Assembly (NCBI GenBank): GCA_026709625.1
Contig: JAPOSR010000059.1
Span: forward strand, 1-64,000
Reading direction: 5' to 3'
DNA length: 64,000 nucleotides
Source: Chloroflexota bacterium
GTDB taxonomy: Bacteria > Chloroflexota > Anaerolineae > Aggregatilineales > Phototrophicaceae
Below the pieces are notes generated by a model that did not search any database, was not told where the DNA came from, and saw nothing but the letters and a program-made list of their open reading frames with translations. Below are positions 1 through 64,000 of the stretch, one piece after another (the stretch's first letter is position 1; every line of letters begins with the position of its first letter). The translations under genes and the position numbers were made by a program.

Positions 1-208
1 CGCTGACGGCGTGCCCCCAGTGCATAGTGTCGTGCCAGGCACCATCCGGGGTGTATTGGAAATTGAGGGGAGAGCGTCCCTGCCAGTAAATCACGGCATT
101 GGGGTCGTTCATCCAGTTGGCGGCGGGCAAAAAGTGATAGCGCGGGCGGTGGATGTCCGCCGCATCCAAAAGACGGGGAATCGCTGTGTCGGCTGCTCTG
201 GCAAGCAT
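1..208 (-). CDS. GH32 beta-fructosidase (sucrose/fructan hydrolase), N-terminal part
   Basis: This partial gene runs off the left edge; only the first 69 codons are present. The translation contains [19 protein letters not shown] at about residues 22-40 and MHWGHAVS near the break. WMNDPN carries the catalytic Asp nucleophile of glycoside hydrolase family 32 (invertases, sucrose-6-phosphate hydrolases, levanases), and MHWGHA is the second conserved block. No signal peptide is visible, so a cytoplasmic sucrose or sucrose-phosphate hydrolase is the likeliest reading. The ATG at 208 is the first in frame and lies about 30 bases after a good promoter overlapped by a LacI-type operator. The exact substrate cannot be decided from this part. 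Confidence 0.85.
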
Positions 209-226
209 ACTTGTTCCAAATCACTT

Positions 227-244
227 TATGGTATCGTTACCATA
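227..244 (-). promoter_or_regulatory. LacI-family-type operator
   Basis: TATGGTATCGTTACCATA has 7-base inverted arms (TATGGTA/TACCATA) around a four-base centre. This CG-centred, hyphen-free form is typical of LacI/GalR-family sugar regulators. It starts one base after the -10 box of the minus-strand promoter and covers the expected transcription start, so a bound repressor would block initiation of the GH32 gene. Confidence 0.7.
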
Positions 245-245
245 C

Positions 246-274
246 AGTATAGCAAACACAAGCTGTCTATGCAA
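246..274 (-). promoter_or_regulatory. Sigma70-type promoter for the GH32 gene
   Basis: On the minus strand, TTGCAT (269-274) and TATACT (246-251) are separated by exactly 17 bases. Both boxes are close to consensus, and the position fits transcription into the GH32 start at 208 with the operator directly downstream. Confidence 0.7.
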
Positions 275-408
275 GGGGCAATTTGGCTGTCAGGCAAAGT
301 CGCTCACAAATTCAGCCGCGAAGCGCGCAAAAATACGCGGAACACAAAGATCTTTGCGCTGCTTGCGCTTGGGTTGTTGCGCGCCAACTTTGTTTTGCTG
401 AGACAGGA

Positions 409-1662
409 TCACAAATACGTTCGCCGATACGCCTCGGCGCTGGGGCGGGCATCCAGATTTTGCAGCGCCGCCACGATGGCATCCAGGTTGGCCAGGTTGG
501 TGATGGGCAGGAAGTCGTGCACATAGGGCAGCAGCGCCTGCGCCCCGCGGGTGAGCGGCTCATATTCGGGCACATCCAGCAGCGGATTCAGCCAGATTAG
601 CCGCCGGCAAGCCAATTTCAGCCGCGCCATTTCTTTGTGAAGCAGCGGGATATCGCCACGATCCCAGCCATCGGTGATTAACAAGACGACCGCGCCTCGC
701 CCCAGCACCCGCCGCGACCAGCCCCAGTTGAAGCGGCGCAGGCATTCGCCGGTCATCGTACCGCCACCCCATTGCAGCACAGTCGCGCCGATATCCGCCA
801 GCGCCTCGTCGACATTCTTCTGGCGAATCTGCCGCGTGATGCGTGTGATATCGGTGCTGTAGACAAAGGACTCGACCTGGTAAAGCGAGCCCGCCAAGGT
901 GTGCATAAAGTGCAGCAAAATGCGCGTGTACCGTTCCATGCTGCCGCTGATATCGCAGAGCAGCACGACCGGACGCGGTTTTTCTTTGTGCCGGTGGGTG
1001 GGCAGCTGCGCGACATCGCCTTGTTTGCGGATCATGTCTTTCATCAAACGGCGCATATTGATGCGACTGCCCCGGCCATTTTCAAAGCGGCGGGTGCGGC
1101 GCATGCCCAGCGAATCGGGCATTTTGGCGATTGCGCGCTTCGCCAGCTCCAGCTCGTCGGCGCTCATGTCGGCGAAGTCTTTGTTGCGCAGGCGCTCTTG
1201 CTGGCTATAGGTCGGCACCAGGGCGAGCATGCTGGAGTCGATATCATCCCTGTCAGCGCCATGTTCACTAGGCGCGGACTCCAGCGGCGGCAGGAATTGT
1301 GTCTTGCGCTTGCGCCGTTCTTCGCCAAGCGATTGCAGGTTGAGCGTGGTGAAGCCATCGGCGGGGCGTCGCCAAAACAAGTCGAACGCTTCATCAAAAT
1401 ACACGATGTCGCGGCGGCGGGTGACCAGGTGGGCGCGCAGGGCATAATAAAAATCTTGCTTGCGCCCCAGTTGGATGTGCGCGAGCGCTCGCGCCACTTC
1501 CATCATGCGGTTGGGCGTGACCTCCATGCCCAGCGCCCGGCACACCCGCCCAAACAGAATCAGGTTATGCGCCAGCTTGCCGCCGTGGTACTCGGTTGGC
1601 GCTTCGGCGGGTCCGAGGAAGAGGCTCTTGGTGGGACTGTTTGGCGAGGGCTTGTCGCACAT
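409..1662 (-). CDS. CoxE-like von Willebrand factor A domain protein
   Basis: This 417-residue protein has a C-terminal vWA domain. The MIDAS metal site is visible as CDISGSM (the DxSxS motif), GGGTMTG (the Thr) and LITDGWDRGD (the second Asp). The N-terminal half is the helical region usual in CoxE-like proteins. Such proteins work with MoxR AAA+ ATPases as chaperone-like pairs for metal-cofactor or complex assembly, and the gene 49 bases upstream is a MoxR ATPase, so the two form an operon. The ATG at 1662 was chosen because the longer frame would overlap the ATPase gene and its extra 42 residues look non-conserved. The target of the pair is not shown; no CO dehydrogenase or similar enzyme lies nearby. 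Confidence 0.85.
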   Translation of the reverse strand: MCDKPSPNSPTKSLFLGPAEAPTEYHGGKLAHNLILFGRVCRALGMEVTPNRMMEVARALAHIQLGRKQDFYYALRAHLVTRRRDIVYFDEAFDLFWRRPADGFTTLNLQSLGEERRKRKTQFLPPLESAPSEHGADRDDIDSSMLALVPTYSQQERLRNKDFADMSADELELAKRAIAKMPDSLGMRRTRRFENGRGSRINMRRLMKDMIRKQGDVAQLPTHRHKEKPRPVVLLCDISGSMERYTRILLHFMHTLAGSLYQVESFVYSTDITRITRQIRQKNVDEALADIGATVLQWGGGTMTGECLRRFNWGWSRRVLGRGAVVLLITDGWDRGDIPLLHKEMARLKLACRRLIWLNPLLDVPEYEPLTRGAQALLPYVHDFLPITNLANLDAIVAALQNLDARPSAEAYRRTYL

Positions 1663-1711
1663 GGCTCTTCGGTCTGTTGCGGGCAGCCGGCGAAAAAAGC
1701 GCTGCGGCAGC

Positions 1712-2617
1712 TCAGCCAGCTCGCTGCGCTTCGACGCGCGCGCGTTCAAGCATATTCTGGATGGTGGCGGCATCCAGCATGTCGACATCGTCCCGATATT
1801 TCAATATGACGCCTAGCGTATCTTGCACAGCTTCTAGCGACAGCTCGTTTTGGTCGAGCGCGATCAAGGCGGCCGTCCAATCCAACGTTTCGGCGATGCC
1901 CGGTCGTTTGAAGAGCTCCAGCGAGCGCATATCCTGGATGAAGGCAGTGATCTGTCGAGCCAGCATAGGCGCTACATCAGGCGCTTTTCGCTCCACGATC
2001 CGCAGTTCTTTTTGAAATTGCGGATAATCAATCCAGAAGTACAGACAGCGCCGCTTCAGGGCATCGTGAATCTCGCGCGTGCGGTTGGAGGTGACGACGA
2101 CCACGGGCGGCTGCGCGGCTTTCAACGTGCCCAGCTCGGGGATAGTGATTTGAAAGTCGGAAAGCAGCTCGAGCAAGAAGGCTTCAAATTCTTCATCGCT
2201 GCGGTCAAGCTCGTCAATGAGCAAGACGGGCGCAGCGGCATCGCGGCTTTCTTCGATGGCTTGCAGCAGGGGGCGCTTGAGCAAGAAGCGCGGCGAAAAC
2301 AACTCGCTTTCCAGTGCCTGGCGCGACAATCCCTCGCGCTCCATCAGCCGCAGATGCAAGATCTGCCCGGCATAATTCCACTCGTAGACGGCGGTGTTGA
2401 TGTCGAGACCTTCATAACATTGCAAGCGGATCAACTGCGTATCCAGCATAGCCGCCAGCACTTTGGCGATTTCTGTTTTGCCGACGCCGGCATCGCCTTC
2501 CAAAAAGAGCGGTTTGCCCGTCTTCAGCGCCAGATAGATAGCCACCGACAAACCGCGCTCGGCAATGTAATCGTGCTGGCTGAGTGCTTGCTGCAAGTCG
2601 TCAACAGAGTTGTGCAT
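1712..2617 (-). CDS. MoxR-type AAA+ ATPase
   Basis: This 301-residue ATPase has Walker A GDAGVGKTEIAK near residue 42 and Walker B LLIDELDRSDEEFEAFLLE near residue 120, followed by a sensor-like VVVTSNRTREIHDALKRRC. These fit the MoxR/CoxD-like branch of AAA+ proteins. It precedes the vWA gene on the same strand, the classic pairing in which the ATPase remodels a client held by the vWA protein. The ATG at 2617 gives a compact MHNSVDDL start; an in-frame ATG at 2653 would add 12 residues that do not look conserved. Its client is unknown. Confidence 0.88.
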   Translation of the reverse strand: MHNSVDDLQQALSQHDYIAERGLSVAIYLALKTGKPLFLEGDAGVGKTEIAKVLAAMLDTQLIRLQCYEGLDINTAVYEWNYAGQILHLRLMEREGLSRQALESELFSPRFLLKRPLLQAIEESRDAAAPVLLIDELDRSDEEFEAFLLELLSDFQITIPELGTLKAAQPPVVVVTSNRTREIHDALKRRCLYFWIDYPQFQKELRIVERKAPDVAPMLARQITAFIQDMRSLELFKRPGIAETLDWTAALIALDQNELSLEAVQDTLGVILKYRDDVDMLDAATIQNMLERARVEAQRAG

Positions 2618-2784
2618 ACGCTCATTCCCGTCCCGCCAGGCAAGTTGCCGCAATCATAGTGCAGGGCGCGGGAGATTTGCAGGGCAAAAGCGCGCTCAGC
2701 CGATCCAGTCGTTCCACATGCCTTGCGACTGCGGGAGCATGACGGCCGTATCTGTCTGCTTGCCGCTTCCTATATTCGCCAGCT

Positions 2785-3630
2785 TTATCCTTCGGCGATG
2801 CCAGCTTCGCGCATCAAATCGCGCAGAGCCGCCACAGCCATCGCCATGCCTTCCGCGCCGCTGAAGCCGCTGGAATGTTTCGCTTCCAAGAGGTGCGGCT
2901 CTAAAGAAAGCACACCGGCATAAGCCCAATTTCGCAGACGCGCCAGCAGCTGCGCCACCTGGCCATCGCCGCCGCCAGCCACAGTCACCTGCGACCGTTC
3001 GTCGCCAGCCACGCCTTTGGGCAGCTTGGCGTCTTTGATGTGAATGTAGCCGATGTAGGGATGCAGCGCGTCCCACCACTGGTCGACCTGCCGCGCCGCG
3101 CCACATTGCACGAAGTTGGCGGGATCCCAAATGAAGCGAAAATGCGGCGAGTCGATGGCTTGCATCAGCGCCAGGCAGCGCTCGGGCAGGTCGCCCACGA
3201 CGCCTTTCTCATTTTCCAACAGCAGCTGCAAGTCGCGCTCAGTGGCGATCTTGGTCAGCGCGCCCAGCCGGTCAATCGACTGCTGCAGCGCGGCAGAATC
3301 GTGCGCTCCCGCCGGATAGAAGCTGAAGATGCGGATATTGCGCGTGCCCAGCGCCTGGGCGGTTGCGCCGATGGTCTTGAGTCGCTCGCTTTCGATGGCG
3401 ATGTCGGCAGCGATTGACGACTTGCCGATCGGGCTGCCCATACAGGCCACTTGCACATCATAGGCTTGGCAAAGCGACTGGATGCGCGCGATGTGCTGGT
3501 CGGTAAAAAGGCTGCAATTAACATCCCAAGCCGCCCGCACATCAATGTGGCGAATGTCCAAATCGGTCAAAATGCGCAACTGCTCTTCAAAATCGCTGGC
3601 TGTTTCATCGCCAAACGCGCTGATGATCAT
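2785..3630 (-). CDS. Sugar phosphate isomerase/epimerase-like TIM-barrel protein
   Basis: The 281-residue protein begins MIISAFGDE and has the pattern of the xylose-isomerase-like TIM barrel (AP endonuclease 2 superfamily): LLLENEKGV with the metal-binding Glu, FRFIWDPANFVQ with Asp, and YIHIKDAK with His/Asp. These residues form the usual divalent metal site for keto/aldose or inosose-type substrates. It is complete and has no signal peptide. It lies 167 bases upstream of the MoxR gene on the same strand, so cotranscription is possible. Substrate cannot be assigned; inosose dehydratase-like or tagatose epimerase-like activity are options. Confidence 0.8.
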   Translation of the reverse strand: MIISAFGDETASDFEEQLRILTDLDIRHIDVRAAWDVNCSLFTDQHIARIQSLCQAYDVQVACMGSPIGKSSIAADIAIESERLKTIGATAQALGTRNIRIFSFYPAGAHDSAALQQSIDRLGALTKIATERDLQLLLENEKGVVGDLPERCLALMQAIDSPHFRFIWDPANFVQCGAARQVDQWWDALHPYIGYIHIKDAKLPKGVAGDERSQVTVAGGGDGQVAQLLARLRNWAYAGVLSLEPHLLEAKHSSGFSGAEGMAMAVAALRDLMREAGIAEG

Positions 3631-3978
3631 GATGGATTTGCCTTGATTGCTTTGCCTAATCTGTTTTGACGATATTTAACCACAGAGGCGCTGTGGGTCA
3701 ATGGACGAGTCGGCAGCCATTGAACCAGGAAAATAACGCGAACGCCACAGAAATGTGCAGAAATGGAGCTCGCCGCGCTCGTCGACAGAGCCATAGCATT
3801 GGCCAGCATACAGACGCTTGGGGAGACTCGGCAACATGACCGAACAGCGGGGCGAACTCGCGCATCGCTGCCTGTGAGCGCGCTGCTGGTTTATGGCTTC
3901 ATTAAGATTTATGTATCCGCCGCATACTTGTGTTATGATTAATCGTCTACGGCTAATCGGGTTGTGCGAGGTGCGGTT
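3631..3978. other. Intergenic region between divergent genes
   Basis: This 348-base stretch has no convincing gene. It separates the minus-strand isomerase from the plus-strand carboxylate-amine ligase. At 3676-3688 it holds TTAACCACAGAGG, a fragment of a dispersed repeat seen elsewhere in the window; together with the next bases it can form a short CCACAG/CTGTGG hairpin. A possible -10 box, TATGAT, lies at 3934-3939 for the ligase, but no good -35 box is present. Confidence 0.5.
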
Positions 3979-5148
3979 ATGCATTCAGCGCCATTGACCT
4001 TGGGGATTGAAGAAGAATATCAACTGATTGACCCCAAAACGGGCGAACTGGCGGCGGCTGTCCAGCAGTTGCTGCATGATGAAGGCTTGCGCCAGATCGG
4101 CGAGCAGGTCAAGCCGGAGTTCATGCAATCGCAGATCGAGATCGGCAGCGCGATCTGTCGAAATGTGCAAGAAGTGCGCATGGAATTGATCCGCCTGCGC
4201 AGCGCTGTGGACGAGGTCGCGACGCGGCATGGCTATGCCATTGTCGCCGCCAGCACCCATCCTTTTTCGAGATGGGAAGAGCAGTTGTCGAATGAAGGCG
4301 AACGCTATGAAGACCTCAAGGACTACATGCAAGCGGTGGCGCGGCAGATGCTGATCTTTGGCATGCATGTGCATGTCGGATTCGGCACGACGCCGCCCCA
4401 GCTCGACTTGCTGGTCGATATCCAAAATCAACTGCGCTACTTTTTGCCGCATCTGCTGGCTTTGACGACCAGCTCGCCCTTTTGGCATGGCCAGCCGACC
4501 GGCCTGAAGAGTTATCGCAGCATTATCTTTGAAGACCTGCCGCGCACGGGCATCCCGCCCATATTCGCCTCATTCAGCGAATACAGCCGCCTCATCGCGA
4601 CATTCGGACAGGTCGGCACATTGGGCAAGGAGCGCAAAGACGGCAAAGCGGACTACACGAGAATCTGGTGGGACAGCCGTCCGCACGAAGACTTTGGCAC
4701 CCTGGAGGTGCGCGTCTGCGATATATGCACGACAGTCGACGAGGCGGTGACCATCGTTGCGCTGGTGCAAGCCCTGGTGGCCAAGCTGATCCAACTGCGC
4801 AACCAGAATCTCAGCTGGCGCATCTATCCCAACGAGCTGATCGCCGAAAACAAGTGGCGCGCCGTGCGCTGGGGCTTGGATGGCAGCTTGGTCGACTATG
4901 GCAAGCGCGAGGCTGTGCCCATGCGCGCTTTGGCGCACGAGCTGCTGGCGTTGATTGATGATGTTGTTGATGATCTGGGTTCGCGCGCCGAAGTCGACTA
5001 TGTGTATGAAATCCTGGAAAAAGGCACCAGCTCCGACCGGCAGTTGGCTGTGTATCAAGCGGCATTGGCAGCCGGCGCGACCCGCAGCGAAGCCCTGCGC
5101 GCCGTTATTGATCATCTGCGCGCCGAGACGATGCGTGGGGTGGTGTAG
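3979..5148 (+). CDS. YbdK-type carboxylate-amine ligase (glutamate-cysteine ligase family 2)
   Basis: The 389-residue protein opens with LTLGIEEEYQLIDP, the metal/ATP-binding start of the GCS2 family, followed by QSQIEIGSAICRNVQEV and ASTHPFSRWEEQ, and HVHVGF in the middle; TLEVRVCDICTT follows. This matches YbdK-like proteins, which have weak gamma-glutamylcysteine ligase activity in E. coli; the natural substrate in many bacteria is unclear. A GTG at 3964 is possible, but ATG 3979 has GAGGTG at the right distance. A gamma-glutamylcyclotransferase-like gene occurs at 19431, far away, so no glutathione operon is implied. Confidence 0.88.
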   Translation: MHSAPLTLGIEEEYQLIDPKTGELAAAVQQLLHDEGLRQIGEQVKPEFMQSQIEIGSAICRNVQEVRMELIRLRSAVDEVATRHGYAIVAASTHPFSRWEEQLSNEGERYEDLKDYMQAVARQMLIFGMHVHVGFGTTPPQLDLLVDIQNQLRYFLPHLLALTTSSPFWHGQPTGLKSYRSIIFEDLPRTGIPPIFASFSEYSRLIATFGQVGTLGKERKDGKADYTRIWWDSRPHEDFGTLEVRVCDICTTVDEAVTIVALVQALVAKLIQLRNQNLSWRIYPNELIAENKWRAVRWGLDGSLVDYGKREAVPMRALAHELLALIDDVVDDLGSRAEVDYVYEILEKGTSSDRQLAVYQAALAAGATRSEALRAVIDHLRAETMRGVV

Positions 5149-5220
5149 GCGGCTGGGCAAGGCGAGCGCCTTTCGCATGTATGGCTGGCGGGGAATCGAC
5201 CCAGATGCCGCGCAGAAACG

Positions 5221-5249
5221 AAAAAACGGGCGACCTATTGAGCCGCCCG
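5221..5249 (-). terminator. Rho-independent terminator of the first VOC gene
   Basis: On the minus strand CGGGCG pairs with CGCCCG (5244-5249 and 5227-5232) around an 11-base loop and is followed by six T (5221-5226). It begins 11 bases after the stop codon of the VOC gene at 5260. Confidence 0.8.
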
Positions 5250-5259
5250 CTGTCGGGAT

Positions 5260-6048
5260 TTACTCTTGCCAGACATCGGCATCGTGCAGCTGCATGATAT
5301 AAAAATGCGCGCCAGCCGGGTCTGTCGCTAATGCCCAAAAGCCTGTGCCGGACGCTTCGGTGGGTCCCATGTGGATTTGCCCGCCCAGCTCTTTGACGCG
5401 CGCGCTACCCGCGTTGATTTCGCCGATATTAAAATAGGGCATCCAGCAAGGCGGCGTATCGCCGAAGCTCTCGTCCATCTCGATTATGCCGCCGTTGTTG
5501 CGGCCACGATTGCTGATGTGCGTGTAATGCGCATCGCCGTGGAAGTCCCAGCCCAGCACCGCTTTATAGAAAGCTTTGGCTGTCTGGGCATCGCGCGTGA
5601 GCAGCTCGTTCCAGCACATGGCGCCGACGGTGTTGACGAGGCCCGCGCCGATGTGGCTGCGCGCCTGCCACAAGCCCAAATTCGCGCCAGTCGGATCCAT
5701 CAAGAAAGCCATGCGCCCGTTATCAAAGACATCCATGGTCCCATAGATGATTGTGCCGCCATTGTCCGTGACGACTGGCAGCAGCGCATCGACATCATCG
5801 ACAGCCACATAGCAGGACCAATGCGAGGGGATATTCTGGGCGAGCGCCTCGGGCGTCGCCTCGCTGAGCGCAGCGACATGTTCGCCCTGGCGCTGGAACA
5901 TGGTGTAGGTCATGCCAGGCCCGATAGGGATGTCGATTTTGCTCCAGCCGAAGAGCGCCATATAAAATTGCTTGGCGGCGGCTGGGCTGGTCGAGCTGGT
6001 ATCCGCCCAGTTGAATGTTCCGTGTGGATATTTTGTGACTGTGTACAT
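5260..6048 (-). CDS. Two-domain VOC (glyoxalase/bleomycin-resistance-like) protein
   Basis: This 262-residue protein contains two vicinal-oxygen-chelate units. The first starts at HGTFNWADTSSTSPAAAKQFYMALFGW and the second near MCWNELLTRDAQTAKAFYKAVLGW. The end, DPAGAHFYIMQLHDADVW, is shared with the next gene. Proteins of this CFP-30/hydroxylase-like class are mostly uncharacterised; metal-dependent lyase, isomerase or binding roles occur in the superfamily. A strong AGAGGAG ribosome site precedes the ATG. The neighbouring 259-residue gene is a clear tandem paralogue, and a degenerate third copy lies further upstream, which indicates local duplication. Confidence 0.88.
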   Translation of the reverse strand: MYTVTKYPHGTFNWADTSSTSPAAAKQFYMALFGWSKIDIPIGPGMTYTMFQRQGEHVAALSEATPEALAQNIPSHWSCYVAVDDVDALLPVVTDNGGTIIYGTMDVFDNGRMAFLMDPTGANLGLWQARSHIGAGLVNTVGAMCWNELLTRDAQTAKAFYKAVLGWDFHGDAHYTHISNRGRNNGGIIEMDESFGDTPPCWMPYFNIGEINAGSARVKELGGQIHMGPTEASGTGFWALATDPAGAHFYIMQLHDADVWQE

Positions 6049-6088
6049 GTGGCTCCTCTTGTTCTGTTTGGGCGCTCTCAGTTGTTTG

Positions 6089-6122
6089 TCTCTGCGGTTT
6101 GGGTTGAGTCAAACCGCAGAGA
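6089..6122 (-). terminator. Strong hairpin between tandem VOC genes
   Basis: TCTCTGCGGTTTG (6089-6101) and its perfect complement (6110-6122) form a 13-bp stem with an 8-base loop, two bases after the stop codon of the upstream VOC gene. No T-run follows on the minus strand, so it may act as an mRNA 3' stabiliser or a weak terminator between the paralogues. Confidence 0.55.
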
Positions 6123-6124
6123 TC

Positions 6125-6904
6125 TTAGTCTTGCCAAGGCTCGGCTTGTGAAAGCTGGATGAGATAAAAGTGAGCACCAGCCGAGTCGGCCACGACCGAC
6201 CAAATGCTGCCGTCTGGCAGTTCGCGCCGGGGCACGACGACATTGCCGCCCAGTTCCTTTGTCCGCGCCGTGCCCGCGTCAATATCGGCGATATGGAAAT
6301 AGGGCAGCCAGCAGGGCGGCATCCCGGTATTCATTTGCAGCATGCCGCCATTGCCACGTCCGCGATTGAGAATATGGATGTACTGACCGTCGCTCGCGAA
6401 TTCCCAGCCAAAGAGCCTTGCATAGAAGGTTTTGGCGGCTTCGGCATCGGGCGTGTTCAACTCGTTCCAGCATAGCGCGCCGACGGTATTGACGAGGCCC
6501 GCGCCGATGTGGTTGCGCGCCTGCCACAACCCTAGCGCCGCGCCGGTGGGGTCTTGGATCTGCAGCATGCGCCCGTTGTCGAAGACATCCATCGGTCCAT
6601 AAACGATCGTCCCGCCATTGTCGGTGACGACGCTTGCCAGCGCATCGACATCGTCCACCGTCACATAGTTGTTCCAATGCGAGGGGATGCCCATCGCCTG
6701 CACCTCGGGCGGCATCGGCGACAAGGCGGCGACATTCTGCCCTTGAAGCTGAAACATGGTGTAAGTCGCGCCATTGCCCATCGGCAACTCAATCTTGCTC
6801 CAGCCGAAGAGATCCATATAGAAGGCTTTGGCTTTCTCTGCGGCGGTCGATACGCAATCTACCCAGCTGAAAGCGCCATGCGGGAATTTCGTGACGGTAT
6901 ACAT
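6125..6904 (-). CDS. Two-domain VOC protein, tandem paralogue
   Basis: This 259-residue protein aligns by eye along its length with the gene at 5260: MYTVTKFPHGAFSWVDCVST, FYMDLFGWSKIELPMGNGATYTMFQ, the second-domain start LCWNELNTPDAEAAKTFYARLFGW, and the end DSAGAHFYLIQLSQAEPW. It has the same two VOC modules. Its ATG has a good AAGGAG site. Substrate is unknown. It sits between the active-looking paralogue downstream and the remnant copy upstream, so the cluster arose by repeated tandem duplication. Confidence 0.88.
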   Translation of the reverse strand: MYTVTKFPHGAFSWVDCVSTAAEKAKAFYMDLFGWSKIELPMGNGATYTMFQLQGQNVAALSPMPPEVQAMGIPSHWNNYVTVDDVDALASVVTDNGGTIVYGPMDVFDNGRMLQIQDPTGAALGLWQARNHIGAGLVNTVGALCWNELNTPDAEAAKTFYARLFGWEFASDGQYIHILNRGRGNGGMLQMNTGMPPCWLPYFHIADIDAGTARTKELGGNVVVPRRELPDGSIWSVVADSAGAHFYLIQLSQAEPWQD

Positions 6905-6951
6905 GTTAGCTCCTTTGTTTTGATCTTGGCTTTGCTAGCGACAGGCTGCGC

Positions 6952-7068
6952 TTATTCTCCCCAAGGCTCGGCTTGGAGCAGCTGAATGATATAAGAATGC
7001 GCGCCAGTTGGGTCGGCAAGATAGACGAAATGTCCAGAGTCTTGCGGATATTGACTCACTGTGTACAT
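6952..7068 (-). pseudogene. Internally deleted third VOC copy (38 codons)
   Basis: An ATG-to-TAA frame of 38 codons reads MYTVSQYPQDSGHFVYLADPT... and ends IIQLLQAEPWGE. Its first eight residues match the N-termini of the two VOC neighbours (MYTVTKYP/MYTVTKFP), and its last 22 match their C-termini (DPAGAHFYIMQL, AEPW). About 220 middle residues are missing with the frame kept. A GAGGAG site lies 10 bases before the ATG. It is best read as a VOC copy collapsed by an in-frame internal deletion; whether the short peptide is made is unknown. Confidence 0.75.
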
Positions 7069-7209
7069 CGGGCAGCGCTCCTCGCTTGGCCTGCGCGGTC
7101 AAAAAATAAGAAAATCTGTTCAACTGGATATGCTAGGAGCTGCTGGCAGGCTTGTCAATGCCAGGCGCAACAGCCGATCTGTCTCGTTCGGCCGAGGGCA
7201 GGCGGATGA

Positions 7210-8421
7210 TCAAGCGGGCAGTTCTTCGCGCTTGATCCAGTAAACGAGACCAAATACGACCGGCAGCAGCATTAAAACAGCGATGGCGGCGAGCAGGGGA
7301 ATTGTCTCCAGCGTCGAGAAGCCCAGCGCGAGGATGATGATCGCGGCCGCGAAAATAACTGTCTGGCTCATCCGATGCGCCTGCGCAGTGGTGGCGCGTG
7401 GCGGCAACGTCCAGATCAACAGCGCGATGCCCACAAGCGCCGTGCCAATCGAGCCAACCAACAGCCAACGGACTTCGCTCGGCAGCGGGTCGGCTGCATG
7501 GTCGATGACATTCAAGATTGCCGCCCCAACGATGGCAATGCCGGCTGTTACGGGCAAATGAGCGTAGGACCATACATAGACCCACCTCGTGCCTGGCCGC
7601 GGAATGCGATGGGACACAAAGTCAAAATATAGCCACCAAGCGCCAAAAGCGATGGTCATCCCCAATGCGCTGATGCCGCCCAGCTGCCAAGTGAGTTCAG
7701 GATAACTCGTCACTCCTTGCACGACGCCGACGATGACCTCGCCGAGCACAATGATCGTAAAAAGACCAAACCGTTCTACCAATGACGGGGTTGTTGTCAT
7801 ACTCAATTCGAGCTGCGCTTGAACAGAGGGAGTTCTGCGCCCAGAGCGCAAAAGATATAGCGGCAACACAATCGATATCAAAGTAGCGCCAAGCCAGACA
7901 GCAAACCTGTCGGGCGGCTCGACAAAAACGGATGCGACAAATAGCAAAGTCGTTATGAGAAATGCGAGCGCATAGGGGCGCGACAAGGGCTGATGCTCAG
8001 GATCATGAACGCCGGTTCGCCACCACAGAAAAGTTAAGATGAGCTGAAACCCGGCATAGGCTAGAGCGAATCCCGCAGAGGTCTCGCCCAGCGCGCCATG
8101 CGCAAACACCGCCATCGCCGCGACGGTGAACATTTGCAGGAAGGTGAATACGCGGGTGCGGATGTCATTGTTGCCATGCAGATCGTGATAAGCCGTCCCG
8201 TTTATCCAAGCCCACCAGGTAATGATGAACAAAAATAAAAATTCGGCGATATGCTGCAGGTCAACATGATGGGCGAGGGCGTGGGTCAATTCAGCAATCA
8301 GAACCACATAAACGAGGTCATAAAACAACTCCAGGAAAGAGACCTTGCGATCCGTAGAGCGCTCGCTGATATTGCGCGGCCTTTGCCACCACATGCGGAA
8401 ATTTCTCAAAATCATGCGCAT
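7210..8421 (-). CDS. Low temperature requirement A (LtrA) family membrane protein
   Basis: This 403-residue, very hydrophobic protein starts with a short basic segment and then RKVSFLELFYDLVYVVLIAELTHALA, the hallmark FxELFFDLVFVxxI motif of the LtrA family. About 10-12 membrane helices follow, with WWAWINGTAY and a second conserved block ERFGLFTIIVLGEVIVGVV in the middle. LtrA was named from a Listeria cold-growth mutant; its molecular function is unsettled. A start at 8421 was preferred to the longer frame because upstream residues look random and the motif sits about 30 residues from this ATG. The gene is isolated on the minus strand. Confidence 0.85.
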   Translation of the reverse strand: MRMILRNFRMWWQRPRNISERSTDRKVSFLELFYDLVYVVLIAELTHALAHHVDLQHIAEFLFLFIITWWAWINGTAYHDLHGNNDIRTRVFTFLQMFTVAAMAVFAHGALGETSAGFALAYAGFQLILTFLWWRTGVHDPEHQPLSRPYALAFLITTLLFVASVFVEPPDRFAVWLGATLISIVLPLYLLRSGRRTPSVQAQLELSMTTTPSLVERFGLFTIIVLGEVIVGVVQGVTSYPELTWQLGGISALGMTIAFGAWWLYFDFVSHRIPRPGTRWVYVWSYAHLPVTAGIAIVGAAILNVIDHAADPLPSEVRWLLVGSIGTALVGIALLIWTLPPRATTAQAHRMSQTVIFAAAIIILALGFSTLETIPLLAAIAVLMLLPVVFGLVYWIKREELPA

Positions 8422-8704
8422 TGCTCTGCCGTTTCCTTGATAGCCAGAATACCGGGCTGCCGCAGCGCCGTCAGTTCTTGCGCGCTCAGATAGCCAATGG
8501 CACGACAGAAAGTGATTGACTGTGCGCGAGCATGCGCGGCTTTTCCACCGCTGGGCTGCGCGCCAAGTATGAAATAGCTGCGCGCGTATGTCAACACAGA
8601 GGCACGTCCAAGCGCATTGCATTTTGATGCGTTTGCCCGGGTAGACAGGCATGCGCGGGCTGTCAGCGCAGGGAAGGTGAGTGAGTATGAACAGCGCCCG
8701 GCAA

Positions 8705-8727
8705 CAAAAAAGCCCGACGCGCGGGCT
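8705..8727 (-). terminator. Rho-independent terminator of tRNA-Ser
   Basis: On the minus strand AGCCCG and CGGGCT pair (8722-8727 with 8711-8716) around a 5-base loop and run into a T-tract (8706-8711). It lies just after the 3' end of the tRNA. Confidence 0.85.
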
Positions 8728-8734
8728 CTCCTAG

Positions 8735-8818
8735 CGGAGAAGGTGGGATTCGAACCCACGTACGGTTTCCCGTATCCGCTTTCCAAGCGGACGCACTAGG
8801 CCTCTATGCGACTTCTCC
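8735..8818 (-). tRNA. tRNA-Ser (anticodon GGA)
   Basis: The minus strand folds into a type II tRNA of 84 bases. The acceptor stem is GGAGAAG/CTTCTCC with G discriminator, the anticodon stem CCGCT/AGCGG carries loop TTGGAAA, and the T arm is GTGGG-TTCGAAT-CCCAC. A long variable arm (TACGGGAAACCGTA) confirms a serine tRNA. GGA reads UCC and UCU. No CCA end is encoded. A terminator follows directly. Confidence 0.95.
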
Positions 8819-8975
8819 CTATCTTGCGCACAGCCTAGCATAGCGCGCGCTTTTTGGCAAGCAATTTGCGATGGTTGCCGTGCTGCCCAGCATTGCGCAG
8901 ACAACGAAAGGCGGCTCAAATATCGCCCCTGCATTCATCTTTTGTGCGTCTGTGGCGAAGACCTGCGCTTGTCGA

Positions 8976-10016
8976 TCAACGAAAATACACAGGCGTTGGC
9001 GTCGCCAGGATAGGCACGATGTAGCCAGGCGAAGCATCGCTGGCGACAGAGCCAGGCACGGTGCCGGCATTTTCTATGAAGCAGAGAATGCCCGCTGTAA
9101 TGGCCTCCGCCAGCAGATCCGGGTCTTCGGTCAGCGTTGCCTGGTCGGCCAGCATATAACCCATTTCCAGGATCGTGCCGGGTGTCAACGGATGGATCTT
9201 TTGCCAGACATGGTAGTTGGTCAGGTCTTCGGTTAGGGTGAAGCTGCGGCGCAGGGGCACACTCGCGCCATAATTGATGGCGATGCATTCGCGCAGGAAG
9301 GCGTCAACGCCTGTTCGCGGACGCGCCTCAGAGATTGCCACGATATAGCCGCTCACATATTCGCCGAAGTCGTAGCAAGTGTTGGCATGGATAGAAATCA
9401 GCGCTGCCGCTCGATAATTCTCCAGGCGTGGATCAACTTCGTCCAGCATGTCGACCGCATAATTGCGCGCCTGCAGACGAGCCACCACGCGCCGCGCGAC
9501 AGCAAAATTGATATCCACCTCGCGCAGCAGCAAATTGCCAAACCCGTCCTCGCAAATCGCGCCCGAATCGCGGCCACGGTGCCCGGATATGATGCCGATG
9601 CGCTGCATCCATACGGGCGTCTGCGCCGGCGTGGGCAAGCTGGCATTGACGATGTCCGCGCGGTCGAGCTGCAAACCCTGTACGACCAGCGGGTCGAGAA
9701 ACTCTGGATCGACGAAGAACATCAGCAGCGTAGCCACCAGCGCCGTGCTAATGACAACCACGAAGATCGTACCCAAGAAGCCGCTGGCAAAGCTGCCACT
9801 GCGCGGCATCGGCAGCCGTGGTCGCACACGCCGAATCTGCGGCGGCTCAATCTCTGGTTCGAGGCTGGGCGATTCTTCAAAGTTGGGCGCTGGACGGCGC
9901 ACGCGGCGCGGCGCAGCTTTTGCGGCCGCCTGGCGCATGATCTGCGCGAAGATGGCGGAAGCGGGTGGCTCTTGCGCGTCTGAGCTGTCGTTGCCGCCGT
10001 ATTCGTCGACAGGCAT
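8976..10016 (-). CDS. Membrane-anchored N-acetylmuramoyl-L-alanine amidase (Amidase_3)
   Basis: The 346-residue protein has a basic, Pro-rich cytoplasmic N-terminus, one membrane segment at about residues 75-97 (FLGTIFVVVISTALVATLLM) and an extracytoplasmic Amidase_3 domain. Zinc and catalytic positions can be seen: SGHRGRDSG (His), LREVDINFAVA (Glu), ISIHANTC (His) and ILEMGYM (catalytic Glu). It would cut the bond between muramic acid and the stem peptide in peptidoglycan turnover or division. It follows the kinase gene on the same strand after 69 bases, so kinase and amidase may be cotranscribed, but no functional link is shown. Confidence 0.85.
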   Translation of the reverse strand: MPVDEYGGNDSSDAQEPPASAIFAQIMRQAAAKAAPRRVRRPAPNFEESPSLEPEIEPPQIRRVRPRLPMPRSGSFASGFLGTIFVVVISTALVATLLMFFVDPEFLDPLVVQGLQLDRADIVNASLPTPAQTPVWMQRIGIISGHRGRDSGAICEDGFGNLLLREVDINFAVARRVVARLQARNYAVDMLDEVDPRLENYRAAALISIHANTCYDFGEYVSGYIVAISEARPRTGVDAFLRECIAINYGASVPLRRSFTLTEDLTNYHVWQKIHPLTPGTILEMGYMLADQATLTEDPDLLAEAITAGILCFIENAGTVPGSVASDASPGYIVPILATPTPVYFR

Positions 10017-10085
10017 GGCCTCGCCTTGTGCAATCCTGGGCGCTCCAGCAGCGCCCGACGCGACCAGTATAGTGGATAGGGACGA

Positions 10086-13000
10086 TCAGGACTCGCATTC
10101 CAAACGGTAAGATTGTCTTTCGGCGCAGGAAAGCTGGCTAATGTAGCGGTTGCCGCGCGCCCAGTCGATGATGCCATCCGCGCTGCGCCGCACAAGCCAC
10201 TGCCGCAAGGTAGAGTCTTGCGAGGCGGAAACCGCGAACGATTCGTCCTGGCTGAAGACGACCTCTTGCACCCAGTCGGTGTGCTGTTGATAGCGGTTGA
10301 TTTCTTCGCCAGTCGCGATATCCCAAAGGCGCACGGTCGTATCAGACGAAGTTGTCAGCAACGATGCGCTGTCCGCAGTGATGGCGACGCCAAATGTGTT
10401 GCCCGTGTGCCCGATGAATTGTTTGATCTCTTCGCCAGTCGCGACATCCCACATGCGCACGGTGCCATCCCAGGAACTGCTGATGATGAACGCGTTGTTG
10501 GGCGCGATGCGAGCATAGTTGACAAAGCGCGTATGCCCTGCGAAGGTGCGCAGCAGCTCGCCCGTTGCCACATCCCAGAGCCTGATTGTCGAATCGTCGC
10601 CGTTGCTGTCCCAGCCACCGCTGGCGCTGGCCATCAACCTGCCATCGCCGCTGACATGGACGCCATTCACCTGGGCGGTGTGCCCGCGGTATTCGCGCAA
10701 AATCTCGCCGCTATCGATATCCCAAAGGCGGATGATGCCATCTTGAGAGCCAGATACGAATTGCTGTCTATTTGGCAGCAGGTCGATCATATAGACTCGC
10801 GGCGGCGCGCTCCCCATTTCATGCGGGATGCGGTACAGGCGAGTTTCGCGGCCAGTTTCCAGGTCCCAAAGACGAATTGTGCCGTCCCAGCTGGCAGAAA
10901 GCAGCTGCTTGCCGTCCGACAAGAACCGAACCGAATCGACCGTATTGGCATGCCCCTGCAAGGCGACAACCTGTTGGCCCGTGGCCGCGTCCCAGACGCG
11001 CGCGCTGGCGTCCAGATCATCCGGTGAATCGGGGAGATACAGCGGTCCCGAGCCAGAGGCGACCAGCGAACCATCCGGGCTGATATCGGCCGCCCATGTC
11101 CAGTTGGTATGCCCGGCATAGACCTGCGCCTGCGTGCGATTGCGCAAATCCCAGAGATAGGCTGAGCTGTTTGTCGGGTTGTCGGTGCCATCGGGGAAGT
11201 TGCCAGCCTCGCCCAAGCCGATCAGCAGATAGTCGCCATCTGGCGAAAACTCGATGTCCTGAATGCTGCCACCGATGTCCACATAACTCGCGACCTGCAC
11301 CCCTTTGCCGATGTCCCAGAGTCTCACGCTTTGATCGCGCGAGGCTGTCGCCAGCAGCAAGCCATCGGGCGAGAACTCAAGATTCGCTATCGTGTTGCGG
11401 TGCGCATAAATGCGCTGGACCTCGGCGCCGGTGGTGGCGTCATAGAGGCGAGCTGTGCCGCCCAGCGCGCTGCTCCAGGTGGTGGCGGCGATTCGCGCGC
11501 CGTCGGGACTGAACTCGACATCACGGATGAAGCCAATGCCATCTGGCGGGATCGTCAGCAAGTTTTCGCCACTGGCGACATCCCAGATCTGGATCGTGTT
11601 GTGTTCTGGCGTTCTGGCGCCTTCCCCGACGCCAATCGCTGCGGAAGAACTGGCGAGTCGGGTGCCGTCGGGGCTGAAGCTGAGCTTGAAGACATAATCG
11701 ATGTGCGCCGCCAAGGTGTGAAGCGCTGCGCCGCTCGCAACATCCCAAAGCCGAACGGTGGAATCGGCGCTGGAAGAAGCCAGCGTGACACCGTCGGCGC
11801 TGAACTCGACATCGGTGACAATATCAGCGTGGCCACCGAGGCGATATCGTTCTGCGCCATCGTCAACCCGCCAGACGCCGACGGTCATGTCGGACATGGC
11901 AGCCGCGACCAATGAATCATCCCGACTGAAGGCGACGGCATTGATTGGACTGCCGGTCGCAATGACTCTGGCGCTTTCTCCAGTGCTCGCATTGACCAGG
12001 TACAGCATGCCTTCCGAGCCGGCATAAGCGCCCAGCGATCCATCCGAATTAAAGGCGACGGCGAGGATCGAGCGCGGTGAATCGGTGAAGCGGAAGCGCG
12101 GTCCCGGCGAAAAAGCGGCCGCGCCGAGCACGCGCATGACTTCGGCTTCTAGCGGCTCGAAGATATGGCGGGCTTCGATCGCCACCGGCAGCGCCAAAGC
12201 CGGGTGGTGCTCGCTCAGGGCTGCGCGCGCATTGGCAGCCAGCGCCAGGCTGAGGTTTTTACGCTCTTTGATTTCCGCGACATGCAGAGCGTCTTCGGCG
12301 ATGCTGCGCTGCTCTTCGGCGGCTGCGCGAGCGTCTTGGGCGATAGCGCGCTGTTCGTTGGCTCGGTTAGATTGCTCAAATGCGACCAGGCTGAGGATTG
12401 CGGCGACGACCGCGGCCATCGCAAAGACAGCGACGGCGATGCGCAGGTTGCGCCGCCTGTGCTCTTCGAGCAGGCGTTCGCGTTCAGTCCGTTCGCGCTC
12501 AGCGGCTTCTTGCTTGGCGCGCGCAACCAGACTGGCCTCCAGAAAATCCGTCTCCAGTTTGCTGAGGCGCAGGTCGGTGGTCTGCGACCATTCTTCGAAG
12601 ATAGCCAAGCGGTTGCCAGCCATCAAGTAGCTGCGGTCTTGGCGGGCGTCTTGCCAATCTGTCGCGGCATGCAGCAGATCGCGCTCCAGCCGGACATCGT
12701 CGCGGCTTTCCATCAACCATTCGCGCAGGCGTTCCCATTGGCGGATCAAAGCCTCGTGCGCGACCTCGATGGTTGCGCCGCGCGTGACATCATCGCGGTC
12801 GAAGGTGAGCAGACGATAGCGTCCGAAGCGGTCGATAACGCTCTCGACAACTTCGTGGCTGCCCAGGTTCAGCAGCTCCGCTTGCAAAATGCGGCGGCGG
12901 GTGTCTTCTTGCCCCTCGCCGAGGGTGACAAGGCGCAGGAACATCTGGCGCGCCATAGTCTGTCCGGCTTCATCGAAGCGCAAGAAGACTTCTTCGGCGC

Positions 13001-14729
13001 GTTTTGCAAGCGCGCCCAACGTGCCGCCGATTTCACGATAGGCGGATTTGGTCAGCAGCGCGCCTTCGCGGCGTTCAAATAGTTCAGTAAGCGCGTATTG
13101 CAGCAAGGGCAGCGCGCCCGGCTGTTCGCGCACATCGGCGATGATCAGATCAACCAGTCCCTGCTCCAAAACAGCCCCCACGCGCGCGGCTGGGCCTTCG
13201 ATGGTCTCTTTCAACTCATCGTCGTTGAGTGGCAGCACCAGCTCGGTGCGCGAGCGGATCAACTCGCCAAAGCCTTGATAAAGCAGCGGGCGGTCATAAA
13301 AGTCGGCGCGCAAGGTGGCGATGATGATGACAGGGCTGTTAGCGACATCGACAGCATGCAGGATCAGATCCAAGAAGCGCTGGCGCTCGTCTTCCTTTTC
13401 GACCTGGGTGAAGAGCTCTTCAAACTGGTCGATCATCAAAACGAGCTTGCTATTAGGGTCGGGCAGCGCCTGGCGCACGCCTTGCGCCAAGCCATCTTCA
13501 TTGTCGCGCAAGGTATAGACCATATCGGGCAGATCGACTGTCGACACGCTCAGCAGAGCGGACGAAAGCTCTTCCAGCGGCGCGTGGCTGGGCACCATCT
13601 CGGCATAAAACCAATCTTCGGAGCCGGGGATGCGCCCGCTGCGCAAGCCGGGCAGCACGCCGGCTTTGACGAGGCTGGATTTGCCACTGCCACTGGGGCC
13701 AATGACGGCGAGGAAATTGCTTTGCGCGACTGGCTCTTGCAAGCGCCGCAAAACGCGCGCGACCATATCGGTGCGCCCGAAAAAATCGGCGGCGTCGGCT
13801 TGCTGAAACGCGCGCAAACCCTTGTAAGGATTTTTTGTTTCCAACAGTTCCAGCTCGGCGAAGTCCAGCTCTTCGAGCGATAGTTCGATCGAGTGGTCAG
13901 ATTCGCGCAAGGCTTCTTGCAGTTCGTCATTCAGCTCGCTGGCGTCACGATGGCGCTCATGAGGATTCTTGGAGGTGGCGCGCTGGACGATGCCATTGAA
14001 GACCGGCGACACATTAAGCGAATCGTGGTCCATCATCGGCAGCGGCTCGTTGAGATGCCGATAAACCAGCGTGGCCAAAGAAGCATCGTTGAATGGCCGC
14101 ACGCCAGAAAGCATCTCATAGAGCATGATGCCAAAGGCGTAGATATCGCTTTGCGCGGTCGCGTCTTCGCCGCGGATTTGTTCGGGCGCGAGGTAGGCTG
14201 GCGTGCCGACAATCTGCCCGGTCGTAACGATTGTATTGGTGCCAACAGTCTTGGCGATGCCAAAGTCGCTTAGATAGGCGTTGCCATCGACATCAAGAAA
14301 GACATTGTCAGGCTTGATGTCGCGGTGCACAACGCCATTGCGATGCGCGAAAGCCATTGCCGACAAAATCTGGCTGCTGATGCGGCTGACCATTTCGAGG
14401 CTCAGTTTGCCCTGCGCGTTCATCAGGTCGCGCACGCTGCCGCCGCCCAGATAGCGCATGACCAGATAGGCGCGGCCCGCTTTGCGCCAAAAGTCATAGA
14501 GCGGCACAATATGCGGATGCTCGAGACGCGCCACCACCTGCGCTTCGCTCTCGAAGCGGCGGATGAAGTTTGGATCATTGGCATATTCTGGCAGGATGAC
14601 CTTGATAGCCACGATGCGACCGATTGGGTCTTGTGTGGCGAGATACACGACACCCAAACCGCCTTGTCCCAAGACCTCCTGGAAGTTGTAGGACCCTTCG
14701 CTGGTGCCGGTCAAGTCCAATACGGACAT
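10086..14729 (-). CDS. Ser/Thr protein kinase-nSTAND ATPase-WD40 fusion protein
   Basis: This 1547-residue protein has four parts. A PknB-type kinase spans about residues 14-275, with GQGGLGVVY, AIKVI (Lys43), HRDIKPDN and SDFG. An nSTAND-type ATPase starts at NPYKGLRAFQQADAADFFGR, with Walker A GPSGSGKSSLVKAG and Walker B LVLMIDQFEELF. Next come a basic/coiled stretch and a single membrane helix (IAVAVFAMAAVVAAILSLVAF), then a Gln/Ala-rich helix. The C-terminal half holds about 14 WD40 repeats, enough for two seven-bladed propellers. The topology puts the kinase and ATPase in the cytoplasm and the propellers outside or at the membrane, suggesting a receptor-like switch. ATG 14729 has a GAGGAG site. 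Its ligand and targets are unknown. Confidence 0.9.
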   Translation of the reverse strand: MSVLDLTGTSEGSYNFQEVLGQGGLGVVYLATQDPIGRIVAIKVILPEYANDPNFIRRFESEAQVVARLEHPHIVPLYDFWRKAGRAYLVMRYLGGGSVRDLMNAQGKLSLEMVSRISSQILSAMAFAHRNGVVHRDIKPDNVFLDVDGNAYLSDFGIAKTVGTNTIVTTGQIVGTPAYLAPEQIRGEDATAQSDIYAFGIMLYEMLSGVRPFNDASLATLVYRHLNEPLPMMDHDSLNVSPVFNGIVQRATSKNPHERHRDASELNDELQEALRESDHSIELSLEELDFAELELLETKNPYKGLRAFQQADAADFFGRTDMVARVLRRLQEPVAQSNFLAVIGPSGSGKSSLVKAGVLPGLRSGRIPGSEDWFYAEMVPSHAPLEELSSALLSVSTVDLPDMVYTLRDNEDGLAQGVRQALPDPNSKLVLMIDQFEELFTQVEKEDERQRFLDLILHAVDVANSPVIIIATLRADFYDRPLLYQGFGELIRSRTELVLPLNDDELKETIEGPAARVGAVLEQGLVDLIIADVREQPGALPLLQYALTELFERREGALLTKSAYREIGGTLGALAKRAEEVFLRFDEAGQTMARQMFLRLVTLGEGQEDTRRRILQAELLNLGSHEVVESVIDRFGRYRLLTFDRDDVTRGATIEVAHEALIRQWERLREWLMESRDDVRLERDLLHAATDWQDARQDRSYLMAGNRLAIFEEWSQTTDLRLSKLETDFLEASLVARAKQEAAERERTERERLLEEHRRRNLRIAVAVFAMAAVVAAILSLVAFEQSNRANEQRAIAQDARAAAEEQRSIAEDALHVAEIKERKNLSLALAANARAALSEHHPALALPVAIEARHIFEPLEAEVMRVLGAAAFSPGPRFRFTDSPRSILAVAFNSDGSLGAYAGSEGMLYLVNASTGESARVIATGSPINAVAFSRDDSLVAAAMSDMTVGVWRVDDGAERYRLGGHADIVTDVEFSADGVTLASSSADSTVRLWDVASGAALHTLAAHIDYVFKLSFSPDGTRLASSSAAIGVGEGARTPEHNTIQIWDVASGENLLTIPPDGIGFIRDVEFSPDGARIAATTWSSALGGTARLYDATTGAEVQRIYAHRNTIANLEFSPDGLLLATASRDQSVRLWDIGKGVQVASYVDIGGSIQDIEFSPDGDYLLIGLGEAGNFPDGTDNPTNSSAYLWDLRNRTQAQVYAGHTNWTWAADISPDGSLVASGSGPLYLPDSPDDLDASARVWDAATGQQVVALQGHANTVDSVRFLSDGKQLLSASWDGTIRLWDLETGRETRLYRIPHEMGSAPPRVYMIDLLPNRQQFVSGSQDGIIRLWDIDSGEILREYRGHTAQVNGVHVSGDGRLMASASGGWDSNGDDSTIRLWDVATGELLRTFAGHTRFVNYARIAPNNAFIISSSWDGTVRMWDVATGEEIKQFIGHTGNTFGVAITADSASLLTTSSDTTVRLWDIATGEEINRYQQHTDWVQEVVFSQDESFAVSASQDSTLRQWLVRRSADGIIDWARGNRYISQLSCAERQSYRLECES

Positions 14730-14809
14730 AATTGCGCTCCTCGGATCATCGTTCTGGCGGGCAAGCGCCACGACCGCGTGAAGTATAGCATAGCCCGCCC
14801 GACTTGTCG

Positions 14810-16441
14810 CTAGCCCGATCCCTGCGACACGCCATAAAGCCGCAGCGCATAATTGTCGCTCGACACCGCCAGCAATGTGTTATCAGGACTGAAGCTGATG
14901 GCGTGGATGCCCGCTTCTGTCTGTCCGCTTGTCAGTTGGCTGTGGCGCGCGCTGTCCCAAATCGTAAACACGCCCTGCGCCGCGCCCACCGCCAGCAATC
15001 GGCTGTCCGGGCTAAAATCCAATGTTGCAACGCCGGACGTCGGCAATGGATAACTGGCGACTTGAGCGCCGGTCTGCGCGTCCAGCAGCAGCAGATTTTC
15101 CGCGCTGCGCGCAGCCGCCACCGCCACCAGCCGCCCGTCTGGGCTGTAATCTAGGGCGGCTATCGGAGCGTCGACCGCCACCGACGCCTGCGCCGCGCCG
15201 CTCGTGGCATCCCAAAACCGCAGCATCCCGTCATCCGCGCCCGAGACCACCCGCGCGCCATCCGGGCTGAATGCCAGAGCGCGGATCATTCCTGTGTGCC
15301 CCGAAAGCACAGCTTGCTGCGCCACGCTCGGCAAATCCCACACAATCGCCGCAAAGTCGCGCTGGACAGCCAGGTTCGTATAGGCGAACGGTCCCGCGCT
15401 GACAAGCCGCGAGCCGTCTGGACTGAATGCCAGCGCTGATACCGCCCCGCCATGCGCATTCAGATAGAGCAGCTCGCTGGGCGCTGAGCTTGCGGCGTTG
15501 AATCCCCACAAGCTGAGTGTGCCATCCACCTCGCCAAAGACAGCCTGCGCCGCGCCTGGCCGCACGGCCAGCGATGCAAGCTGTCCATCGACCGCCAGAC
15601 GCTCGGGGCGCAGCACGGCATCGCGCAGGTCGTAGAGCCACAAACCGTCGGAACCAGGCGCGCCCGGCACAGCCAGGGTCAAGCTATCGGATGACCAGCT
15701 GTGTTTGGGCAGAAAGTTGCCGCGCAGGCGCGCAAGTTCGCGCAGGAAGGGTGTCAGCTGTGGCGAAAGCGCATCGCGGCTGGGCAATGGATTGGGCGGC
15801 TGTGGCTCGACCAGATAGCGGTTCGCGCCCGCTTCGGCGATATAACCAGTCTGCCCGCGCGCCTGCGCCAGCCACCATACAAAACCGCCTGCGCATTCCG
15901 GACCGCTGGCGATGCGGACGAGCGCGTCAGCGGGGATCGAGCGCAAGATGCGCGCGTCAGGCGCAGGCTGCTCGCGCAAGTCAAGCGATGCGCCCAGCGG
16001 CTGCGCCTCCATGCCGACATTGACGCGCGAAGGCAGATACGGCCCGCCAGTCGCCGAATCAGGACACAGGCTGTTGGAATATGCGGCCTGCGACCCATGA
16101 ACCGCGGCGGCAAGCGGGTCGGTTTGACTGCATAGAACGACAGTCGCGCTGTCGGAAGCCACACGATAGTCGTATACGAAACCGCCATAGGCCAGCTGAA
16201 AGCTGTAGCCGACTGTCTCGCCGCCCGAGCCAGCCACCGCGGGGCAGCCCAAAGCCGAATCGGTGAAAGTCGCCTGCTGCCAGCGCCACTGCGCCAGATC
16301 GTCCACGCCGATGCCATAGCCCAGACGCGCGCTCAAGTCCAACAGCGCCGCCTTGATCTGCGCCGGCGCTCCCTGCCCAAGCGACTGCGCCCCTGCCATC
16401 ATCAAGAACATGGCGAGCAGCTTGGACAATGCCTTGCGCAT
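14810..16441 (-). CDS. Secreted protein with SH3-like domain and WD40 propeller
   Basis: The 543-residue protein begins with a signal peptide (MRKALSKLLAMFLMMAGAQSLGQG), chosen as start because GGGAGG sits 7 bases before ATG 16441. Residues 25-140 form an unrecognised region with four Cys. A bacterial SH3-like segment follows (LDLREQPAPDARILRSIPADALVRI ... WWLAQARGQTGYIAEAG). The rest has about seven WD40 units (LRFWDAT, FTIWDSA, LRLYGVS), one propeller. It is therefore an exported binding protein. It lies 80 bases upstream of the kinase-WD40 gene on the same strand and shares the WD40 theme, so a joint sensing role is possible but unproven. Confidence 0.8.
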   Translation of the reverse strand: MRKALSKLLAMFLMMAGAQSLGQGAPAQIKAALLDLSARLGYGIGVDDLAQWRWQQATFTDSALGCPAVAGSGGETVGYSFQLAYGGFVYDYRVASDSATVVLCSQTDPLAAAVHGSQAAYSNSLCPDSATGGPYLPSRVNVGMEAQPLGASLDLREQPAPDARILRSIPADALVRIASGPECAGGFVWWLAQARGQTGYIAEAGANRYLVEPQPPNPLPSRDALSPQLTPFLRELARLRGNFLPKHSWSSDSLTLAVPGAPGSDGLWLYDLRDAVLRPERLAVDGQLASLAVRPGAAQAVFGEVDGTLSLWGFNAASSAPSELLYLNAHGGAVSALAFSPDGSRLVSAGPFAYTNLAVQRDFAAIVWDLPSVAQQAVLSGHTGMIRALAFSPDGARVVSGADDGMLRFWDATSGAAQASVAVDAPIAALDYSPDGRLVAVAAARSAENLLLLDAQTGAQVASYPLPTSGVATLDFSPDSRLLAVGAAQGVFTIWDSARHSQLTSGQTEAGIHAISFSPDNTLLAVSSDNYALRLYGVSQGSG

Positions 16442-16665
16442 GCGCGACCTCCCAGTCAAGCAAAGGCTATCATGCGAAGCTTAACCACAAAGCCACAAAG
16501 GGCGCAAAGATTCTTTGCCAAGCAGCGCTGGGGACGCAGAAGCATCATCGCGGATCGTTTGTCTGGCGCGCCCCTCGTGATTTGTCCGCGGGCAAAGGAG
16601 TTTGCGCGCAGGCAATGCTTGCAAGCATGGCGGCATTTTGACACAATAAACATCGGATTAGACGG

Positions 16666-19383
16666 TTGACCGTAGGCGAGGCGGCGGAGGCTGTGACTTC
16701 TGCGCTGGCGTATGTGATCTTGGGCGCTGCCAACGAGGCTGAAGACAGCGAGCGAACGCTGCTCAGCTTCAGCGGCGCGCTGCCCTCGCTCGATGCGGCA
16801 TTCTACACAGCGTTCGCCCAGATGCTGCCAATGCCCGCTGGCGATGATGCGAGGCAGCCGGCTTTGGCTGTGTTGCCCTTCGACAAAGCGCGCATGCTCT
16901 TGATCAACTGTCAGCCCAACACCGATGACGCTGGCTTCACCGAGCATTATGTGTTCGTGACGCAGGGGGCTGCGCCAGACGCCAGCCAACTCGCAGACTG
17001 GCTGACTCATCTGCCCCAGGCGCCCGCCGACCTGGATATGACGATTATGGCGATGTCCGCGCCCGATTTTGTCGCGCCCACAGCCGCCAGCCGGGCAGAG
17101 CGCGTGGGCTGGCTCTTGGAAAAACTGGCGGATGACAAGCTCGCAGCCATCTTGATGCTCTTGAGCGGCTTGATTGACGAGCGCCGCTTGGTTTTTGCGG
17201 GCTTTCCACTCGATTTCAGAGCGCGTCTGCAGCTGGTCGCGGGCTTGCAGGCGCTGCTGCCCGTCCAGATTGCAGCGCGGCTTAGCTTCGCGACTCATGT
17301 GCCTGCCGCCTGCCAGCATACGCCACAACTGACCTTTGCCGACAGCGCCGATGCGGACGATTTTCTTGTGGAATGGGGCGCGCCGCTAGCGAACGAAGCG
17401 GCGACAGCCCATCCTTATCTCGACTTGCTGCGCTCGCTGTGGCAGGGCGATGCGCAATCGCTCGCAAAAGAACTCCAGCGGTTGGATTGCCTGGTTGACG
17501 ATGCGGACATCGGCTTGGCCGCGGCATTGACGGCAGTGGCAGAGCGCTGTCAACTGGACGGGCAAGTGGCGGCCGGCGCAGAGCTTGCGACTGCGGCCAT
17601 GCTCGCGGCGGTGGATGGCGGCGCGCCACCAACGGGCGAATTGCGGCTGATGTATTTCGCGCGTTTGCTGCGCAATGCCCTGCGCAAGCGTGACCGCGTG
17701 GCGGGCCGGCGAGTCGCCGAAGCCATGCAAAGCGACCCGCAGTTGGCCGAGCGGCTTCTGCGCGATCTGGACGCTATGCTGGACGACCAGCCCGATGCTG
17801 TTTATGTGTTCATCCGCAATCGATTGAGCGACCTGGGCATCGATCCAGACTGGATCGCGCGATTGCAGACGGCGGCGCGCAGCTCGCTGGATGTGGCGAT
17901 TCAAGCTGGCGATGGCGGCACCCTGGCGGGCTGGCTCGAGCTGCTGGCGCGCGAACCGCAAAGCTATGCATTGAACGACATCTTGCGCGAAAGCATGTTG
18001 GCCGCTCGCTCGCGCGCCTATGCGGATGGTGACCTGGGCCTGCAGCTGCTTTTGATTGCGGCGCGGCGGTTTCCTGATATCGCCGACGAATCGTGCCGAG
18101 ACGAACGGCTGCTGGCTGCGCTGCCAGAGCCCGGTCGGCTGGCGCTGCAATCTCCATCAGCCGCCCATCTCGCCGCTCTCGCCGACAAAGACGCGGGCAT
18201 TTTTTTGCTGGCGCTCGTGCGCGGCATGCAATCTGTTGACGAGCCTCTGGTTGCGCTGGCCGCGGCGCAACGGCTATGGACTCTGCGCGAAGCCGACGAG
18301 CGCATCAGCCTGCCCGCCGACTATCAGCCCGACGCGCTCATCCAGCAACTGCTGACACAATCCAGCCACCTGTTGGCGGACGACGCGCTGGACTATCTGT
18401 TTGCGCGGCTGGTTGCTGATGGCGCTCTTGCGCCGATTGCCAAAGCTGCCGAGCACCTAGCGGGGCGCCAGCAGCTATTCCCACGCTTGACGCGAACGTT
18501 GGAACGCGCAGCGCTGCCGCTGGAAAAACTTATCGACATCATGAGCGCGGTGGCTGGCATCCAAGATATGCCGCCCCAAGCGCTGGTCGATACCTTCTTC
18601 AGCTTGCTCGATCATCACCACTGGGACGCGCAGGCGCAACGCATGATAGAAACCTTGGCGCGGCTGCTCGCCAAGCGCCCGGCAGCGCAGGCGCCAGACC
18701 GGCATCTCTGGAGGCTGTATGAAAGCTGTCAAGCCTTGCAGCTGGAAGGCGGCTGTCGTGTGGCGGTCAGCCATCTGCTGCGGAGGTATGGCGAAAGCGA
18801 AGAGTCGGCGGATCTCGTGAGTGGCATGGCTCGCATCTGCCAGCAGGTCGCCTGGAGCAGGTCTCTCCAAGAACTCGTCAACGACTGGTGGCGCGGTTAT
18901 GCGCAATCGCTGACGCTGGCGCAGCTGCAGCGGCTGGAGCGCGAGATGGACGGACATCGGCAGCTTGACCCGCAAAAGCAGATCTTGAAGACGGCGCTGG
19001 CTATGCGCCGCTCGCTGCACAGCCGCGACGCAGTCGCTTTTTCCGAAGCCATCAACACCGCTTTCCTCATCGTCGAGCAGTTCACCGATGCCTTTGATGG
19101 CGCGCCTATCGAGATCGATTCCCGCACGATCCGCAGTGAGGTCGATGCGCTCAGCCAGGCGCTGACCAGCGAGCAGCGGCATATTTTGGCGACCAACCTG
19201 CGCAACTTATCGCAGCGCATCACCCAGATGGCGGAAAACCGCAGCAAACCTTCGCTCATCCGCAGCGACGACAGCATCGACCGCCAACTGACGCGTGGCG
19301 AGGCGCAGCCGCATGGCGCGATTGACATGATGAAGTGGGTGGCTGGGTATCTGGACGGCGCGCACCAAGCTGGGGAGGAATGA
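16666..19383 (+). CDS. Large protein of unknown function
   Basis: This 905-codon frame is long, uses the same codon style as its neighbours and has no antisense competitor, so it is very probably a gene. The product is soluble, mostly helical and rich in Ala, Leu and Asp, with no membrane segment or catalytic motif that I can see. The N-terminal 130 residues (LLSFSGALPSLDAAFYTAFAQ, ALAVLPFDKARMLLINCQPN, TEHYVFVTQG) form a compact domain that weakly recalls N-terminal domains of GTPase-associated (GAP1-N-like) proteins; this is a guess. The remaining part looks like helical repeats. The start is uncertain: TTG 16666 is the longest, GTG 16693 is an alternative. It is transcribed away from the WD40/kinase genes. 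Confidence 0.7.
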   Translation: MTVGEAAEAVTSALAYVILGAANEAEDSERTLLSFSGALPSLDAAFYTAFAQMLPMPAGDDARQPALAVLPFDKARMLLINCQPNTDDAGFTEHYVFVTQGAAPDASQLADWLTHLPQAPADLDMTIMAMSAPDFVAPTAASRAERVGWLLEKLADDKLAAILMLLSGLIDERRLVFAGFPLDFRARLQLVAGLQALLPVQIAARLSFATHVPAACQHTPQLTFADSADADDFLVEWGAPLANEAATAHPYLDLLRSLWQGDAQSLAKELQRLDCLVDDADIGLAAALTAVAERCQLDGQVAAGAELATAAMLAAVDGGAPPTGELRLMYFARLLRNALRKRDRVAGRRVAEAMQSDPQLAERLLRDLDAMLDDQPDAVYVFIRNRLSDLGIDPDWIARLQTAARSSLDVAIQAGDGGTLAGWLELLAREPQSYALNDILRESMLAARSRAYADGDLGLQLLLIAARRFPDIADESCRDERLLAALPEPGRLALQSPSAAHLAALADKDAGIFLLALVRGMQSVDEPLVALAAAQRLWTLREADERISLPADYQPDALIQQLLTQSSHLLADDALDYLFARLVADGALAPIAKAAEHLAGRQQLFPRLTRTLERAALPLEKLIDIMSAVAGIQDMPPQALVDTFFSLLDHHHWDAQAQRMIETLARLLAKRPAAQAPDRHLWRLYESCQALQLEGGCRVAVSHLLRRYGESEESADLVSGMARICQQVAWSRSLQELVNDWWRGYAQSLTLAQLQRLEREMDGHRQLDPQKQILKTALAMRRSLHSRDAVAFSEAINTAFLIVEQFTDAFDGAPIEIDSRTIRSEVDALSQALTSEQRHILATNLRNLSQRITQMAENRSKPSLIRSDDSIDRQLTRGEAQPHGAIDMMKWVAGYLDGAHQAGEE

Positions 19384-19430
19384 ATGCCGCGCCTTGCGAG
19401 TTGAGCGCTGTTTGGTAAGAATAACTGACT

Positions 19431-19778
19431 ATGCAAAAGCTCTTTGCCTATGGCACTTTATGCGACCCAGCGACTCAGGAACGACTCTTGGGACGCTGGC
19501 TGGGTGATGGCGCGCCCGATACGCTGCGTGGCTATCGGCTGTCGCGTCTGCGCGGCATTCACGATGACTATACAATCGTGCAGCCCAAGCCTGGCTCGAC
19601 TGTCGCCGGGCGACTCTACCAAGTAACGCGCGAAGAACTGGCAATCCTGGATACCTACGAAGGCGATGCGTACCAGCGCGTCAGTGTCACCCTGATGAGC
19701 AAAACCCGCGCCTGGCTCTATTGCGAAAACCCGCGTTCGCGCTTCAGCCATTATATTGAGCCGCTGGAAAGCGAGTGA
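19431..19778 (+). CDS. Gamma-glutamylcyclotransferase-fold (AIG2-like) protein
   Basis: This 115-residue protein opens MQKLFAYGTLCDP with the YGTL substrate loop, and has LDTYEGDAYQRVSV with the Glu that acts as acid/base in the GGCT/AIG2 fold. Members release 5-oxoproline from gamma-glutamyl amines or peptides, but many small bacterial ones have untested substrates. It lies 47 bases after the 905-residue gene and 16 bases before the Gfo/Idh/MocA gene, all on the plus strand, so an operon with guanine deaminase downstream is plausible. Confidence 0.85.
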   Translation: MQKLFAYGTLCDPATQERLLGRWLGDGAPDTLRGYRLSRLRGIHDDYTIVQPKPGSTVAGRLYQVTREELAILDTYEGDAYQRVSVTLMSKTRAWLYCENPRSRFSHYIEPLESE

Positions 19779-19794
19779 CCAGGAGGGCAGCCCA

Positions 19795-20970
19795 ATGATG
19801 ACACTGGGCATCGGCATCATCGGCATGGGCTGGATGGGCCAGGTGCACGCCCGCTCTTACAGCCTGGCGCGGCAGCGCTTTCCGGCTGGCGGCGTGGCGG
19901 CGCGACTGGTCATCTGCTCGGACAATGTGGCGGAACGCGCTGAATCGGCGCGCGATCTGCTGGGCTTTGAGCGGTCGACTGGCGACTGGCAAGCTGTCAT
20001 TGCCGACCCGGCGGTAGACATTGTCAATATCGCCACGCCCAACCACCTGCACCTGCCCATCGTGGCGGCGGCGGCGCAAGCGGGCAAGCATATCTTCTGC
20101 GAAAAGCCGGTCGGGCGCGACCCAGGCGAAACCGCGCAGATTGAAGCGCTGGCGAGGCGAGCGGGCATACACAGCTTTGTCGGCTTCAATTATCGCTGGG
20201 CGCCACTGGTGCTGCACGCGCGCGACTTGATCCAGCAAGGGGCGCTGGGCGAGCTGCAGCAATACCGCGGCCGTTTCTTCAGCATGTATGGCAGCGACCC
20301 GCTGGGCTTGCTGTCCTGGCGCTTTGACGAGGCGGTCTCGGGATACGGCGCGCTGGGCGACATCATGGCGCATGTGACCGATATGGCGCTTTATCTCTGC
20401 GGCGGCGTGGAGCGGCTGGTCAGCAATGCGCATACATTCATCGCCGAGCGCCCGCTGCCGGCGCCGGGCAGAGGCACGCATTATTCTCGCGGCGCTGCCG
20501 ACGACCGCAAAGGCTCTGTCAGCAACGAAGATTATGTGGGCGCGCTGGTCGAATTTGCGAATGGGGCGCGCGGCACACTGGAAGTTTCGCGCACAATATT
20601 CGGCCCCAAAAATCAATTCGGATTCGAGCTGAATGGCACGCGCGGCGCGATAAGCTGGGACTTTGAGCGCATGAACGAGCTGCAGCTGTATTTGCCAAGC
20701 GCCGATGGCTGTCACGATGGCTATATGCGGCTGGTGGGCGGCGACCGCTATCCCTACCACGCCAATTTTAACCCCGGCGATGGCAGCGGCATCGGCTATG
20801 AAGATATGAAAGTGATCGAAGCCTATCAGTTTTTGAAAGCGGTGGCTTCTGGGCAGCCCCGCGCGCCCAGCCTGGCGGATGCGCTGGCTGTGGCGGAGGT
20901 GCACGCCGCCATGATTCGCTCTTGGCAGAGCGGCGGATGGGAAGCGGTCGCCAGCGCGCGCCTGGATTGA
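19795..20970 (+). CDS. Gfo/Idh/MocA family oxidoreductase
   Basis: The 391-residue protein starts at ATG 19795, which has CAGGAGGG at the right distance. It opens with the NAD(P)-binding IGIIGMGWMGQVHARSY and has HIFCEKPVGRDPGE with the EKP motif typical of the family (Lys acts in catalysis). The C-terminal domain is the alpha/beta half that binds a sugar, inositol or similar polyol; GYGALGDIMAHVTDMALYLCGG holds the conserved Asp/His region. Substrate is not determined. It is complete and adjacent to guanine deaminase. Confidence 0.88.
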   Translation: MMTLGIGIIGMGWMGQVHARSYSLARQRFPAGGVAARLVICSDNVAERAESARDLLGFERSTGDWQAVIADPAVDIVNIATPNHLHLPIVAAAAQAGKHIFCEKPVGRDPGETAQIEALARRAGIHSFVGFNYRWAPLVLHARDLIQQGALGELQQYRGRFFSMYGSDPLGLLSWRFDEAVSGYGALGDIMAHVTDMALYLCGGVERLVSNAHTFIAERPLPAPGRGTHYSRGAADDRKGSVSNEDYVGALVEFANGARGTLEVSRTIFGPKNQFGFELNGTRGAISWDFERMNELQLYLPSADGCHDGYMRLVGGDRYPYHANFNPGDGSGIGYEDMKVIEAYQFLKAVASGQPRAPSLADALAVAEVHAAMIRSWQSGGWEAVASARLD

Positions 20971-20999
20971 CTTTGCCAATAGAAACAGCGAGGCGCAGC

Positions 21000-22307
21000 T
21001 TGAAGCAACTTTGCCTGCGCGGCCGACTATATACGCTGATCGACGATCCCTTTTTGCAGGCGCCGTCCGATTGCGTCTTCAGCTGTGAAGACGGGCTGAT
21101 CATCACCCGCAATGGGGTGATCGAGGCGGTCGGCGATTATGCGAGCCTGCGCGGGCGCTTGTCTCCAGAAGCTGAGCTGCGGCATTATCCAGACGCGCTT
21201 TTGCTGCCCGGTTTCATCGACGCCCACATCCATTACCCGCAGGTCGAGATCATCGGTTCTTTTGGCGCGCAGCTGCTGGAATGGCTGCAAAGGTATACCT
21301 TCCCGGCTGAAGCCAAATTCCGTGATCCCGCGCATGCCCGGCGCATCGCCGATTTCTTCGTGGCAGAGCTGCTGCGCAATGGCACGACATCGGCATCGGT
21401 CTTTTGCACATCCGCGCCGGGCTCGGTGGAGGCCATCTTTGCCGCGGCGCAGGATGTGAATATGCTGATTCTGGCTGGCAAAATGATGATGGACCGCCAT
21501 GCCCCCGCCGAGCTGCTAGACGCCGCGCAAGCCAGCTATGATGAATCCAAAGCCTTGATCAAACGCTGGCACGGCAAGGGGCGCTGCCTCTATACAGTGA
21601 CGCCGCGCTTTGCCCTCACCAGCAGCCGCGAGCAGCTTGCCTTGGCGGGCGCATTGCTGCGCGAATATGGTGATCTGCGCCTGCAATCGCATATTTCCGA
21701 AAATATCGATGAGATGGCGCGCGCAAAAGAACTCTTCCCCGAGCGCGCCAATTATACCGATATCTATGCGCATTATGGATTGCTGGACTCGCGGGCGATT
21801 TATGGACACGGCATCCACTTGAGCGAGGGCGAATGGCAACGCTTCCATGAGGCTGGCGCAAAGATCGCCCATTGCCCGACATCTAACTTTTTTATCGGCA
21901 GCGGTCTGTTTGATATGGCGCGCGCGCGGAATGCGGCGCGGCCGGTGACAGTTGGCTTGGGGACCGATGTCGGCGGCGGCACCAGCTTCTCGATGTTGAA
22001 GACGATGAGCGCGGCTTACCAGATGGCGCAGCTGCGCGGCACAAGCCTGACAGCGGCGCAGTGTTATTATTTGGCGACCTTGGGCAGCGCGGAAGCGTTG
22101 GGGATAGCGGGGGAGGCCGGCAGTCTGCAAGCGGGCTGCGCTGCCGATGTCATCGTGCTGGATCCACGCGCGACCCCCTTGCTGCGATTGCGGGCGGATG
22201 AGGCCGGTACATTGGATGAACTGCTGTTTGCGCTGTTGATCTGCGCCGATGACCGGGCGGTGGCGGCCACTTATGTGGCAGGCGAATTGGTCTATGCGCG
22301 CGATTGA
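21000..22307 (+). CDS. guaD: Guanine deaminase
   Basis: The 435-residue amidohydrolase has PGFIDAHIHYPQ (metal-binding HxH), SHISENIDEM, YGHGIHLSEGEWQRF (His), HCPTSNFFIGSGLFDM and GLGTDVGGGTSFSM (Asp). HCPTSNFFIGSG and the DAHIHYPQ form are specific marks of guanine deaminases, which convert guanine to xanthine and ammonia. TTG 21000, with GAGG six bases upstream, gives a start (MKQLCLRG) of normal length; an ATG at 20922 would overlap the previous gene. Its 3' end overlaps the convergent glycosyltransferase gene by 16 bases. No purine transporter or xanthine dehydrogenase is in the window. Confidence 0.9.
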   Translation: MKQLCLRGRLYTLIDDPFLQAPSDCVFSCEDGLIITRNGVIEAVGDYASLRGRLSPEAELRHYPDALLLPGFIDAHIHYPQVEIIGSFGAQLLEWLQRYTFPAEAKFRDPAHARRIADFFVAELLRNGTTSASVFCTSAPGSVEAIFAAAQDVNMLILAGKMMMDRHAPAELLDAAQASYDESKALIKRWHGKGRCLYTVTPRFALTSSREQLALAGALLREYGDLRLQSHISENIDEMARAKELFPERANYTDIYAHYGLLDSRAIYGHGIHLSEGEWQRFHEAGAKIAHCPTSNFFIGSGLFDMARARNAARPVTVGLGTDVGGGTSFSMLKTMSAAYQMAQLRGTSLTAAQCYYLATLGSAEALGIAGEAGSLQAGCAADVIVLDPRATPLLRLRADEAGTLDELLFALLICADDRAVAATYVAGELVYARD

Positions 22308-24187
22308 CCCACGCTGACCTCGCTCAACTCGACATGATCGGCACCGCCAACCGGCAATCGGGCGAAGGCATCAGTCGCGTCGTACAGGCTCAAGGTCAGC
22401 CGATAATCGCCAGCGGGCAGATCCAGCGGGATCTCCAGCGCATGCTGGTCGACAACCAGCCTGCCAGACGCCCAGCCGATTGTGGGCTCTGCGCCGCCGG
22501 CTGGTTCGCTGTCGCGCTGCGCGACCAAAATACCCGCTGTGTCCAACAGCTGCAACGCGACCTTGTAGCGCTTGTTCACAGGCTGCCACGCCGACCAGAC
22601 CAGCCGCGTCAGGATCAAATCGCCTGCCGAAAGCGCGGCTGAATTCAATGTGTAGGCTTCCAGCATGATTGCGCTCCCGAAAGACCAGCCGGCGGATATC
22701 GGCTCGCCCAGGTCATCGGAGCTGGCATAGCGCAAATAGCGCAGGTCGCCCAACCAGCGGTCGCTGATTTCAAAGGCTTGGCGGTTTAGCGTATCTTCGA
22801 CGATCTGGCGGGGGTCTTGCTCACGAGCGCCATACAAGATCACATGCAGGCGGTCGCGCCTTTCGATGATGTCGCTGACCTCGCTGCGGGTGGCTTCGTC
22901 GTCGCGCGTGCTGGGCAAAGCGTAGGCGGGCGCGCTGCCGCGATAATAATAGTCGAGAAGGTCGACCAAGCCAGGCGCGCTAAAGACGATGCCATCGCCC
23001 GGGCGCAGGTCGGTTTCGATCTCCCGCACGAGCCCGCGCATGTCGTCGCGCTGGAAGTCGCTGTGATGATAGAGATTGTCCAGCCCCGCCAGCATGGTCA
23101 GCAAGATCGCCCCCAGCGCCAGCGCAGCCGCCAGCCTGGCCAGCCGCAGGCGCCACATCACCCACACGCCGCGCCCCAGCAGCAGCGCAAAGGCCAGCTG
23201 GGCCGGCAGCAAAAAACGCAGATAACGCGTCGTCAAGTCTAGACTCACATACGCAAAGACTGAGACGCCCAGCCAGGCCAAGGGCAGCAGCAAGCGCCAC
23301 CCGCCACGCCGCGCCCTCATTGGCAGCAGAGCCGCCAGCAGCAGCAAGCCAAATGCCAGCCAAGCCAGCCCCATATCCAGCGCATGATTGCTGCCAAAGG
23401 CGAAGCGCCCGGCGATCATCTCCAGGACTTCGGCGGGCGGGATGACCTGCGCGCGGTTGGGACGCGAAAAAACTTGCTGCAAAGAGTGCGGCAGCCAAGG
23501 CAAAAAAAGCAGCGCAGCCAGGCAATTCGCCAGCGCATAATCGAGGAAAACCTGCCAAACAGTTCGCGAGCCCGCGGCTGATGCCCCCCGTCTTCTGCGC
23601 AGCAGCGACTCAAGCAGCCACAGTCCGCTCAGCAGCGCCTGCCCGAGCATGACCAGCGCGAACACAACCTGCGTGTACAGGCCCAGCGCGTTGACCAAGC
23701 CAAAAGCCGCGACTGCTCGCTTGCGCCCGCTCCGCTGTTGCAAAATGCGGATGAAGAGGCACATGCTAGCGCCAGCGACGGCTGTCAGCATGGCGTACAT
23801 GCGCGCCTCTTGCGCATAGTAGATGCTGAAGCTGTTGAGCGTCACCAAAGCGGCCGCAGCCACTCCCGCCAAGCCGCCATAGAGCCGAGCGCCCAGCGCG
23901 TAGACAAACGCTATGCTGAGAAGGCTGAACAGCGCCGACGGCAGACGCAGCGCAAACTCAGAATCGCCCGCTATATCTGTCCAGACAGCCAGCAGCGCAA
24001 AATAGGCAGGCGTATGCACATTGACTTGCAGCAGCGGGACCAACTCAGCCAGGCTGCGCGCGCTATGGGCTGCCGTTATGCCTTCGTCATACCAGAGCGA
24101 CTGCGCAGCCAGCCGGTGAAAACGCGCCGCCGCCGCCAACAGCAGCAGCGCCAGCAGCAGCCCCAGCCAGCCCCGCTCCCGCTTCAT
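22292..24187 (-). CDS. GT39-like membrane glycosyltransferase
   Basis: This 631-residue protein has about 10-12 membrane helices in its first 400 residues. After the first helix comes SLWYDEGITAAHSA, with the acidic pair expected for the catalytic first loop of GT39/PMT-type transferases (dolichyl- or undecaprenyl-phosphate sugar donors). YYAQEARMYAM follows, the conserved loop of the ArnT/PMT_2 class. The last 230 residues are extracytoplasmic. Such enzymes add a sugar to protein or lipid at the outer face. The start overlaps the stop of the upstream hydrolase gene (ATGA), so the two are translationally coupled. Confidence 0.85.
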   Translation of the reverse strand: MKRERGWLGLLLALLLLAAAARFHRLAAQSLWYDEGITAAHSARSLAELVPLLQVNVHTPAYFALLAVWTDIAGDSEFALRLPSALFSLLSIAFVYALGARLYGGLAGVAAAALVTLNSFSIYYAQEARMYAMLTAVAGASMCLFIRILQQRSGRKRAVAAFGLVNALGLYTQVVFALVMLGQALLSGLWLLESLLRRRRGASAAGSRTVWQVFLDYALANCLAALLFLPWLPHSLQQVFSRPNRAQVIPPAEVLEMIAGRFAFGSNHALDMGLAWLAFGLLLLAALLPMRARRGGWRLLLPLAWLGVSVFAYVSLDLTTRYLRFLLPAQLAFALLLGRGVWVMWRLRLARLAAALALGAILLTMLAGLDNLYHHSDFQRDDMRGLVREIETDLRPGDGIVFSAPGLVDLLDYYYRGSAPAYALPSTRDDEATRSEVSDIIERRDRLHVILYGAREQDPRQIVEDTLNRQAFEISDRWLGDLRYLRYASSDDLGEPISAGWSFGSAIMLEAYTLNSAALSAGDLILTRLVWSAWQPVNKRYKVALQLLDTAGILVAQRDSEPAGGAEPTIGWASGRLVVDQHALEIPLDLPAGDYRLTLSLYDATDAFARLPVGGADHVELSEVSVGQSRA

Positions 24188-25863
24188 CGCCGCCGCTCGC
24201 GCAAAGCGACAGCCAGCCAAACCAGCGCAACCAGCCCGAGCGTCGCTGCCAGCGCCAGCCAAGCCAACAGCCGGGCATCGCCGCGGTCATAGACGACGAT
24301 CTCGTCCACCACCAAGGGGCCAGCGCCGAAGTGGATTGCTTGCGTCTGCGCCAAGCCGTCCGAGACAGGCAGGCGGCTGATGCGCCAAGGGCTCGCAAGC
24401 GCCGCTTCGCGCCAGCGAATTGTCAGCGCCGTGCCATGCGCGCGGAAGGCGATGCCCGCCGTAAAAGCCTGCGCGCGCCCAAAACGCGCTGTTTCGTCTC
24501 GCAGCGCTTCGCCAACCGACTCGATCTGCCAGGTTTCAGCTTGGTGCGTGCCGCGATAAAGCGTTGGCTGCTGGCTGTTGATGTAATTCGCCACGCTGTC
24601 ATAAATAGGCAGCGGCGTAAAGCTGGGCTTTTCGGGCTGGTAGTCTGGCTCGACCATGCGGAAGTAATAAAAGGCTTGTCCGGCTTCAAAGGGGTCGGGG
24701 CGGGTGAAAAACCAGTACATGGTATTGCCCACCCAGGTCCAGTCTCGCTGGGCGCGTTCATAAAACATCGGCATGTACTGCGCGGCTTGCTGCTGCGTCA
24801 CATTGCCGTAGTTCGCATAGCCGACGATCTGCTCGGGCGGCAGCTCGGCGTCCAGCGTGGCATTCCAAGCCACTTCGCTCAGCCAGATCGGCTTGTGGGC
24901 ATCGCCATTGCGCACCATGATGTCGCGGTAATAGGTATGGCGAGCGACATTGACCGAAGTCGCGCGCAGCCGCTGGTCGGTGGGTCCGCTGCGCAAGCCA
25001 TAACCCTGCGCCGAAAGCACATCAAAACATGCGCCCGCGCCATGATCATAGAGCGCTTGCAAATAGACCAGGTCGCTCATGCCCCAATAGCCGTCCAAGG
25101 CGATGGTCTGGGCGATTGCGGCGCTGACGACAACGATAGCGGGGTCGATGGCTTTCAGCGCGTCGTAAGTTCGGCAGAGCATCTGCGCATAGCCAGCCGG
25201 GTCGACAGGGTTGTCGCCCCATTCGGGATAGATATTGGGTTCATTCCATATTTGATAATGCGTGATGCGCCCACGATAGCGGCTGGCCACTGTGGCTGCA
25301 AAATTGACAAAATCTTGCAGGTCGTCGGGCGGGGCAAGGTCTAGCTCGTCGGGCTTGGCGCGCGACCAGCGGGGCGGGTTGCTCAGGCGCACCAGCAAGC
25401 GCAACCCATGCCGTTCGCTCAGATCAACAATCTGGTCGTATTTCAGCCAGGCGTCTATCGTATCGCGGATGCCATCGCCATCGCGGTCGATGCGGCTGTC
25501 GGTGTACTGTCCGCGCCCGTCAGTCTCGATATCTTCCCAAGGGAATTCTTGGCGCAGCCAACGAAAACCAGCCGCGCGAATCATCCGCAGCATGGCTTCG
25601 ATCTTGTCTGCCTCGACCTCTTGCTGCAAGAAAGTATTGACGCCATAGGGCGCATCGGCTTTGTGATCGATGGCGGCGAGCGGGTCAGTATCCAGCGGAT
25701 GCCGGAGCAGGTTGCCAGCGACTTCCACCAAACCGCGCGCCTGGGCGAGTGGCATTTCTTCGCCAGTCTGCGACCAGATGACTTGCCAAGCCAGCCCGCG
25801 ACCATGCAGATCCAGCCCAAGCAAGGCGGCGGCGAAGAGGAACAAGGCGATGAGTCGGCGCAT
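24184..25863 (-). CDS. Membrane-attached TIM-barrel glycoside hydrolase-like protein
   Basis: The 559-residue protein starts with a signal peptide (MRRLIALFLFAAALLGLDLHG) and ends with a membrane helix (LAWLALAATLGLVALVWLAVAL) and an RERRR tail. Between them is a clan GH-A-like barrel: THYQIWNEPNIYP gives the acid/base Glu and PIWLSEVAWNA the nucleophile Glu. The nearest types are GH39/GH5-like, without a safe family assignment. The gene overlaps the GT39 gene by four bases (ATGA), so a glycan-making and a glycan-cutting enzyme are made together. Substrate is unknown. Confidence 0.82.
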   Translation of the reverse strand: MRRLIALFLFAAALLGLDLHGRGLAWQVIWSQTGEEMPLAQARGLVEVAGNLLRHPLDTDPLAAIDHKADAPYGVNTFLQQEVEADKIEAMLRMIRAAGFRWLRQEFPWEDIETDGRGQYTDSRIDRDGDGIRDTIDAWLKYDQIVDLSERHGLRLLVRLSNPPRWSRAKPDELDLAPPDDLQDFVNFAATVASRYRGRITHYQIWNEPNIYPEWGDNPVDPAGYAQMLCRTYDALKAIDPAIVVVSAAIAQTIALDGYWGMSDLVYLQALYDHGAGACFDVLSAQGYGLRSGPTDQRLRATSVNVARHTYYRDIMVRNGDAHKPIWLSEVAWNATLDAELPPEQIVGYANYGNVTQQQAAQYMPMFYERAQRDWTWVGNTMYWFFTRPDPFEAGQAFYYFRMVEPDYQPEKPSFTPLPIYDSVANYINSQQPTLYRGTHQAETWQIESVGEALRDETARFGRAQAFTAGIAFRAHGTALTIRWREAALASPWRISRLPVSDGLAQTQAIHFGAGPLVVDEIVVYDRGDARLLAWLALAATLGLVALVWLAVALRERRR

Positions 25864-25976
25864 GCGGCGAATTATACGGGATGAATGGACAATGCGCGGC
25901 GGCAATATGTGGCGCTCGATTTGGCAGCGGGGCGATGGTGTGCTTTACTTGTGGGTGAGGATTGGCGAGAGTGCCT

Positions 25977-27434
25977 ATGTTGCGCAAATTTTGCTTCTTC
26001 GCGCTGCTACTGCTGACACAGTTGAGCGTCGGCGCGCAAGCCACCATCGAATCGGCAACCTGCGCTGCCAGCCCGTCCGGCACAATCGCCAGCTGCGGAT
26101 ATGTGACGCTGCCACAAGATTATGCCAACCCGGCGGGCGGACGCGTCGAGATTTATTACACGCAGATACACAGCCGCGGCGCCAACCCCGACCCCTTGGT
26201 TTATCTGGTTGGCGGACCCGGCAGCAGCGGCACGCATCTCTTGCCAGTCAGCTATGAGAAATACCTGCGCGCTTTCGCCACAGAGCGCGACATCGTCATC
26301 ATCGACCAGCGCGGCACCGGCCTGTCCAATCCGCTGCTGTACTGCCGCGAGGCTTTTTTCCGACTGGACGAGATCTTGGAAAGCCCGCACGAAGAGCGCG
26401 CCGAGCTGCAGCTGGGCATTCTGGACGATTGCCAAGAGCGGCTTGCCCGGCAAGGTGTGCAATTTGATGCCTTTCATAGCGCGAACAACGCCCGCGATGT
26501 GGTCAATGTGCTGCTGGCGCTGGGCTATGAACGCTGGAATCTGGTGGGCGTCTCTTATGGTTCGCGGCTGGCGCTGACCATGATGCGCGACTATCCGCAA
26601 TACCTGCGCAGCGTCATCCTCGATTCGGTCTATCCGCCGCAAGCCGATATATTCATCGATACCTATTATAGCGGCGAGCGCGCGCTCGATGTGCTGTTTG
26701 ACGCCTGCGCCGCCTCGCCCAGCTGCAGCGCCCGTTATCCCAACCTGCGGGCTGTGTTTTATCGCTTGTATGCCCAACTGAACGATATGCCGATGCTGGC
26801 GGACTATCAGCCGGCCGACTCGCGCCGCTTGACCATCGAAATCAGCGGCTATCGGCTCTATGACTGGGTCTTCAGCTGGCTTTACGAGGTCGATGCCATC
26901 CGGCGGATTCCCAGCTTGGTTTTCGAGTTGGCGCGCGGTCGGACGCGTTCGATCACCCCTATGGGCGCGCAATTTGAACAGTCGCTGGCTTCGCTCAGTC
27001 TGGGCATGCACTACACCGTGCAATGCCAGGAAGAATATGGCTCTGCGCAGCGGGATTATGCGAGTCTGGTGGCGGCGCATCCACATCTGCGCGGCTTTTT
27101 GGCTTACGCGGTCGAAAGCCCGGCGACCTTGCCGCGGTTGTGTGATATATGGGGCGCTGCGCCGCTGCCTGAAAGCGTCAACCAGGCGGTGCACAGCGAG
27201 GTGCCAACCTTGCTGCTTTCGGGCAATTATGACCCCATCACGCCGCCAGCATACGCGGACATCGCAGCCAGGACGTTGGCGAGCGCCTACAACTTTGTCT
27301 TGCCGCATGTCGGGCACGCGGTGCTGCGCTCTGATGGTTGCGCGGTCGCTATCGCGGTCGCCTTCATCAGCCAGCCGCTGGTCGAGCCAGACAGCAGTTG
27401 CATCGAGCGTACCCAGCCCATGCGCTTCCGCTAG
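25977..27434 (+). CDS. Exported alpha/beta-hydrolase peptidase (TAP/proline iminopeptidase-like, S33)
   Basis: The 485-residue protein has a signal peptide (MLRKFCFFALLLLTQLSVGAQA), then LVYLVGGPGSSG (oxyanion region), IIDQRGTGLSNPL and the nucleophile elbow VGVSYGSRLALT. The C-terminal part has LLSGNYDPITPPAYA (Asp) and LPHVGHAVL (His), completing the triad. This order fits the S33 tripeptidyl aminopeptidase family, which trims prolyl or tripeptide N-termini outside the cell. Six cysteines may form disulfides. It is divergent from the barrel hydrolase, with about 110 bases between starts. ATG 25977 was preferred to TTG 25962. Confidence 0.85.
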   Translation: MLRKFCFFALLLLTQLSVGAQATIESATCAASPSGTIASCGYVTLPQDYANPAGGRVEIYYTQIHSRGANPDPLVYLVGGPGSSGTHLLPVSYEKYLRAFATERDIVIIDQRGTGLSNPLLYCREAFFRLDEILESPHEERAELQLGILDDCQERLARQGVQFDAFHSANNARDVVNVLLALGYERWNLVGVSYGSRLALTMMRDYPQYLRSVILDSVYPPQADIFIDTYYSGERALDVLFDACAASPSCSARYPNLRAVFYRLYAQLNDMPMLADYQPADSRRLTIEISGYRLYDWVFSWLYEVDAIRRIPSLVFELARGRTRSITPMGAQFEQSLASLSLGMHYTVQCQEEYGSAQRDYASLVAAHPHLRGFLAYAVESPATLPRLCDIWGAAPLPESVNQAVHSEVPTLLLSGNYDPITPPAYADIAARTLASAYNFVLPHVGHAVLRSDGCAVAIAVAFISQPLVEPDSSCIERTQPMRFR

Positions 27435-27496
27435 CGCGCTGTCTGCGCTGGGCTAAAATGCCCGATCATCCGCCAGTCTATCTGTGAGTTGCTCGC

Positions 27497-28459
27497 ATGA
27501 TCAGTTTGCAAGACATCCGCGCCGCCGCCGCGCTGACCGCTCCGCACACCATCCGCACGCCGCAGCGGACTTCGCCTGCCTTGAGCCAGCGACTGGGCTG
27601 CGAGGTTTCGCTGAAACTGGAGATGCGCCAGCACAGCGGCTCGTTCAAAACGCGCGGAGCATTTCATCAGATGCTGGCGCTGGGCGAGGCCGCATTGAGC
27701 CGCGGCGTCGTTGCCGTCAGCGGCGGCAATTTTGCACGAGCCGTCGCCTATTGCAGCGGCGTTCTGGGTGTGGACGCGTTCATTTGCATGCCCAAAAATG
27801 CGCCGACTGGCTCTATCGCGGCCACACGCGGCTACGGCGCAGAGGTCGAGCTGCTGCCCGATGCTGTGGCGGCATTTGCGCGCGCTGATGAGCTGGCGGC
27901 GGCTGGGCGCTGCGCCCTGCATCCATTTGACAGCCATCAACAAATGGCCGGCAATGGCATCGTTGCGCTGGAGATCATGCATGATTGCCCGGGCTTGACC
28001 GACATCATCGTCAGCATTGGCGGCGGCGGGCTGATCGCCGGGGTCATCGCGGCAGTCAAGGCGCAGAAACCAGCTGTGCGCGTCTGGGGCGTCGAGCCGA
28101 TCAAAGCGCCAACCATGCAGCGGGCGCTGGCGGCGGGAAAGATCGTCAATATCGTGCCTGGCTCGCTGTCTGCGACTCTGGGCGGACCCTTCGTCGGGCA
28201 GGTGGCGCTGGATCTGTGCCAGGCGCATCTGGAAGACCTCGTCCTCGTCAGCGATATGGAGATGATCGCCGCGCAGCAGTGGTTTATCCAGCACGCAGAC
28301 CTGCGTCCCGAATTGGCGGCGACCAGCACCTTGGCCGCGGCTTTGCGCATCCAAGACCGTCTGCCTGCCGATGCCCATCTGGCGCTTTTAATCTGTGGCG
28401 GCAACGACTCGGACGAAGATATCGAACGTTATGCGGGGCTGCTGGCGGCTGCATCATAA
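27497..28459 (+). CDS. Threonine/serine dehydratase-like PLP enzyme
   Basis: This 320-residue fold-type II enzyme has the PLP lysine in HSGSFKTRGAF (about residue 51), the cofactor loop SGGNFARAVAY, and the phosphate-binding IGGGGLIAG. It ends ALLICGGND. That pattern matches threonine ammonia-lyases without an ACT regulatory domain, i.e. catabolic or serine/threonine dehydratases. The usual GNH in the loop is GNF here, which could alter substrate choice. It lies 62 bases after the S33 peptidase on the same strand. Confidence 0.82.
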   Translation: MISLQDIRAAAALTAPHTIRTPQRTSPALSQRLGCEVSLKLEMRQHSGSFKTRGAFHQMLALGEAALSRGVVAVSGGNFARAVAYCSGVLGVDAFICMPKNAPTGSIAATRGYGAEVELLPDAVAAFARADELAAAGRCALHPFDSHQQMAGNGIVALEIMHDCPGLTDIIVSIGGGGLIAGVIAAVKAQKPAVRVWGVEPIKAPTMQRALAAGKIVNIVPGSLSATLGGPFVGQVALDLCQAHLEDLVLVSDMEMIAAQQWFIQHADLRPELAATSTLAAALRIQDRLPADAHLALLICGGNDSDEDIERYAGLLAAAS

Positions 28460-28533
28460 GTGCCGCATAATGCGCAAAAGCCCGTTGTCGCCGAGCGCAA
28501 ATCATGGGGGGATGGAGTCTTTGTGTGGCAGGA

Positions 28534-28571
28534 TCTGTCTTCCGCCCCAAACGTTTCGAGCGGAAGACAGA
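28534..28571. terminator. Perfect 12-bp hairpin between convergent genes
   Basis: TCTGTCTTCCGC (28534-28545) and its exact complement (28560-28571) enclose a 14-base loop. It lies between the stop of the dehydratase gene (28459, plus) and the stop of the LysM gene (28591, minus), where a bidirectional terminator is expected. No T-run flanks it on either strand, so termination is inferred from position only. Confidence 0.5.
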
Positions 28572-28590
28572 GAGATGCGCGAGCAAAATC

Positions 28591-30213
28591 TTAGCCACCC
28601 ATGGCGGCGCGCAATGTGTCGCAGGCTGGGCACCTGCCGTCTGGCCGCACGATAGCGTAGCCAGCTTGTGGGTCGCAGCCAAAGTCAGTCGTTACCCAGT
28701 GCGTGAAGTCGACATTCCATACGATCATCAGGCGCGTATTCTGTCCGCGCAGATAATTGACCGTGCCGCGCAGCCATTCAGCCTGCTCGCCCACCGATGT
28801 CGTGTTGCCCCAGGCGAAGTTTTGGCACAAGGGCTGGAAGCCATCTGGCGATACATAGCCGATCTCGGTGAAGCACAGGGGCTTGCCCGGGAAGACGCTG
28901 CGGTACAGATTGGTCAGGGCGGGCAGGTAATAGCTGTAGTGGCCGCTGGGTCCGCCGGTCGTGGCTGTGGGCGGCAGGAAGCCATTGTTCCAGTGTACAC
29001 CGACGCAGTCCATATAATTGGCTGCGCCCGCCGCTGCCATCTGGCGAATGTATGCGTCGTCATTGCAGCCATCGTTGCCGCAGCCGGCACCTCCCCAATA
29101 GCCAGTTGGCGAGGGCGCTGCGCTGATGACCATGGTGCCGGGGCTGGCCGACTTGATTGCGTTGAAGGCTGCCGCCAGCATCTGCGTGTAGTTGGCGCCG
29201 TTGATTTGCCCATGCGGCCATTCATGCCCGATGTTTGTCTCGTTCCATACTTCGATGGCATCTGCGCCATGCCGCGCCAAACCAGCCAGGAAACCGGCGA
29301 ATTCGTTATAAACCTGGCCCGGGTTCGAGGCCATGCGGTTGTGGATGTTGTGGTCGCCGACCACGCTGAGCAGGATTTTGAAGCCCAAGCCGTGCGCATG
29401 GTCGATCCATGATTTGAAATCGCCGGCGCTCTGCCCGCCCCAGCGCACTTGCCGCTTGACCCAGGTCATTCTTGCATGGCGCATTTCGTTGACCTTGTTA
29501 AAGTGCGCGACCTGACCGCCCAATTCAAAGCCGCCCGATACCGACGGGCCTGTCACTGGCGCGGGAGCCGGCGCGCCACCGTCGGCCGGCGCGGGCGGGG
29601 GCTCTGGCGGACCAGGCACTTGCAGCACCTGCCCGACTTCAATGTCGTCTGGGTCTTCAAGGCTGTTCATGCGCGCCAGGTCAAAATAGGTGACGCCATA
29701 TCTGGCAGCGATCTCGGCCAGCGAGTCGCCCGCTTGCACGGTGTAGGACGCGATTGTGCTGGCTGGCGCGGCCGGTGCGCCGGCGCCAGGCGCGGCAACT
29801 CCGCCGATCGAGGGCACAATCAACACTTGTCCCGCATGCAAGATATAGGGCTCTGTCAGCCCATTCAACTCAGCCAGGCGAATGTAGGTCGTCTGATGAT
29901 TCGCGGCGATCAAAGCCAGAAAGTCGCCGCGCTGCACTGTATACACGGTGTTGCCAGCTGGCGCGGGTGGCGCGGGCGGCCCGCTTGATCCGACAGCGCC
30001 GGGGATAGCGATCTGGTTGCCGCGATGGATGACAGAGATCATGGTCATCCCGTTCGCTTGCAGCAGGTCGGCAAGGTTCACGCCATAGCGCGATGCGATG
30101 CTGGCGAGCGTATCGCCACGCTGGACGATGTGCACCTGCTGCGCCGCGACACTGGCCGCGCCCAGCGAGATCAACACCAGCAGGCTCAATGACAAAACGA
30201 TTAGTCGACGCAT
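28591..30213 (-). CDS. Secreted protein with three LysM domains and a TIM-barrel hydrolase domain
   Basis: The 540-residue protein has a signal peptide (MRRLIVLSLSLLVLISLGAASVAAQ) and three LysM repeats beginning HIVQRGDTLASIASRYGV, YTVQRGDFLALIAANH and YTVQAGDSLAEIAARYGV, joined by Pro/Ala/Gly linkers. LysM binds GlcNAc-containing glycans such as peptidoglycan. The C-terminal 300 residues form a GH39/GH5-like barrel with IEVWNETNIGHEW (acid/base Glu) and PLCFTEIGYVS (nucleophile Glu). It would be a wall-bound glycosidase; its substrate is unknown. The barrel resembles that of the gene at 24184. Confidence 0.85.
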   Translation of the reverse strand: MRRLIVLSLSLLVLISLGAASVAAQQVHIVQRGDTLASIASRYGVNLADLLQANGMTMISVIHRGNQIAIPGAVGSSGPPAPPAPAGNTVYTVQRGDFLALIAANHQTTYIRLAELNGLTEPYILHAGQVLIVPSIGGVAAPGAGAPAAPASTIASYTVQAGDSLAEIAARYGVTYFDLARMNSLEDPDDIEVGQVLQVPGPPEPPPAPADGGAPAPAPVTGPSVSGGFELGGQVAHFNKVNEMRHARMTWVKRQVRWGGQSAGDFKSWIDHAHGLGFKILLSVVGDHNIHNRMASNPGQVYNEFAGFLAGLARHGADAIEVWNETNIGHEWPHGQINGANYTQMLAAAFNAIKSASPGTMVISAAPSPTGYWGGAGCGNDGCNDDAYIRQMAAAGAANYMDCVGVHWNNGFLPPTATTGGPSGHYSYYLPALTNLYRSVFPGKPLCFTEIGYVSPDGFQPLCQNFAWGNTTSVGEQAEWLRGTVNYLRGQNTRLMIVWNVDFTHWVTTDFGCDPQAGYAIVRPDGRCPACDTLRAAMGG

Positions 30214-30452
30214 GGTTGCTCCTGTTCCTTGCTTTCAACATACTCACATATGGAGATTGTAGTATAAAATCTGCAAGCGCGCCTGCTCGAATTGATTCCT
30301 TCGCAAGCCAATCACACAAAGCCCGCGTCCATACCGCTGCTCCACATGTATACACCAAGCCGAAAGCGAAGGCGCTGCGCTGTGGTTTTATGTTGAATGC
30401 GTTGGCTGTAGAGGCGAGCCGCCAAGATGCCCAGCGAAGCGCAAGCTGCGGC

Positions 30453-31343
30453 TTAATGGCCGATTTCCATGCCCGGGTCAACCACCGGCAAGCGCGCGTC
30501 TAAGGCTGGCATGGTCGCTGCCAGCCAGGCATAACGGGGGTCATCGCTTTGTGCGAAATCCCGCGTTGAGCCCGCCAGGAAGTTCAATGTATACGTCGTC
30601 GTGCCCGGCGCGCTGACCAGCGTGTAATAGCCTTCGGGCATCAAAACCAAGTCGTGCTGTCGCGCCAGCATGGTCGCTTCCCAGCTTTGGTCGGCGGCAT
30701 ATACGCGCTGACAGGCAAAGCCGGTGGGACGGTCGAACTTGTAGAAGCTGAAGCGATGCAGCTGCGCCTCGAGCACCTTGCCGCGTTCATCGGTGCGGTG
30801 CGTGTCATGCTTGCGCGGCGGAATGCTCGACCAGTTGCCGCCCGGCGTGTACAGTTCATACGCCAACAGCCGCGATGCGGGGAAGCCACTGCCGATCAGC
30901 CGATTCATCTGTCGAGAGCAGTTGCCGCCGCCCAGCATGCGCAGCTCTACATCCTGAGGCGTGATCAACCGAGCGGGGTTCTCAACTTCGGTCGGTGCCC
31001 AGCACGATGCGAATTCGAAATTGTCGGTCAGCGACTCGATTTCAAATTCGGTATTTGGCGGCAGATAGACAGCATGGGGCAAGCCGCTGAAGACATCCGC
31101 GCGGCGCCCAATCGCTTCGAAGTCGCCGCGGTTGGTGCGGATTGTGCAGCGCCCGCCCAGCACGACCGCGACATATTCGAAGTTGTCGATGGCGATTTCG
31201 AATGTCTTGCCCGTGCCCAGCCGCACCGCTGCGAAGTTGAGCGTGTCCCAGCCAGCGCGCCGCGCATCCAATGCCGCGAATGCCCCCGCTCGCCCCGTGT
31301 CATTGCTGTGGATGTGCAAGCTGTTGGCGGTATAGGTCGCCAT
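30453..31343 (-). CDS. iolB: 5-deoxy-glucuronate isomerase (IolB)
   Basis: The 296-residue protein matches IolB through its length: a double cupin with GGRCTIRTNRG, YLPPNTEFEI, and the diagnostic second-cupin segment TPGGNWSSIPPRKHDTHR, followed by YAADQSWEATMLARQHDLVLMPEGYY. IolB converts 5-deoxy-D-glucuronate to 2-deoxy-5-keto-D-gluconate in myo-inositol breakdown. The rest of the iol pathway is not adjacent; it lies 35 bases after an ABC ATPase gene on the same strand. A GGGAAGAG site precedes the ATG. Confidence 0.9.
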   Translation of the reverse strand: MATYTANSLHIHSNDTGRAGAFAALDARRAGWDTLNFAAVRLGTGKTFEIAIDNFEYVAVVLGGRCTIRTNRGDFEAIGRRADVFSGLPHAVYLPPNTEFEIESLTDNFEFASCWAPTEVENPARLITPQDVELRMLGGGNCSRQMNRLIGSGFPASRLLAYELYTPGGNWSSIPPRKHDTHRTDERGKVLEAQLHRFSFYKFDRPTGFACQRVYAADQSWEATMLARQHDLVLMPEGYYTLVSAPGTTTYTLNFLAGSTRDFAQSDDPRYAWLAATMPALDARLPVVDPGMEIGH

Positions 31344-31378
31344 CTCTTCCCTTTCCAGGCTGCTGTGCCTGCCGCGCC

Positions 31379-32335
31379 TCAGGTGACCAGACCGCGGGTC
31401 ACGCGCATGAACATCTGCTCCAGGTCTTTTTCTTCTTCGCTGAAGCCCAAAAGCGGCAACCCGCCTTCAAAGATCTGTTGGCTCAGAGAGCTCAATTCTT
31501 CATCACTGCCGGTGAAATCGACCCGCACCCGCGACCGTCCGTTGCGCGGGGTGATGAGCTCGGCTGTCACCACCTGCGCCATGCCGCTGGCCAGCGCCAG
31601 CGTTTTTTCGGCTGCGTTGCTGTCCATGACAGTGATGATAATTTCACGATGCGCCATCAACTGCTGCCGCAGGCGGTCGATGCTGCCTTGCATGATGATC
31701 TCGCCGGCTTCGATGATGCCGATGTGCGAACAGACATCTTCCACATCAGCCAGGATATGCGATGAAAAGAAGATCGTCTTCCCCATATTCGCCAGCTCGC
31801 CCAGCAGCTCGCGGATCTCCACGCGCGCGCGCGGGTCTAAGCCCGAGGCTGGCTCGTCCAATACCAGCACCTGCGGGTCGTGCGCCAGCGTCCGCGCCAG
31901 CGACAAGCGCTGCTTCATGCCGCGGCTGAGCTTGTCGACCATGTCCTCGCGCCGATGCTGCAAATCGACCAATTCCAGCAGGTCTGCCACCAACGTCTTG
32001 CGCTTCTTTTCGGGGATGTCATAACAAGCGGCGAAGAAGTCCAGATATTCCCAGACGCGCAGGTCTTCATACACGCCAAACTCGTCGGGCATATAGCCGA
32101 TGGCGCGGCGGACTTCGCGGCGGTTGTCATGCACCGAATGCCCGGCCACCCACGCTTCTCCATCCGATGGGCGCGTCAAGGTGGTTAAAATGCGCATGGT
32201 GGTGGTTTTGCCAGCGCCATTGGGCCCCACAAAGCCATATATCGAGCCAGCCGGCACCTCCAGCGAAATGCCGCGCAAGGCATGAAAATTGCCGAATGAC
32301 TTTTTCAGCCCGTTTGTCCGGATGATCGCGTCCAT
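31379..32335 (-). CDS. ABC transporter ATP-binding protein
   Basis: This 318-residue ATPase has Walker A GPNGAGKTTT (about residue 38), signature LSRGMKQRLSLARTL, Walker B VLVLDEPASGLDP and FFSSHILADVEDV with the switch His. The C-terminal extension of about 90 residues is typical of the drug/NatA-like exporter subfamily (CcmA/GldA group). No permease with ABC-2 helices is next to it; instead the gene before it encodes a large two-helix membrane protein. Its ribosome site GAGGAG overlaps the stop of that gene, so the two are coupled. Substrate is unknown. Confidence 0.88.
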   Translation of the reverse strand: MDAIIRTNGLKKSFGNFHALRGISLEVPAGSIYGFVGPNGAGKTTTMRILTTLTRPSDGEAWVAGHSVHDNRREVRRAIGYMPDEFGVYEDLRVWEYLDFFAACYDIPEKKRKTLVADLLELVDLQHRREDMVDKLSRGMKQRLSLARTLAHDPQVLVLDEPASGLDPRARVEIRELLGELANMGKTIFFSSHILADVEDVCSHIGIIEAGEIIMQGSIDRLRQQLMAHREIIITVMDSNAAEKTLALASGMAQVVTAELITPRNGRSRVRVDFTGSDEELSSLSQQIFEGGLPLLGFSEEEKDLEQMFMRVTRGLVT

Positions 32336-32344
32336 CGCCGCTCC

Positions 32345-34840
32345 TCAGTAGCGCCCGGTTTGGGCAAGGCGGATATCTCGCACGCGGACTGTGCCTATGC
32401 CGCCGCCATGCTGCAAGCGCAGACGCAGCGTTTGGCTCGGTCCCAGATATGGCGCTGGCTCGGTTAGCTCCAGCGTCTTGCCATCGCGATAGCCAAAGAC
32501 CTCATATTCGCCACGCTCCCAATTATACAAGTGCAGCTCTAGCGCCTGCGTAAAGCCGCCGCCGCGGTCGACTTCGACCTGCATGCGCTCCACCTGCCGC
32601 ATAGCCAAGCCCGGCAAGGGCTGGAAAAGGAAGGTGACCGCCCCGTCTTCGTACAGGCTGAAGTTGTCTGTGCCATTGTCGGCGATGCCCTGCCGGTCCA
32701 GCGTCATCCAACTGAAATGCTCGGTTGTCAAGGTGGCGCGCCGCTCGGGCAAGGCGATATCGACCGCCAGCTCAATGATGTAGAGCGTGGTATCGACCGA
32801 GCTCCAGCCAGCGCCTTCGATCTCCAGGTCGCGCGCCCAGGCATCGCTCCAGCCCAGCAGATACAGGCCTGTGCCCCGCGCCGTAGAAGCAAATTCATCG
32901 CGCATGAAGCTGGCCAGAAAGGATTGCTCGCGCGCCAGCTGTCGCTCGCGCAGCGACTCCGCGCTGAGAAAAGCCCGCGTGCGCAGATAGCGCGCGCCCT
33001 GCAAGTCTTTGATGCTGATATTTTGGTCGCTGCCGGTGAAAGGCGATTGTTGGCCATAGAGCGCCGAGACATTCAGCTCCAGCGGATTGGGCTGGGCGGG
33101 CCGGTCGCCCAAGTCGGCGCGCAGCTCGTCGCGCCCCAGCGGCACGATAGCGCCGGGCGCAAAGTCATTTTCAAGCGCATGCGAAAAGCCAGCGCCGACA
33201 ATCACGGCATCGCGCAAGGTGACCTGGCTGCGATTGCTGACAGCGCCCTGAAAGGTCGGCTGCATGCGTCCGCTTTCCGTGATATCGAAACTCAAGGTGA
33301 AGCTGCCGCCGATATCGGGTTTCGCGACGCGACCGCTGGCGCTGAAATTGGCGAAGATGCCGCCATCGATGGTGAATTGGTCGGCGCTGAAGCGCGCGCC
33401 TTGGGCGATCTCGGTCGCGGTCTGGATGGTGTTGCTGGCGAAGATGCTGGTGGGCGCTGTCGCCCCAGCCACGGCTAAAAAGCTGCCTTCGGGCAGGCTT
33501 AGTGAATAAGTGGCGCGCCGCGGCGAAAGCAGACCGATAACCTGCCGCAGCCGGGCCTCAGCGTGGTCGGCATAGGCCTCGACCACTGTCAGACGGCTGA
33601 CAATGACTTCTGCGCCACGCAGATTGAAGCCGACAGTCCAGGCGAGAAGGGTGAAGATCACGATGACCAGCGGGATGGTCATCCAGCCCCAGCCCGGACG
33701 CCCCAGCCGCGCAAGCAGCGCATAGTTCAACGGTCCGATCAAAAGAATGTACAGCGCCAAGAACAGGCAGAGCGTCTGCAAGGGCGGCAGCAAGTCGAAG
33801 CCGGGCAGGTTGGCGACAGCTTCTGCGCCCCAGGTCGATTGTGTGAAGCCGTTGCGCCAAGATGGCTGCGGCGGGCGCGCCAGCAGCAATTTGCGCCACA
33901 ATTCGCTCAGTCCATCCCAGCGAGCCAGCGGCGCCAGGCTCGGGTCTGCCGCCAAAAAGTCAACCAAGCCAGCGCCGAATGCGCGGCGGACCAGCAGCGG
34001 AATGCCAGCTTGTTCGACCAGCACAGTCGCGCCGCCGGCCAGTTGTCCACGCGCGACAATGGCCGGTCCGCGCAGTTCGACCTGCCTGTCGCCGGCATAG
34101 CGCGCCAGCTCGTTCAGATCATCCATCGATTGCGCTTCTTGCGGCAGCAGGGGCAGCAGATCGCCCAGCGCGCTGGCGGTCGCAGCGGCGCTTGGTCCGC
34201 CGCCCACCAGCAGGTGCCCGCCGTCCGCCACCCATTGCTCGATAGCGCCACGCTGTCCAGGCGACAGGCGCTCGCTGTCGACATTCAGCAGCATCAACAT
34301 ATCCAGCGATGCCAGCGACTGCGCGCGCTCGGGCAGGTTGCGCGGGCTCCAAATGGCTTGCTCGGCGCGGTAGCCACCGATATGAACGCCTGTCAAGCTG
34401 GGGGCGATTGTGTTCGCGCCGGTTACAACGGCATATAGCTGGTCGCCGCGCTGCAAGTCAAACAGCGGCGCATCCCGCGAGGCGCGCACATTGCCGGCCG
34501 CGTCGATCAGCTCGACGCGGATCTGGTCGGGATAAGTGCGCGCCTGGATGTTGAGCGTGGCGGTTTTCTGGGCGCCGCTGGGCAGCTCGACCGGCGTGCT
34601 GAAGGCGTTGCCCACGACAGTGCCCGAAGTCTCGGGGCGCACCACCAGCCGTCCACGCAGCGATTCGCCATTGTTGGTCATGGCGACGCGCACAGGCGTC
34701 CAGTCGTCGGGGCGGAAATAGCCGTTGAAACCGGCGGCGATCGTCAACTCGACAACATCGCGGAAGCTGTCTTGCGCAGCGGACGGCTGAACCAACAGCG
34801 CGCCCAAAAACACAATAGTGATGCTCAACAGCCGCGTCAT
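32345..34840 (-). CDS. Large exported membrane protein of unknown function
   Basis: This 831-residue protein has a signal peptide (MTRLLSITIVFLGALLVQPSAAQ), an extracytoplasmic beta-rich domain, a Rossmann-like glutamine-amidotransferase-type segment (QWVADGGHLLVGGGPSA), two membrane helices near residues 385-440 joined by NYALLARLGRPGWGWM, and a 390-residue C-terminal domain. The GPLNY-LLxRLGRPxW loop between two helices is recurrent in uncharacterised exported proteins near ABC or DUF58/MoxR genes. It is coupled to the ABC ATPase gene, so it may be part of, or a client of, that transporter. GAGG six bases before ATG 34840 sets the start. Confidence 0.75.
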   Translation of the reverse strand: MTRLLSITIVFLGALLVQPSAAQDSFRDVVELTIAAGFNGYFRPDDWTPVRVAMTNNGESLRGRLVVRPETSGTVVGNAFSTPVELPSGAQKTATLNIQARTYPDQIRVELIDAAGNVRASRDAPLFDLQRGDQLYAVVTGANTIAPSLTGVHIGGYRAEQAIWSPRNLPERAQSLASLDMLMLLNVDSERLSPGQRGAIEQWVADGGHLLVGGGPSAAATASALGDLLPLLPQEAQSMDDLNELARYAGDRQVELRGPAIVARGQLAGGATVLVEQAGIPLLVRRAFGAGLVDFLAADPSLAPLARWDGLSELWRKLLLARPPQPSWRNGFTQSTWGAEAVANLPGFDLLPPLQTLCLFLALYILLIGPLNYALLARLGRPGWGWMTIPLVIVIFTLLAWTVGFNLRGAEVIVSRLTVVEAYADHAEARLRQVIGLLSPRRATYSLSLPEGSFLAVAGATAPTSIFASNTIQTATEIAQGARFSADQFTIDGGIFANFSASGRVAKPDIGGSFTLSFDITESGRMQPTFQGAVSNRSQVTLRDAVIVGAGFSHALENDFAPGAIVPLGRDELRADLGDRPAQPNPLELNVSALYGQQSPFTGSDQNISIKDLQGARYLRTRAFLSAESLRERQLAREQSFLASFMRDEFASTARGTGLYLLGWSDAWARDLEIEGAGWSSVDTTLYIIELAVDIALPERRATLTTEHFSWMTLDRQGIADNGTDNFSLYEDGAVTFLFQPLPGLAMRQVERMQVEVDRGGGFTQALELHLYNWERGEYEVFGYRDGKTLELTEPAPYLGPSQTLRLRLQHGGGIGTVRVRDIRLAQTGRY

Positions 34841-34992
34841 GGACATCCTCGCATTTTGACCCATGCCGATTGTATTGTAGCACGGGCTTGGGTTGGCGTT
34901 ACCCTCGCCGGGCGATCGCGCTGTGTCATTTTTTGCCGAAGAGGCGCGGCGGCTCGCTCTGCATGCTTGATAGCCGTTGGCGGCGGCTGCGC

Positions 34993-34998
34993 TATAAT
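34993..34998 (+). promoter_or_regulatory. Candidate -10 box for the aldo/keto reductase gene
   Basis: A consensus TATAAT lies 46 bases before the aldo/keto reductase start. The best upstream match is TTGATA at 34967-34972, but the 20-base spacing is too long for a standard promoter, so only the -10 box is called. Confidence 0.4.
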
Positions 34999-35043
34999 CG
35001 CGCTTAGAAATCGGCAACCTGTCCGTATAAGGAGAAGCCCCCC

Positions 35044-36027
35044 ATGCCCTACCAAGCCGCGCAATCGCGCTATGACTCGATTGAATATCGCCGCAGTGGC
35101 AAGAGCGGGCTGCTGCTGCCCGCCATATCGCTGGGAATCTGGTGGAACTTCGGCGGCAATGATCTACTGGAAAATTCGCGCGCTATGTTGCGCACCGCTT
35201 TTGACCTGGGCGTCACCCACATTGATATCGCCAACAACTATGGCCCGCCGCCCGGCAGCGCCGAAGATACGTTTGGGACGATCTATCGCCAGGATCTCGC
35301 GCCCTATCGCGATGAGCTGATCATCTCCAACAAAGCTGGGTATCGCATGTGGCCAGGTCCTTATGGCGAGTGGGGCTCGCGCAAATACTTGGTCGCCAGC
35401 TGCGACCAAAGCCTCAAACGCACCGGGCTCGATTACTTCGATATCTTTTACAGCCACCGACCTGACCCCGATACGCCGCTGGAAGAGACCATGTCGGCGC
35501 TGGACTACATCGTCCGCAGCGGCCGCGCGCTCTATGCTGGCCTATCCAGCTATCAGCCCGCGATGACCCAGCAGGCTGTCGAACTCTTGCGAGAACTGGG
35601 CACGCCTTGCTTGATCCACCAGCCGCGCTACAACATGTTTGACCGCTGGGTCGAAGACGGCTTGCTGGATGCGCTGGAACAGGCGGGCGTCGGCTGTATC
35701 TGCTTTTCGCCGCTCGATCAAGGCATTTTGACCAACAAATACATCGACGCCGTGCCGGACGATTCGCGTGCTGTCAAGAATCAGTGGGGCGACAAGTTGC
35801 CGGCTGTCAAGCTCGCTAAAGTGCGCGCTTTGAACGAAGTCGCTATGGAGCGCGGCCAGACTATGGCGCAGTTGGCGCTGGCTTGGACATTGCGCCACCC
35901 GCAGATGACATCGGCTTTGATCGGCGCAAGCAAATCGGCGCAGATCGTGGATGCCGTCGGCGCGCTGAAAAACCTTGCCTTCAGCGACGCGGAGCTGGCG
36001 CGAATCGAAGCTGTCCTCGCTGGCTAG
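35044..36027 (+). CDS. Aldo/keto reductase, L-glyceraldehyde 3-phosphate reductase (YghZ-like)
   Basis: The 327-residue protein has GVTHIDIANNYGPPPGSAE (catalytic Asp and Tyr), LIISNKAGYRMWPGPYG (Lys) and DIFYSHRPDPDTPLEETM (His), then CFSPLDQGILTNKY. The PPGSAE and GPYGEWGSRKY segments are specific to the YghZ/Gpr (AKR14) group, which reduces L-glyceraldehyde 3-phosphate and methylglyoxal. Its natural substrate here is not proven. AAGGAGAA precedes the ATG. The stop codon touches the next gene (TAG-ATG), an FGGY kinase. Confidence 0.87.
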   Translation: MPYQAAQSRYDSIEYRRSGKSGLLLPAISLGIWWNFGGNDLLENSRAMLRTAFDLGVTHIDIANNYGPPPGSAEDTFGTIYRQDLAPYRDELIISNKAGYRMWPGPYGEWGSRKYLVASCDQSLKRTGLDYFDIFYSHRPDPDTPLEETMSALDYIVRSGRALYAGLSSYQPAMTQQAVELLRELGTPCLIHQPRYNMFDRWVEDGLLDALEQAGVGCICFSPLDQGILTNKYIDAVPDDSRAVKNQWGDKLPAVKLAKVRALNEVAMERGQTMAQLALAWTLRHPQMTSALIGASKSAQIVDAVGALKNLAFSDAELARIEAVLAG

Positions 36028-37476
36028 ATGGCGCTGCTGGTCATTGATCTGGGCAGCTCGTCGGCGCGGACGCTGCTGTTTGATGACAATGCGCGTCTGC
36101 TGCCGGGCGCTGTCGTCAGCCGGGCGCACGATTTTGCCACTGACAGCCAGGGCGGGGCGACCACCGATGCCGAGTCGCTGCGCGGGCTGGTCGAACGCTG
36201 CATTGACGGCATCTTGCAGCATCCTGCCGCCACAAAAATCCGCGCGGTGGGCATGGCTTGCTTCGTCGGCAACTGGCTGGGCATAGGCGCTGATGGACAG
36301 GCTTGCACGCCGCTGATCACCTATGCCGATACACGCAGCCATGAGCAGATCCCGCAGCTGCTGGAAAAGCTGGCTGGCAGCGCCCGCGCCTATCATCAAG
36401 CGACCGGCTGCCGGCTGCATACCGCCTACCTGCCCGCGCAATATAACTGGCTGTGTCATCGCCAGCCCGCAGCCGCCGCGCGAATCCAGCGCATTAGCGA
36501 TTTTGCAAGCTATTTGTATGCGCGCTGGTTTGGGCGAGGCATCCCGGCGAGTTTGTCTGTCGCCAGTTGGACGGGGCTGCTGGATGGCGAACATTGTCGC
36601 TGGCACGCCGGATATGCGCGCCGGCTGTGTGGCGCTGGGCTGCTGCCAAAGTTGCCGGCGCTGGCTGATTATGACGATGCGCAGAGCGGCTTGACCGACG
36701 CCTATGCGCGGCGCTGGCAGGCTCTGCGCGATGCGCCTTTTTTCCTGGCTGTGGGCGATGGCGCGGCTGCCAATGTTGGCTCGGGCGCGGTGGACGCGCG
36801 ACATATCGCCCTGACCATCGGCACAACGGCGGCTCTGCGCGCAGTGACAGTGGCGCAGCCTGTGCCAACTGGCTTGTGGCGTTACTTGGTGAGCGCGGAT
36901 ATGCCCCTGCTCGGTGGCGCGACCAGCGAAGGCGGCAATGTCTATCAATGGCTGTGGCGCGACCTGTTGCGCGAGACAGCCGACCTGGACGCCCGATTGG
37001 CTGCTCGTCCGCCCGCTGTCCATGGCCTGGTCGTGCTGCCGCTGCTGGCGGGCGAGCGAGCCCCGGGCTGGCAAACCGATGCCAGCGGCACCATCCATGG
37101 CCTGCGCCGCAGCACCAACCGGCTCGACCTGTTGCAAGCGCATCTGGAAGCGGTGGCGCTGCGCCTGTCGCTCATCTATGCGCAGTTGGCATCGCCCGAG
37201 GCGCGCGTGTTGGCGGGGGGTGGCGCGCTGAATGCTTCAAAAGCTTGGGCGCAAATGCTGGCCGACGCCTTTGATTGCCCTATCTTGCTGCTGGCCGAGA
37301 ACGAAGTCACGGCGCGGGGCGTGGCGTTGATGATGCGGCAAAGTCTGGATGGAGTGGCGCTGGACGCAGAGCCTCCGCAAATCAGTCGCGTCGCCCAGCC
37401 CGAGCCAAAGCGAGTCGCGATGATGCGCGCCGCGCGAGAACAACAATCCGAACTGTATCGCCGCCTGTATGGCTGA
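36028..37476 (+). CDS. FGGY-family carbohydrate kinase
   Basis: This 482-residue kinase begins LLVIDLGSSSARTLLFD, the phosphate-1 motif of the actin-like fold, and has LTIGTTAALRAV, the second FGGY domain with GGATSEGGNVYQW, and the ATP-binding VLAGGGALNASKAWAQML near the end. GERAPGWQTDASG recalls the gluconokinase/xylulokinase branch. The substrate cannot be fixed, but a ketose or sugar acid is likely. It starts directly after the reductase stop with no gap, so the two form a sugar operon. Confidence 0.87.
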   Translation: MALLVIDLGSSSARTLLFDDNARLLPGAVVSRAHDFATDSQGGATTDAESLRGLVERCIDGILQHPAATKIRAVGMACFVGNWLGIGADGQACTPLITYADTRSHEQIPQLLEKLAGSARAYHQATGCRLHTAYLPAQYNWLCHRQPAAAARIQRISDFASYLYARWFGRGIPASLSVASWTGLLDGEHCRWHAGYARRLCGAGLLPKLPALADYDDAQSGLTDAYARRWQALRDAPFFLAVGDGAAANVGSGAVDARHIALTIGTTAALRAVTVAQPVPTGLWRYLVSADMPLLGGATSEGGNVYQWLWRDLLRETADLDARLAARPPAVHGLVVLPLLAGERAPGWQTDASGTIHGLRRSTNRLDLLQAHLEAVALRLSLIYAQLASPEARVLAGGGALNASKAWAQMLADAFDCPILLLAENEVTARGVALMMRQSLDGVALDAEPPQISRVAQPEPKRVAMMRAAREQQSELYRRLYG

Positions 37477-37586
37477 TGCCCAGACAAACGCAAAACCCCC
37501 CAGCCTCTGTCTGTCGACAGGAATGAGAGGGCAAGCGGCTCGCTCTTGCGTATTTTTCACGATGCGCCGCGGCAATTTGTCGCGGG

Positions 37587-37904
37587 TTAGATTTGATATT
37601 CGCCGGTGACGCGCACGACCTTCTGGCTGTAGTTCTCGACATAATCCAGCAGCTTGTCTTGCAGCTCAAGCCAGTCATCGCTGATGAGGATTTCGCGCAT
37701 GGCGCTTTCGTCGGCAGCCAGCGCGCCCGCCATAATGCGCGGGATATCGCCGCTAGCATAGATATTGTACCAAGCCTCGATGGGCGTCAAACCCAGCTTG
37801 GTCGAGCTGGGCACCCACTCGCGCATGACAAATTCAAAGTATTCTTGATCCAAGCCAGGTTTAATATCCCAACTCATCAGCAGCTTGATATTGCCGTCTC
37901 GCAT
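37587..37904 (-). CDS. Small dimeric alpha/beta-barrel-like protein of unknown function
   Basis: The 105-residue product starts MRDGNIKLLMSWDIKPGLDQEYFEFV and has a beta-alpha-beta layout with a second half GALAADESAMREILISDDWLELQDKL, like ferredoxin-fold dimeric barrels (ABM/NIPSNAP/YCII style). A GGGAGG site precedes the ATG. No catalytic motif is visible. It stands alone, convergent with the FGGY gene and 72 bases downstream of the metallo-beta-lactamase-like gene on the same strand. Confidence 0.75.
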   Translation of the reverse strand: MRDGNIKLLMSWDIKPGLDQEYFEFVMREWVPSSTKLGLTPIEAWYNIYASGDIPRIMAGALAADESAMREILISDDWLELQDKLLDYVENYSQKVVRVTGEYQI

Positions 37905-37976
37905 GACAGCGACCTCCCTCGGTGGGCAGCCTGCTCCAACTATAGCGCAAAAGGGCGCGCGCAGTTCTGCAACTGT

Positions 37977-38627
37977 CTAGGTCTTGGACTGGTTGGCGCG
38001 CAGCAAGACGATTTGGGTTGTGTCTGGCAAAGACGATGCCGAAAAGCGCAGGCTGTCTTGTTCGGCGAGCTCGCCCGCGCCCATGGCTTTCAGAAATCCT
38101 TCGAGCGCCTTGGGATAATCCGCCACTGGCAGTCCGGCATGGCGCATGGGGATGACAAAGGTCGGCTCGATGGCGCTGATCAAGTCAGCCATTTGGTCGT
38201 CGCTGAGGCGCTCGCCGCCGATCGGCAGCATAAACGCATGCACCTCGTCCAACTGCTCGGCGATAGACAGGTCGGGCGGAGCATTCAGCGCCCCAAGATG
38301 CAGCAAGGTCAAGCTGTTGGGATATTCGAGGATGTAGGCCACATTGTGCAAGGCGCGGGCGCTGTCTTCATCATAGCGGTGCAGCGGCAGTCCGGTCACG
38401 AATAGCTCGCCCACTTCATATTCGCCTGCGCCGGTGATTGTATATTGGCGGTCGCGAATATGCGCCAGTTGCCGCGCTTCCGCTGTGTGGCTGAGCGTCA
38501 CCAAATCGGCTTTTAATTGCAGCGCCGCCAGCTGGTCGCCAGGTAGATGAGGGTCGGTCAGGACGCTGGTATGGCCTCGTTCGGTGATACGAAAGCAACT
38601 GCCGCCATAATAGGTGATGTTCAACAT
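37977..38627 (-). CDS. Metallo-beta-lactamase-fold protein with eroded metal motif
   Basis: The 216-residue protein has the UlaG-like start MLNITYYGGSCFRI and DPHLPGDQ, and the later segments ADLVTLSHTAEARQ, DEVHAFMLPIGG and PTFVIPMRHAGLP, in the order of the MBL fold. The HxHxDH motif should sit at residues 47-52, but only His47 remains (HTAEAR). This suggests loss of the dinuclear site and a non-hydrolase role, unless another metal geometry applies. AAGGAG precedes ATG 38627. It lies 83 bases downstream of an ABC-F gene. Confidence 0.8.
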   Translation of the reverse strand: MLNITYYGGSCFRITERGHTSVLTDPHLPGDQLAALQLKADLVTLSHTAEARQLAHIRDRQYTITGAGEYEVGELFVTGLPLHRYDEDSARALHNVAYILEYPNSLTLLHLGALNAPPDLSIAEQLDEVHAFMLPIGGERLSDDQMADLISAIEPTFVIPMRHAGLPVADYPKALEGFLKAMGAGELAEQDSLRFSASSLPDTTQIVLLRANQSKT

Positions 38628-38710
38628 GCCGCTCCTTGTTTGCGCCTGGGCAGCGTGCTTGCGCGCTTTGCTCTTATACCACATCGGGCGCGCTGGATAC
38701 AGAGCCGCTC

Positions 38711-40615
38711 TCAGCCCGCCAGCTTGCCCCATTCGTCCAGCGCGGCAGTCAAGTCTGCCTCGGCTCTTGCATAGGCTTCGCCCAGCGCTCGCACCTGGTC
38801 GGACTTGGCAGAGCGGCTGGCGGCTTCCAGTTGGCTGGCAATATCGCTCATGTCGGCTTCCAGACTGGCGATTTGCGCTTCCAGTTCTTGGATGCGGATG
38901 CTGGCTTCGTAAGGATTAAGCCCGTTGACTTTGGACTGATAGCTGGCGGGTCGCTTGCCGCGCTGATGCCTGGCTGTGGCGCTCTCGGCGCTGTCGGGTG
39001 GCTGCTGGCGATGCTGCCGCGCGCGCAGATGCTGCTGATAGCCGCCATCGGTCACGCAGAGCTCGCCAGGCAGCAATTCCCAGACCTGGGTGGCCAGGGC
39101 GTCGATCAGATACCGGTCGTGGCTGACGAGCAAAATCGTCCCGCCGAAGCGAGACAGCACCGCTTGCAGCACATCCTGGCTGTCGATATCCAGATGGTTG
39201 GTCGGCTCGTCCAGCAGCAGCAGGTTCGCGCCTTGCAGCGCCAGCTTCGCCAGCGCCAGCCGCCCCCGTTCGCCGCCAGACAGCGACGACACCGGACGAA
39301 AGACATCTTCGCCGCTGAATAGAAAGCGCCCGAGCCAGTCGCGCGCCTGCGAATGCGGCATGGGCTTGATGCGAAACAGCTCGTCCAGCAGGGAGTTGCC
39401 GGCAGCGAGGTTTTCATGCGCCTGGGCGAAGTAGCCGGCTTTGACGCGCGCGCCCAGCCGCACCGCGCCCGCCAGCGGCATCAGCTCGCCGCACAGGGTC
39501 TTCAGCAGCGTCGATTTGCCGATGCCATTGGGCCCGATGATGGCGACTGTCTCGCCGCGCAGCACTAGCAAATCGGGCAGCGTCAGCAGGGGGCTTTTCG
39601 CGACATAGCCGATCTGCAATTCGCGCGCGATGATGACCCGGTCGCCACTGCGCTGCGCAGCGCCCATGTCGATACGCATCTGCTTGCGGTCCTTGGGGGC
39701 GCTCGCTAGGATGCGCCCGCGTTTGCGCATGGTTTCCAGCTTTTTGAGGCGCCCCTTGGCTTGGGCGGTGCGCTGGCTGCCCATGTGTCGGCGGATGAAG
39801 GCCATCTCTTTGCGGATGAACGCTTGCTGCCACTCGTATTCGTGGCGCAAAGTCTCGCGCTGGGTATCGCGCTGTCGCTGCCAGGCGCTGTAATTGCCGC
39901 GGAAACTTTGCAGGCGTCCCTGCTCCAGCTCCCAAATCACAGTCGCATAGTGGTCGATGAAATAGCGGTCGTGGCTGACGGCGATCACGGCGCCCGGGTA
40001 GGCAGCCAATGTGTTCTCGAGCCATTCGACCGCTGCGATATCCAGGTGGTTTGTCGGTTCGTCCAAGATGAGCAGGTCTGGCGCTTCCAGCAGCAGCCGC
40101 GAAAGCAGGGCGCGCGTCTTTTGTCCGCCCGACAAAGCTGGCAGGGGCATGTCATAGTCAGCCGCGGCGAAGCCCAGCCCGCTCAAGACCGTCTTGGCGC
40201 GCGTTTCATAGGTATAGCCGCCCAGCCGCTCGAATTCTGCTTGCAGCGGACCATAAGCGGCCAGCGCGGCATCAAAGTGGGCGGGGCTGGCCATGCGCTG
40301 TTCCAGCGAATTCAGGCGGTCTTCCATTGCGCGCAGCTCGGCAAAAGCGGTCAATTGCTCTTGCCAGAGCGTATGTTCGCCAGCCAATTCTGGCCGCTGG
40401 GGCAGATAGCCAAGGCGCGCGCGCTTTGCCATGTGGACTCCGCCGCTGGTGGGCTGGTCGAGGCCAGCCAGCAGATTGATCAGCGATGTCTTGCCAGCGC
40501 CATTGGAGCCCACGAGGGCGATGCGCGCTCCCTGCGGCACAGCCAGGCTGATCTCGCTGAAGACTTCGTCCGCGCCATACAATTTGCTGAGTCGCTCGGC
40601 TGTCAACAGCGACAT
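38711..40615 (-). CDS. ABC-F family ATPase (Uup/EttA-like)
   Basis: This 634-residue soluble ATPase has two ABC domains. The first has GSNGAGKTSLI, LSGGQKTRALLSRLLL and LLILDEPTNHLD; the second has GPNGIGKSTLL, LSGGERGRLALAKLAL and LLLLDEPTNHLD. An ABC_tran_Xtn linker joins them, and the C-terminal 90 residues form a coiled coil (LEAQIASLEADMSDIAS). There are no membrane segments. ABC-F proteins act on the ribosome in translation control or antibiotic protection. The presence of a C-terminal coiled coil fits the Uup-like subgroup, but a housekeeping or resistance role cannot be told apart here. Confidence 0.9.
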   Translation of the reverse strand: MSLLTAERLSKLYGADEVFSEISLAVPQGARIALVGSNGAGKTSLINLLAGLDQPTSGGVHMAKRARLGYLPQRPELAGEHTLWQEQLTAFAELRAMEDRLNSLEQRMASPAHFDAALAAYGPLQAEFERLGGYTYETRAKTVLSGLGFAAADYDMPLPALSGGQKTRALLSRLLLEAPDLLILDEPTNHLDIAAVEWLENTLAAYPGAVIAVSHDRYFIDHYATVIWELEQGRLQSFRGNYSAWQRQRDTQRETLRHEYEWQQAFIRKEMAFIRRHMGSQRTAQAKGRLKKLETMRKRGRILASAPKDRKQMRIDMGAAQRSGDRVIIARELQIGYVAKSPLLTLPDLLVLRGETVAIIGPNGIGKSTLLKTLCGELMPLAGAVRLGARVKAGYFAQAHENLAAGNSLLDELFRIKPMPHSQARDWLGRFLFSGEDVFRPVSSLSGGERGRLALAKLALQGANLLLLDEPTNHLDIDSQDVLQAVLSRFGGTILLVSHDRYLIDALATQVWELLPGELCVTDGGYQQHLRARQHRQQPPDSAESATARHQRGKRPASYQSKVNGLNPYEASIRIQELEAQIASLEADMSDIASQLEAASRSAKSDQVRALGEAYARAEADLTAALDEWGKLAG

Positions 40616-40646
40616 GGCGATCGCTCTCTTTCATAGAAACGGAGGC

Positions 40647-40655
40647 AGTATAGCA
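40647..40655 (-). promoter_or_regulatory. Candidate extended -10 promoter of the ABC-F gene
   Basis: The minus strand reads TGCTATACT, an extended -10 box (TG-N-TATACT), about 30 bases before the ABC-F start. No good -35 box lies 17 bases further, as expected for extended -10 promoters. Confidence 0.35.
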
Positions 40656-40677
40656 TAGCGGCGGGCGGCGCTTTAGA

Positions 40678-40707
40678 TTGAATCGGCTGGGGCAATCTTG
40701 TTACAAT
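40678..40707 (+). promoter_or_regulatory. Promoter of the phospholipase D gene, near leaderless
   Basis: TTGAAT (40678-40683) and TACAAT (40702-40707) are spaced by 18 bases. The ATG at 40716 lies only 8 bases after the -10 box, so transcription should begin at or just before the start codon. Confidence 0.5.
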
Positions 40708-40715
40708 CGCGCGCG

Positions 40716-41894
40716 ATGGATGACCTGCGCAAGCGATCAACAGCCGGGCGAGGCTGGCGCTGGCTGCTGGCGTTTTCCACTCTGGCGCTGGGCATGCTGC
40801 TGGTCCTTCTGCAATCTGCGCAGCGGGAACAAGCGCGGGATGGGTTGGTGCCGACTGAGCAATACCGCCCAAGCCAGCACGCCATTGAATTTGGGCGCGG
40901 CTACAGCGGCCCTGGCTGGCAGCTTTATTTCACCGAGCCATTTTCCAAAGCAGCGCGCGCGGATTATCGCGGCGGCATCGACAGCCAGTTGGCAAAAGCC
41001 ATTGAAAACGCGCGCGCAAGCCTGGATATCGCTGTCTTCGACCTGGACAACCCGACCATTGCGGACGCTATCTTGGCGGCGCATCGGCGTGGTCTGGCTG
41101 TACGGTTGGTGGCCGACGATGAGCATGGCTTGCGCAGCGAAGACAGCCACCTGCCGCGGCTGCGAGAGGCGGGCGTTGCGATACTCGCCGACGGGCGCAG
41201 CGCCCTGATGCACAACAAATTCATGATCCTGGACGCGAAGACGGTCTGGACAGGCTCAATGAATTACACCGTCAATGGCGCATACCGGCACAACAACAAT
41301 GTGATTGCGCTGGACGATGCGCGGGCGGTCGCGGCCTTTCAAGGCGAATTTGAAGAGATGTTCCTGCGTGGAGAATTTGGCGCGCGCTCGACCGACGATG
41401 GCGCGCAATCTTTTGCGCTGGGGGCGGGCGAAGCCACCGTGATATTCGGCGCGGAGGGGGATGAAATCAGCGCGCTGCTGAAGGAAATCGCCGCGGCGCG
41501 CCACAGCATCCACTTCATGGCATTTGTCTTTTCGCTGGAAGAGCTAGCGCTGGCGATGCTGCGTCAATCACAAGAACATGGTGTGCTTGTGCGCGGCATC
41601 TTCGAACGGCGCAGCAGTCTGGCGGATTGGAGCGTCATGCCAGCGCTGTACTGCGCGGGCGCGGGCGTGCGGCAAGACGGCAACGCCAATTATCTGCATC
41701 ACAAGGTGATCATCATAGACAAACACACAGTAATCACGGGCTCGTTCAACTTCTCTCGGAATGCCATCCGCAGCAATGATGAAAATCTGCTCATCATCCG
41801 CCACCCAGACATCGCAGCGCTTTACCACGATGAATGGCAGCGACAGTGGGACAGCGCGATTCGCCTTCGGGAGGGCCTGGTCGACTGTGGCTAG
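40716..41894 (+). CDS. Membrane-anchored phospholipase D superfamily protein
   Basis: The 392-residue protein has one N-terminal membrane helix (WLLAFSTLALGMLLVLLQ) and two PLD domains. Each has an HKD-type motif: MHNKFMILDAKTVWTGSMNYT and LHHKVIIIDKHTVITGSFNFS. The two sites form one active centre that acts on phosphodiesters such as lipids or nucleic acids. The topology places it outside the cytoplasm. ATG 40716 was chosen because the promoter ends just before it. Its end overlaps the convergent DUF6958-like gene by four bases. Nuclease and phospholipase roles cannot be told apart. Confidence 0.87.
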   Translation: MDDLRKRSTAGRGWRWLLAFSTLALGMLLVLLQSAQREQARDGLVPTEQYRPSQHAIEFGRGYSGPGWQLYFTEPFSKAARADYRGGIDSQLAKAIENARASLDIAVFDLDNPTIADAILAAHRRGLAVRLVADDEHGLRSEDSHLPRLREAGVAILADGRSALMHNKFMILDAKTVWTGSMNYTVNGAYRHNNNVIALDDARAVAAFQGEFEEMFLRGEFGARSTDDGAQSFALGAGEATVIFGAEGDEISALLKEIAAARHSIHFMAFVFSLEELALAMLRQSQEHGVLVRGIFERRSSLADWSVMPALYCAGAGVRQDGNANYLHHKVIIIDKHTVITGSFNFSRNAIRSNDENLLIIRHPDIAALYHDEWQRQWDSAIRLREGLVDCG

Positions 41895-42202
41895 CCTTCG
41901 GCGCATTTGCGCAGGCGCAGGGGCGATTTTTTCGGCTGCCGCTCGATTTCGCCGCGCGCTTCGAGGTCCAGCTGCACAGCTTTGCAATACCAGCGCACCG
42001 AGCCTGGCTTGGGGAAGAGCGATTTCGGCGCCGCTTGCTTTTGTAAATGGTCGCGCACTTTGTCTTCCAGCTCGTTGAAAGGCATCCAACTGGATGTGGT
42101 CAGCGCTGTCAGCATGGCTTCACGGATGATGTGGTATTTTTCGCTTTTGAGATTTTCGCGGTGTTTGGGATGATTGACATTGCGAGCGCGAATCGTGGAC
42201 AT
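41891..42202 (-). CDS. Small DUF6958-like protein
   Basis: The 103-residue basic protein starts MSTIRARNVNHPKHRENLKSEKYHIIREAM and ends with VRWYCKAVQLDLEARGEIERQ...PLRLRK. This pattern (N-terminal NxNxP, then a helical region and a winged-helix-like WxKxVQLDLEAxGxI end) is what I recall of DUF6958. Its function is unknown; the fold suggests a DNA- or protein-binding winged helix. It follows pfkB by 26 bases on the same strand. Confidence 0.75.
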   Translation of the reverse strand: MSTIRARNVNHPKHRENLKSEKYHIIREAMLTALTTSSWMPFNELEDKVRDHLQKQAAPKSLFPKPGSVRWYCKAVQLDLEARGEIERQPKKSPLRLRKCAEG

Positions 42203-42228
42203 GGCTTTCTTTCCAAATTAGTTTGCGG

Positions 42229-43161
42229 TCATTTCGCCTGCGAAGTCATCTGCGCGTACAGGCGCTCGGCATCGTCTTTGCGGCACAGTTGTGTGCCCGG
42301 CGTCATGACAGCCGCGCTGCCAGCCGCTACGCCAAATCGCGCCGCCTCCAGCAGGCTCTTTCCCTGCGCCAATGCCAGCGCGAGACCGCCAACCATGCTG
42401 TCGCCCGCGCCCACTTTGCTGCGGATGGGCACGACAGGCGCGCGCAGCGGCACATAATCGGCGCGGGTTGCCAAGGCGGCGCCGGCTGCGCCCAGCGAGA
42501 CTATCACGGCTTGCGTCAACCCACTCTCGATCAATCGCTGCGCAGCCTGCTGAATCTGCCCTTCGTCAGTCAGCGCTTCGCCAGCCAGTCTCTCCAGCTC
42601 GCGCAGATTGGGCTTCAGCAAGAATATGCCGGCGCTGCCCGCGGCCTGCAGGGCATCGCCTCCGCTGTCGATAATCAGGCGGCTGCGCCGGGCATGGGCG
42701 CGGCTGGCCAGTTGGGCATAGAAGTCGCTTGGGACGCCCGTGGGCAGGCTGCCGCTGACGACCAGGTAGTCGGGCTGCCGATCCAAACAAGCATCTATAC
42801 ATGCCCGCCATTCTCGCTGGCTGAGCGCGGGGCCGGGCAGCGTAAAGCGATATTGCAAGCCGCTGCTGTCTTCGTAGCAGGTGAAGCTCTCGCGCGTGGT
42901 GCCGGCGATAGGCAGCGGCAGTTGGTCGATGCCTTCGTCCGCCAGCAGCTGCCGCAGCTTCTCGCCGGTATGCCCGCCCGCCGCATAGACTGCGCAGGCT
43001 GCCCCGCCCAGAAATCGCACAGCGCGCGCGACATTGACGCCACCGCCGCCGGGGTGAAAACCCGGCGATGCGCAGCGCAGCTTGATTTCTGGCGCGACTG
43101 AGTGGATGCTGGTCGATACATCCAGCGCCGGGTTCATGGTGAGGGTGACGATGGTGCGCAT
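42229..43161 (-). CDS. pfkB: 6-phosphofructokinase II (PfkB)
   Basis: The 310-residue ribokinase-family enzyme has FHPGGGGVNVARAVRFLG (substrate site), VSGSLPTGVPSDFY, LIIDSGGDAL, KPNLRELE, and the anion hole/catalytic base KVGAGDSMVGGLALAL. IKLRCASPGFHPGGGG and the end GTQLCRKDDAERLYA are close to E. coli Pfk-2, more so than to 1-phosphofructokinase or tagatose-6-phosphate kinase, so PfkB is a good call. It phosphorylates fructose 6-phosphate. It is the first gene of a short minus-strand pair with the DUF6958-like gene. Confidence 0.9.
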   Translation of the reverse strand: MRTIVTLTMNPALDVSTSIHSVAPEIKLRCASPGFHPGGGGVNVARAVRFLGGAACAVYAAGGHTGEKLRQLLADEGIDQLPLPIAGTTRESFTCYEDSSGLQYRFTLPGPALSQREWRACIDACLDRQPDYLVVSGSLPTGVPSDFYAQLASRAHARRSRLIIDSGGDALQAAGSAGIFLLKPNLRELERLAGEALTDEGQIQQAAQRLIESGLTQAVIVSLGAAGAALATRADYVPLRAPVVPIRSKVGAGDSMVGGLALALAQGKSLLEAARFGVAAGSAAVMTPGTQLCRKDDAERLYAQMTSQAK

Positions 43162-43336
43162 GCTCGTTCCGTTTGCGTTCCGCCGCTGCTAGTGTACCCG
43201 CAGAAAGCGCCTGTGGCACAGAGGCGGCGCGGCAACCGAGACTTTCTCCCTAACATGATCAAAACCGGTCCAGCCTGCATATCGCGGCGGACTGCCTTTA
43301 TACTTAGGGCTTGGTTGGCAAGCGCCAGGAGGCCTG

Positions 43337-44026
43337 ATGCAAATCTATTTGATCCGTCATGCGCAATCGGAAAACAACGCCCTGACCGCCGACACCATGC
43401 ACCGCCGCAAGGTCGACCCCGACCTGACCGAGCTGGGTTATCGACAGCGAGAGCGGCTGGCCGACTGGCTGGGCGGCGAGGCATCTGCGGGCGAAATCGA
43501 CATCGGACAGCTGTATACCAGCGCCATGCACCGCTCGCTGTTGACCTCGCAGCCACTGGGCGAGACATTGGGCTTGCAGCCGGAAATCTGGCTGGATTTG
43601 CATGAGAAAGGCGGTTTGTTCGCGCGGCAAAATGGTCAGGTCAGCGGCTTTGGCGGCATGACGCGCACCGCCATCAGCCAGGCATTCCCGCGCGTGCGAT
43701 TGACCGAGTCGGTTACAGAAAGCGGCTGGTATGATGCGGCGCTGGGCATGGAACCAGAGGCGCGCAGCCATTACCGCGCCCTAAAAGTGGCCGGAGAATT
43801 GCGCCGGCGCGCTGGTGCGCAGTCGGTGGTGGCGCTGGTCTCGCATGCCGGCTTCCTCGATGTATTGATCAAGGCGCTCTTTGACCAGCTGCCATCGCGA
43901 GCGCACACGATGCGCTATTACCATAACAACACGGCGATTACGCGCGTCGACATCGAACGCGGGCAGACGGTGATGCACTATCTAAATCGCGTGGATCATC
44001 TGCCGGCGGCGCTGCGCTCATGGTAG
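43337..44026 (+). CDS. Histidine phosphatase family protein
   Basis: This 229-residue protein starts MQIYLIRHAQSENN, the RHG/RHA motif whose His forms the phosphohistidine. LYTSAMHRSLLTSQPLG gives the second Arg and VALVSHAGFLDVLIKAL the second His. It belongs to the phosphoglycerate-mutase-like superfamily; its substrate could be a phosphosugar, nucleotide or other small phosphate. CAGGAGG precedes the ATG. It overlaps the SDR gene by 7 bases, so both are made together. Confidence 0.88.
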   Translation: MQIYLIRHAQSENNALTADTMHRRKVDPDLTELGYRQRERLADWLGGEASAGEIDIGQLYTSAMHRSLLTSQPLGETLGLQPEIWLDLHEKGGLFARQNGQVSGFGGMTRTAISQAFPRVRLTESVTESGWYDAALGMEPEARSHYRALKVAGELRRRAGAQSVVALVSHAGFLDVLIKALFDQLPSRAHTMRYYHNNTAITRVDIERGQTVMHYLNRVDHLPAALRSW

Positions 44027-44784
44027 ACGGCTCTGGCAGGGCGGCTCTGCGCGGGCAGGTTGCCGTCGTAACTGGCGGCGGCGGCGGCATCGGCAGCGCG
44101 ATTGGTCGGCGGCTGGCGGCGGCTGGCGCAAAAATCGTCATCACCTACAACAGCGATGCGCGCAAGGCAAGGTCCGCAGCCGAGTCCTTGGCGGGCGCTG
44201 GTCATCTGGCGCTTCGCTGCCCGGTGGACGATGCGGCGGCGCAAAGGGAGCTGGCGCGCCAAGTCAGCGAAACATACAAGCGGCTGGATATTCTGGTCAA
44301 CAATGCCGGCATCAGCAAAGGGGTGGCGCATGATGACTTAATCGCGCTGGACGATGAGCTGATCGACCGCATCTTCCGCGTCAACTTCCGGGGCGCGTTT
44401 GCCAGCATCCGCGCTTTGAAACCGCTGCTGGGCGCGGGCGCTGGTGGCGTGGTGATTAACATTACATCTATCGCCGGGCGCACGGGACTAGGCAGCAATG
44501 TGGCGTATTGCGCCAGCAAAGCGGCGATGGACAGCATGACTCGCTCGCTGGCGCGGGCTTTGGCGCCACAGATCCGCGTGCTTTCGGTAGCGCCGGGCTG
44601 GGTCAATGGCGAATATGCTCAGCGTATGCCACGAGCGCTGATCGCCGAGCAAGAAGCCAAAACGCCGCTGGGGCGGATCGCCGCAGCGGAAGATGTGGCC
44701 GAGGCGGTGTTTGCGGCTGTCGCTCACCTGAGTTTCAGCACTGGCGACATTATCCCGGTCGATGGCGGGCGGCCATTGCTCTAA
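44020..44784 (+). CDS. Short-chain dehydrogenase/reductase
   Basis: The 254-residue SDR has the cofactor motif VTGGGGGIGSAIG, DILVNNAG, the catalytic Ser in INITSIAG and YCASKAAM (Tyr-x3-Lys). The C-terminal LSFSTGDIIPVDGGRPL is usual in classical SDRs of the FabG type. Because the glycines are GGGGGIG, NADPH or NAD cannot be decided by eye. It overlaps the phosphatase gene and lies 25 bases before a small membrane ORF. Substrate is unknown. Confidence 0.87.
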   Translation: MVDGSGRAALRGQVAVVTGGGGGIGSAIGRRLAAAGAKIVITYNSDARKARSAAESLAGAGHLALRCPVDDAAAQRELARQVSETYKRLDILVNNAGISKGVAHDDLIALDDELIDRIFRVNFRGAFASIRALKPLLGAGAGGVVINITSIAGRTGLGSNVAYCASKAAMDSMTRSLARALAPQIRVLSVAPGWVNGEYAQRMPRALIAEQEAKTPLGRIAAAEDVAEAVFAAVAHLSFSTGDIIPVDGGRPLL

Positions 44785-44809
44785 TCACCACTCCCCAACA
44801 ACAAAAAGA

Positions 44810-44968
44810 ATGCCAAACGAGGCCGCACGGTCTATACTGGCGCTTGGGTTGGTGTCTATTTTGTTGTTCGCCAGTTGCCTTTTGACTATCAGCCGATTGG
44901 TGGCAATCTATGTCACTCAGGCTTTGCGCGACAATACGACTGTAGCAAGTATCGGAGTCATACAATGA
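44810..44968 (+). CDS. Possible 52-residue membrane peptide coupled to the alcohol dehydrogenase gene
   Basis: An ATG-to-TGA frame encodes MPNEAARSILALGLVSILLF..., with one hydrophobic stretch (ILALGLVSILLFASCLLTIS) and a charged tail. Its TGA overlaps the ATG of the zinc alcohol dehydrogenase (ATGA), the arrangement of translational coupling. No strong ribosome site precedes it, and FASC is only a weak lipobox. It fills an otherwise empty 180-base gap. It could be a leader peptide or small membrane protein, or a chance frame. Confidence 0.4.
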   Translation: MPNEAARSILALGLVSILLFASCLLTISRLVAIYVTQALRDNTTVASIGVIQ

Positions 44969-46116
44969 AAGCCTTGACACTCTCCGCCGACTGGGTGCCA
45001 AAACATGGCTACGATCTCACCGCCAGCGAACGCGTGCTGCGCCGTCCCCGAAATGCCAATATGGTCTGGCGCTCGCCGCGTCTTGCTCTGGGCGATGCGC
45101 CCGACCCGAGCCTGCTGCCCGACCAGGTCATGCTGGAGATCGCGGCTGTGGGCATCTGTGGCAGCGACATGCATATGTACGAAGCTGACGCCGATGGCTA
45201 TATGGTCTATCCGGGCTTGGTCTGCGCGCCCAATATCCTGGGTCACGAGTTCGCCGGGCGCGTCATCGAGGTCGGCAAGGCTGTGCGCGACTTGCGGGTT
45301 GGCGATCTGGTGGCTGTCGAGGAGATTCAATGGTGCGGCGAATGCACAGCCTGTCGGCGCGGCTTCGTCAATCATTGTCTGGACATTGAAGAAATCGGCT
45401 TCACCATCAACGGCGCGATGGCGCAATATCTGCCCGTGCGCGCAAGATATTGCTGGAAGCTGGACGAAATCGCCGAAGCCTATGGCGAAGCAGAAGCGTT
45501 GGTCATGGGCGCAATGGTCGAGCCGACCGGCGTGTCGTATCAAGGCTTGTTCAACCGGCTGCGCAATTGGCAGCCCGGCGGCAATGTCGTCATTTTCGGC
45601 GCGGGACCCATTGGACTCGCGGCAGAAGCCCTGATTATCGCAGCGGGAGCCGGGCGCGTCATCGTCTTCGATCCATCAGCCAGTCGGCGCGATATCGCCA
45701 TGAAGATGGGCGCGTCGGCGGCGCTCGACCCCATCGGCGTCGACCTGGACGCCGCCATCATGCAGCACACCCTGGGGCGCGGCGTGGATTATGTAGTGGA
45801 ATGCGCGGGATTCGCCGACAAGACGATCGAGCCGCTTGATCGTTGTCTGGCGGTGAATGCCAGCATCATTGACATCGGCATGGGCGGCGAAAATCCGACC
45901 GTGCCCATCGTCGCCTACAAGCGCATGGGCGTGCAATACGCGGGCTCGCTGGGGCACGCCGGCGGGCCTTTCCAGCAGGTCATCCGCATGATGGCGGCTG
46001 GCCGCATCGACATGCGCCAGATGGTCAGCGCGCGCATGCCGCTGGACGATGCCGTCGCCGCATTTAAGAGGCTGGAAAGCCGCCAGGACGCCAAGATCAT
46101 CTTGCAGCCCAACTGA
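44965..46116 (+). CDS. Zinc-dependent alcohol dehydrogenase (sorbitol/threonine dehydrogenase-like MDR)
   Basis: The 383-residue protein is a medium-chain dehydrogenase with GICGSDMHMYEAD and NILGHEFAG (catalytic zinc), the four-Cys structural zinc loop CGECTACRRGFVNHC, and the NAD-binding VVIFGAGPIGLAAEALI. An unusual 30-residue N-terminal extension precedes the GroES-like domain. It likely oxidises a polyol or secondary alcohol; the substrate cannot be fixed. GGAG lies 9 bases before the ATG. It overlaps a short membrane ORF and lies 180 bases after the SDR gene. Confidence 0.88.
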   Translation: MKALTLSADWVPKHGYDLTASERVLRRPRNANMVWRSPRLALGDAPDPSLLPDQVMLEIAAVGICGSDMHMYEADADGYMVYPGLVCAPNILGHEFAGRVIEVGKAVRDLRVGDLVAVEEIQWCGECTACRRGFVNHCLDIEEIGFTINGAMAQYLPVRARYCWKLDEIAEAYGEAEALVMGAMVEPTGVSYQGLFNRLRNWQPGGNVVIFGAGPIGLAAEALIIAAGAGRVIVFDPSASRRDIAMKMGASAALDPIGVDLDAAIMQHTLGRGVDYVVECAGFADKTIEPLDRCLAVNASIIDIGMGGENPTVPIVAYKRMGVQYAGSLGHAGGPFQQVIRMMAAGRIDMRQMVSARMPLDDAVAAFKRLESRQDAKIILQPN

Positions 46117-46144
46117 GACGAAATCTGCCTGGAGACAAGCTGCT

Positions 46145-46366
46145 GTGGGCGACGCGATACTGATATTGGGTGGCTGCGCCTTTTGGGTATTGAGCGGCTT
46201 GTGCTGGTGGCGGCGCGACCTGGTCTGGCGGCTGTATTCGCTGGAGCCGCGCTGGCGAGCCGATAACCCCGAACGCACAGCAGCCTGGGAGGCCAAGACC
46301 CGCCGCTCCGCCTATGTATTTGCGCTGGCGGGCCTGGTTTTCGTGGCGCTGGGCGTGTTGATTTGA
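46145..46366 (+). CDS. Small two-helix membrane protein
   Basis: A GTG start, with CTGGAG 10 bases upstream, gives a 73-residue protein with two membrane helices (ILILGGCAFWVLSGLCWW and SAYVFALAGLVFVALGVLI) and a charged loop RWRADNPERTAAWEAKTRRSA. It starts 28 bases after the alcohol dehydrogenase. The two-helix/Trp-rich layout is seen in small DUF6199-like proteins, but I do not recognise it with confidence. Function unknown. Confidence 0.65.
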   Translation: MGDAILILGGCAFWVLSGLCWWRRDLVWRLYSLEPRWRADNPERTAAWEAKTRRSAYVFALAGLVFVALGVLI

Positions 46367-46421
46367 AAGCAAGGCAGACGAGCCATCGCCCGTCCGCCAC
46401 GCCGCTAGCCTGGGGGCATGC

Positions 46422-47804
46422 TTAAGGGCGAGGCGCCGCCCCTAGATTGTGATACAGCCGCACGCCAGCTTCCAGCCCCCTGCAAAAGCTGTCTATATCC
46501 AGATACTCGTTGGGCGAGTGGATGCCTTCGCCGTGTCCATAGGCAAAGGCTGTGATAGGCAAACCAATCAGCCGATTGAAGACGCCCAGGATCGGTATGC
46601 TGCCGCCGGTGCGCACCAACTGCGCGCGCTGCCCAAAGGTGTCGCCAATCGCCGCTTGCACCGCTTCCAGCCACGGACCGTCCATATCCAGTTGGAAGTA
46701 CCAAGCCTCTTCGCCGATTGCGCATGTCACCTGCGCCGTTTCAGTCGCGAAGCTCTCGACATGGCTTTTAAGCAGCTGCGAGACGACCGTCGGGTCTTGG
46801 TCGGGCGCGAGCCGCATGGTGACTTTGAAGCCGGCTTCGGCAGGGATGATGGTCTTGCTGCCCGGGCCTTGATAGCCGCCCCACATGCCATTGACATCCA
46901 GCGTGGGATAGACTGTGGCGCGCTCTGAAGCGGGCGCGATGCCTTCGCCCCAAAAATGGCGCAGGCCGGCATGTTCGCGCAGCGAGTCGGCATCAAAACC
47001 AGCGGCGATGCGCGCCTTTTCATCCGGGCTGGCTTCTTGCAGGTCATCATAATAGCCAGGCAGGCAAACACGTCCCGCGTCGTCATGCAAGCTGCCGATG
47101 ATCTTGCCAGCCACATGCAGTGGATTTTGCACGATGCCGCCATACAGCCCCGAGTGGATGTCGGCGCTGGGGCCGGTCACGCTCACCTCGGCGCTGACAA
47201 TGCCTCGCCCGGCATAAACCAGTTGCGGCGCATCGGGCTGCAAGTCGCCATCGCAATTCAGCAGCACATCGGCGCTCAACCGCTCTTTGTTGGCAGCCAC
47301 GAAGTCTTCGATGCTTGGCGAGCCAGATTCTTCTTCGCCTTCGAACATGATCTTGACATTGACTGGCAGCTCGCCATTTGCCCGCAGCAGCGCTTCCAGG
47401 GTCTTTAGATTGCCCCAGACGCCGGCTTTGTTGTCGCTGGCGCCACGCGCGTACATGCGCCCAGCGCGGATCGTGCCGGTGAAAGGCTCGCTGTCCCAAA
47501 GCGGCAGCGGATCAACCGGCTGCACATCGTAGTGGGCATACACCAGCACGGTCGGTTTGTCCGCGCCGGCTCGCAGCCATTCGCCATAAACAACCGGATG
47601 TCCGCCGGTGGCGACGGCTTCGCAATGATCAAAGCCAAGCGCGCGCAGTTCAGCCACAATCCATTCGGCGCAGGCTTGTACATCGTCAGCATGGGCAGGG
47701 TCCGCGCCAATGGACGGAAAACGCAGCAACTGCTTGTAGTCTTCCAGCAGCTTGTCGCGCGTTTCCTGCAGATAGTCGATGGCATTCTGGATCGTGTCGG
47801 ACAT
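46422..47804 (-). CDS. M20 family metallopeptidase (dipeptidase)
   Basis: The 460-residue peptidase has VYAHYDVQPVDP (metal His and catalytic Asp), YARGASDNKAG (bridging Asp), IMFEGEEESGSP (catalytic Glu-Glu) and GHGEGIHSPNEYL (final His). The lid domain includes DIHSGLYGG. This matches the M20A/CNDP-type dipeptidases, with two zinc ions. It hydrolyses dipeptides or small acyl-amino acids in the cytoplasm. ATG 47804 was chosen; GTG 47819 would add five residues. It is convergent with the small membrane gene. Confidence 0.9.
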   Translation of the reverse strand: MSDTIQNAIDYLQETRDKLLEDYKQLLRFPSIGADPAHADDVQACAEWIVAELRALGFDHCEAVATGGHPVVYGEWLRAGADKPTVLVYAHYDVQPVDPLPLWDSEPFTGTIRAGRMYARGASDNKAGVWGNLKTLEALLRANGELPVNVKIMFEGEEESGSPSIEDFVAANKERLSADVLLNCDGDLQPDAPQLVYAGRGIVSAEVSVTGPSADIHSGLYGGIVQNPLHVAGKIIGSLHDDAGRVCLPGYYDDLQEASPDEKARIAAGFDADSLREHAGLRHFWGEGIAPASERATVYPTLDVNGMWGGYQGPGSKTIIPAEAGFKVTMRLAPDQDPTVVSQLLKSHVESFATETAQVTCAIGEEAWYFQLDMDGPWLEAVQAAIGDTFGQRAQLVRTGGSIPILGVFNRLIGLPITAFAYGHGEGIHSPNEYLDIDSFCRGLEAGVRLYHNLGAAPRP

Positions 47805-47846
47805 GAGTCGCTGCCTCACTGGGATTCTGGCTGTCGCTTAGACTGG

Positions 47847-47878
47847 ATTAAACCACAGACTGCGCAGGAGGCACAGAT
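47847..47878 (+). repeat. Dispersed ~32-bp intergenic repeat, copy A
   Basis: This 32-base element starts ATTAAACCACAGACTGCGC and ends GGCACAGAT. It matches copy B (54672-54703, opposite strand) at 27 of 32 positions by direct alignment. Shorter relatives occur at 3676 and 16481. Confidence 0.6.
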
Positions 47879-47942
47879 GAGGCTGCCGCAAGGAACACAA
47901 ACAGAAAATCCGCTACAATACAGCCAGCGGAGGCTCGAAAGC

Positions 47943-48671
47943 ATGCCAAAACATATCCTCGTCGTCGATGATGAGCGCACCATTCGCGAAGTCGCCCGAC
48001 GCTACCTTGAGCTGGAAGGCTACATTGTTTCGGAGGCCGAGACGGGACCCCAGGCGCTTTCGCTGCTGCACGAAGGCCGTCCCGATTTGATTGTGCTGGA
48101 TGTGATGCTGCCAGGCACAGACGGGTTCGCTATCACGCGCCGCCTGCGCCAGCACGAAGACTTCAGCCCATTGCGCGCGGCCGGCGATATTCCCATCATT
48201 CTGTTGACCGCCCGCACCAGCGAGGTCGACCGGGTGGCGGGGCTGGAGCTGGGCGCAGACGATTATCTGACCAAGCCATTCAGCCCGCGAGAACTGGTGG
48301 CGCGGGTCAAAGCGGTATTGCGGCGGTCCAGCCCCACAGCGAAAGCCACCGACGACCAGGCGATCACTGTCGGTGGCGTGCGGCTTGACCCCGCGCGGCG
48401 CGCAGCCAGTGTCGCTGGCAGTCAACTGACGCTGACCGCCAAGGAATTCGACCTGTTGGCGTTTTTTATGCGCAACCCCAGCCAGGTATTCAGCCGCAGG
48501 CAGCTGCTCGACCAAGTCTGGGGCTATCAATTCTATGGCGATGAGAGCACGGTCACAGTGCATGTGCGCCGCCTGCGCGAGAAGCTGGAGCGCCGCCCCA
48601 GCCAGCCCGACTACATCCAGACGGTCTGGGGCGTCGGCTACAAGTTTGAAGCCCCGTCCCAGCCGGCATGA
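47943..48671 (+). CDS. OmpR/PhoB-type response regulator
   Basis: The 242-residue regulator has a receiver domain with VVDDERTI (acidic pair), VLDVMLPGTDG (phospho-accepting Asp near residue 53), LLTARTS (Thr/Ser) and DDYLTKPFSPREL (Lys), then a winged-helix DNA-binding domain (LTLTAKEFDLLAFFMRNPSQVFSRRQLLDQVWGY ... VRRLREKLE). It overlaps the histidine kinase start (ATGA) and so forms a two-component pair with it. Its targets are not visible in the sequence. Confidence 0.92.
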   Translation: MPKHILVVDDERTIREVARRYLELEGYIVSEAETGPQALSLLHEGRPDLIVLDVMLPGTDGFAITRRLRQHEDFSPLRAAGDIPIILLTARTSEVDRVAGLELGADDYLTKPFSPRELVARVKAVLRRSSPTAKATDDQAITVGGVRLDPARRAASVAGSQLTLTAKEFDLLAFFMRNPSQVFSRRQLLDQVWGYQFYGDESTVTVHVRRLREKLERRPSQPDYIQTVWGVGYKFEAPSQPA

Positions 48672-49930
48672 TGCGACTCGCCCGCCACCCCGCCCTGATC
48701 TTCCTCGGCTTGCTGGTCGTCCCCATCGCCGGCACCTTGTTCAGCGAATTGGTCATGTTCGATCTGCCTGGCGACGAGGTTCAGCAGTTGGTCGCTTTTA
48801 TGATCATCACTGGCGTCAGCAGCTCATTCTTGTCCTACGCGTTATACCGGCTCGGTGTGCTGGAGTGGTTTCGCAGTTTGCGCTGGGCGATCTGGATGGT
48901 CATCGCCCTGCTGGTGCTGATGATTTTCTTGAATGTATGGGTCATCGCGCGCTTCACCTTCATCCAGATGCACTACCTGGCGCTGACATCGCTGCTGCTC
49001 GTCTTCGCCGGGCTGTCGGCATTGAGCATCGGCTTCTTCGCCTCGAAGACCATGACCGACCGCCTGTCCAAGCTCAGCGATGCGACCAGCGCGCTGGCTC
49101 GGCAAGATTTCAGCGTGCGCCTGGATATCAGCGGCAATGACGAAATTGCCCAACTGGCGGATACTTTCAACCAGATGGCGCAAAAACTGGGCGAGGTCGA
49201 AGCGCAAAAAGCCGAGCTCGAGCAGACGCGGCGCGACCTGACGGCCTGGGTATCGCATGATCTGCGCACGCCACTGGCTTCCCTGGCTGTGATGATCGAG
49301 GCGCTGCAAGATGGCGTCGTCAGCGATGAGGCGACCGTGCACCGTTACCTGGCGGGCAGCCGCGCCGAAATTGAGCACCTGACTGCCTTGATCGACGATC
49401 TCTTCGCCCTGGCGCAGTTGGATGTCGGCCACCTCAACCTGAATTGGCAGAGCGCGTCTGTCCGCGATCTGATCTCCGACACGCTGGGCAGCATGCGCCG
49501 GCAAGCCCGCCAAAGCGAAATCGCGCTGGAGGGAGAGGTGGCGGACGATGTGGATGTCATCCGGATGGCGCCAGACAAAATCCAGCGCGTGCTGAGCAAT
49601 CTGGTCGACAACGCCATCAAATACAGCGCCAGCGGCGAAAGCGTCACCCTGCGCGCCTGGCAGACCGAAGGCGATATCTGCATAGCCATTCACAACAGCG
49701 GCGCATACATCCCCAGCAATGTGCTGCCGCGGTTGTTCGAGAGCTTTTATCGCGGCGAAGGCTCGCGGGCGCAGGCGCAAGATGGCGCGCGCGGCACCGG
49801 GCTGGGGCTGGCGATCGCGCGCGGATTTATCGAAGCGCACGGCGGACGCATCTGGGCGACCAGCAGCCCGGACATGGGCACGACCTTCAGCTTTACCCTG
49901 CCACAACCGCTCGGCTCGACCAGCGAATAG
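48668..49930 (+). CDS. Sensor histidine kinase
   Basis: This 420-residue kinase has about four membrane helices in its first 120 residues with little outside loop, then a HAMP domain, a HisKA domain with the phospho-acceptor AWVSHDLRTPL and a HATPase domain with NLVDNAIKYS (N box), GTGLGLAIARGFI (G box) and DMGTTFSFTLP. With so small an external part it may sense a membrane or intramembrane cue. It is coupled to the response regulator through an ATGA overlap. Confidence 0.9.
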   Translation: MMRLARHPALIFLGLLVVPIAGTLFSELVMFDLPGDEVQQLVAFMIITGVSSSFLSYALYRLGVLEWFRSLRWAIWMVIALLVLMIFLNVWVIARFTFIQMHYLALTSLLLVFAGLSALSIGFFASKTMTDRLSKLSDATSALARQDFSVRLDISGNDEIAQLADTFNQMAQKLGEVEAQKAELEQTRRDLTAWVSHDLRTPLASLAVMIEALQDGVVSDEATVHRYLAGSRAEIEHLTALIDDLFALAQLDVGHLNLNWQSASVRDLISDTLGSMRRQARQSEIALEGEVADDVDVIRMAPDKIQRVLSNLVDNAIKYSASGESVTLRAWQTEGDICIAIHNSGAYIPSNVLPRLFESFYRGEGSRAQAQDGARGTGLGLAIARGFIEAHGGRIWATSSPDMGTTFSFTLPQPLGSTSE

Positions 49931-50138
49931 CATTTCGCCAGCCGCGGCTAGTCCAGCTCAATGCCATGCGCCCGCATGAATTCGCCCCTGGCAAGACTTT
50001 TCTTCTGTGACACAAAAAGTATAGTTGGCAGCGTCAATGTTCAAAAAAAGGATTCGCCACTCCCTGGGCTGTGTTACAATCCCGCGAATTAATTCGTTTT
50101 CTGCAATTTATCTGACAAATTATCAGGGGCTTTCGATA

Positions 50139-50579
50139 ATGACCGAAAAAACAACCGATGCGCACACGAACTTTAGGAACAATCAACACGGCATCATGAC
50201 CATCATCGGCTTGGTCGTGACAGCCGCGGCTGGCTTGCTGCTTCGCAACGACCTGCTGTTTGGCTTGGTGATGGGCACGATCTATCTTAGCTCATTTCGG
50301 GCGGGGCCCAGAGTTGCCATTGCGATCGCCGAAAACGCCGAAGAGTCGCAAGCGCCAGCCCACATCATTGGCAGCATCGTCGCCGGCATCGTGTCTGGAG
50401 TCATCGCCGCGGTGATTCTTTTTATCGTCCGCAGCGTGGTGGGCGATGGCATTAATGTGACGGCGGACGACAACATTATCGTGCAGATTATCAAGCGCTT
50501 CTTTGACGCTTGGGCTTGGCTGCCAACTGGCCTAGGTTTGGCGATTGGCTCGTTGACCTATCGAGCTGGCGCGGACTAA
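50139..50579 (+). CDS. Small membrane protein of unknown function
   Basis: The 146-residue protein has about four hydrophobic segments: IMTIIGLVVTAAAGLLL, LLFGLVMGTIYLSSF, IIGSIVAGIVSGVIAAVILFIV and WLPTGLGLAIGSLTY, with a polar N-terminus. No known motif is seen. ATG 50139 has AGGGGC at the right distance; the longer frame is rejected. It stands between the two-component genes and tetR, with no link to either evident. Confidence 0.65.
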   Translation: MTEKTTDAHTNFRNNQHGIMTIIGLVVTAAAGLLLRNDLLFGLVMGTIYLSSFRAGPRVAIAIAENAEESQAPAHIIGSIVAGIVSGVIAAVILFIVRSVVGDGINVTADDNIIVQIIKRFFDAWAWLPTGLGLAIGSLTYRAGAD

Positions 50580-50618
50580 GCGAGCCAATCCCTCCATCCA
50601 CCCTGCGCCGATTGGCTC

Positions 50619-50647
50619 TTGCTATACGAGCGGGTTGCCATTAATCT
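50619..50647 (+). promoter_or_regulatory. Promoter of tetR-menF
   Basis: TTGCTA (50619-50624) and TAATCT (50642-50647) are 17 bases apart. The -10 box overlaps the first five bases of the long palindrome, so a regulator bound there would block transcription. Confidence 0.5.
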
Positions 50648-50678
50648 CACAGTACTGACTGGTCAGTACTGTGAGATT
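50643..50678 (+). promoter_or_regulatory. TetR-type operator, perfect 36-bp palindrome
   Basis: Two perfect 17-base arms (AATCTCACAGTACTGAC and its exact complement) flank a TG centre. The inner core TGACTGGTCA is usual for TetR/AcrR binding. It ends two bases before the regulator's own ATG, so autoregulation is strongly suggested. Confidence 0.85.
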
Positions 50679-50680
50679 GC

Positions 50681-51268
50681 ATGCGAACTTCAGGCGACCG
50701 CTCCCCTACCCGCGAACGCATCCTGGATGCCGCGCTGAAACTCTTCAGCGCCAAGGGTTTTCACGATACCAAGCTGGACGAGATTGTGGCGGAAGGCGGC
50801 ATCAGCAAAGGCAGCATCTACTTCCATTTTCCCAACAAAGACAAGCTGTTCATCGCTTTGGTCGACCAATTCGCCGACTTGATCGAGCGTCGCGCCAAAG
50901 AAGCCATCGACCAACAAGCGCCCGGCATTCAGCGAGTCCGCGCCGCGCTCGAGGCTGTGCTGGAAACTTTTGGCGCATATCGCAGACCGGCCAAGCTGTT
51001 GCTGGTGCAGGCGGTCGGCTTGGGCAGCGTCTTCGAACGCAAGCGCCTGGAAGTCAACGACCGCTTTGCCCGGTTGATCCAAATCTACCTGGACGAAGCC
51101 ATCGTCGATGGGTCGATCGTCCCAGTCAACACGCATATCGTGGCGCATGCCTGGATGGGCGCGATCTACAATGTGGTCATCCAGTGGGTCTATACCGGCG
51201 AACCCAGCGAGGAAGAGATCATGGACGCGCTGTTGCCTTTACTGCTGAAGAGCGTCGACTACCGCTAG
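50681..51268 (+). CDS. TetR/AcrR family transcriptional regulator
   Basis: This 195-residue regulator has an N-terminal helix-turn-helix (RERILDAALKLFSAKGFHDTKLDEIVAEGGISKGSIYFHFPNKDKLF) and a ligand-binding helical domain. Members of this family are usually repressors released by a small ligand. Its operator overlaps its own start. menF begins 2 bases after its stop, so the two are one transcript and the regulator should control menaquinone synthesis genes or at least menF. The ligand is unknown. Confidence 0.92.
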   Translation: MRTSGDRSPTRERILDAALKLFSAKGFHDTKLDEIVAEGGISKGSIYFHFPNKDKLFIALVDQFADLIERRAKEAIDQQAPGIQRVRAALEAVLETFGAYRRPAKLLLVQAVGLGSVFERKRLEVNDRFARLIQIYLDEAIVDGSIVPVNTHIVAHAWMGAIYNVVIQWVYTGEPSEEEIMDALLPLLLKSVDYR

Positions 51269-51270
51269 CC

Positions 51271-52638
51271 ATGCAAAATTCGCAAGGCGAGCGCCTGCTC
51301 AGCTGCAGCCTGCCCTGTCCGGGCATTGCGCCGCAGGACTTTCTGGCAGTGCACGATGGCAGCGCGCGTTTTGCCTGGGCGTCTGCCGATGGCTCGCTGG
51401 AGCTGGCGGGAGCCGGCAGCGTCGCTGAATTGTTTGCCTGGGGCAATGCGCGCTTCGCGACCATCAGCCGTGATGCCCGCGCCCTGTTTGCAGACGCCCT
51501 GCAAGCGGACAATATGCCGCCATTGGCAGGCCCGCGCTTGTTCGGCGGATTCGCCTTTCGCCACGACTTCACGCCCGACAATATCTGGTCGATCTATATG
51601 CCGGCTTGGTTTGTGCTGCCGCATTATCAGCTGGCGCACGCCCAAGCCGAGACCTGGCTCACCATCAACGCGCAGATGCCGCAAGATGAAGCGCCAGCTG
51701 CCATGATGAAAGCCCTCGAGGCGGCGCTGCGAGCCAAGATCGATCAGCTGCGAAATTATCGTCCGCGGCGCGACCAGCAGCAAAGTCGCCGGCGGGATAT
51801 CGACTATCCCATGAGCCTGGCTGCCTGGACGCGTATGATCGAGCAGGCGCGCGACAGCATTCATGCCGGCCAACTGAATAAAGTGGTGCTTTCGCGCGCG
51901 GCAGAGCTGCGCTTTGACGGCGCTGTACAGCTGCTGCCCATCCTGCGCTATTTGGCAAAGCGCTATGGCGATTGTTATCGCTTCCTGTTTGAGCCGCGCC
52001 CGCGCTATGCGTTTTATGGCGCTTCACCCGAGTTGCTGGCAGCCATCAGCGGGCGGCATCTCTATACCATGGCGCTGGCTGGCAGCATCAAACGCGGCGC
52101 AAGCACAGGCGAAGACGAGATCTTGGGCAGCCGCCTGCTGCAAAGCGCAAAGGAGCGCGGCGAACAGCAGATCGTCGTCGACAAAATCTGCGAACGGCTC
52201 TCGCCACTCGCCGAGTCGCTGGATGTCCAGCCAATCCGCCTGCGCAAGCTGCGCCACATTCAGCACCTGTACACGCCCGTCCACGCTCGGCTGAACGGGG
52301 CGTCGGGCTTGCTGTCACTCGCCAACACGCTGCATCCAACCCCGGCCCTGGGTGGCGACCCGCGACATGCCGCGCTGCGGTTAATCCGCCAGCTCGAACC
52401 CATCCCGCGGGGCTGGTATGGCGCGCCGGTCGGCTGGCTGGATGCGCAGTTGGATGGACAATTCGCGGTGGCGATCCGCTCGGCTGTTGCGCAGGAGTCG
52501 CGCGTCTGGCTCTATGCCGGCGCAGGCATCGTCGCGCATAGCCAAGCCCAAGCTGAATGGGACGAAACCGCGCTCAAGCTGCGCCCCATGCTCGACGCGC
52601 ACGCGGAGCATTCGAGCGCAAATCGGAGACAGCGGTAA
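51271..52638 (+). CDS. menF: Isochorismate synthase
   Basis: The 455-residue chorismate-binding enzyme has LNKVVLSRAAELRF, FYGASPELLAAI, MALAGSIKRGAS, GEQQIVVDKICERL and LHPTPALGG, the motifs of isochorismate synthases; the last three hold the Mg2+ and catalytic Lys/Glu regions. Position before menD makes MenF, rather than a siderophore EntC, the clear reading. It turns chorismate into isochorismate. It is transcribed with the TetR gene. Confidence 0.9.
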   Translation: MQNSQGERLLSCSLPCPGIAPQDFLAVHDGSARFAWASADGSLELAGAGSVAELFAWGNARFATISRDARALFADALQADNMPPLAGPRLFGGFAFRHDFTPDNIWSIYMPAWFVLPHYQLAHAQAETWLTINAQMPQDEAPAAMMKALEAALRAKIDQLRNYRPRRDQQQSRRRDIDYPMSLAAWTRMIEQARDSIHAGQLNKVVLSRAAELRFDGAVQLLPILRYLAKRYGDCYRFLFEPRPRYAFYGASPELLAAISGRHLYTMALAGSIKRGASTGEDEILGSRLLQSAKERGEQQIVVDKICERLSPLAESLDVQPIRLRKLRHIQHLYTPVHARLNGASGLLSLANTLHPTPALGGDPRHAALRLIRQLEPIPRGWYGAPVGWLDAQLDGQFAVAIRSAVAQESRVWLYAGAGIVAHSQAQAEWDETALKLRPMLDAHAEHSSANRRQR

Positions 52639-52810
52639 GACCAAGCAAGCCATGAGACTCTGGAATGCTCATTTTGCCCCCAGCCCCAACCGGCTGTCTC
52701 TGCGCGGCGCAAACTAGGGGGAGGGGCTTACATGCTGCGGAATCGCTGGAAAATTTTTCCCTTTCTTCGCTCTGGGGGTTGCCATATCCACGTATTCACC
52801 ACTCCTCTGG

Positions 52811-52840
52811 TTGAAGATACGGTTGCGTTTGACTTAAAAT
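52811..52840 (+). promoter_or_regulatory. Candidate promoter of menD
   Basis: TTGAAG (52811-52816) and TAAAAT (52835-52840) are 18 bases apart in the 267-base gap before menD. Nothing else is seen in this gap, so menD to menH may start here. Confidence 0.4.
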
Positions 52841-52905
52841 CTGTCAGCGCAATCCTGCCTGGGCATCAGCCACTCTGCGCTCTTTGGGTCTTTGGGGTCT
52901 AAAAA

Positions 52906-54651
52906 ATGCCGAATCCCGCTACTAGCTATGCGACGACATTCATCGACGCGCTGGTCGCCGCGGGGCTGCGCCATGTGTGTATCGCGCCGGGCTCGCGACA
53001 CACGCCGCTCGTGCTGGCATTGGCGCGGCACCGCGAGCGCATCCAGCTCACCTCGCACCTGGACGAGCGCTGCGCTGCTTTCTTCGCATTGGGATGGGCG
53101 CTGGGCGCGGACGAACCAGCCGCTGTCGTCTGCACCTCTGGCTCTGCCGCCGCCAATGTCTTGCCCGCCATTGTCGAAGCCCATCAGTCTCGTCGGCCGC
53201 TGATTATCCTGACAGCCGATCGTCCGCCCGAACTGCGCCACAGCGGCGCCAACCAAACGATCGACCAGATCAAACTCTATGGCGATTATGTCGATCTGTT
53301 CGTCGATGCGCCCCTGCCCGAAGTTGACCCGCCCAGCCGCGCGCTGGAGAATCTGCGGACGTTGGCTGCGCGCGCCTATGCCACCGCCGCGGCGAACCGT
53401 GGCGTCGTGCACATCAATATGCCTTTTCGCAAGCCCTTCGAACCCGCTGCCGATGACACGCTGGCAATCGACCGCCGCCCGACAACGCGTTTTTTTCCGG
53501 TGGCGCCAAGCGGCGAGGCTCGTCTGCGTCCCTTATTGACGCCTGACTTGCTCGATTGTCGCGGGATCATCTATTGCGGACATGGCAGCGCCCACAGCGA
53601 AGCCGAACAAAATGCCTTGCGGCCGTGGCTGTCGCGCCTGTCGCATGCCACAGGCTTTCCTGTGCTGGCAGAGTTCAGCTCGAATCTGCGTGGCGATGGC
53701 GTCTTGGGCGCTTATGAATCTTGGCTGGCGGATGTTGACATGTCGGGGCTTGACGCGTTGATCCGCCTGGGCGCGCCACCGCTCTGCGCTCCCATGCAAG
53801 CCCTCTTGGCGAAGAGCCAACTGCGCTATCATATCTATTGCAGTCGCGCTGGCGAATGGGCGGATGACAGCCACAGCATTACCCACCACCTGGCGATTGA
53901 CCCCGCCGGCATCGATGCGCGCGAGTTTGACAACCTGCCCGCCGCCGATGACAGCTGGCGCGCTCGCCTGGCAAAGCTCGATGCCAGCGCCTGGCGGTTG
54001 CTCGGCAACGAGATGACAACTGGCGACTTTTTTGACGGCGCAGTCGCTTATGACATGGCGCGGCTGATGCCCGCGAATGGCGCGCTCTTCATTGGCAGCA
54101 GCCTGCCCGTGCGCCAGTTGGATCAGTTTGCCCCGCCACGCGCGAAACCCGTCCAGGCATTTGCCAATCGCGGCGCGTCGGGCATTGATGGCAACGGGTC
54201 GACCGCGCTGGGCATCGCTTTGGCGCGCAAGGGGCGGCCAACGGCTGCGCTGCTGGGCGATATCACGCTCTACCACGATATGAATGGACTGCTGGCAGTG
54301 CGGCGCTGCGACATTCCGATCACGATTGTGCTGCTGAACAACGATGGCGGCGGCATCTTCCAGCGGCTGCCCGTGCGTCAATTTGAGCCAGCCTTCCGCG
54401 ACTATTTTCTCACGCCGCATGGGCTGGACTTCGCCCAGGTGGCGAAATTGTATGGGCTGCGGCACATCCGCGCCGACAACCGCGCCACCTTCTGCCGGGC
54501 TTTCACCGAGTCCATAGCTGGGTCAAAGGCAAGCTTGATCGAAGTCCGCACCAACGCGTTGTCTGACCTGCAGCGCCGCGAAGCCATCATGCGCGCTATC
54601 AAATCTTCGCGCCAGGCACCTGTCGGGCGACCAAGTGGCTTGACCCCATAG
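52906..54651 (+). CDS. menD: SEPHCHC synthase (2-succinyl-5-enolpyruvyl-6-hydroxy-3-cyclohexene-1-carboxylate synthase)
   Basis: The 581-residue ThDP enzyme has CIAPGSRHTPL, TSHLDERCAAFFALG with the activating Glu region, CTSGSAAANVLPAIVEA, LTADRPPELRHSGANQTIDQ and the ThDP/Mg2+ segment LLGDITLYHDMNGLL...NNDGGGIFQRLPV. These are the standard MenD blocks. It joins 2-oxoglutarate to isochorismate. It is followed by menB after 84 bases. The family is typically 550-580 residues, so it is complete. Confidence 0.93.
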   Translation: MPNPATSYATTFIDALVAAGLRHVCIAPGSRHTPLVLALARHRERIQLTSHLDERCAAFFALGWALGADEPAAVVCTSGSAAANVLPAIVEAHQSRRPLIILTADRPPELRHSGANQTIDQIKLYGDYVDLFVDAPLPEVDPPSRALENLRTLAARAYATAAANRGVVHINMPFRKPFEPAADDTLAIDRRPTTRFFPVAPSGEARLRPLLTPDLLDCRGIIYCGHGSAHSEAEQNALRPWLSRLSHATGFPVLAEFSSNLRGDGVLGAYESWLADVDMSGLDALIRLGAPPLCAPMQALLAKSQLRYHIYCSRAGEWADDSHSITHHLAIDPAGIDAREFDNLPAADDSWRARLAKLDASAWRLLGNEMTTGDFFDGAVAYDMARLMPANGALFIGSSLPVRQLDQFAPPRAKPVQAFANRGASGIDGNGSTALGIALARKGRPTAALLGDITLYHDMNGLLAVRRCDIPITIVLLNNDGGGIFQRLPVRQFEPAFRDYFLTPHGLDFAQVAKLYGLRHIRADNRATFCRAFTESIAGSKASLIEVRTNALSDLQRREAIMRAIKSSRQAPVGRPSGLTP

Positions 54652-54671
54652 CCCGCCCCGCAAAAAATAGA

Positions 54672-54703
54672 ATCTGTGTCCACTGCGCCGTCTGTGGTTA
54701 AAT
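54672..54703 (-). repeat. Dispersed ~32-bp intergenic repeat, copy B
   Basis: Read on the minus strand, ATTTAACCACAGACGGCGC...GACACAGAT aligns with copy A at 47847-47878 with five mismatches in 32 positions. It lies in the short menD-menB gap. Confidence 0.6.
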
Positions 54704-54735
54704 CAGCGAATCGCGACCCAAGAGGAGGCACCACC

Positions 54736-55620
54736 ATGACCAGCGCCGCGCAGCAAGCCAAAATCCGCACCGCCGATCTCATGCAGCTGGCGGACTGGCG
54801 CGAGGTTGCGCCCTATCAAGATATCACCTATCACCAAGCCGAGGGCATCGCCCGCATCGCCTTCGACCGCCCCGATATCCGCAACGCCTTCCGCCCCAAG
54901 ACCATCGATGAAATGACCGAAGCGGTCTTGCATGCCTGGCATGACAGCGATATCGGCGTGTTGTGGATCACCGCCAATGGTCCCAGCAGCAAAGATGGCA
55001 TCTGGTCATTCTGCGCCGGCGGCGACCAAAAAGTGCGCGGACACAGCGGTTATGTCGGCGATGATGGCGTGCCGCGCCTCAATGTGTTGCAGCTGCAGCG
55101 CTACATCCGCAACATCCCCAAGCCGGTCATTGCGGTTGTGCCCGGCTTTGCCATCGGCGGCGGGCATGTCTTGCATGTTTGCTGCGACCTGACCATTTCC
55201 AGCGACAATGCCATCTATGGGCAGACGGGACCCATCGTAGGCAGCTTTGACGCCGGCTTTGGATCGTCCTTCCTGGCGGCGCACGTCGGGCAGAAAAAAG
55301 CCCGCGAGATCTGGTTCCTGTGCCGGCAATACAGCGCCGAGCAAGCCCAAGAGATGGGCATGGTCAACATGGTCGTGCCGCTGGCGCAGCTGGAGCGAGA
55401 AGCCCTGCAATGGTCCCGCGAGATCCTCAGCAAAAGCCCCATCGCCCTGCGCTTCATCAAAGCTGGCTTAAATGCCGAGCTGGACGGGCAGACCGGCGTG
55501 CAGGTGCTGGCTGGCGACGCCACCATGCTGTTTTATATGACTGATGAAGGCAGCGAAGGCAAAAATGCTTTCCTCGAAGGGCGCAAACCCGACTTCAGCC
55601 AGTTCCCGCGCCGCTCGTAA
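54736..55620 (+). CDS. menB: 1,4-dihydroxy-2-naphthoyl-CoA synthase
   Basis: The 294-residue crotonase-fold enzyme has [40 protein letters not shown] (oxyanion hole), [16 protein letters not shown] with the conserved Asp, and [23 protein letters not shown]; all are MenB marks. It closes the second ring of naphthoate from o-succinylbenzoyl-CoA. AGGAGG precedes ATG 54736. It is part of the run menD-menB-menE-menH. Confidence 0.93.
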
Positions 55621-55658
55621 TGGCAATGCTTCACCGCCGAGTTGACTGAGCGCGCTGC

Positions 55659-57173
55659 GTGGCTGGCGAGGGACAGTTGTTCAGATGCGGGCGAGTCGCT
55701 GCCTCGCCCCTGCAATTCGCGCTGACCGCGAAAGGCGCGCCCGACAAGCTCTTCATTGCCGAGCAGGGCAGCGAGCTAACATTCGCCCAGGCAAACCGGC
55801 TGGCGGCGATGACCAGCGGCTTGATCCAAGACCACAGCCCGTTGCGGGCCGGCGACAGAGTCGGCATTCTGATGCCCAACTGTTTGCCCTTTGTCTTGAC
55901 GCTGCTGGCTTTGATGCGGATGCGCGTCATCGCTGTGCCGCTGAACATGCGTTTGAGCCCCCCCGAGCTGCAATGGCAGATCGACAAGGCGCAATGCAAG
56001 CTGGTCATCTGCACACATGACACGCGCGACAAAGCCGCTCAATGCGCAAACAGCCCCCTGCTGCATCCGCCAGCCAGCTCGTTGAATCAGCCGGCCGCTT
56101 TTGACGATTGCGGCGCGATGCAGCTTGATGACGACTTTGTCATCGTGCATACCTCAGGCACCAGCGGGCGTCCCAAAGCGGCCGCGCTGAGCTATGGCAA
56201 CATGTATCACAGCGCCCTGGCCTCGGCGCGGATACTTGGCGCGCTGCGCGATGACCGCTGGCTGTGCGTCTTGCCGCTCTATCATGTTGGCGGGCTGAGC
56301 ATCATCATGCGGTCGCTGATGTATGGCACAGCTGTCGAGATGCTGCCCGCTTTTGATGTAGACGAAGTGAATCGCGCGTTGAGCGAAAAGCCCATTTCGC
56401 TCGTCTCGCTGGTGCCGACCATGCTGCGGCGGCTGTTGGATGCGAAGCAAAGAGCCTGGAATCCGCGGCTGCGACTGGTCCTGCTGGGTGGCGAAGCGGC
56501 TCGCCCCAGTTTGATCGAACGGTGCCTGGCAGAGGGCATCCCCGTGGCCGCCAGTTATGGGCTCAGCGAGGCTTCATCGCAGGTGGCGACAGCCCTGCCG
56601 CAGAAGCTGCGCGGCAAGAGCGGCGCCGTCGGCAAGCCACTGCCCTTCACGCAGGTGCGCATTGTGGATGAAAGCGGACGCGAGTTGATGGCGGAAGCGC
56701 CGGGCGAAGTGCTTGTCAAGGGCGCGACAATCATGCGCGGCTATCATGGCGATGCGCCGGCAACCGACCGGGCATTGCGCAATGGCTGGCTGCGCACAGG
56801 CGACATCGGCTACCTGGACGCGGACGGCGACTTGTTCATCTTGCAGCGGCGCAGCGACCTCATCATCAGCGGCGGCGAAAATATCTATCCAGCCGAGGTC
56901 GAAGCAGCGCTGCGGCTGCACCCGGCGCTGGACGATGTCCTGGTCTTCGCCCTGCCCGACGAGCAATGGGGGCAACGCGTCGCCGCCCTCGTCCAACTGA
57001 AGACGGGGGCAACAATCGCCGCAAAGGATCTGAGCGACTTTGCTCGGCAGCGGCTGGCTCGCTACAAGGTCCCCCGCGAATTCGCTTTTGCCGACCTGCC
57101 GCGCAGCGCCTCGGGCAAGGTCCTGCGCAGCGCCGCCCAAAAAGCCTTTCACGATGCGTCTGCGCGCCGCTAG
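55659..57173 (+). CDS. menE: o-Succinylbenzoate-CoA ligase
   Basis: The 504-residue AMP-forming ligase starts with GTG. It has VHTSGTSGRPKAAALS (ATP loop), YGLSEASSQ, GWLRTGDIGYLDADGDLFI, RRSDLIISGGENIYPAEVE, and PRSASGKVLRS (catalytic Lys), giving both ANL subdomains. Its place between menB and menH makes MenE the secure assignment. It activates o-succinylbenzoate. menH starts inside its last codons (20-base overlap). Confidence 0.9.
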   Translation: MAGEGQLFRCGRVAASPLQFALTAKGAPDKLFIAEQGSELTFAQANRLAAMTSGLIQDHSPLRAGDRVGILMPNCLPFVLTLLALMRMRVIAVPLNMRLSPPELQWQIDKAQCKLVICTHDTRDKAAQCANSPLLHPPASSLNQPAAFDDCGAMQLDDDFVIVHTSGTSGRPKAAALSYGNMYHSALASARILGALRDDRWLCVLPLYHVGGLSIIMRSLMYGTAVEMLPAFDVDEVNRALSEKPISLVSLVPTMLRRLLDAKQRAWNPRLRLVLLGGEAARPSLIERCLAEGIPVAASYGLSEASSQVATALPQKLRGKSGAVGKPLPFTQVRIVDESGRELMAEAPGEVLVKGATIMRGYHGDAPATDRALRNGWLRTGDIGYLDADGDLFILQRRSDLIISGGENIYPAEVEAALRLHPALDDVLVFALPDEQWGQRVAALVQLKTGATIAAKDLSDFARQRLARYKVPREFAFADLPRSASGKVLRSAAQKAFHDASARR

Positions 57174-57972
57174 CGGCAACAGCTACGCCATCAGCTGCCA
57201 GGGCCGAGGCCAGCCACTGCTGCTCCTGCATGGCTTCACTGGCGACCACAGCGTCTGGCAGGGCATCGCGCCAGCTCTGGGGGCGAGCCACCAACTAATC
57301 ATGCCCGACCTGCCGGGCCATGGCCGCAGCGACTCGCCCGCGTCCGCCGAGGCCTGGCGCATGTTCAGCGTCGCCGCCGACCTCATTAGTCTGCTGGACG
57401 CGCTGGAGATTCCGCAGTCCCACCTGCTCGGCTATTCCATGGGCGGAAGGCTGGCGCTTTATCTGGCGCTGCGCTATCCGCGGCGCTGTATCTCATTGAC
57501 GCTGGAGAGCGCAGCGCCGGGCATCGCCGATGACAAGGCGCGAATGGCACGCCAGCAAAGCGACAACCAGTTGGCTGACCAGATCGAAGCCCGCGGCATC
57601 GCCTGGTTCGTCGACTATTGGCAGGCGCTGCCTATGTGGGAATCACAAACGCAGCTGACACCTCGTGCGCGGCTGGCGCAGCAAAAGCAGCGGCTGCGTT
57701 GTCATCCAGCTGGCTTGGCGGGCAGCCTGCGCGGCATGGGCACAGGCGCGCAGCCCAGCTTGTGGGAGGCGCTGCCAGATTTGCAGCTGCCGACTTTGCT
57801 CGCCGTCGGCGCGCTGGACAGCAAGTTTCGGCGCATCAATGCCACCATGGCGCAAGCTATCCCCGGCGCGCGGCTGGAAATCATCAGGGGCGCCGGCCAC
57901 AACATGCACCTGGAAAAACCCCGCCAGTTCGCGGGTTTGCTGGCGGCGCATCTGTCCGCATCGTCGCCTTAG
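57154..57972 (+). CDS. menH: SHCHC synthase, alpha/beta hydrolase of menaquinone synthesis
   Basis: The 272-residue alpha/beta hydrolase has LLLHGFTGDHSVW, nucleophile LLGYSMGGRLALYLALRYP, PTLLAVGALDSKF (Asp) and GAGHNMHLEKPRQF (His). It removes pyruvate from the MenD product to give SHCHC. ATG 57154 overlaps menE by 20 bases. Context makes MenH the best call over other hydrolases. The stop overlaps the convergent gene by four bases. Confidence 0.87.
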   Translation: MRLRAASGNSYAISCQGRGQPLLLLHGFTGDHSVWQGIAPALGASHQLIMPDLPGHGRSDSPASAEAWRMFSVAADLISLLDALEIPQSHLLGYSMGGRLALYLALRYPRRCISLTLESAAPGIADDKARMARQQSDNQLADQIEARGIAWFVDYWQALPMWESQTQLTPRARLAQQKQRLRCHPAGLAGSLRGMGTGAQPSLWEALPDLQLPTLLAVGALDSKFRRINATMAQAIPGARLEIIRGAGHNMHLEKPRQFAGLLAAHLSASSP

Positions 57973-59288
57973 CCACAGCCGCCGGGCACACTGCGAATCG
58001 GCCGCCAGGCGGGCAGCAGCAAATTGACCTTGGCGGGAACGGGCGTCAGCAGATACACCTTCACATACTCGTGCCAATCGCGCGTATAGTCGGCATCGCT
58101 AAAGCCCAGATCGATCCAATAGGGCGAGCTGCGATAGCCGGCTGTATCCGCCATATAGCCGACTCCATAGCCGGGCACAAATACATCGCTGCGATACGGT
58201 ATAAGGTCGGGGTCGGCAGCGATGATGCCCGTGCGCAAGGTCTCGCCGATGGCTGTCAAGGTGTTGCCATTGGTCGAGCGCGGATGATAACTTGTCGCAT
58301 ACATGCACAGCACGCGCCAATATTCACGGGGTCCGCCCGGCGTATTCACCGTGCCCAGCGCGACCGCCTTCGTGCCATAGCCGATAATCTGATCTTGCGC
58401 TGGCTGCGCGACCTGCGGCTCGCCGGTCTCGCGGCTGACCTCGCGGCCATTTTCATAGCGCACACGCGTGATTGTCTCGCGGATGCCAGGCTGCGCCGAC
58501 TGAATCACGCTGGTTCTGTCCAGAGGCAGATTCGGGTCGGGGCGATACTGGACATTGTCCGCCGCGATTTCTTCGCGTTCCACCTGCTCTTCGACGAGGA
58601 CGCGCAGGACCTCGACCTCTGCGCCCGCTCTCAGCAATTCGCCCCTGGACGGCCGCGTAAAATCCAGGCTGCTCAGCGATATGCCCAGCTCGTCCAGCAG
58701 GTCGGCTACCCGTTTTGCCTGCGTGCGTATTGCTATGACCTCGCCATCCACCCGCAGCCGGACGCGCAGCCCGCGGGTGATGCGCAGAGCAGTGTCCTCG
58801 TCCAGCTGCGAGTCCAGCGGCCGGCTGACCACATCGCCCGCGCCCAGTTCGATGCCCGCTTCGCGCAGCGCTTCGCCGACCGTCTCAGCGGCAGAAGCGA
58901 TAGTCACCTCAGCTCCATCGTCCAGGATGCGCAGCTGCACAGCGCGGCGGATCTCGATTTGACGGGCCGGTACAGTCCAGTTGGGCAGCGCTTCTTGATT
59001 CGCCAGCGCGCCATTGATCCAGATTTTGTCCGCCGCGCCCAGGACGATGCCGGCGCGCTCCAAGATAGGCAGCGGCTCGCGCAGCGCCGTCCGCAGCTGG
59101 CGAGCTTGTCCCGCGTCGATGATGCGGATTGTTCGCTGCGCCACCGGCGTCAACTCAGCCACGATTGCGCCGCTCTCTGCCCAGCGTAGCAAAGCCGCCG
59201 CCAGCAAGCCGCCCGTGACAAAGAGCGCGCAGCAGCCAAGGACGATGAGCGTCAACAGGGGGATACGCCAAATTCGGTCTGCATTCAT
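57969..59288 (-). CDS. Cell-wall protein with DUF348, G5 and 3D domains
   Basis: The 439-residue protein has one N-terminal membrane helix (IPLLTLIVLGCCALFVTGGLLAAAL), then ubiquitin-like DUF348 repeats (IRRAVQLRILDDGAEVTIASAAETVGEALREAGI; LRITRGLRVRLRVDGEVIAIRTQAKRVADLLDELGI), a G5-type region near VLVEEQVEREEIAADN, and a C-terminal 3D domain with ADPDLIPYRSDVFVPGYGVGYMADTAG and IDLGF. This is the YabE-like order known in Firmicutes; the 3D part resembles lytic transglycosylase-type domains, with Asp residues at the active site. A muralytic or wall-structuring role is likely. Confidence 0.85.
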   Translation of the reverse strand: MNADRIWRIPLLTLIVLGCCALFVTGGLLAAALLRWAESGAIVAELTPVAQRTIRIIDAGQARQLRTALREPLPILERAGIVLGAADKIWINGALANQEALPNWTVPARQIEIRRAVQLRILDDGAEVTIASAAETVGEALREAGIELGAGDVVSRPLDSQLDEDTALRITRGLRVRLRVDGEVIAIRTQAKRVADLLDELGISLSSLDFTRPSRGELLRAGAEVEVLRVLVEEQVEREEIAADNVQYRPDPNLPLDRTSVIQSAQPGIRETITRVRYENGREVSRETGEPQVAQPAQDQIIGYGTKAVALGTVNTPGGPREYWRVLCMYATSYHPRSTNGNTLTAIGETLRTGIIAADPDLIPYRSDVFVPGYGVGYMADTAGYRSSPYWIDLGFSDADYTRDWHEYVKVYLLTPVPAKVNLLLPAWRPIRSVPGGCG

Positions 59289-59316
59289 ATCGCAAATGGT
59301 ACACGGAAATTAAGGC

Positions 59317-59345
59317 TTGCGCCGACAATCGCCTTCGCATATCAT
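59317..59345 (+). promoter_or_regulatory. Promoter of the zinc-uptake operon
   Basis: TTGCGC (59317-59322) and TATCAT (59340-59345) are exactly 17 bases apart, about 40 bases before the start codon. The operator lies right after the -10 box. Confidence 0.55.
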
Positions 59346-59352
59346 CATTAAA

Positions 59353-59367
59353 TGATACCGTGTATCA
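59353..59367 (+). promoter_or_regulatory. Candidate metal-regulator operator (TGATAC-N3-GTATCA)
   Basis: TGATACCGTGTATCA is a perfect 6-3-6 inverted repeat at the likely transcription start. A second, overlapping palindrome TATCAT-N6-ATGATA spans 59340-59357. Position in a zinc operon suggests a Zur/Fur-family or similar regulator, but the sequence is not a classic Zur box. Confidence 0.55.
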
Positions 59368-59383
59368 AAAAGGAGCTGCAAGC

Positions 59384-61333
59384 ATGAAAGTACGAATCAT
59401 CGCACTGGCGATGTTGGCGCTGCTTTTCGGCGTCAATGTCGGCGCTCAGTCCAACAAACCTGTCGTGATTGCGTCCCACAGCATATTGGCTGATGTGGCG
59501 CGCAATGTTGCCGGTGACCTCATCGAAGTCCGCACGCTCATCCCCTGGGGCAGCGACCCGCACCACTTCATCCCCACACCCAGCGACATGACCGCCGTCG
59601 CCGATGCCGATCTGGTGCTCATCAACGGCATTGGCTATGAAGAAACGTTGCTCGAAGCGATCGAAAATGCTGGCGCAGATGTCAACATCGTCGTCGCCTC
59701 TTCCTGCATCGATATTCGGCCCGCGGGCGCGTACGATTATCATGACGACCATGGACATGACGACCATGACGACCATGCGCACGAAGACGACCACGATGAC
59801 CACGCGCATGAAGACGACCACGATGACCACGCGCATGAAGACGACCACGATGACCACGCGCACGAAGACGACCACGATGACCACGCGCATGAAGACGACC
59901 ACGATGACCACGCGCATGAAGACGACCACGATGACCACGCGCATGAAGACGACCACGATGACCATGCCCACGGCGATATGGAAAGCCATTGCGATGAGCA
60001 TGACGCGGAATTCGCCTCGCTGTTCGCGGCTCACCATGACATGGACGAGGAAGACGATCATGAACATGGCGAAGACGGCCATGGGCACGAAGAAGACACA
60101 GATTTAAGTCTGTTTTCCGGTGAATGGCTAAGCGTCTGGGCATTCCCCGAGTCCGATATTCAACCTGCCCATGAGGCGATTTTGGCGGCAACGCCAGAGT
60201 TGACGCAGGATCTGCTCAGCCAATACCTCGAGGCGGCGAACTACACGCCATTCAGCGAATTGACATTTAGCGAAGACAGCGTCGCGTTTGACGGAGTGGC
60301 TTGCGACTACGCATTCTCCGAACAGCCTGTACCGTCGTCTCTGGGCGAAGTCTCGCTATTTGAAACAGCGGACGAAGCCTGCGCAGATATGCGCTTTCTG
60401 CTCTTGGGCGCGATTCATGGGACAGTAGAGGATGGCACCTACCACTTTCACCTGCGCATTGCCCCCAGCTATGGCGAAGTGGTCGATGAGCAGTCCCTGT
60501 CCTTCCCGTCGGCATGGCCGAGTTCGACTACGGCAGCCGACATCAATGCGCTCTTTTCGGGATTCGCTCGCCCGATCGGCATGCGCGTCGCCGCGACCTA
60601 TGGCGTAGAAATAGCCATGAGCGAAGAAGAGATGGCGGCGATGAGCGCCGAAGAAGACGACCATGCGCACGAGGAAGACGAGCATGGGCATGACGAGCAT
60701 GGGCATGACGACTCCGCCACGCTGGGTCGGCTGGAAGATATTGAATGCGCTGGGCATGATCACGGAGCTGACGGGCACGAACACGCCCATGAAGAAGGAT
60801 CCTGCGACCCGCATGTTTGGTTGGATCCACACAATGTGGTCTATTGGGTGATGACCATTCGCGACAGCTTCAGCGAGATCGACCCCGACAATGCCAGCGA
60901 ATATCACGAACTGGCGCTGGCGTATGCCATGGAGTTGGACTCGCTAGAAAGCGATTTCATCTGGCCCACGCTGGAAAACCTGCCTGAAGAAAAGCGGCTG
61001 CTGGTGACCGCCCACGATGCGCTGGGCTACCTGGCTGGCACATTTGGCTTTGAAATCGTCAGCACCGTCATCCCCGGCGTCAGCACCGTGGTCGAGCCGA
61101 GCGCGAGCGATGTCGCCGCGGTGATCGATGTCATCCGCGAGCGGGAACTGACCGCCATCTTTGGCGAGTCGACCACCAGCGACAGGATATTGCAGGTTAT
61201 CGCTGCCGAAACTGGCGTCGAAATCGCGCCGCTCTACACCGATTCGCTCGGAGATGTCGATGGGCCTGCCGGCGCCTACCTGGACTACATGCGCTACAAT
61301 TTCACGACTATCGTTGAAGCGCTGAGCGGCTGA
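59384..61333 (+). CDS. znuA: ZnuA-type zinc-binding protein with nested ZinT-like domain
   Basis: The 649-residue exported protein begins with a signal peptide (MKVRIIALAMLALLFGVNVGA). The first ZnuA lobe has WGSDPHHFIPTPSD (His60/61). A loop of eight DDHDDHAHE-like repeats fills about residues 126-197. From about 240 to 405 lies a ZinT-like domain: LSLFSGEWLSVWAFPESD, GVACDYAF and GTYHFHLRIA (His354/His356). A second His-rich stretch (about 423-470) leads to the second ZnuA lobe with CDPHVWLDPHN (His477), VTAHDALGYLAGTFGF, FGESTTSDR and YTDSLGD. The usual ZnuA is about 310 residues; the extra length is the insertion. AAGGAG precedes ATG 59384. It delivers Zn2+ to ZnuCB, which follow. Confidence 0.88.
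   Translation: MKVRIIALAMLALLFGVNVGAQSNKPVVIASHSILADVARNVAGDLIEVRTLIPWGSDPHHFIPTPSDMTAVADADLVLINGIGYEETLLEAIENAGADVNIVVASSCIDIRPAGAYDYHDDHGHDDHDDHAHEDDHDDHAHEDDHDDHAHEDDHDDHAHEDDHDDHAHEDDHDDHAHEDDHDDHAHEDDHDDHAHGDMESHCDEHDAEFASLFAAHHDMDEEDDHEHGEDGHGHEEDTDLSLFSGEWLSVWAFPESDIQPAHEAILAATPELTQDLLSQYLEAANYTPFSELTFSEDSVAFDGVACDYAFSEQPVPSSLGEVSLFETADEACADMRFLLLGAIHGTVEDGTYHFHLRIAPSYGEVVDEQSLSFPSAWPSSTTAADINALFSGFARPIGMRVAATYGVEIAMSEEEMAAMSAEEDDHAHEEDEHGHDEHGHDDSATLGRLEDIECAGHDHGADGHEHAHEEGSCDPHVWLDPHNVVYWVMTIRDSFSEIDPDNASEYHELALAYAMELDSLESDFIWPTLENLPEEKRLLVTAHDALGYLAGTFGFEIVSTVIPGVSTVVEPSASDVAAVIDVIRERELTAIFGESTTSDRILQVIAAETGVEIAPLYTDSLGDVDGPAGAYLDYMRYNFTTIVEALSG
59759..59974 (+). repeat. Eight tandem 27-bp repeats coding DDHDDHAHE
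   Basis: Eight 27-base units follow in frame, six of them identical in protein; the last ends in HG. They differ by a few third-position changes (CAC/CAT, GAC/GAT). A metal-binding loop of this kind is typical in ZnuA, but this regular tandem array suggests recent expansion by slippage. Confidence 0.9.
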
Positions 61334-61354
61334 GAGCGGGCAAGAGACCAGTCA

Positions 61355-62146
61355 ATGGCAGCAAAAAAGGGCGTGCAGGCGGCGCTGGTCGTCCATCAAC
61401 TGGGGACGGGCTATCCAGGCAACCGGCACGCTCTTGTCGACATCAGCTTCACAATCGAAGCGGGCCAGCGCGTCGCTGTCATCGGACCCAATGGCGCTGG
61501 CAAGAGTACGCTCATCAAAGCCATCGTCGGCTTGCTGCAGTTCAGCTCGGGCAGCATCTCGGTCTGTGGCGAAGACTGCTATAGCAGCCACAGCCTGGTT
61601 GGCTATGTGCCCCAGCAAAACGACATCGACTGGAGCTTTCCGGCTTCGGTCTATGATGTCGTGATGATGGGGCGCAGCCGGCATATCGGCTGGTTTCGGC
61701 TGCCGCGGCGCGCTGACCATCAAGCTGTCCGCGATATTCTGGAGCATTTGAGCCTGGGTCATCTGGCAAAGCGACAGATTAGCGAGCTCAGTGGCGGGCA
61801 GCGCCGGCGCGTCTTTATCGCTCGCGCCCTCGCGCAAGATTCCCGCGTGCTGCTGCTGGACGAGCCCTTTACTGGCGTCGACCAACATGCTGAAGGCGAG
61901 ATCAGCGAGGCGCTGGACATCATGACCAGGCAGGGCATCACCATCCTGATGGCGACGCACCACATCGAAAACGCCGCTCAGCGCTTTGACAAGATCCTCG
62001 TGCTGCGACAAGGCGAGACCGTGGCATTTGGCGCGCCTGACGACATACTGGATCCCCAGTTGCTGCGGCAGGCATTTGGCGCCAGCATTTCTGTGGTTGG
62101 CAAGGACCTGCTGATGCTGTCTCGCAAGCCAGAAGGACCTGCTTGA
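61355..62146 (+). CDS. znuC: Zinc ABC transporter ATP-binding protein
   Basis: The 263-residue ATPase has VIGPNGAGKSTLIKAI (Walker A), LSGGQRRRVFIARALAQ (signature), RVLLLDEPFTGVD (Walker B) and MATHHIENA (switch His). It has the VPQQNDIDWSFPASVYDVVMMGR segment seen in metal-uptake ABC proteins. It follows znuA after 21 bases and precedes the permease by one base, so it drives zinc import with them; manganese cannot be fully excluded. Confidence 0.92.
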   Translation: MAAKKGVQAALVVHQLGTGYPGNRHALVDISFTIEAGQRVAVIGPNGAGKSTLIKAIVGLLQFSSGSISVCGEDCYSSHSLVGYVPQQNDIDWSFPASVYDVVMMGRSRHIGWFRLPRRADHQAVRDILEHLSLGHLAKRQISELSGGQRRRVFIARALAQDSRVLLLDEPFTGVDQHAEGEISEALDIMTRQGITILMATHHIENAAQRFDKILVLRQGETVAFGAPDDILDPQLLRQAFGASISVVGKDLLMLSRKPEGPA

Positions 62147-62147
62147 T

Positions 62148-63002
62148 ATGGACCTGGCGGCTTTCCTGGCCGAGCCTTTGCAATACAGCTTTATCCAGCG
62201 GGGCATGCTGGCGCTGATCTTGGTCGGCGGCCTCAACGCGATTGTCGGCTGTTTTGTGATGGTGCGGAGCATGGCATTTTTGGGGGATGCGCTTGCGCAT
62301 TCTGTTCTGCCCGGCGTCGCCCTGTCCTATGCAGCCAGTGGCGGCAGCATCGGCAGCAATCTTTTTTTTGGCGGCTTGGGCGCAGGCATCTTCTCGGCGC
62401 TGGTCATCGCCTGGTTAACCCGCAAGCAAGAGCTGAAAGAAGACAGCGCCATCGCCATCGTCTTCGTCACCATGTTTGCGCTGGGCATCGCTATCATCAG
62501 CACGCAATCCAGCTACGCCATCGACTTGGCGCACATTCTCTTCGGCAGCATCAACGGCATCAGCCAGCAAGACCTGCTCATCATGGCTGCCATGACTGCC
62601 GGCGTGCTGGTCATCATTGGCTTATTTTACAAAGAGTTCCTCATCATCAGCTTCGACCTGAGCCTGGCCTACAGTTTGAAGCTGCCGGCTGAGGCGCTGC
62701 GCCTGCTGCTGTTGATATTGATCGCCGTCACCATCGTCGTCAGTTTGCAGGCTGTGGGCATCGCGCTGATGCTGGCGCTTCTGATTACGCCAGTGGCCAC
62801 GGCGCGGCTGCTAGTCAAGCGCATGCATCACATGCTGGGCATCGCCAGTCTATTGGGAATTGTCAGCGGCATTGTCGGCTTTTATGCGTCATATTACCTG
62901 GATATTCCGTCTGGCGCTTGCATCGTGCTTATGCTCAGCGCGCTTTTTGGGCTGGTGTTTGTGGCGCAGTCGGCTTTGAATCGGCTGGTGCCGCGAAGCT
63001 GA
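62148..63002 (+). CDS. znuB: Zinc ABC transporter permease
   Basis: The 284-residue permease has eight or nine membrane helices and the ABC-3 family pattern: MLALILVGGLNAIVGCFVMVRSMAFLGDALAHSVLPGVAL near the start and ITPVATARLLVKRMHHMLGIASLLGIVSGIVGFYASYYLDIPSGACIVLM near the end. GDALAHSVLPGVAL is typical of metal permeases. It is the last gene of the operon; rsfS is convergent 12 bases later. Confidence 0.92.
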   Translation: MDLAAFLAEPLQYSFIQRGMLALILVGGLNAIVGCFVMVRSMAFLGDALAHSVLPGVALSYAASGGSIGSNLFFGGLGAGIFSALVIAWLTRKQELKEDSAIAIVFVTMFALGIAIISTQSSYAIDLAHILFGSINGISQQDLLIMAAMTAGVLVIIGLFYKEFLIISFDLSLAYSLKLPAEALRLLLLILIAVTIVVSLQAVGIALMLALLITPVATARLLVKRMHHMLGIASLLGIVSGIVGFYASYYLDIPSGACIVLMLSALFGLVFVAQSALNRLVPRS

Positions 63003-63014
63003 ACCGCCTGTTTG

Positions 63015-63365
63015 CTACTGAATGCGCAGCATGACGCGCCCAGCCGCATCCCACAGGTCTTCGAGCGCATAGTATTTGCGCTTTTCGGGCGCGAAGAAAT
63101 GCGCCACCACATCGCCATAGTCCATCACGACCCAGCCGCTTTCCGCCGTGCCTTCGTTGGCAAAAGGCAGTTTGCTGTGCTTGTCTTTGACATCCAGGCG
63201 GACTGTTTCGATCAGCGCGCGCAGATGCCGCTCGTTGTCGCCGCTGCAGATGACGAAAAAGTCGGCGATAAGTTGGTCGGGGCGCAGGTCGAGCAGCAGG
63301 ATATCTTCTGCCTTGCGGTCTTCGATGATGTCGACAATATCATGCGCCAGCTTCAATGAGTCCAA
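63015..63365 (-). CDS. rsfS: Ribosome silencing factor RsfS
   Basis: The 116-residue protein has LAHDIVDIIEDRKAEDILLLDLRP, LIADFFVICSGDNERHLRALIETV, AESGWVVMDYGDVVAHFFAPEKRKYYALEDLW, all diagnostic of RsfS (Iojap). It binds L14 (uL14) and blocks subunit joining during starvation. TTG 63365 fits the usual MLDSLKLA-like start with AGGAG 10 bases upstream; GTG 63395 would add ten residues. It is downstream of the galactokinase gene on the same strand, 42 bases from its stop. Confidence 0.9.
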   Translation of the reverse strand: MDSLKLAHDIVDIIEDRKAEDILLLDLRPDQLIADFFVICSGDNERHLRALIETVRLDVKDKHSKLPFANEGTAESGWVVMDYGDVVAHFFAPEKRKYYALEDLWDAAGRVMLRIQ

Positions 63366-63407
63366 AAGGGGCTGTCTCCTGGTGCTATGCTGCACAATAC
63401 GCCTATC

Positions 63408-64000
63408 TTAGCACAATGATGCGATGCTATCCGCTTTTATGGACCTTGTGCCCGCGCTGGCGTGAGTTACATAGAGCGCTGGCTTGTTGCCCGTCGTGGC
63501 TTCATACTCCGCGCCGACTCTGCGCGCAAAGTCTTCTGCATCCTCTATTCGCGCCAGAGCGACCGCGCAGCCGCCAAATCCCGCGCCGGTCATGCGCGCG
63601 CCATAGCAGCTCGGGTCGGCAGTGGCGCAGTTGACAATCGCATCCAGCGCCGGGCTGGATACTTCAAAGTCGTCGCGCAGGCTGGTGTGGCTGGCGACCA
63701 TCAGCTTGCCCAGCGCCTCGGCATCGCCCGCCAACATAGCGTCTCGCGCTTGCAGGGTGCGCTCGTTTTCGCTGATGACATGCCGCGCCCGCCGGCGAAT
63801 CAGCGGCTCGAGTTCGTCGGCTCGCCTGGTGAATGTCGCCAGGTCGATATCGCGCAATGCCGCTATGCCAAAGCGCCGCGCAGCTGCTTCGCACTGCCGC
63901 CGCCGTTCGTTGTAGGCGGAATCGACCAGTCCGCGCCGCGTGCCGGTATCCAAGATGACGATGGAGGTTGCGGCTGGCAGGGGGGCGGGGGTGGTTTGCA
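63408..64000 (-). CDS. galK: Galactokinase, C-terminal part
   Basis: This gene enters from the right edge. The visible 197 residues (stop at 63408) contain VILDTGTRRGLVDSAYNERRRQCEAAA, the block after the galactose site in GalK, and MTGAGFGGCAVALARIE, the GHMP kinase motif 3. That pair and the order fit GalK, which phosphorylates galactose at C1. The N-terminal substrate and ATP motifs lie outside the window. It is followed by rsfS. Confidence 0.88.
   Translation of the reverse strand, partial: QTTPAPLPAATSIVILDTGTRRGLVDSAYNERRRQCEAAARRFGIAALRDIDLATFTRRADELEPLIRRRARHVISENERTLQARDAMLAGDAEALGKLMVASHTSLRDDFEVSSPALDAIVNCATADPSCYGARMTGAGFGGCAVALARIEDAEDFARRVGAEYEATTGNKPALYVTHASAGTRSIKADSIASLC

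Follow-up and report, generated by a model that had tools for sequence, protein, structure and literature searches.

In Escherichia coli and Salmonella, the zinc substrate-binding protein (SBP) ZnuA and its partner ZinT interact; how ZinT helps ZnuA is unsettled, zinc transfer between the two has not been shown, and it has been suggested that the histidine loop of ZnuA reaches into the cleft of ZinT (PMC6689063). In the AztABCD system of Paracoccus denitrificans, the partner of the SBP AztC is AztD. Transfer of zinc from AztD to AztC requires the AztC loop and its three histidines, and a docking model places this loop inside the AztD pore (PMC6689063, PMC7463823). The loop seems important for chaperone interaction in both ZnuA/ZinT of S. 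enterica and AztC/AztD; ZinT and AztD share no structure (PMC7731109). AdcA, from Streptococcus pneumoniae and others, has a rigid helix that joins the two lobes of its SBP. It binds zinc through His63, His140, His204 and Glu279 in the SBP domain and through His452, His461 and His463 in the ZinT domain. Its His loop lies at the ZinT-domain interface, and the authors speculate that the loop carries zinc across (PMC7858048).

Is the C-terminal arrangement of AdcA the only way of joining SBP and ZinT functions? A protein encoded in the window, the stretch of 64,000 nucleotides analyzed here, shows that it is not. Like AdcA, this protein unites a zinc SBP, a His-rich loop, a ZinT fold and a three-histidine site in one chain. 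Unlike AdcA, whose ZinT domain is C-terminal to the SBP on an 11-residue linker, it carries ZinT inside the His-rich loop, flanked at each end by a His-rich linker, and does not show the AdcA-type layout. It contains the same two partners as ZnuA and stand-alone ZinT of E. coli and Salmonella, which are separate proteins there but form one chain here. As for AztABCD, AztC is the best NCBIfam SBP model, the neighboring ATPase is AztA-like and the permease AztB-like, and AztD is found nested in this loop in relatives of the window protein; in Paracoccus, by contrast, aztC and aztD are separate genes (P. alcaliphilus), and the window SBP falls below the AztC cut-off and nests ZinT, not AztD. Like the actinobacterial anchored-repeat SBP (TIGR03772, a 486-position model), it is a cluster A-I SBP. 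Its profile coordinates suggest that the TIGR03772 model is longer by about 200 positions at this slot, so the mere presence of an insertion here may not be new; no ZinT is reported for it. The nested layout had initially been put forward as one not known as described. The open-licence literature, in which we found no description of it, is consistent with this view: ZinT-SBP fusion appears there only C-terminally (AdcA), and nesting of AztD in AztC or of PCuAC in ZnuA was not found.

The SBP gene and its nested domain

By its profile matches, the window protein is a zinc-type cluster A-I SBP, ZnuA/AztC-like. Pfam PF01297 (ZnuA) matches it with E=7.7e-58 (196.5 bits, cut-off 29), and this match is split into two stretches with a large gap between them. 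The top NCBIfam model is AztC (NF040870, equivalog) at 227 bits, under its cut-off of 350, and manganese SBP models score near it. The SBP metal ligands align with AztC structures as three histidines (His60, His477, His544) and an aspartate, Asp620, which is probably the fourth ligand. An AztD-nested relative in genome G291 (L033:2995-5439) has a lipoprotein-like signal, LLAACTP, whereas the window SBP has no lipobox cysteine; anchoring of the two may differ.

Table 1. Features of the SBP operon in the window.
Feature	Coordinates	Strand	Remarks
Zur/Fur-type palindrome TGATAC-CGT-GTATCA (TGATACCGTGTATCA)	59353..59367	+	Perfect; just 5' of the ribosome-binding site
Zinc SBP with nested ZinT-like domain	59384..61333	+	649 aa, stop included; single open frame
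Signal peptide MKVRIIALAMLALLFGVNVGAQS	59384..59452	+	Residues about 1-23; no lipobox cysteine; read from sequence
SBP N-lobe, first part, with zinc ligand His60	59459..59719	+	Residues 26-112; aligned to AztC 5w56; DPHHF position
First His/Asp-rich stretch	59738..60100	+	About residues 119-239; holds 27-bp tandem repeat
Nested ZinT-like domain	60101..60565	+	Residues 240-394; ligands His345, His354, His356
Helical tail of insert	60566..60646	+	Residues 395-421; kept in most relatives; outside ZinT match
Second His/Asp/Glu-rich stretch	60647..60805	+	Residues 422-474; includes LGRLEDIxC motif
Rest of SBP: His477, inter-lobe helix, C-lobe with His544 and Asp620	60806..61330	+	Residues 475-649
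ABC transporter ATPase, AztA/MntA-like	61355..62146	+	Same operon
ABC-3 family permease, AztB-like	62148..63002	+	Same operon; PF00950 E=4.1e-71

The first-pass annotation placed the insert between the two lobes of a ZnuA-type protein. The insert instead lies inside the N-lobe His-rich loop, since it precedes the DPHVW motif (His477); the inter-lobe helix is found further along the chain. SBP sequence resumes after the insert (residues 240-421). The ZinT-like domain is missing from two same-genus orthologues, L086 of G010 and L094 of G016 (alignment identity to the window protein 57% and 61%), in which the flanks are unchanged and a long His/Asp loop and the motif LGRxxDIxC are present; LGRLEDIxC is common to the window protein and orthologues that lack the insert. 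The claim that two His/Asp-rich stretches flank the insert was borne out, with 35 histidines counted in the first and 11 in the second. The tandem repeat (59741-59972) comprises 7-9 copies with about 93-96% match and encodes HDDHAHEDD units. Orthologues differ widely in the length of this repeat, which fits a sequence that expands and contracts, and the His/Asp repeats vary freely in both length and composition. One relative, L003 (518 aa), has a short loop with linkers that could be ordered.

Taken alone, the window insert scores 16.5 bits against Pfam ZinT (PF09223), under the gathering cut-off of 27. We therefore name it ZinT-like; by that score it is not a Pfam ZinT member. As a single sequence it found no match in the PDB with phmmer. 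These two results are what would speak for an assembly artefact or a chance resemblance behind the nested reading, which we consider extremely improbable: the same SBP-ZinT-SBP order recurs in one open frame in independent genomes of several genera, on which ground an assembly artefact was rejected, and profile and fold matches are strong. Related inserts pass the PF09223 cut-off in G442 (70 bits), G447 (51) and G462 (34.5). A profile from the alignment of seven such inserts, two of them from G442, retrieved Salmonella ZinT from the PDB with E=4.5e-16 and the ZinT domain of AdcA with E=1.1e-12. The ZinT profile match stops at position 159-161 of 189, around residue 394 of the window protein.

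An AlphaFold2 model of the window insert, built with the seven-insert alignment, reached pLDDT 87.3 and pTM 0.77; a first model from three sequences only was poor (pLDDT 64). With the later model, the nine best Foldseek matches are all ZinT (E about 1e-7 to 1e-6). VIA-align superimposes about 146 residues on ZinT structures (Z 13.4-14.3, rmsd 2.5-2.8), the next unrelated row having a Z of 6.8, and the highest structural match is the AdcA ZinT domain (Z 14.3, rmsd 2.6, 145 residues). As modelled, the window insert has the ZinT fold. The histidines H345/H354/H356 are spaced by 9 and 11 residues, identical to His452/461/463 of AdcA. Profile, fold, ligand spacing and relatives agree with the first-pass annotation on a nested ZinT-like segment as well as on a layout distinct from the C-terminal ZinT of AdcA.

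Distribution and other domains in the same slot

The nested ZinT-like insert is present in 6 of the 98 genomes of the family and in 6 of the 154 of the order; in an even sample of 400 genomes of the phylum, it was found only in the window's own genome. Most genomes of the same genus are without it, and the orthologues read there have the loop without the domain. A search with PF09223 alone matched none of 298 sampled genomes, own genome included, because nested copies are divergent or lie outside the sample; a custom profile was needed. Plasmid searches yielded no other nested ZinT, and two weak class-level matches, in G181 and G217, were rejected as chance resemblances within an argJ-like gene. 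A tree of the SBP part places nested ZinT in two separate host clades. The closest hosts to the window SBP (G016, G028 and G005; support 0.94) lack it, as does G010, the sister of G018 (support 0.98). On these placements, nested ZinT has been gained and lost, or transferred, more than once.

A complete His triad with AdcA spacing is found in the window insert, in G035, in G447 and in the first G442 copy. The triad is incomplete or otherwise spaced in 3 of the 7 inserts: the first histidine is missing in G018, Asn replaces the second in the second G442 copy, and the G462 insert has one His plus HFH at a spacing shorter than that of the ZinT triad. With its first histidine absent in G018 and Asn in the second G442 copy, the ZinT site is not strictly conserved.

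Which other domains occupy this slot? G442 holds two ZinT-like domains in tandem. The slot of G447 contains ZinT followed by AztD (NF038015, 233.7 bits; PDB AztD, 3.7e-42). G462 has the same succession of ZinT and AztD, with the frame broken ahead of the second part of the SBP; its nested SBP (L017:1983-4722) is spread over two overlapping frames, by frameshift or sequencing error. AztD stands alone in the slot in G477, G464 and G461 and in the two members of genus g152 that were read in detail (G291 and G241). Five further g152 genomes have AztD matches in frames of similar length, and in G258 AztD is followed by the second part of the SBP, cut by the contig edge. The nested AztD domains that were read keep motifs matching the published zinc-site residues (PMC6689063), some with His for Asp, and score under the strict NCBIfam cut-off of 400. 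In G410 (L091:1000-2589), the His-loop slot holds PCuAC (101 bits). In two relatives (G410, and G258 at L092:121-1506) the copper chaperone PCuAC takes different places: it is nested in the loop of one and follows the SBP at the C-terminus of the other. An apparent joint AztD-AztC match in Deinococcus ficus, from the plasmid searches, covered an annotated 852-bp SBP gene and a stretch without a listed gene, and was hence not counted as a fusion.

Proposed capture and hand-over of zinc

We consider it fairly probable that the operon imports zinc under starvation and that its SBP has a zinc-recruiting domain docked to it covalently, in which nested ZinT captures zinc and the His-rich linkers hand it over. 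When zinc is scarce, the nested domain together with the His/Asp repeats would bind it on the outer side of the membrane. The nested domain would be held above the SBP cleft by the His-rich linkers, along which zinc would move on to His60/His477/His544/Asp620, and the SBP would then deliver it to the permease. In favor of this reading are the ZinT homology by profile and fold, the AdcA-like spacing of the insert histidines, the conserved SBP ligands, the operon with ATPase and permease, and the Zur-type palindrome, which recurs at the FUR-family/COG0523 locus and at promoters of orthologues. The role given to the linkers is modelled on the separate ZnuA-ZinT and AztC-AztD pairs, in which the loop is thought to be a docking or transfer element. 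Capture and hand-over is the preferred mechanism because ZinT, AztD and PCuAC are all inserted in the His loop, a recurrence that, as read from the sequences, is independent evolutionary support for a loop mechanism. The case for hand-over is strengthened by relatives in which this slot is taken by AztD, an established zinc donor to AztC, and relatives with other metal-chaperone domains in this loop suggest a built-in zinc relay. Counting against hand-over, the known pairs themselves offer no demonstration of direct passage of zinc from ZinT to ZnuA (PMC6689063), the ZinT site is imperfect in G018 and in the second G442 copy, and most genomes of the same genus do without the domain.

Could the nested domain and the His repeats simply act as a zinc sponge or buffer, raising local zinc or guarding against excess, with no directed passage of zinc to the SBP site? 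This is the main rival to hand-over, and we regard it as unlikely, if worth serious attention. The very long His/Asp repeats, free in length and composition among orthologues, would suit a sponge, as would the imperfect His sites of some inserts and the small effects of loop deletions in published systems (PMC7731109). A sponge, however, would have no need of a folded domain whose specific site is conserved, AztD in the same place in relatives is a proven donor to AztC, and the palindrome upstream of the gene predicts expression under zinc starvation, not excess.

For the capture and hand-over mechanism, a ZinT domain inside a loop thought to carry zinc offers a ready system of fixed stoichiometry for intramolecular zinc transfer, and relatives with the proven donor AztD in the same place add to its value. 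If this mechanism is true, these proteins would be evolution's own record of ZinT and AztD both acting via the His loop.

Operon and putative zinc control

The ATPase gene and then the permease gene lie directly downstream of the SBP gene. Perfect copies of TGATACNNNGTATCA number only four in the genome: the window site plus a group of three at C54. Those three lie ahead of a FUR-family gene (PF01475, 54 bits) that has a COG0523/CobW gene further downstream. One-mismatch copies of the palindrome occur upstream of the orthologues in G018, G005, G028, G016 and G026, a closeness reached in at most 0.1% of shuffled sequences; upstream of those in G010, G033 and G019 the palindrome was not found. 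Zinc control of the window operon via the putative Zur-type operator is likely.

This bears on whether the SBP might carry manganese, iron or copper, with the ZinT-like domain serving that metal or having lost metal binding. The manganese SBP models scoring near AztC, the alignment of the fourth SBP ligand with Asp, and PCuAC in the slot of one relative would fit such a role. We nonetheless judge it very unlikely: SBPs of the zinc type are marked by a His-rich loop (PMC7463823), zinc is the metal of both ZinT and AztD, and the palindrome also occurs at a FUR-family gene with a COG0523 GTPase after it, a pairing typical of zinc starvation.

The C54 locus (L081:2926-7759) has on one side a divergent periplasmic binding protein (PF01497) with ABC genes and on the other the FUR-family regulator and the COG0523/CobW GTPase, with four operator-like palindromes between the two sides; it is probably a zinc-response locus. 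In G442, G447, G462 and G035, the DNA upstream of the nested SBP gene, read by eye, seems to code for the C-terminal end of a FUR-type protein. The apparent FUR-type frame of G447 (L015:3438-6365) runs into the nested SBP gene with no stop, which would be either a fusion or a lost stop.

Apart from the window operon, its genome has a second, ordinary ZnuA-type system on C25. Read by eye, the permease ORF of this zinc/manganese-type operon (L020:231-2756) has a Cys-rich insertion and a C-terminal segment that resembles a DtxR-like winged helix.
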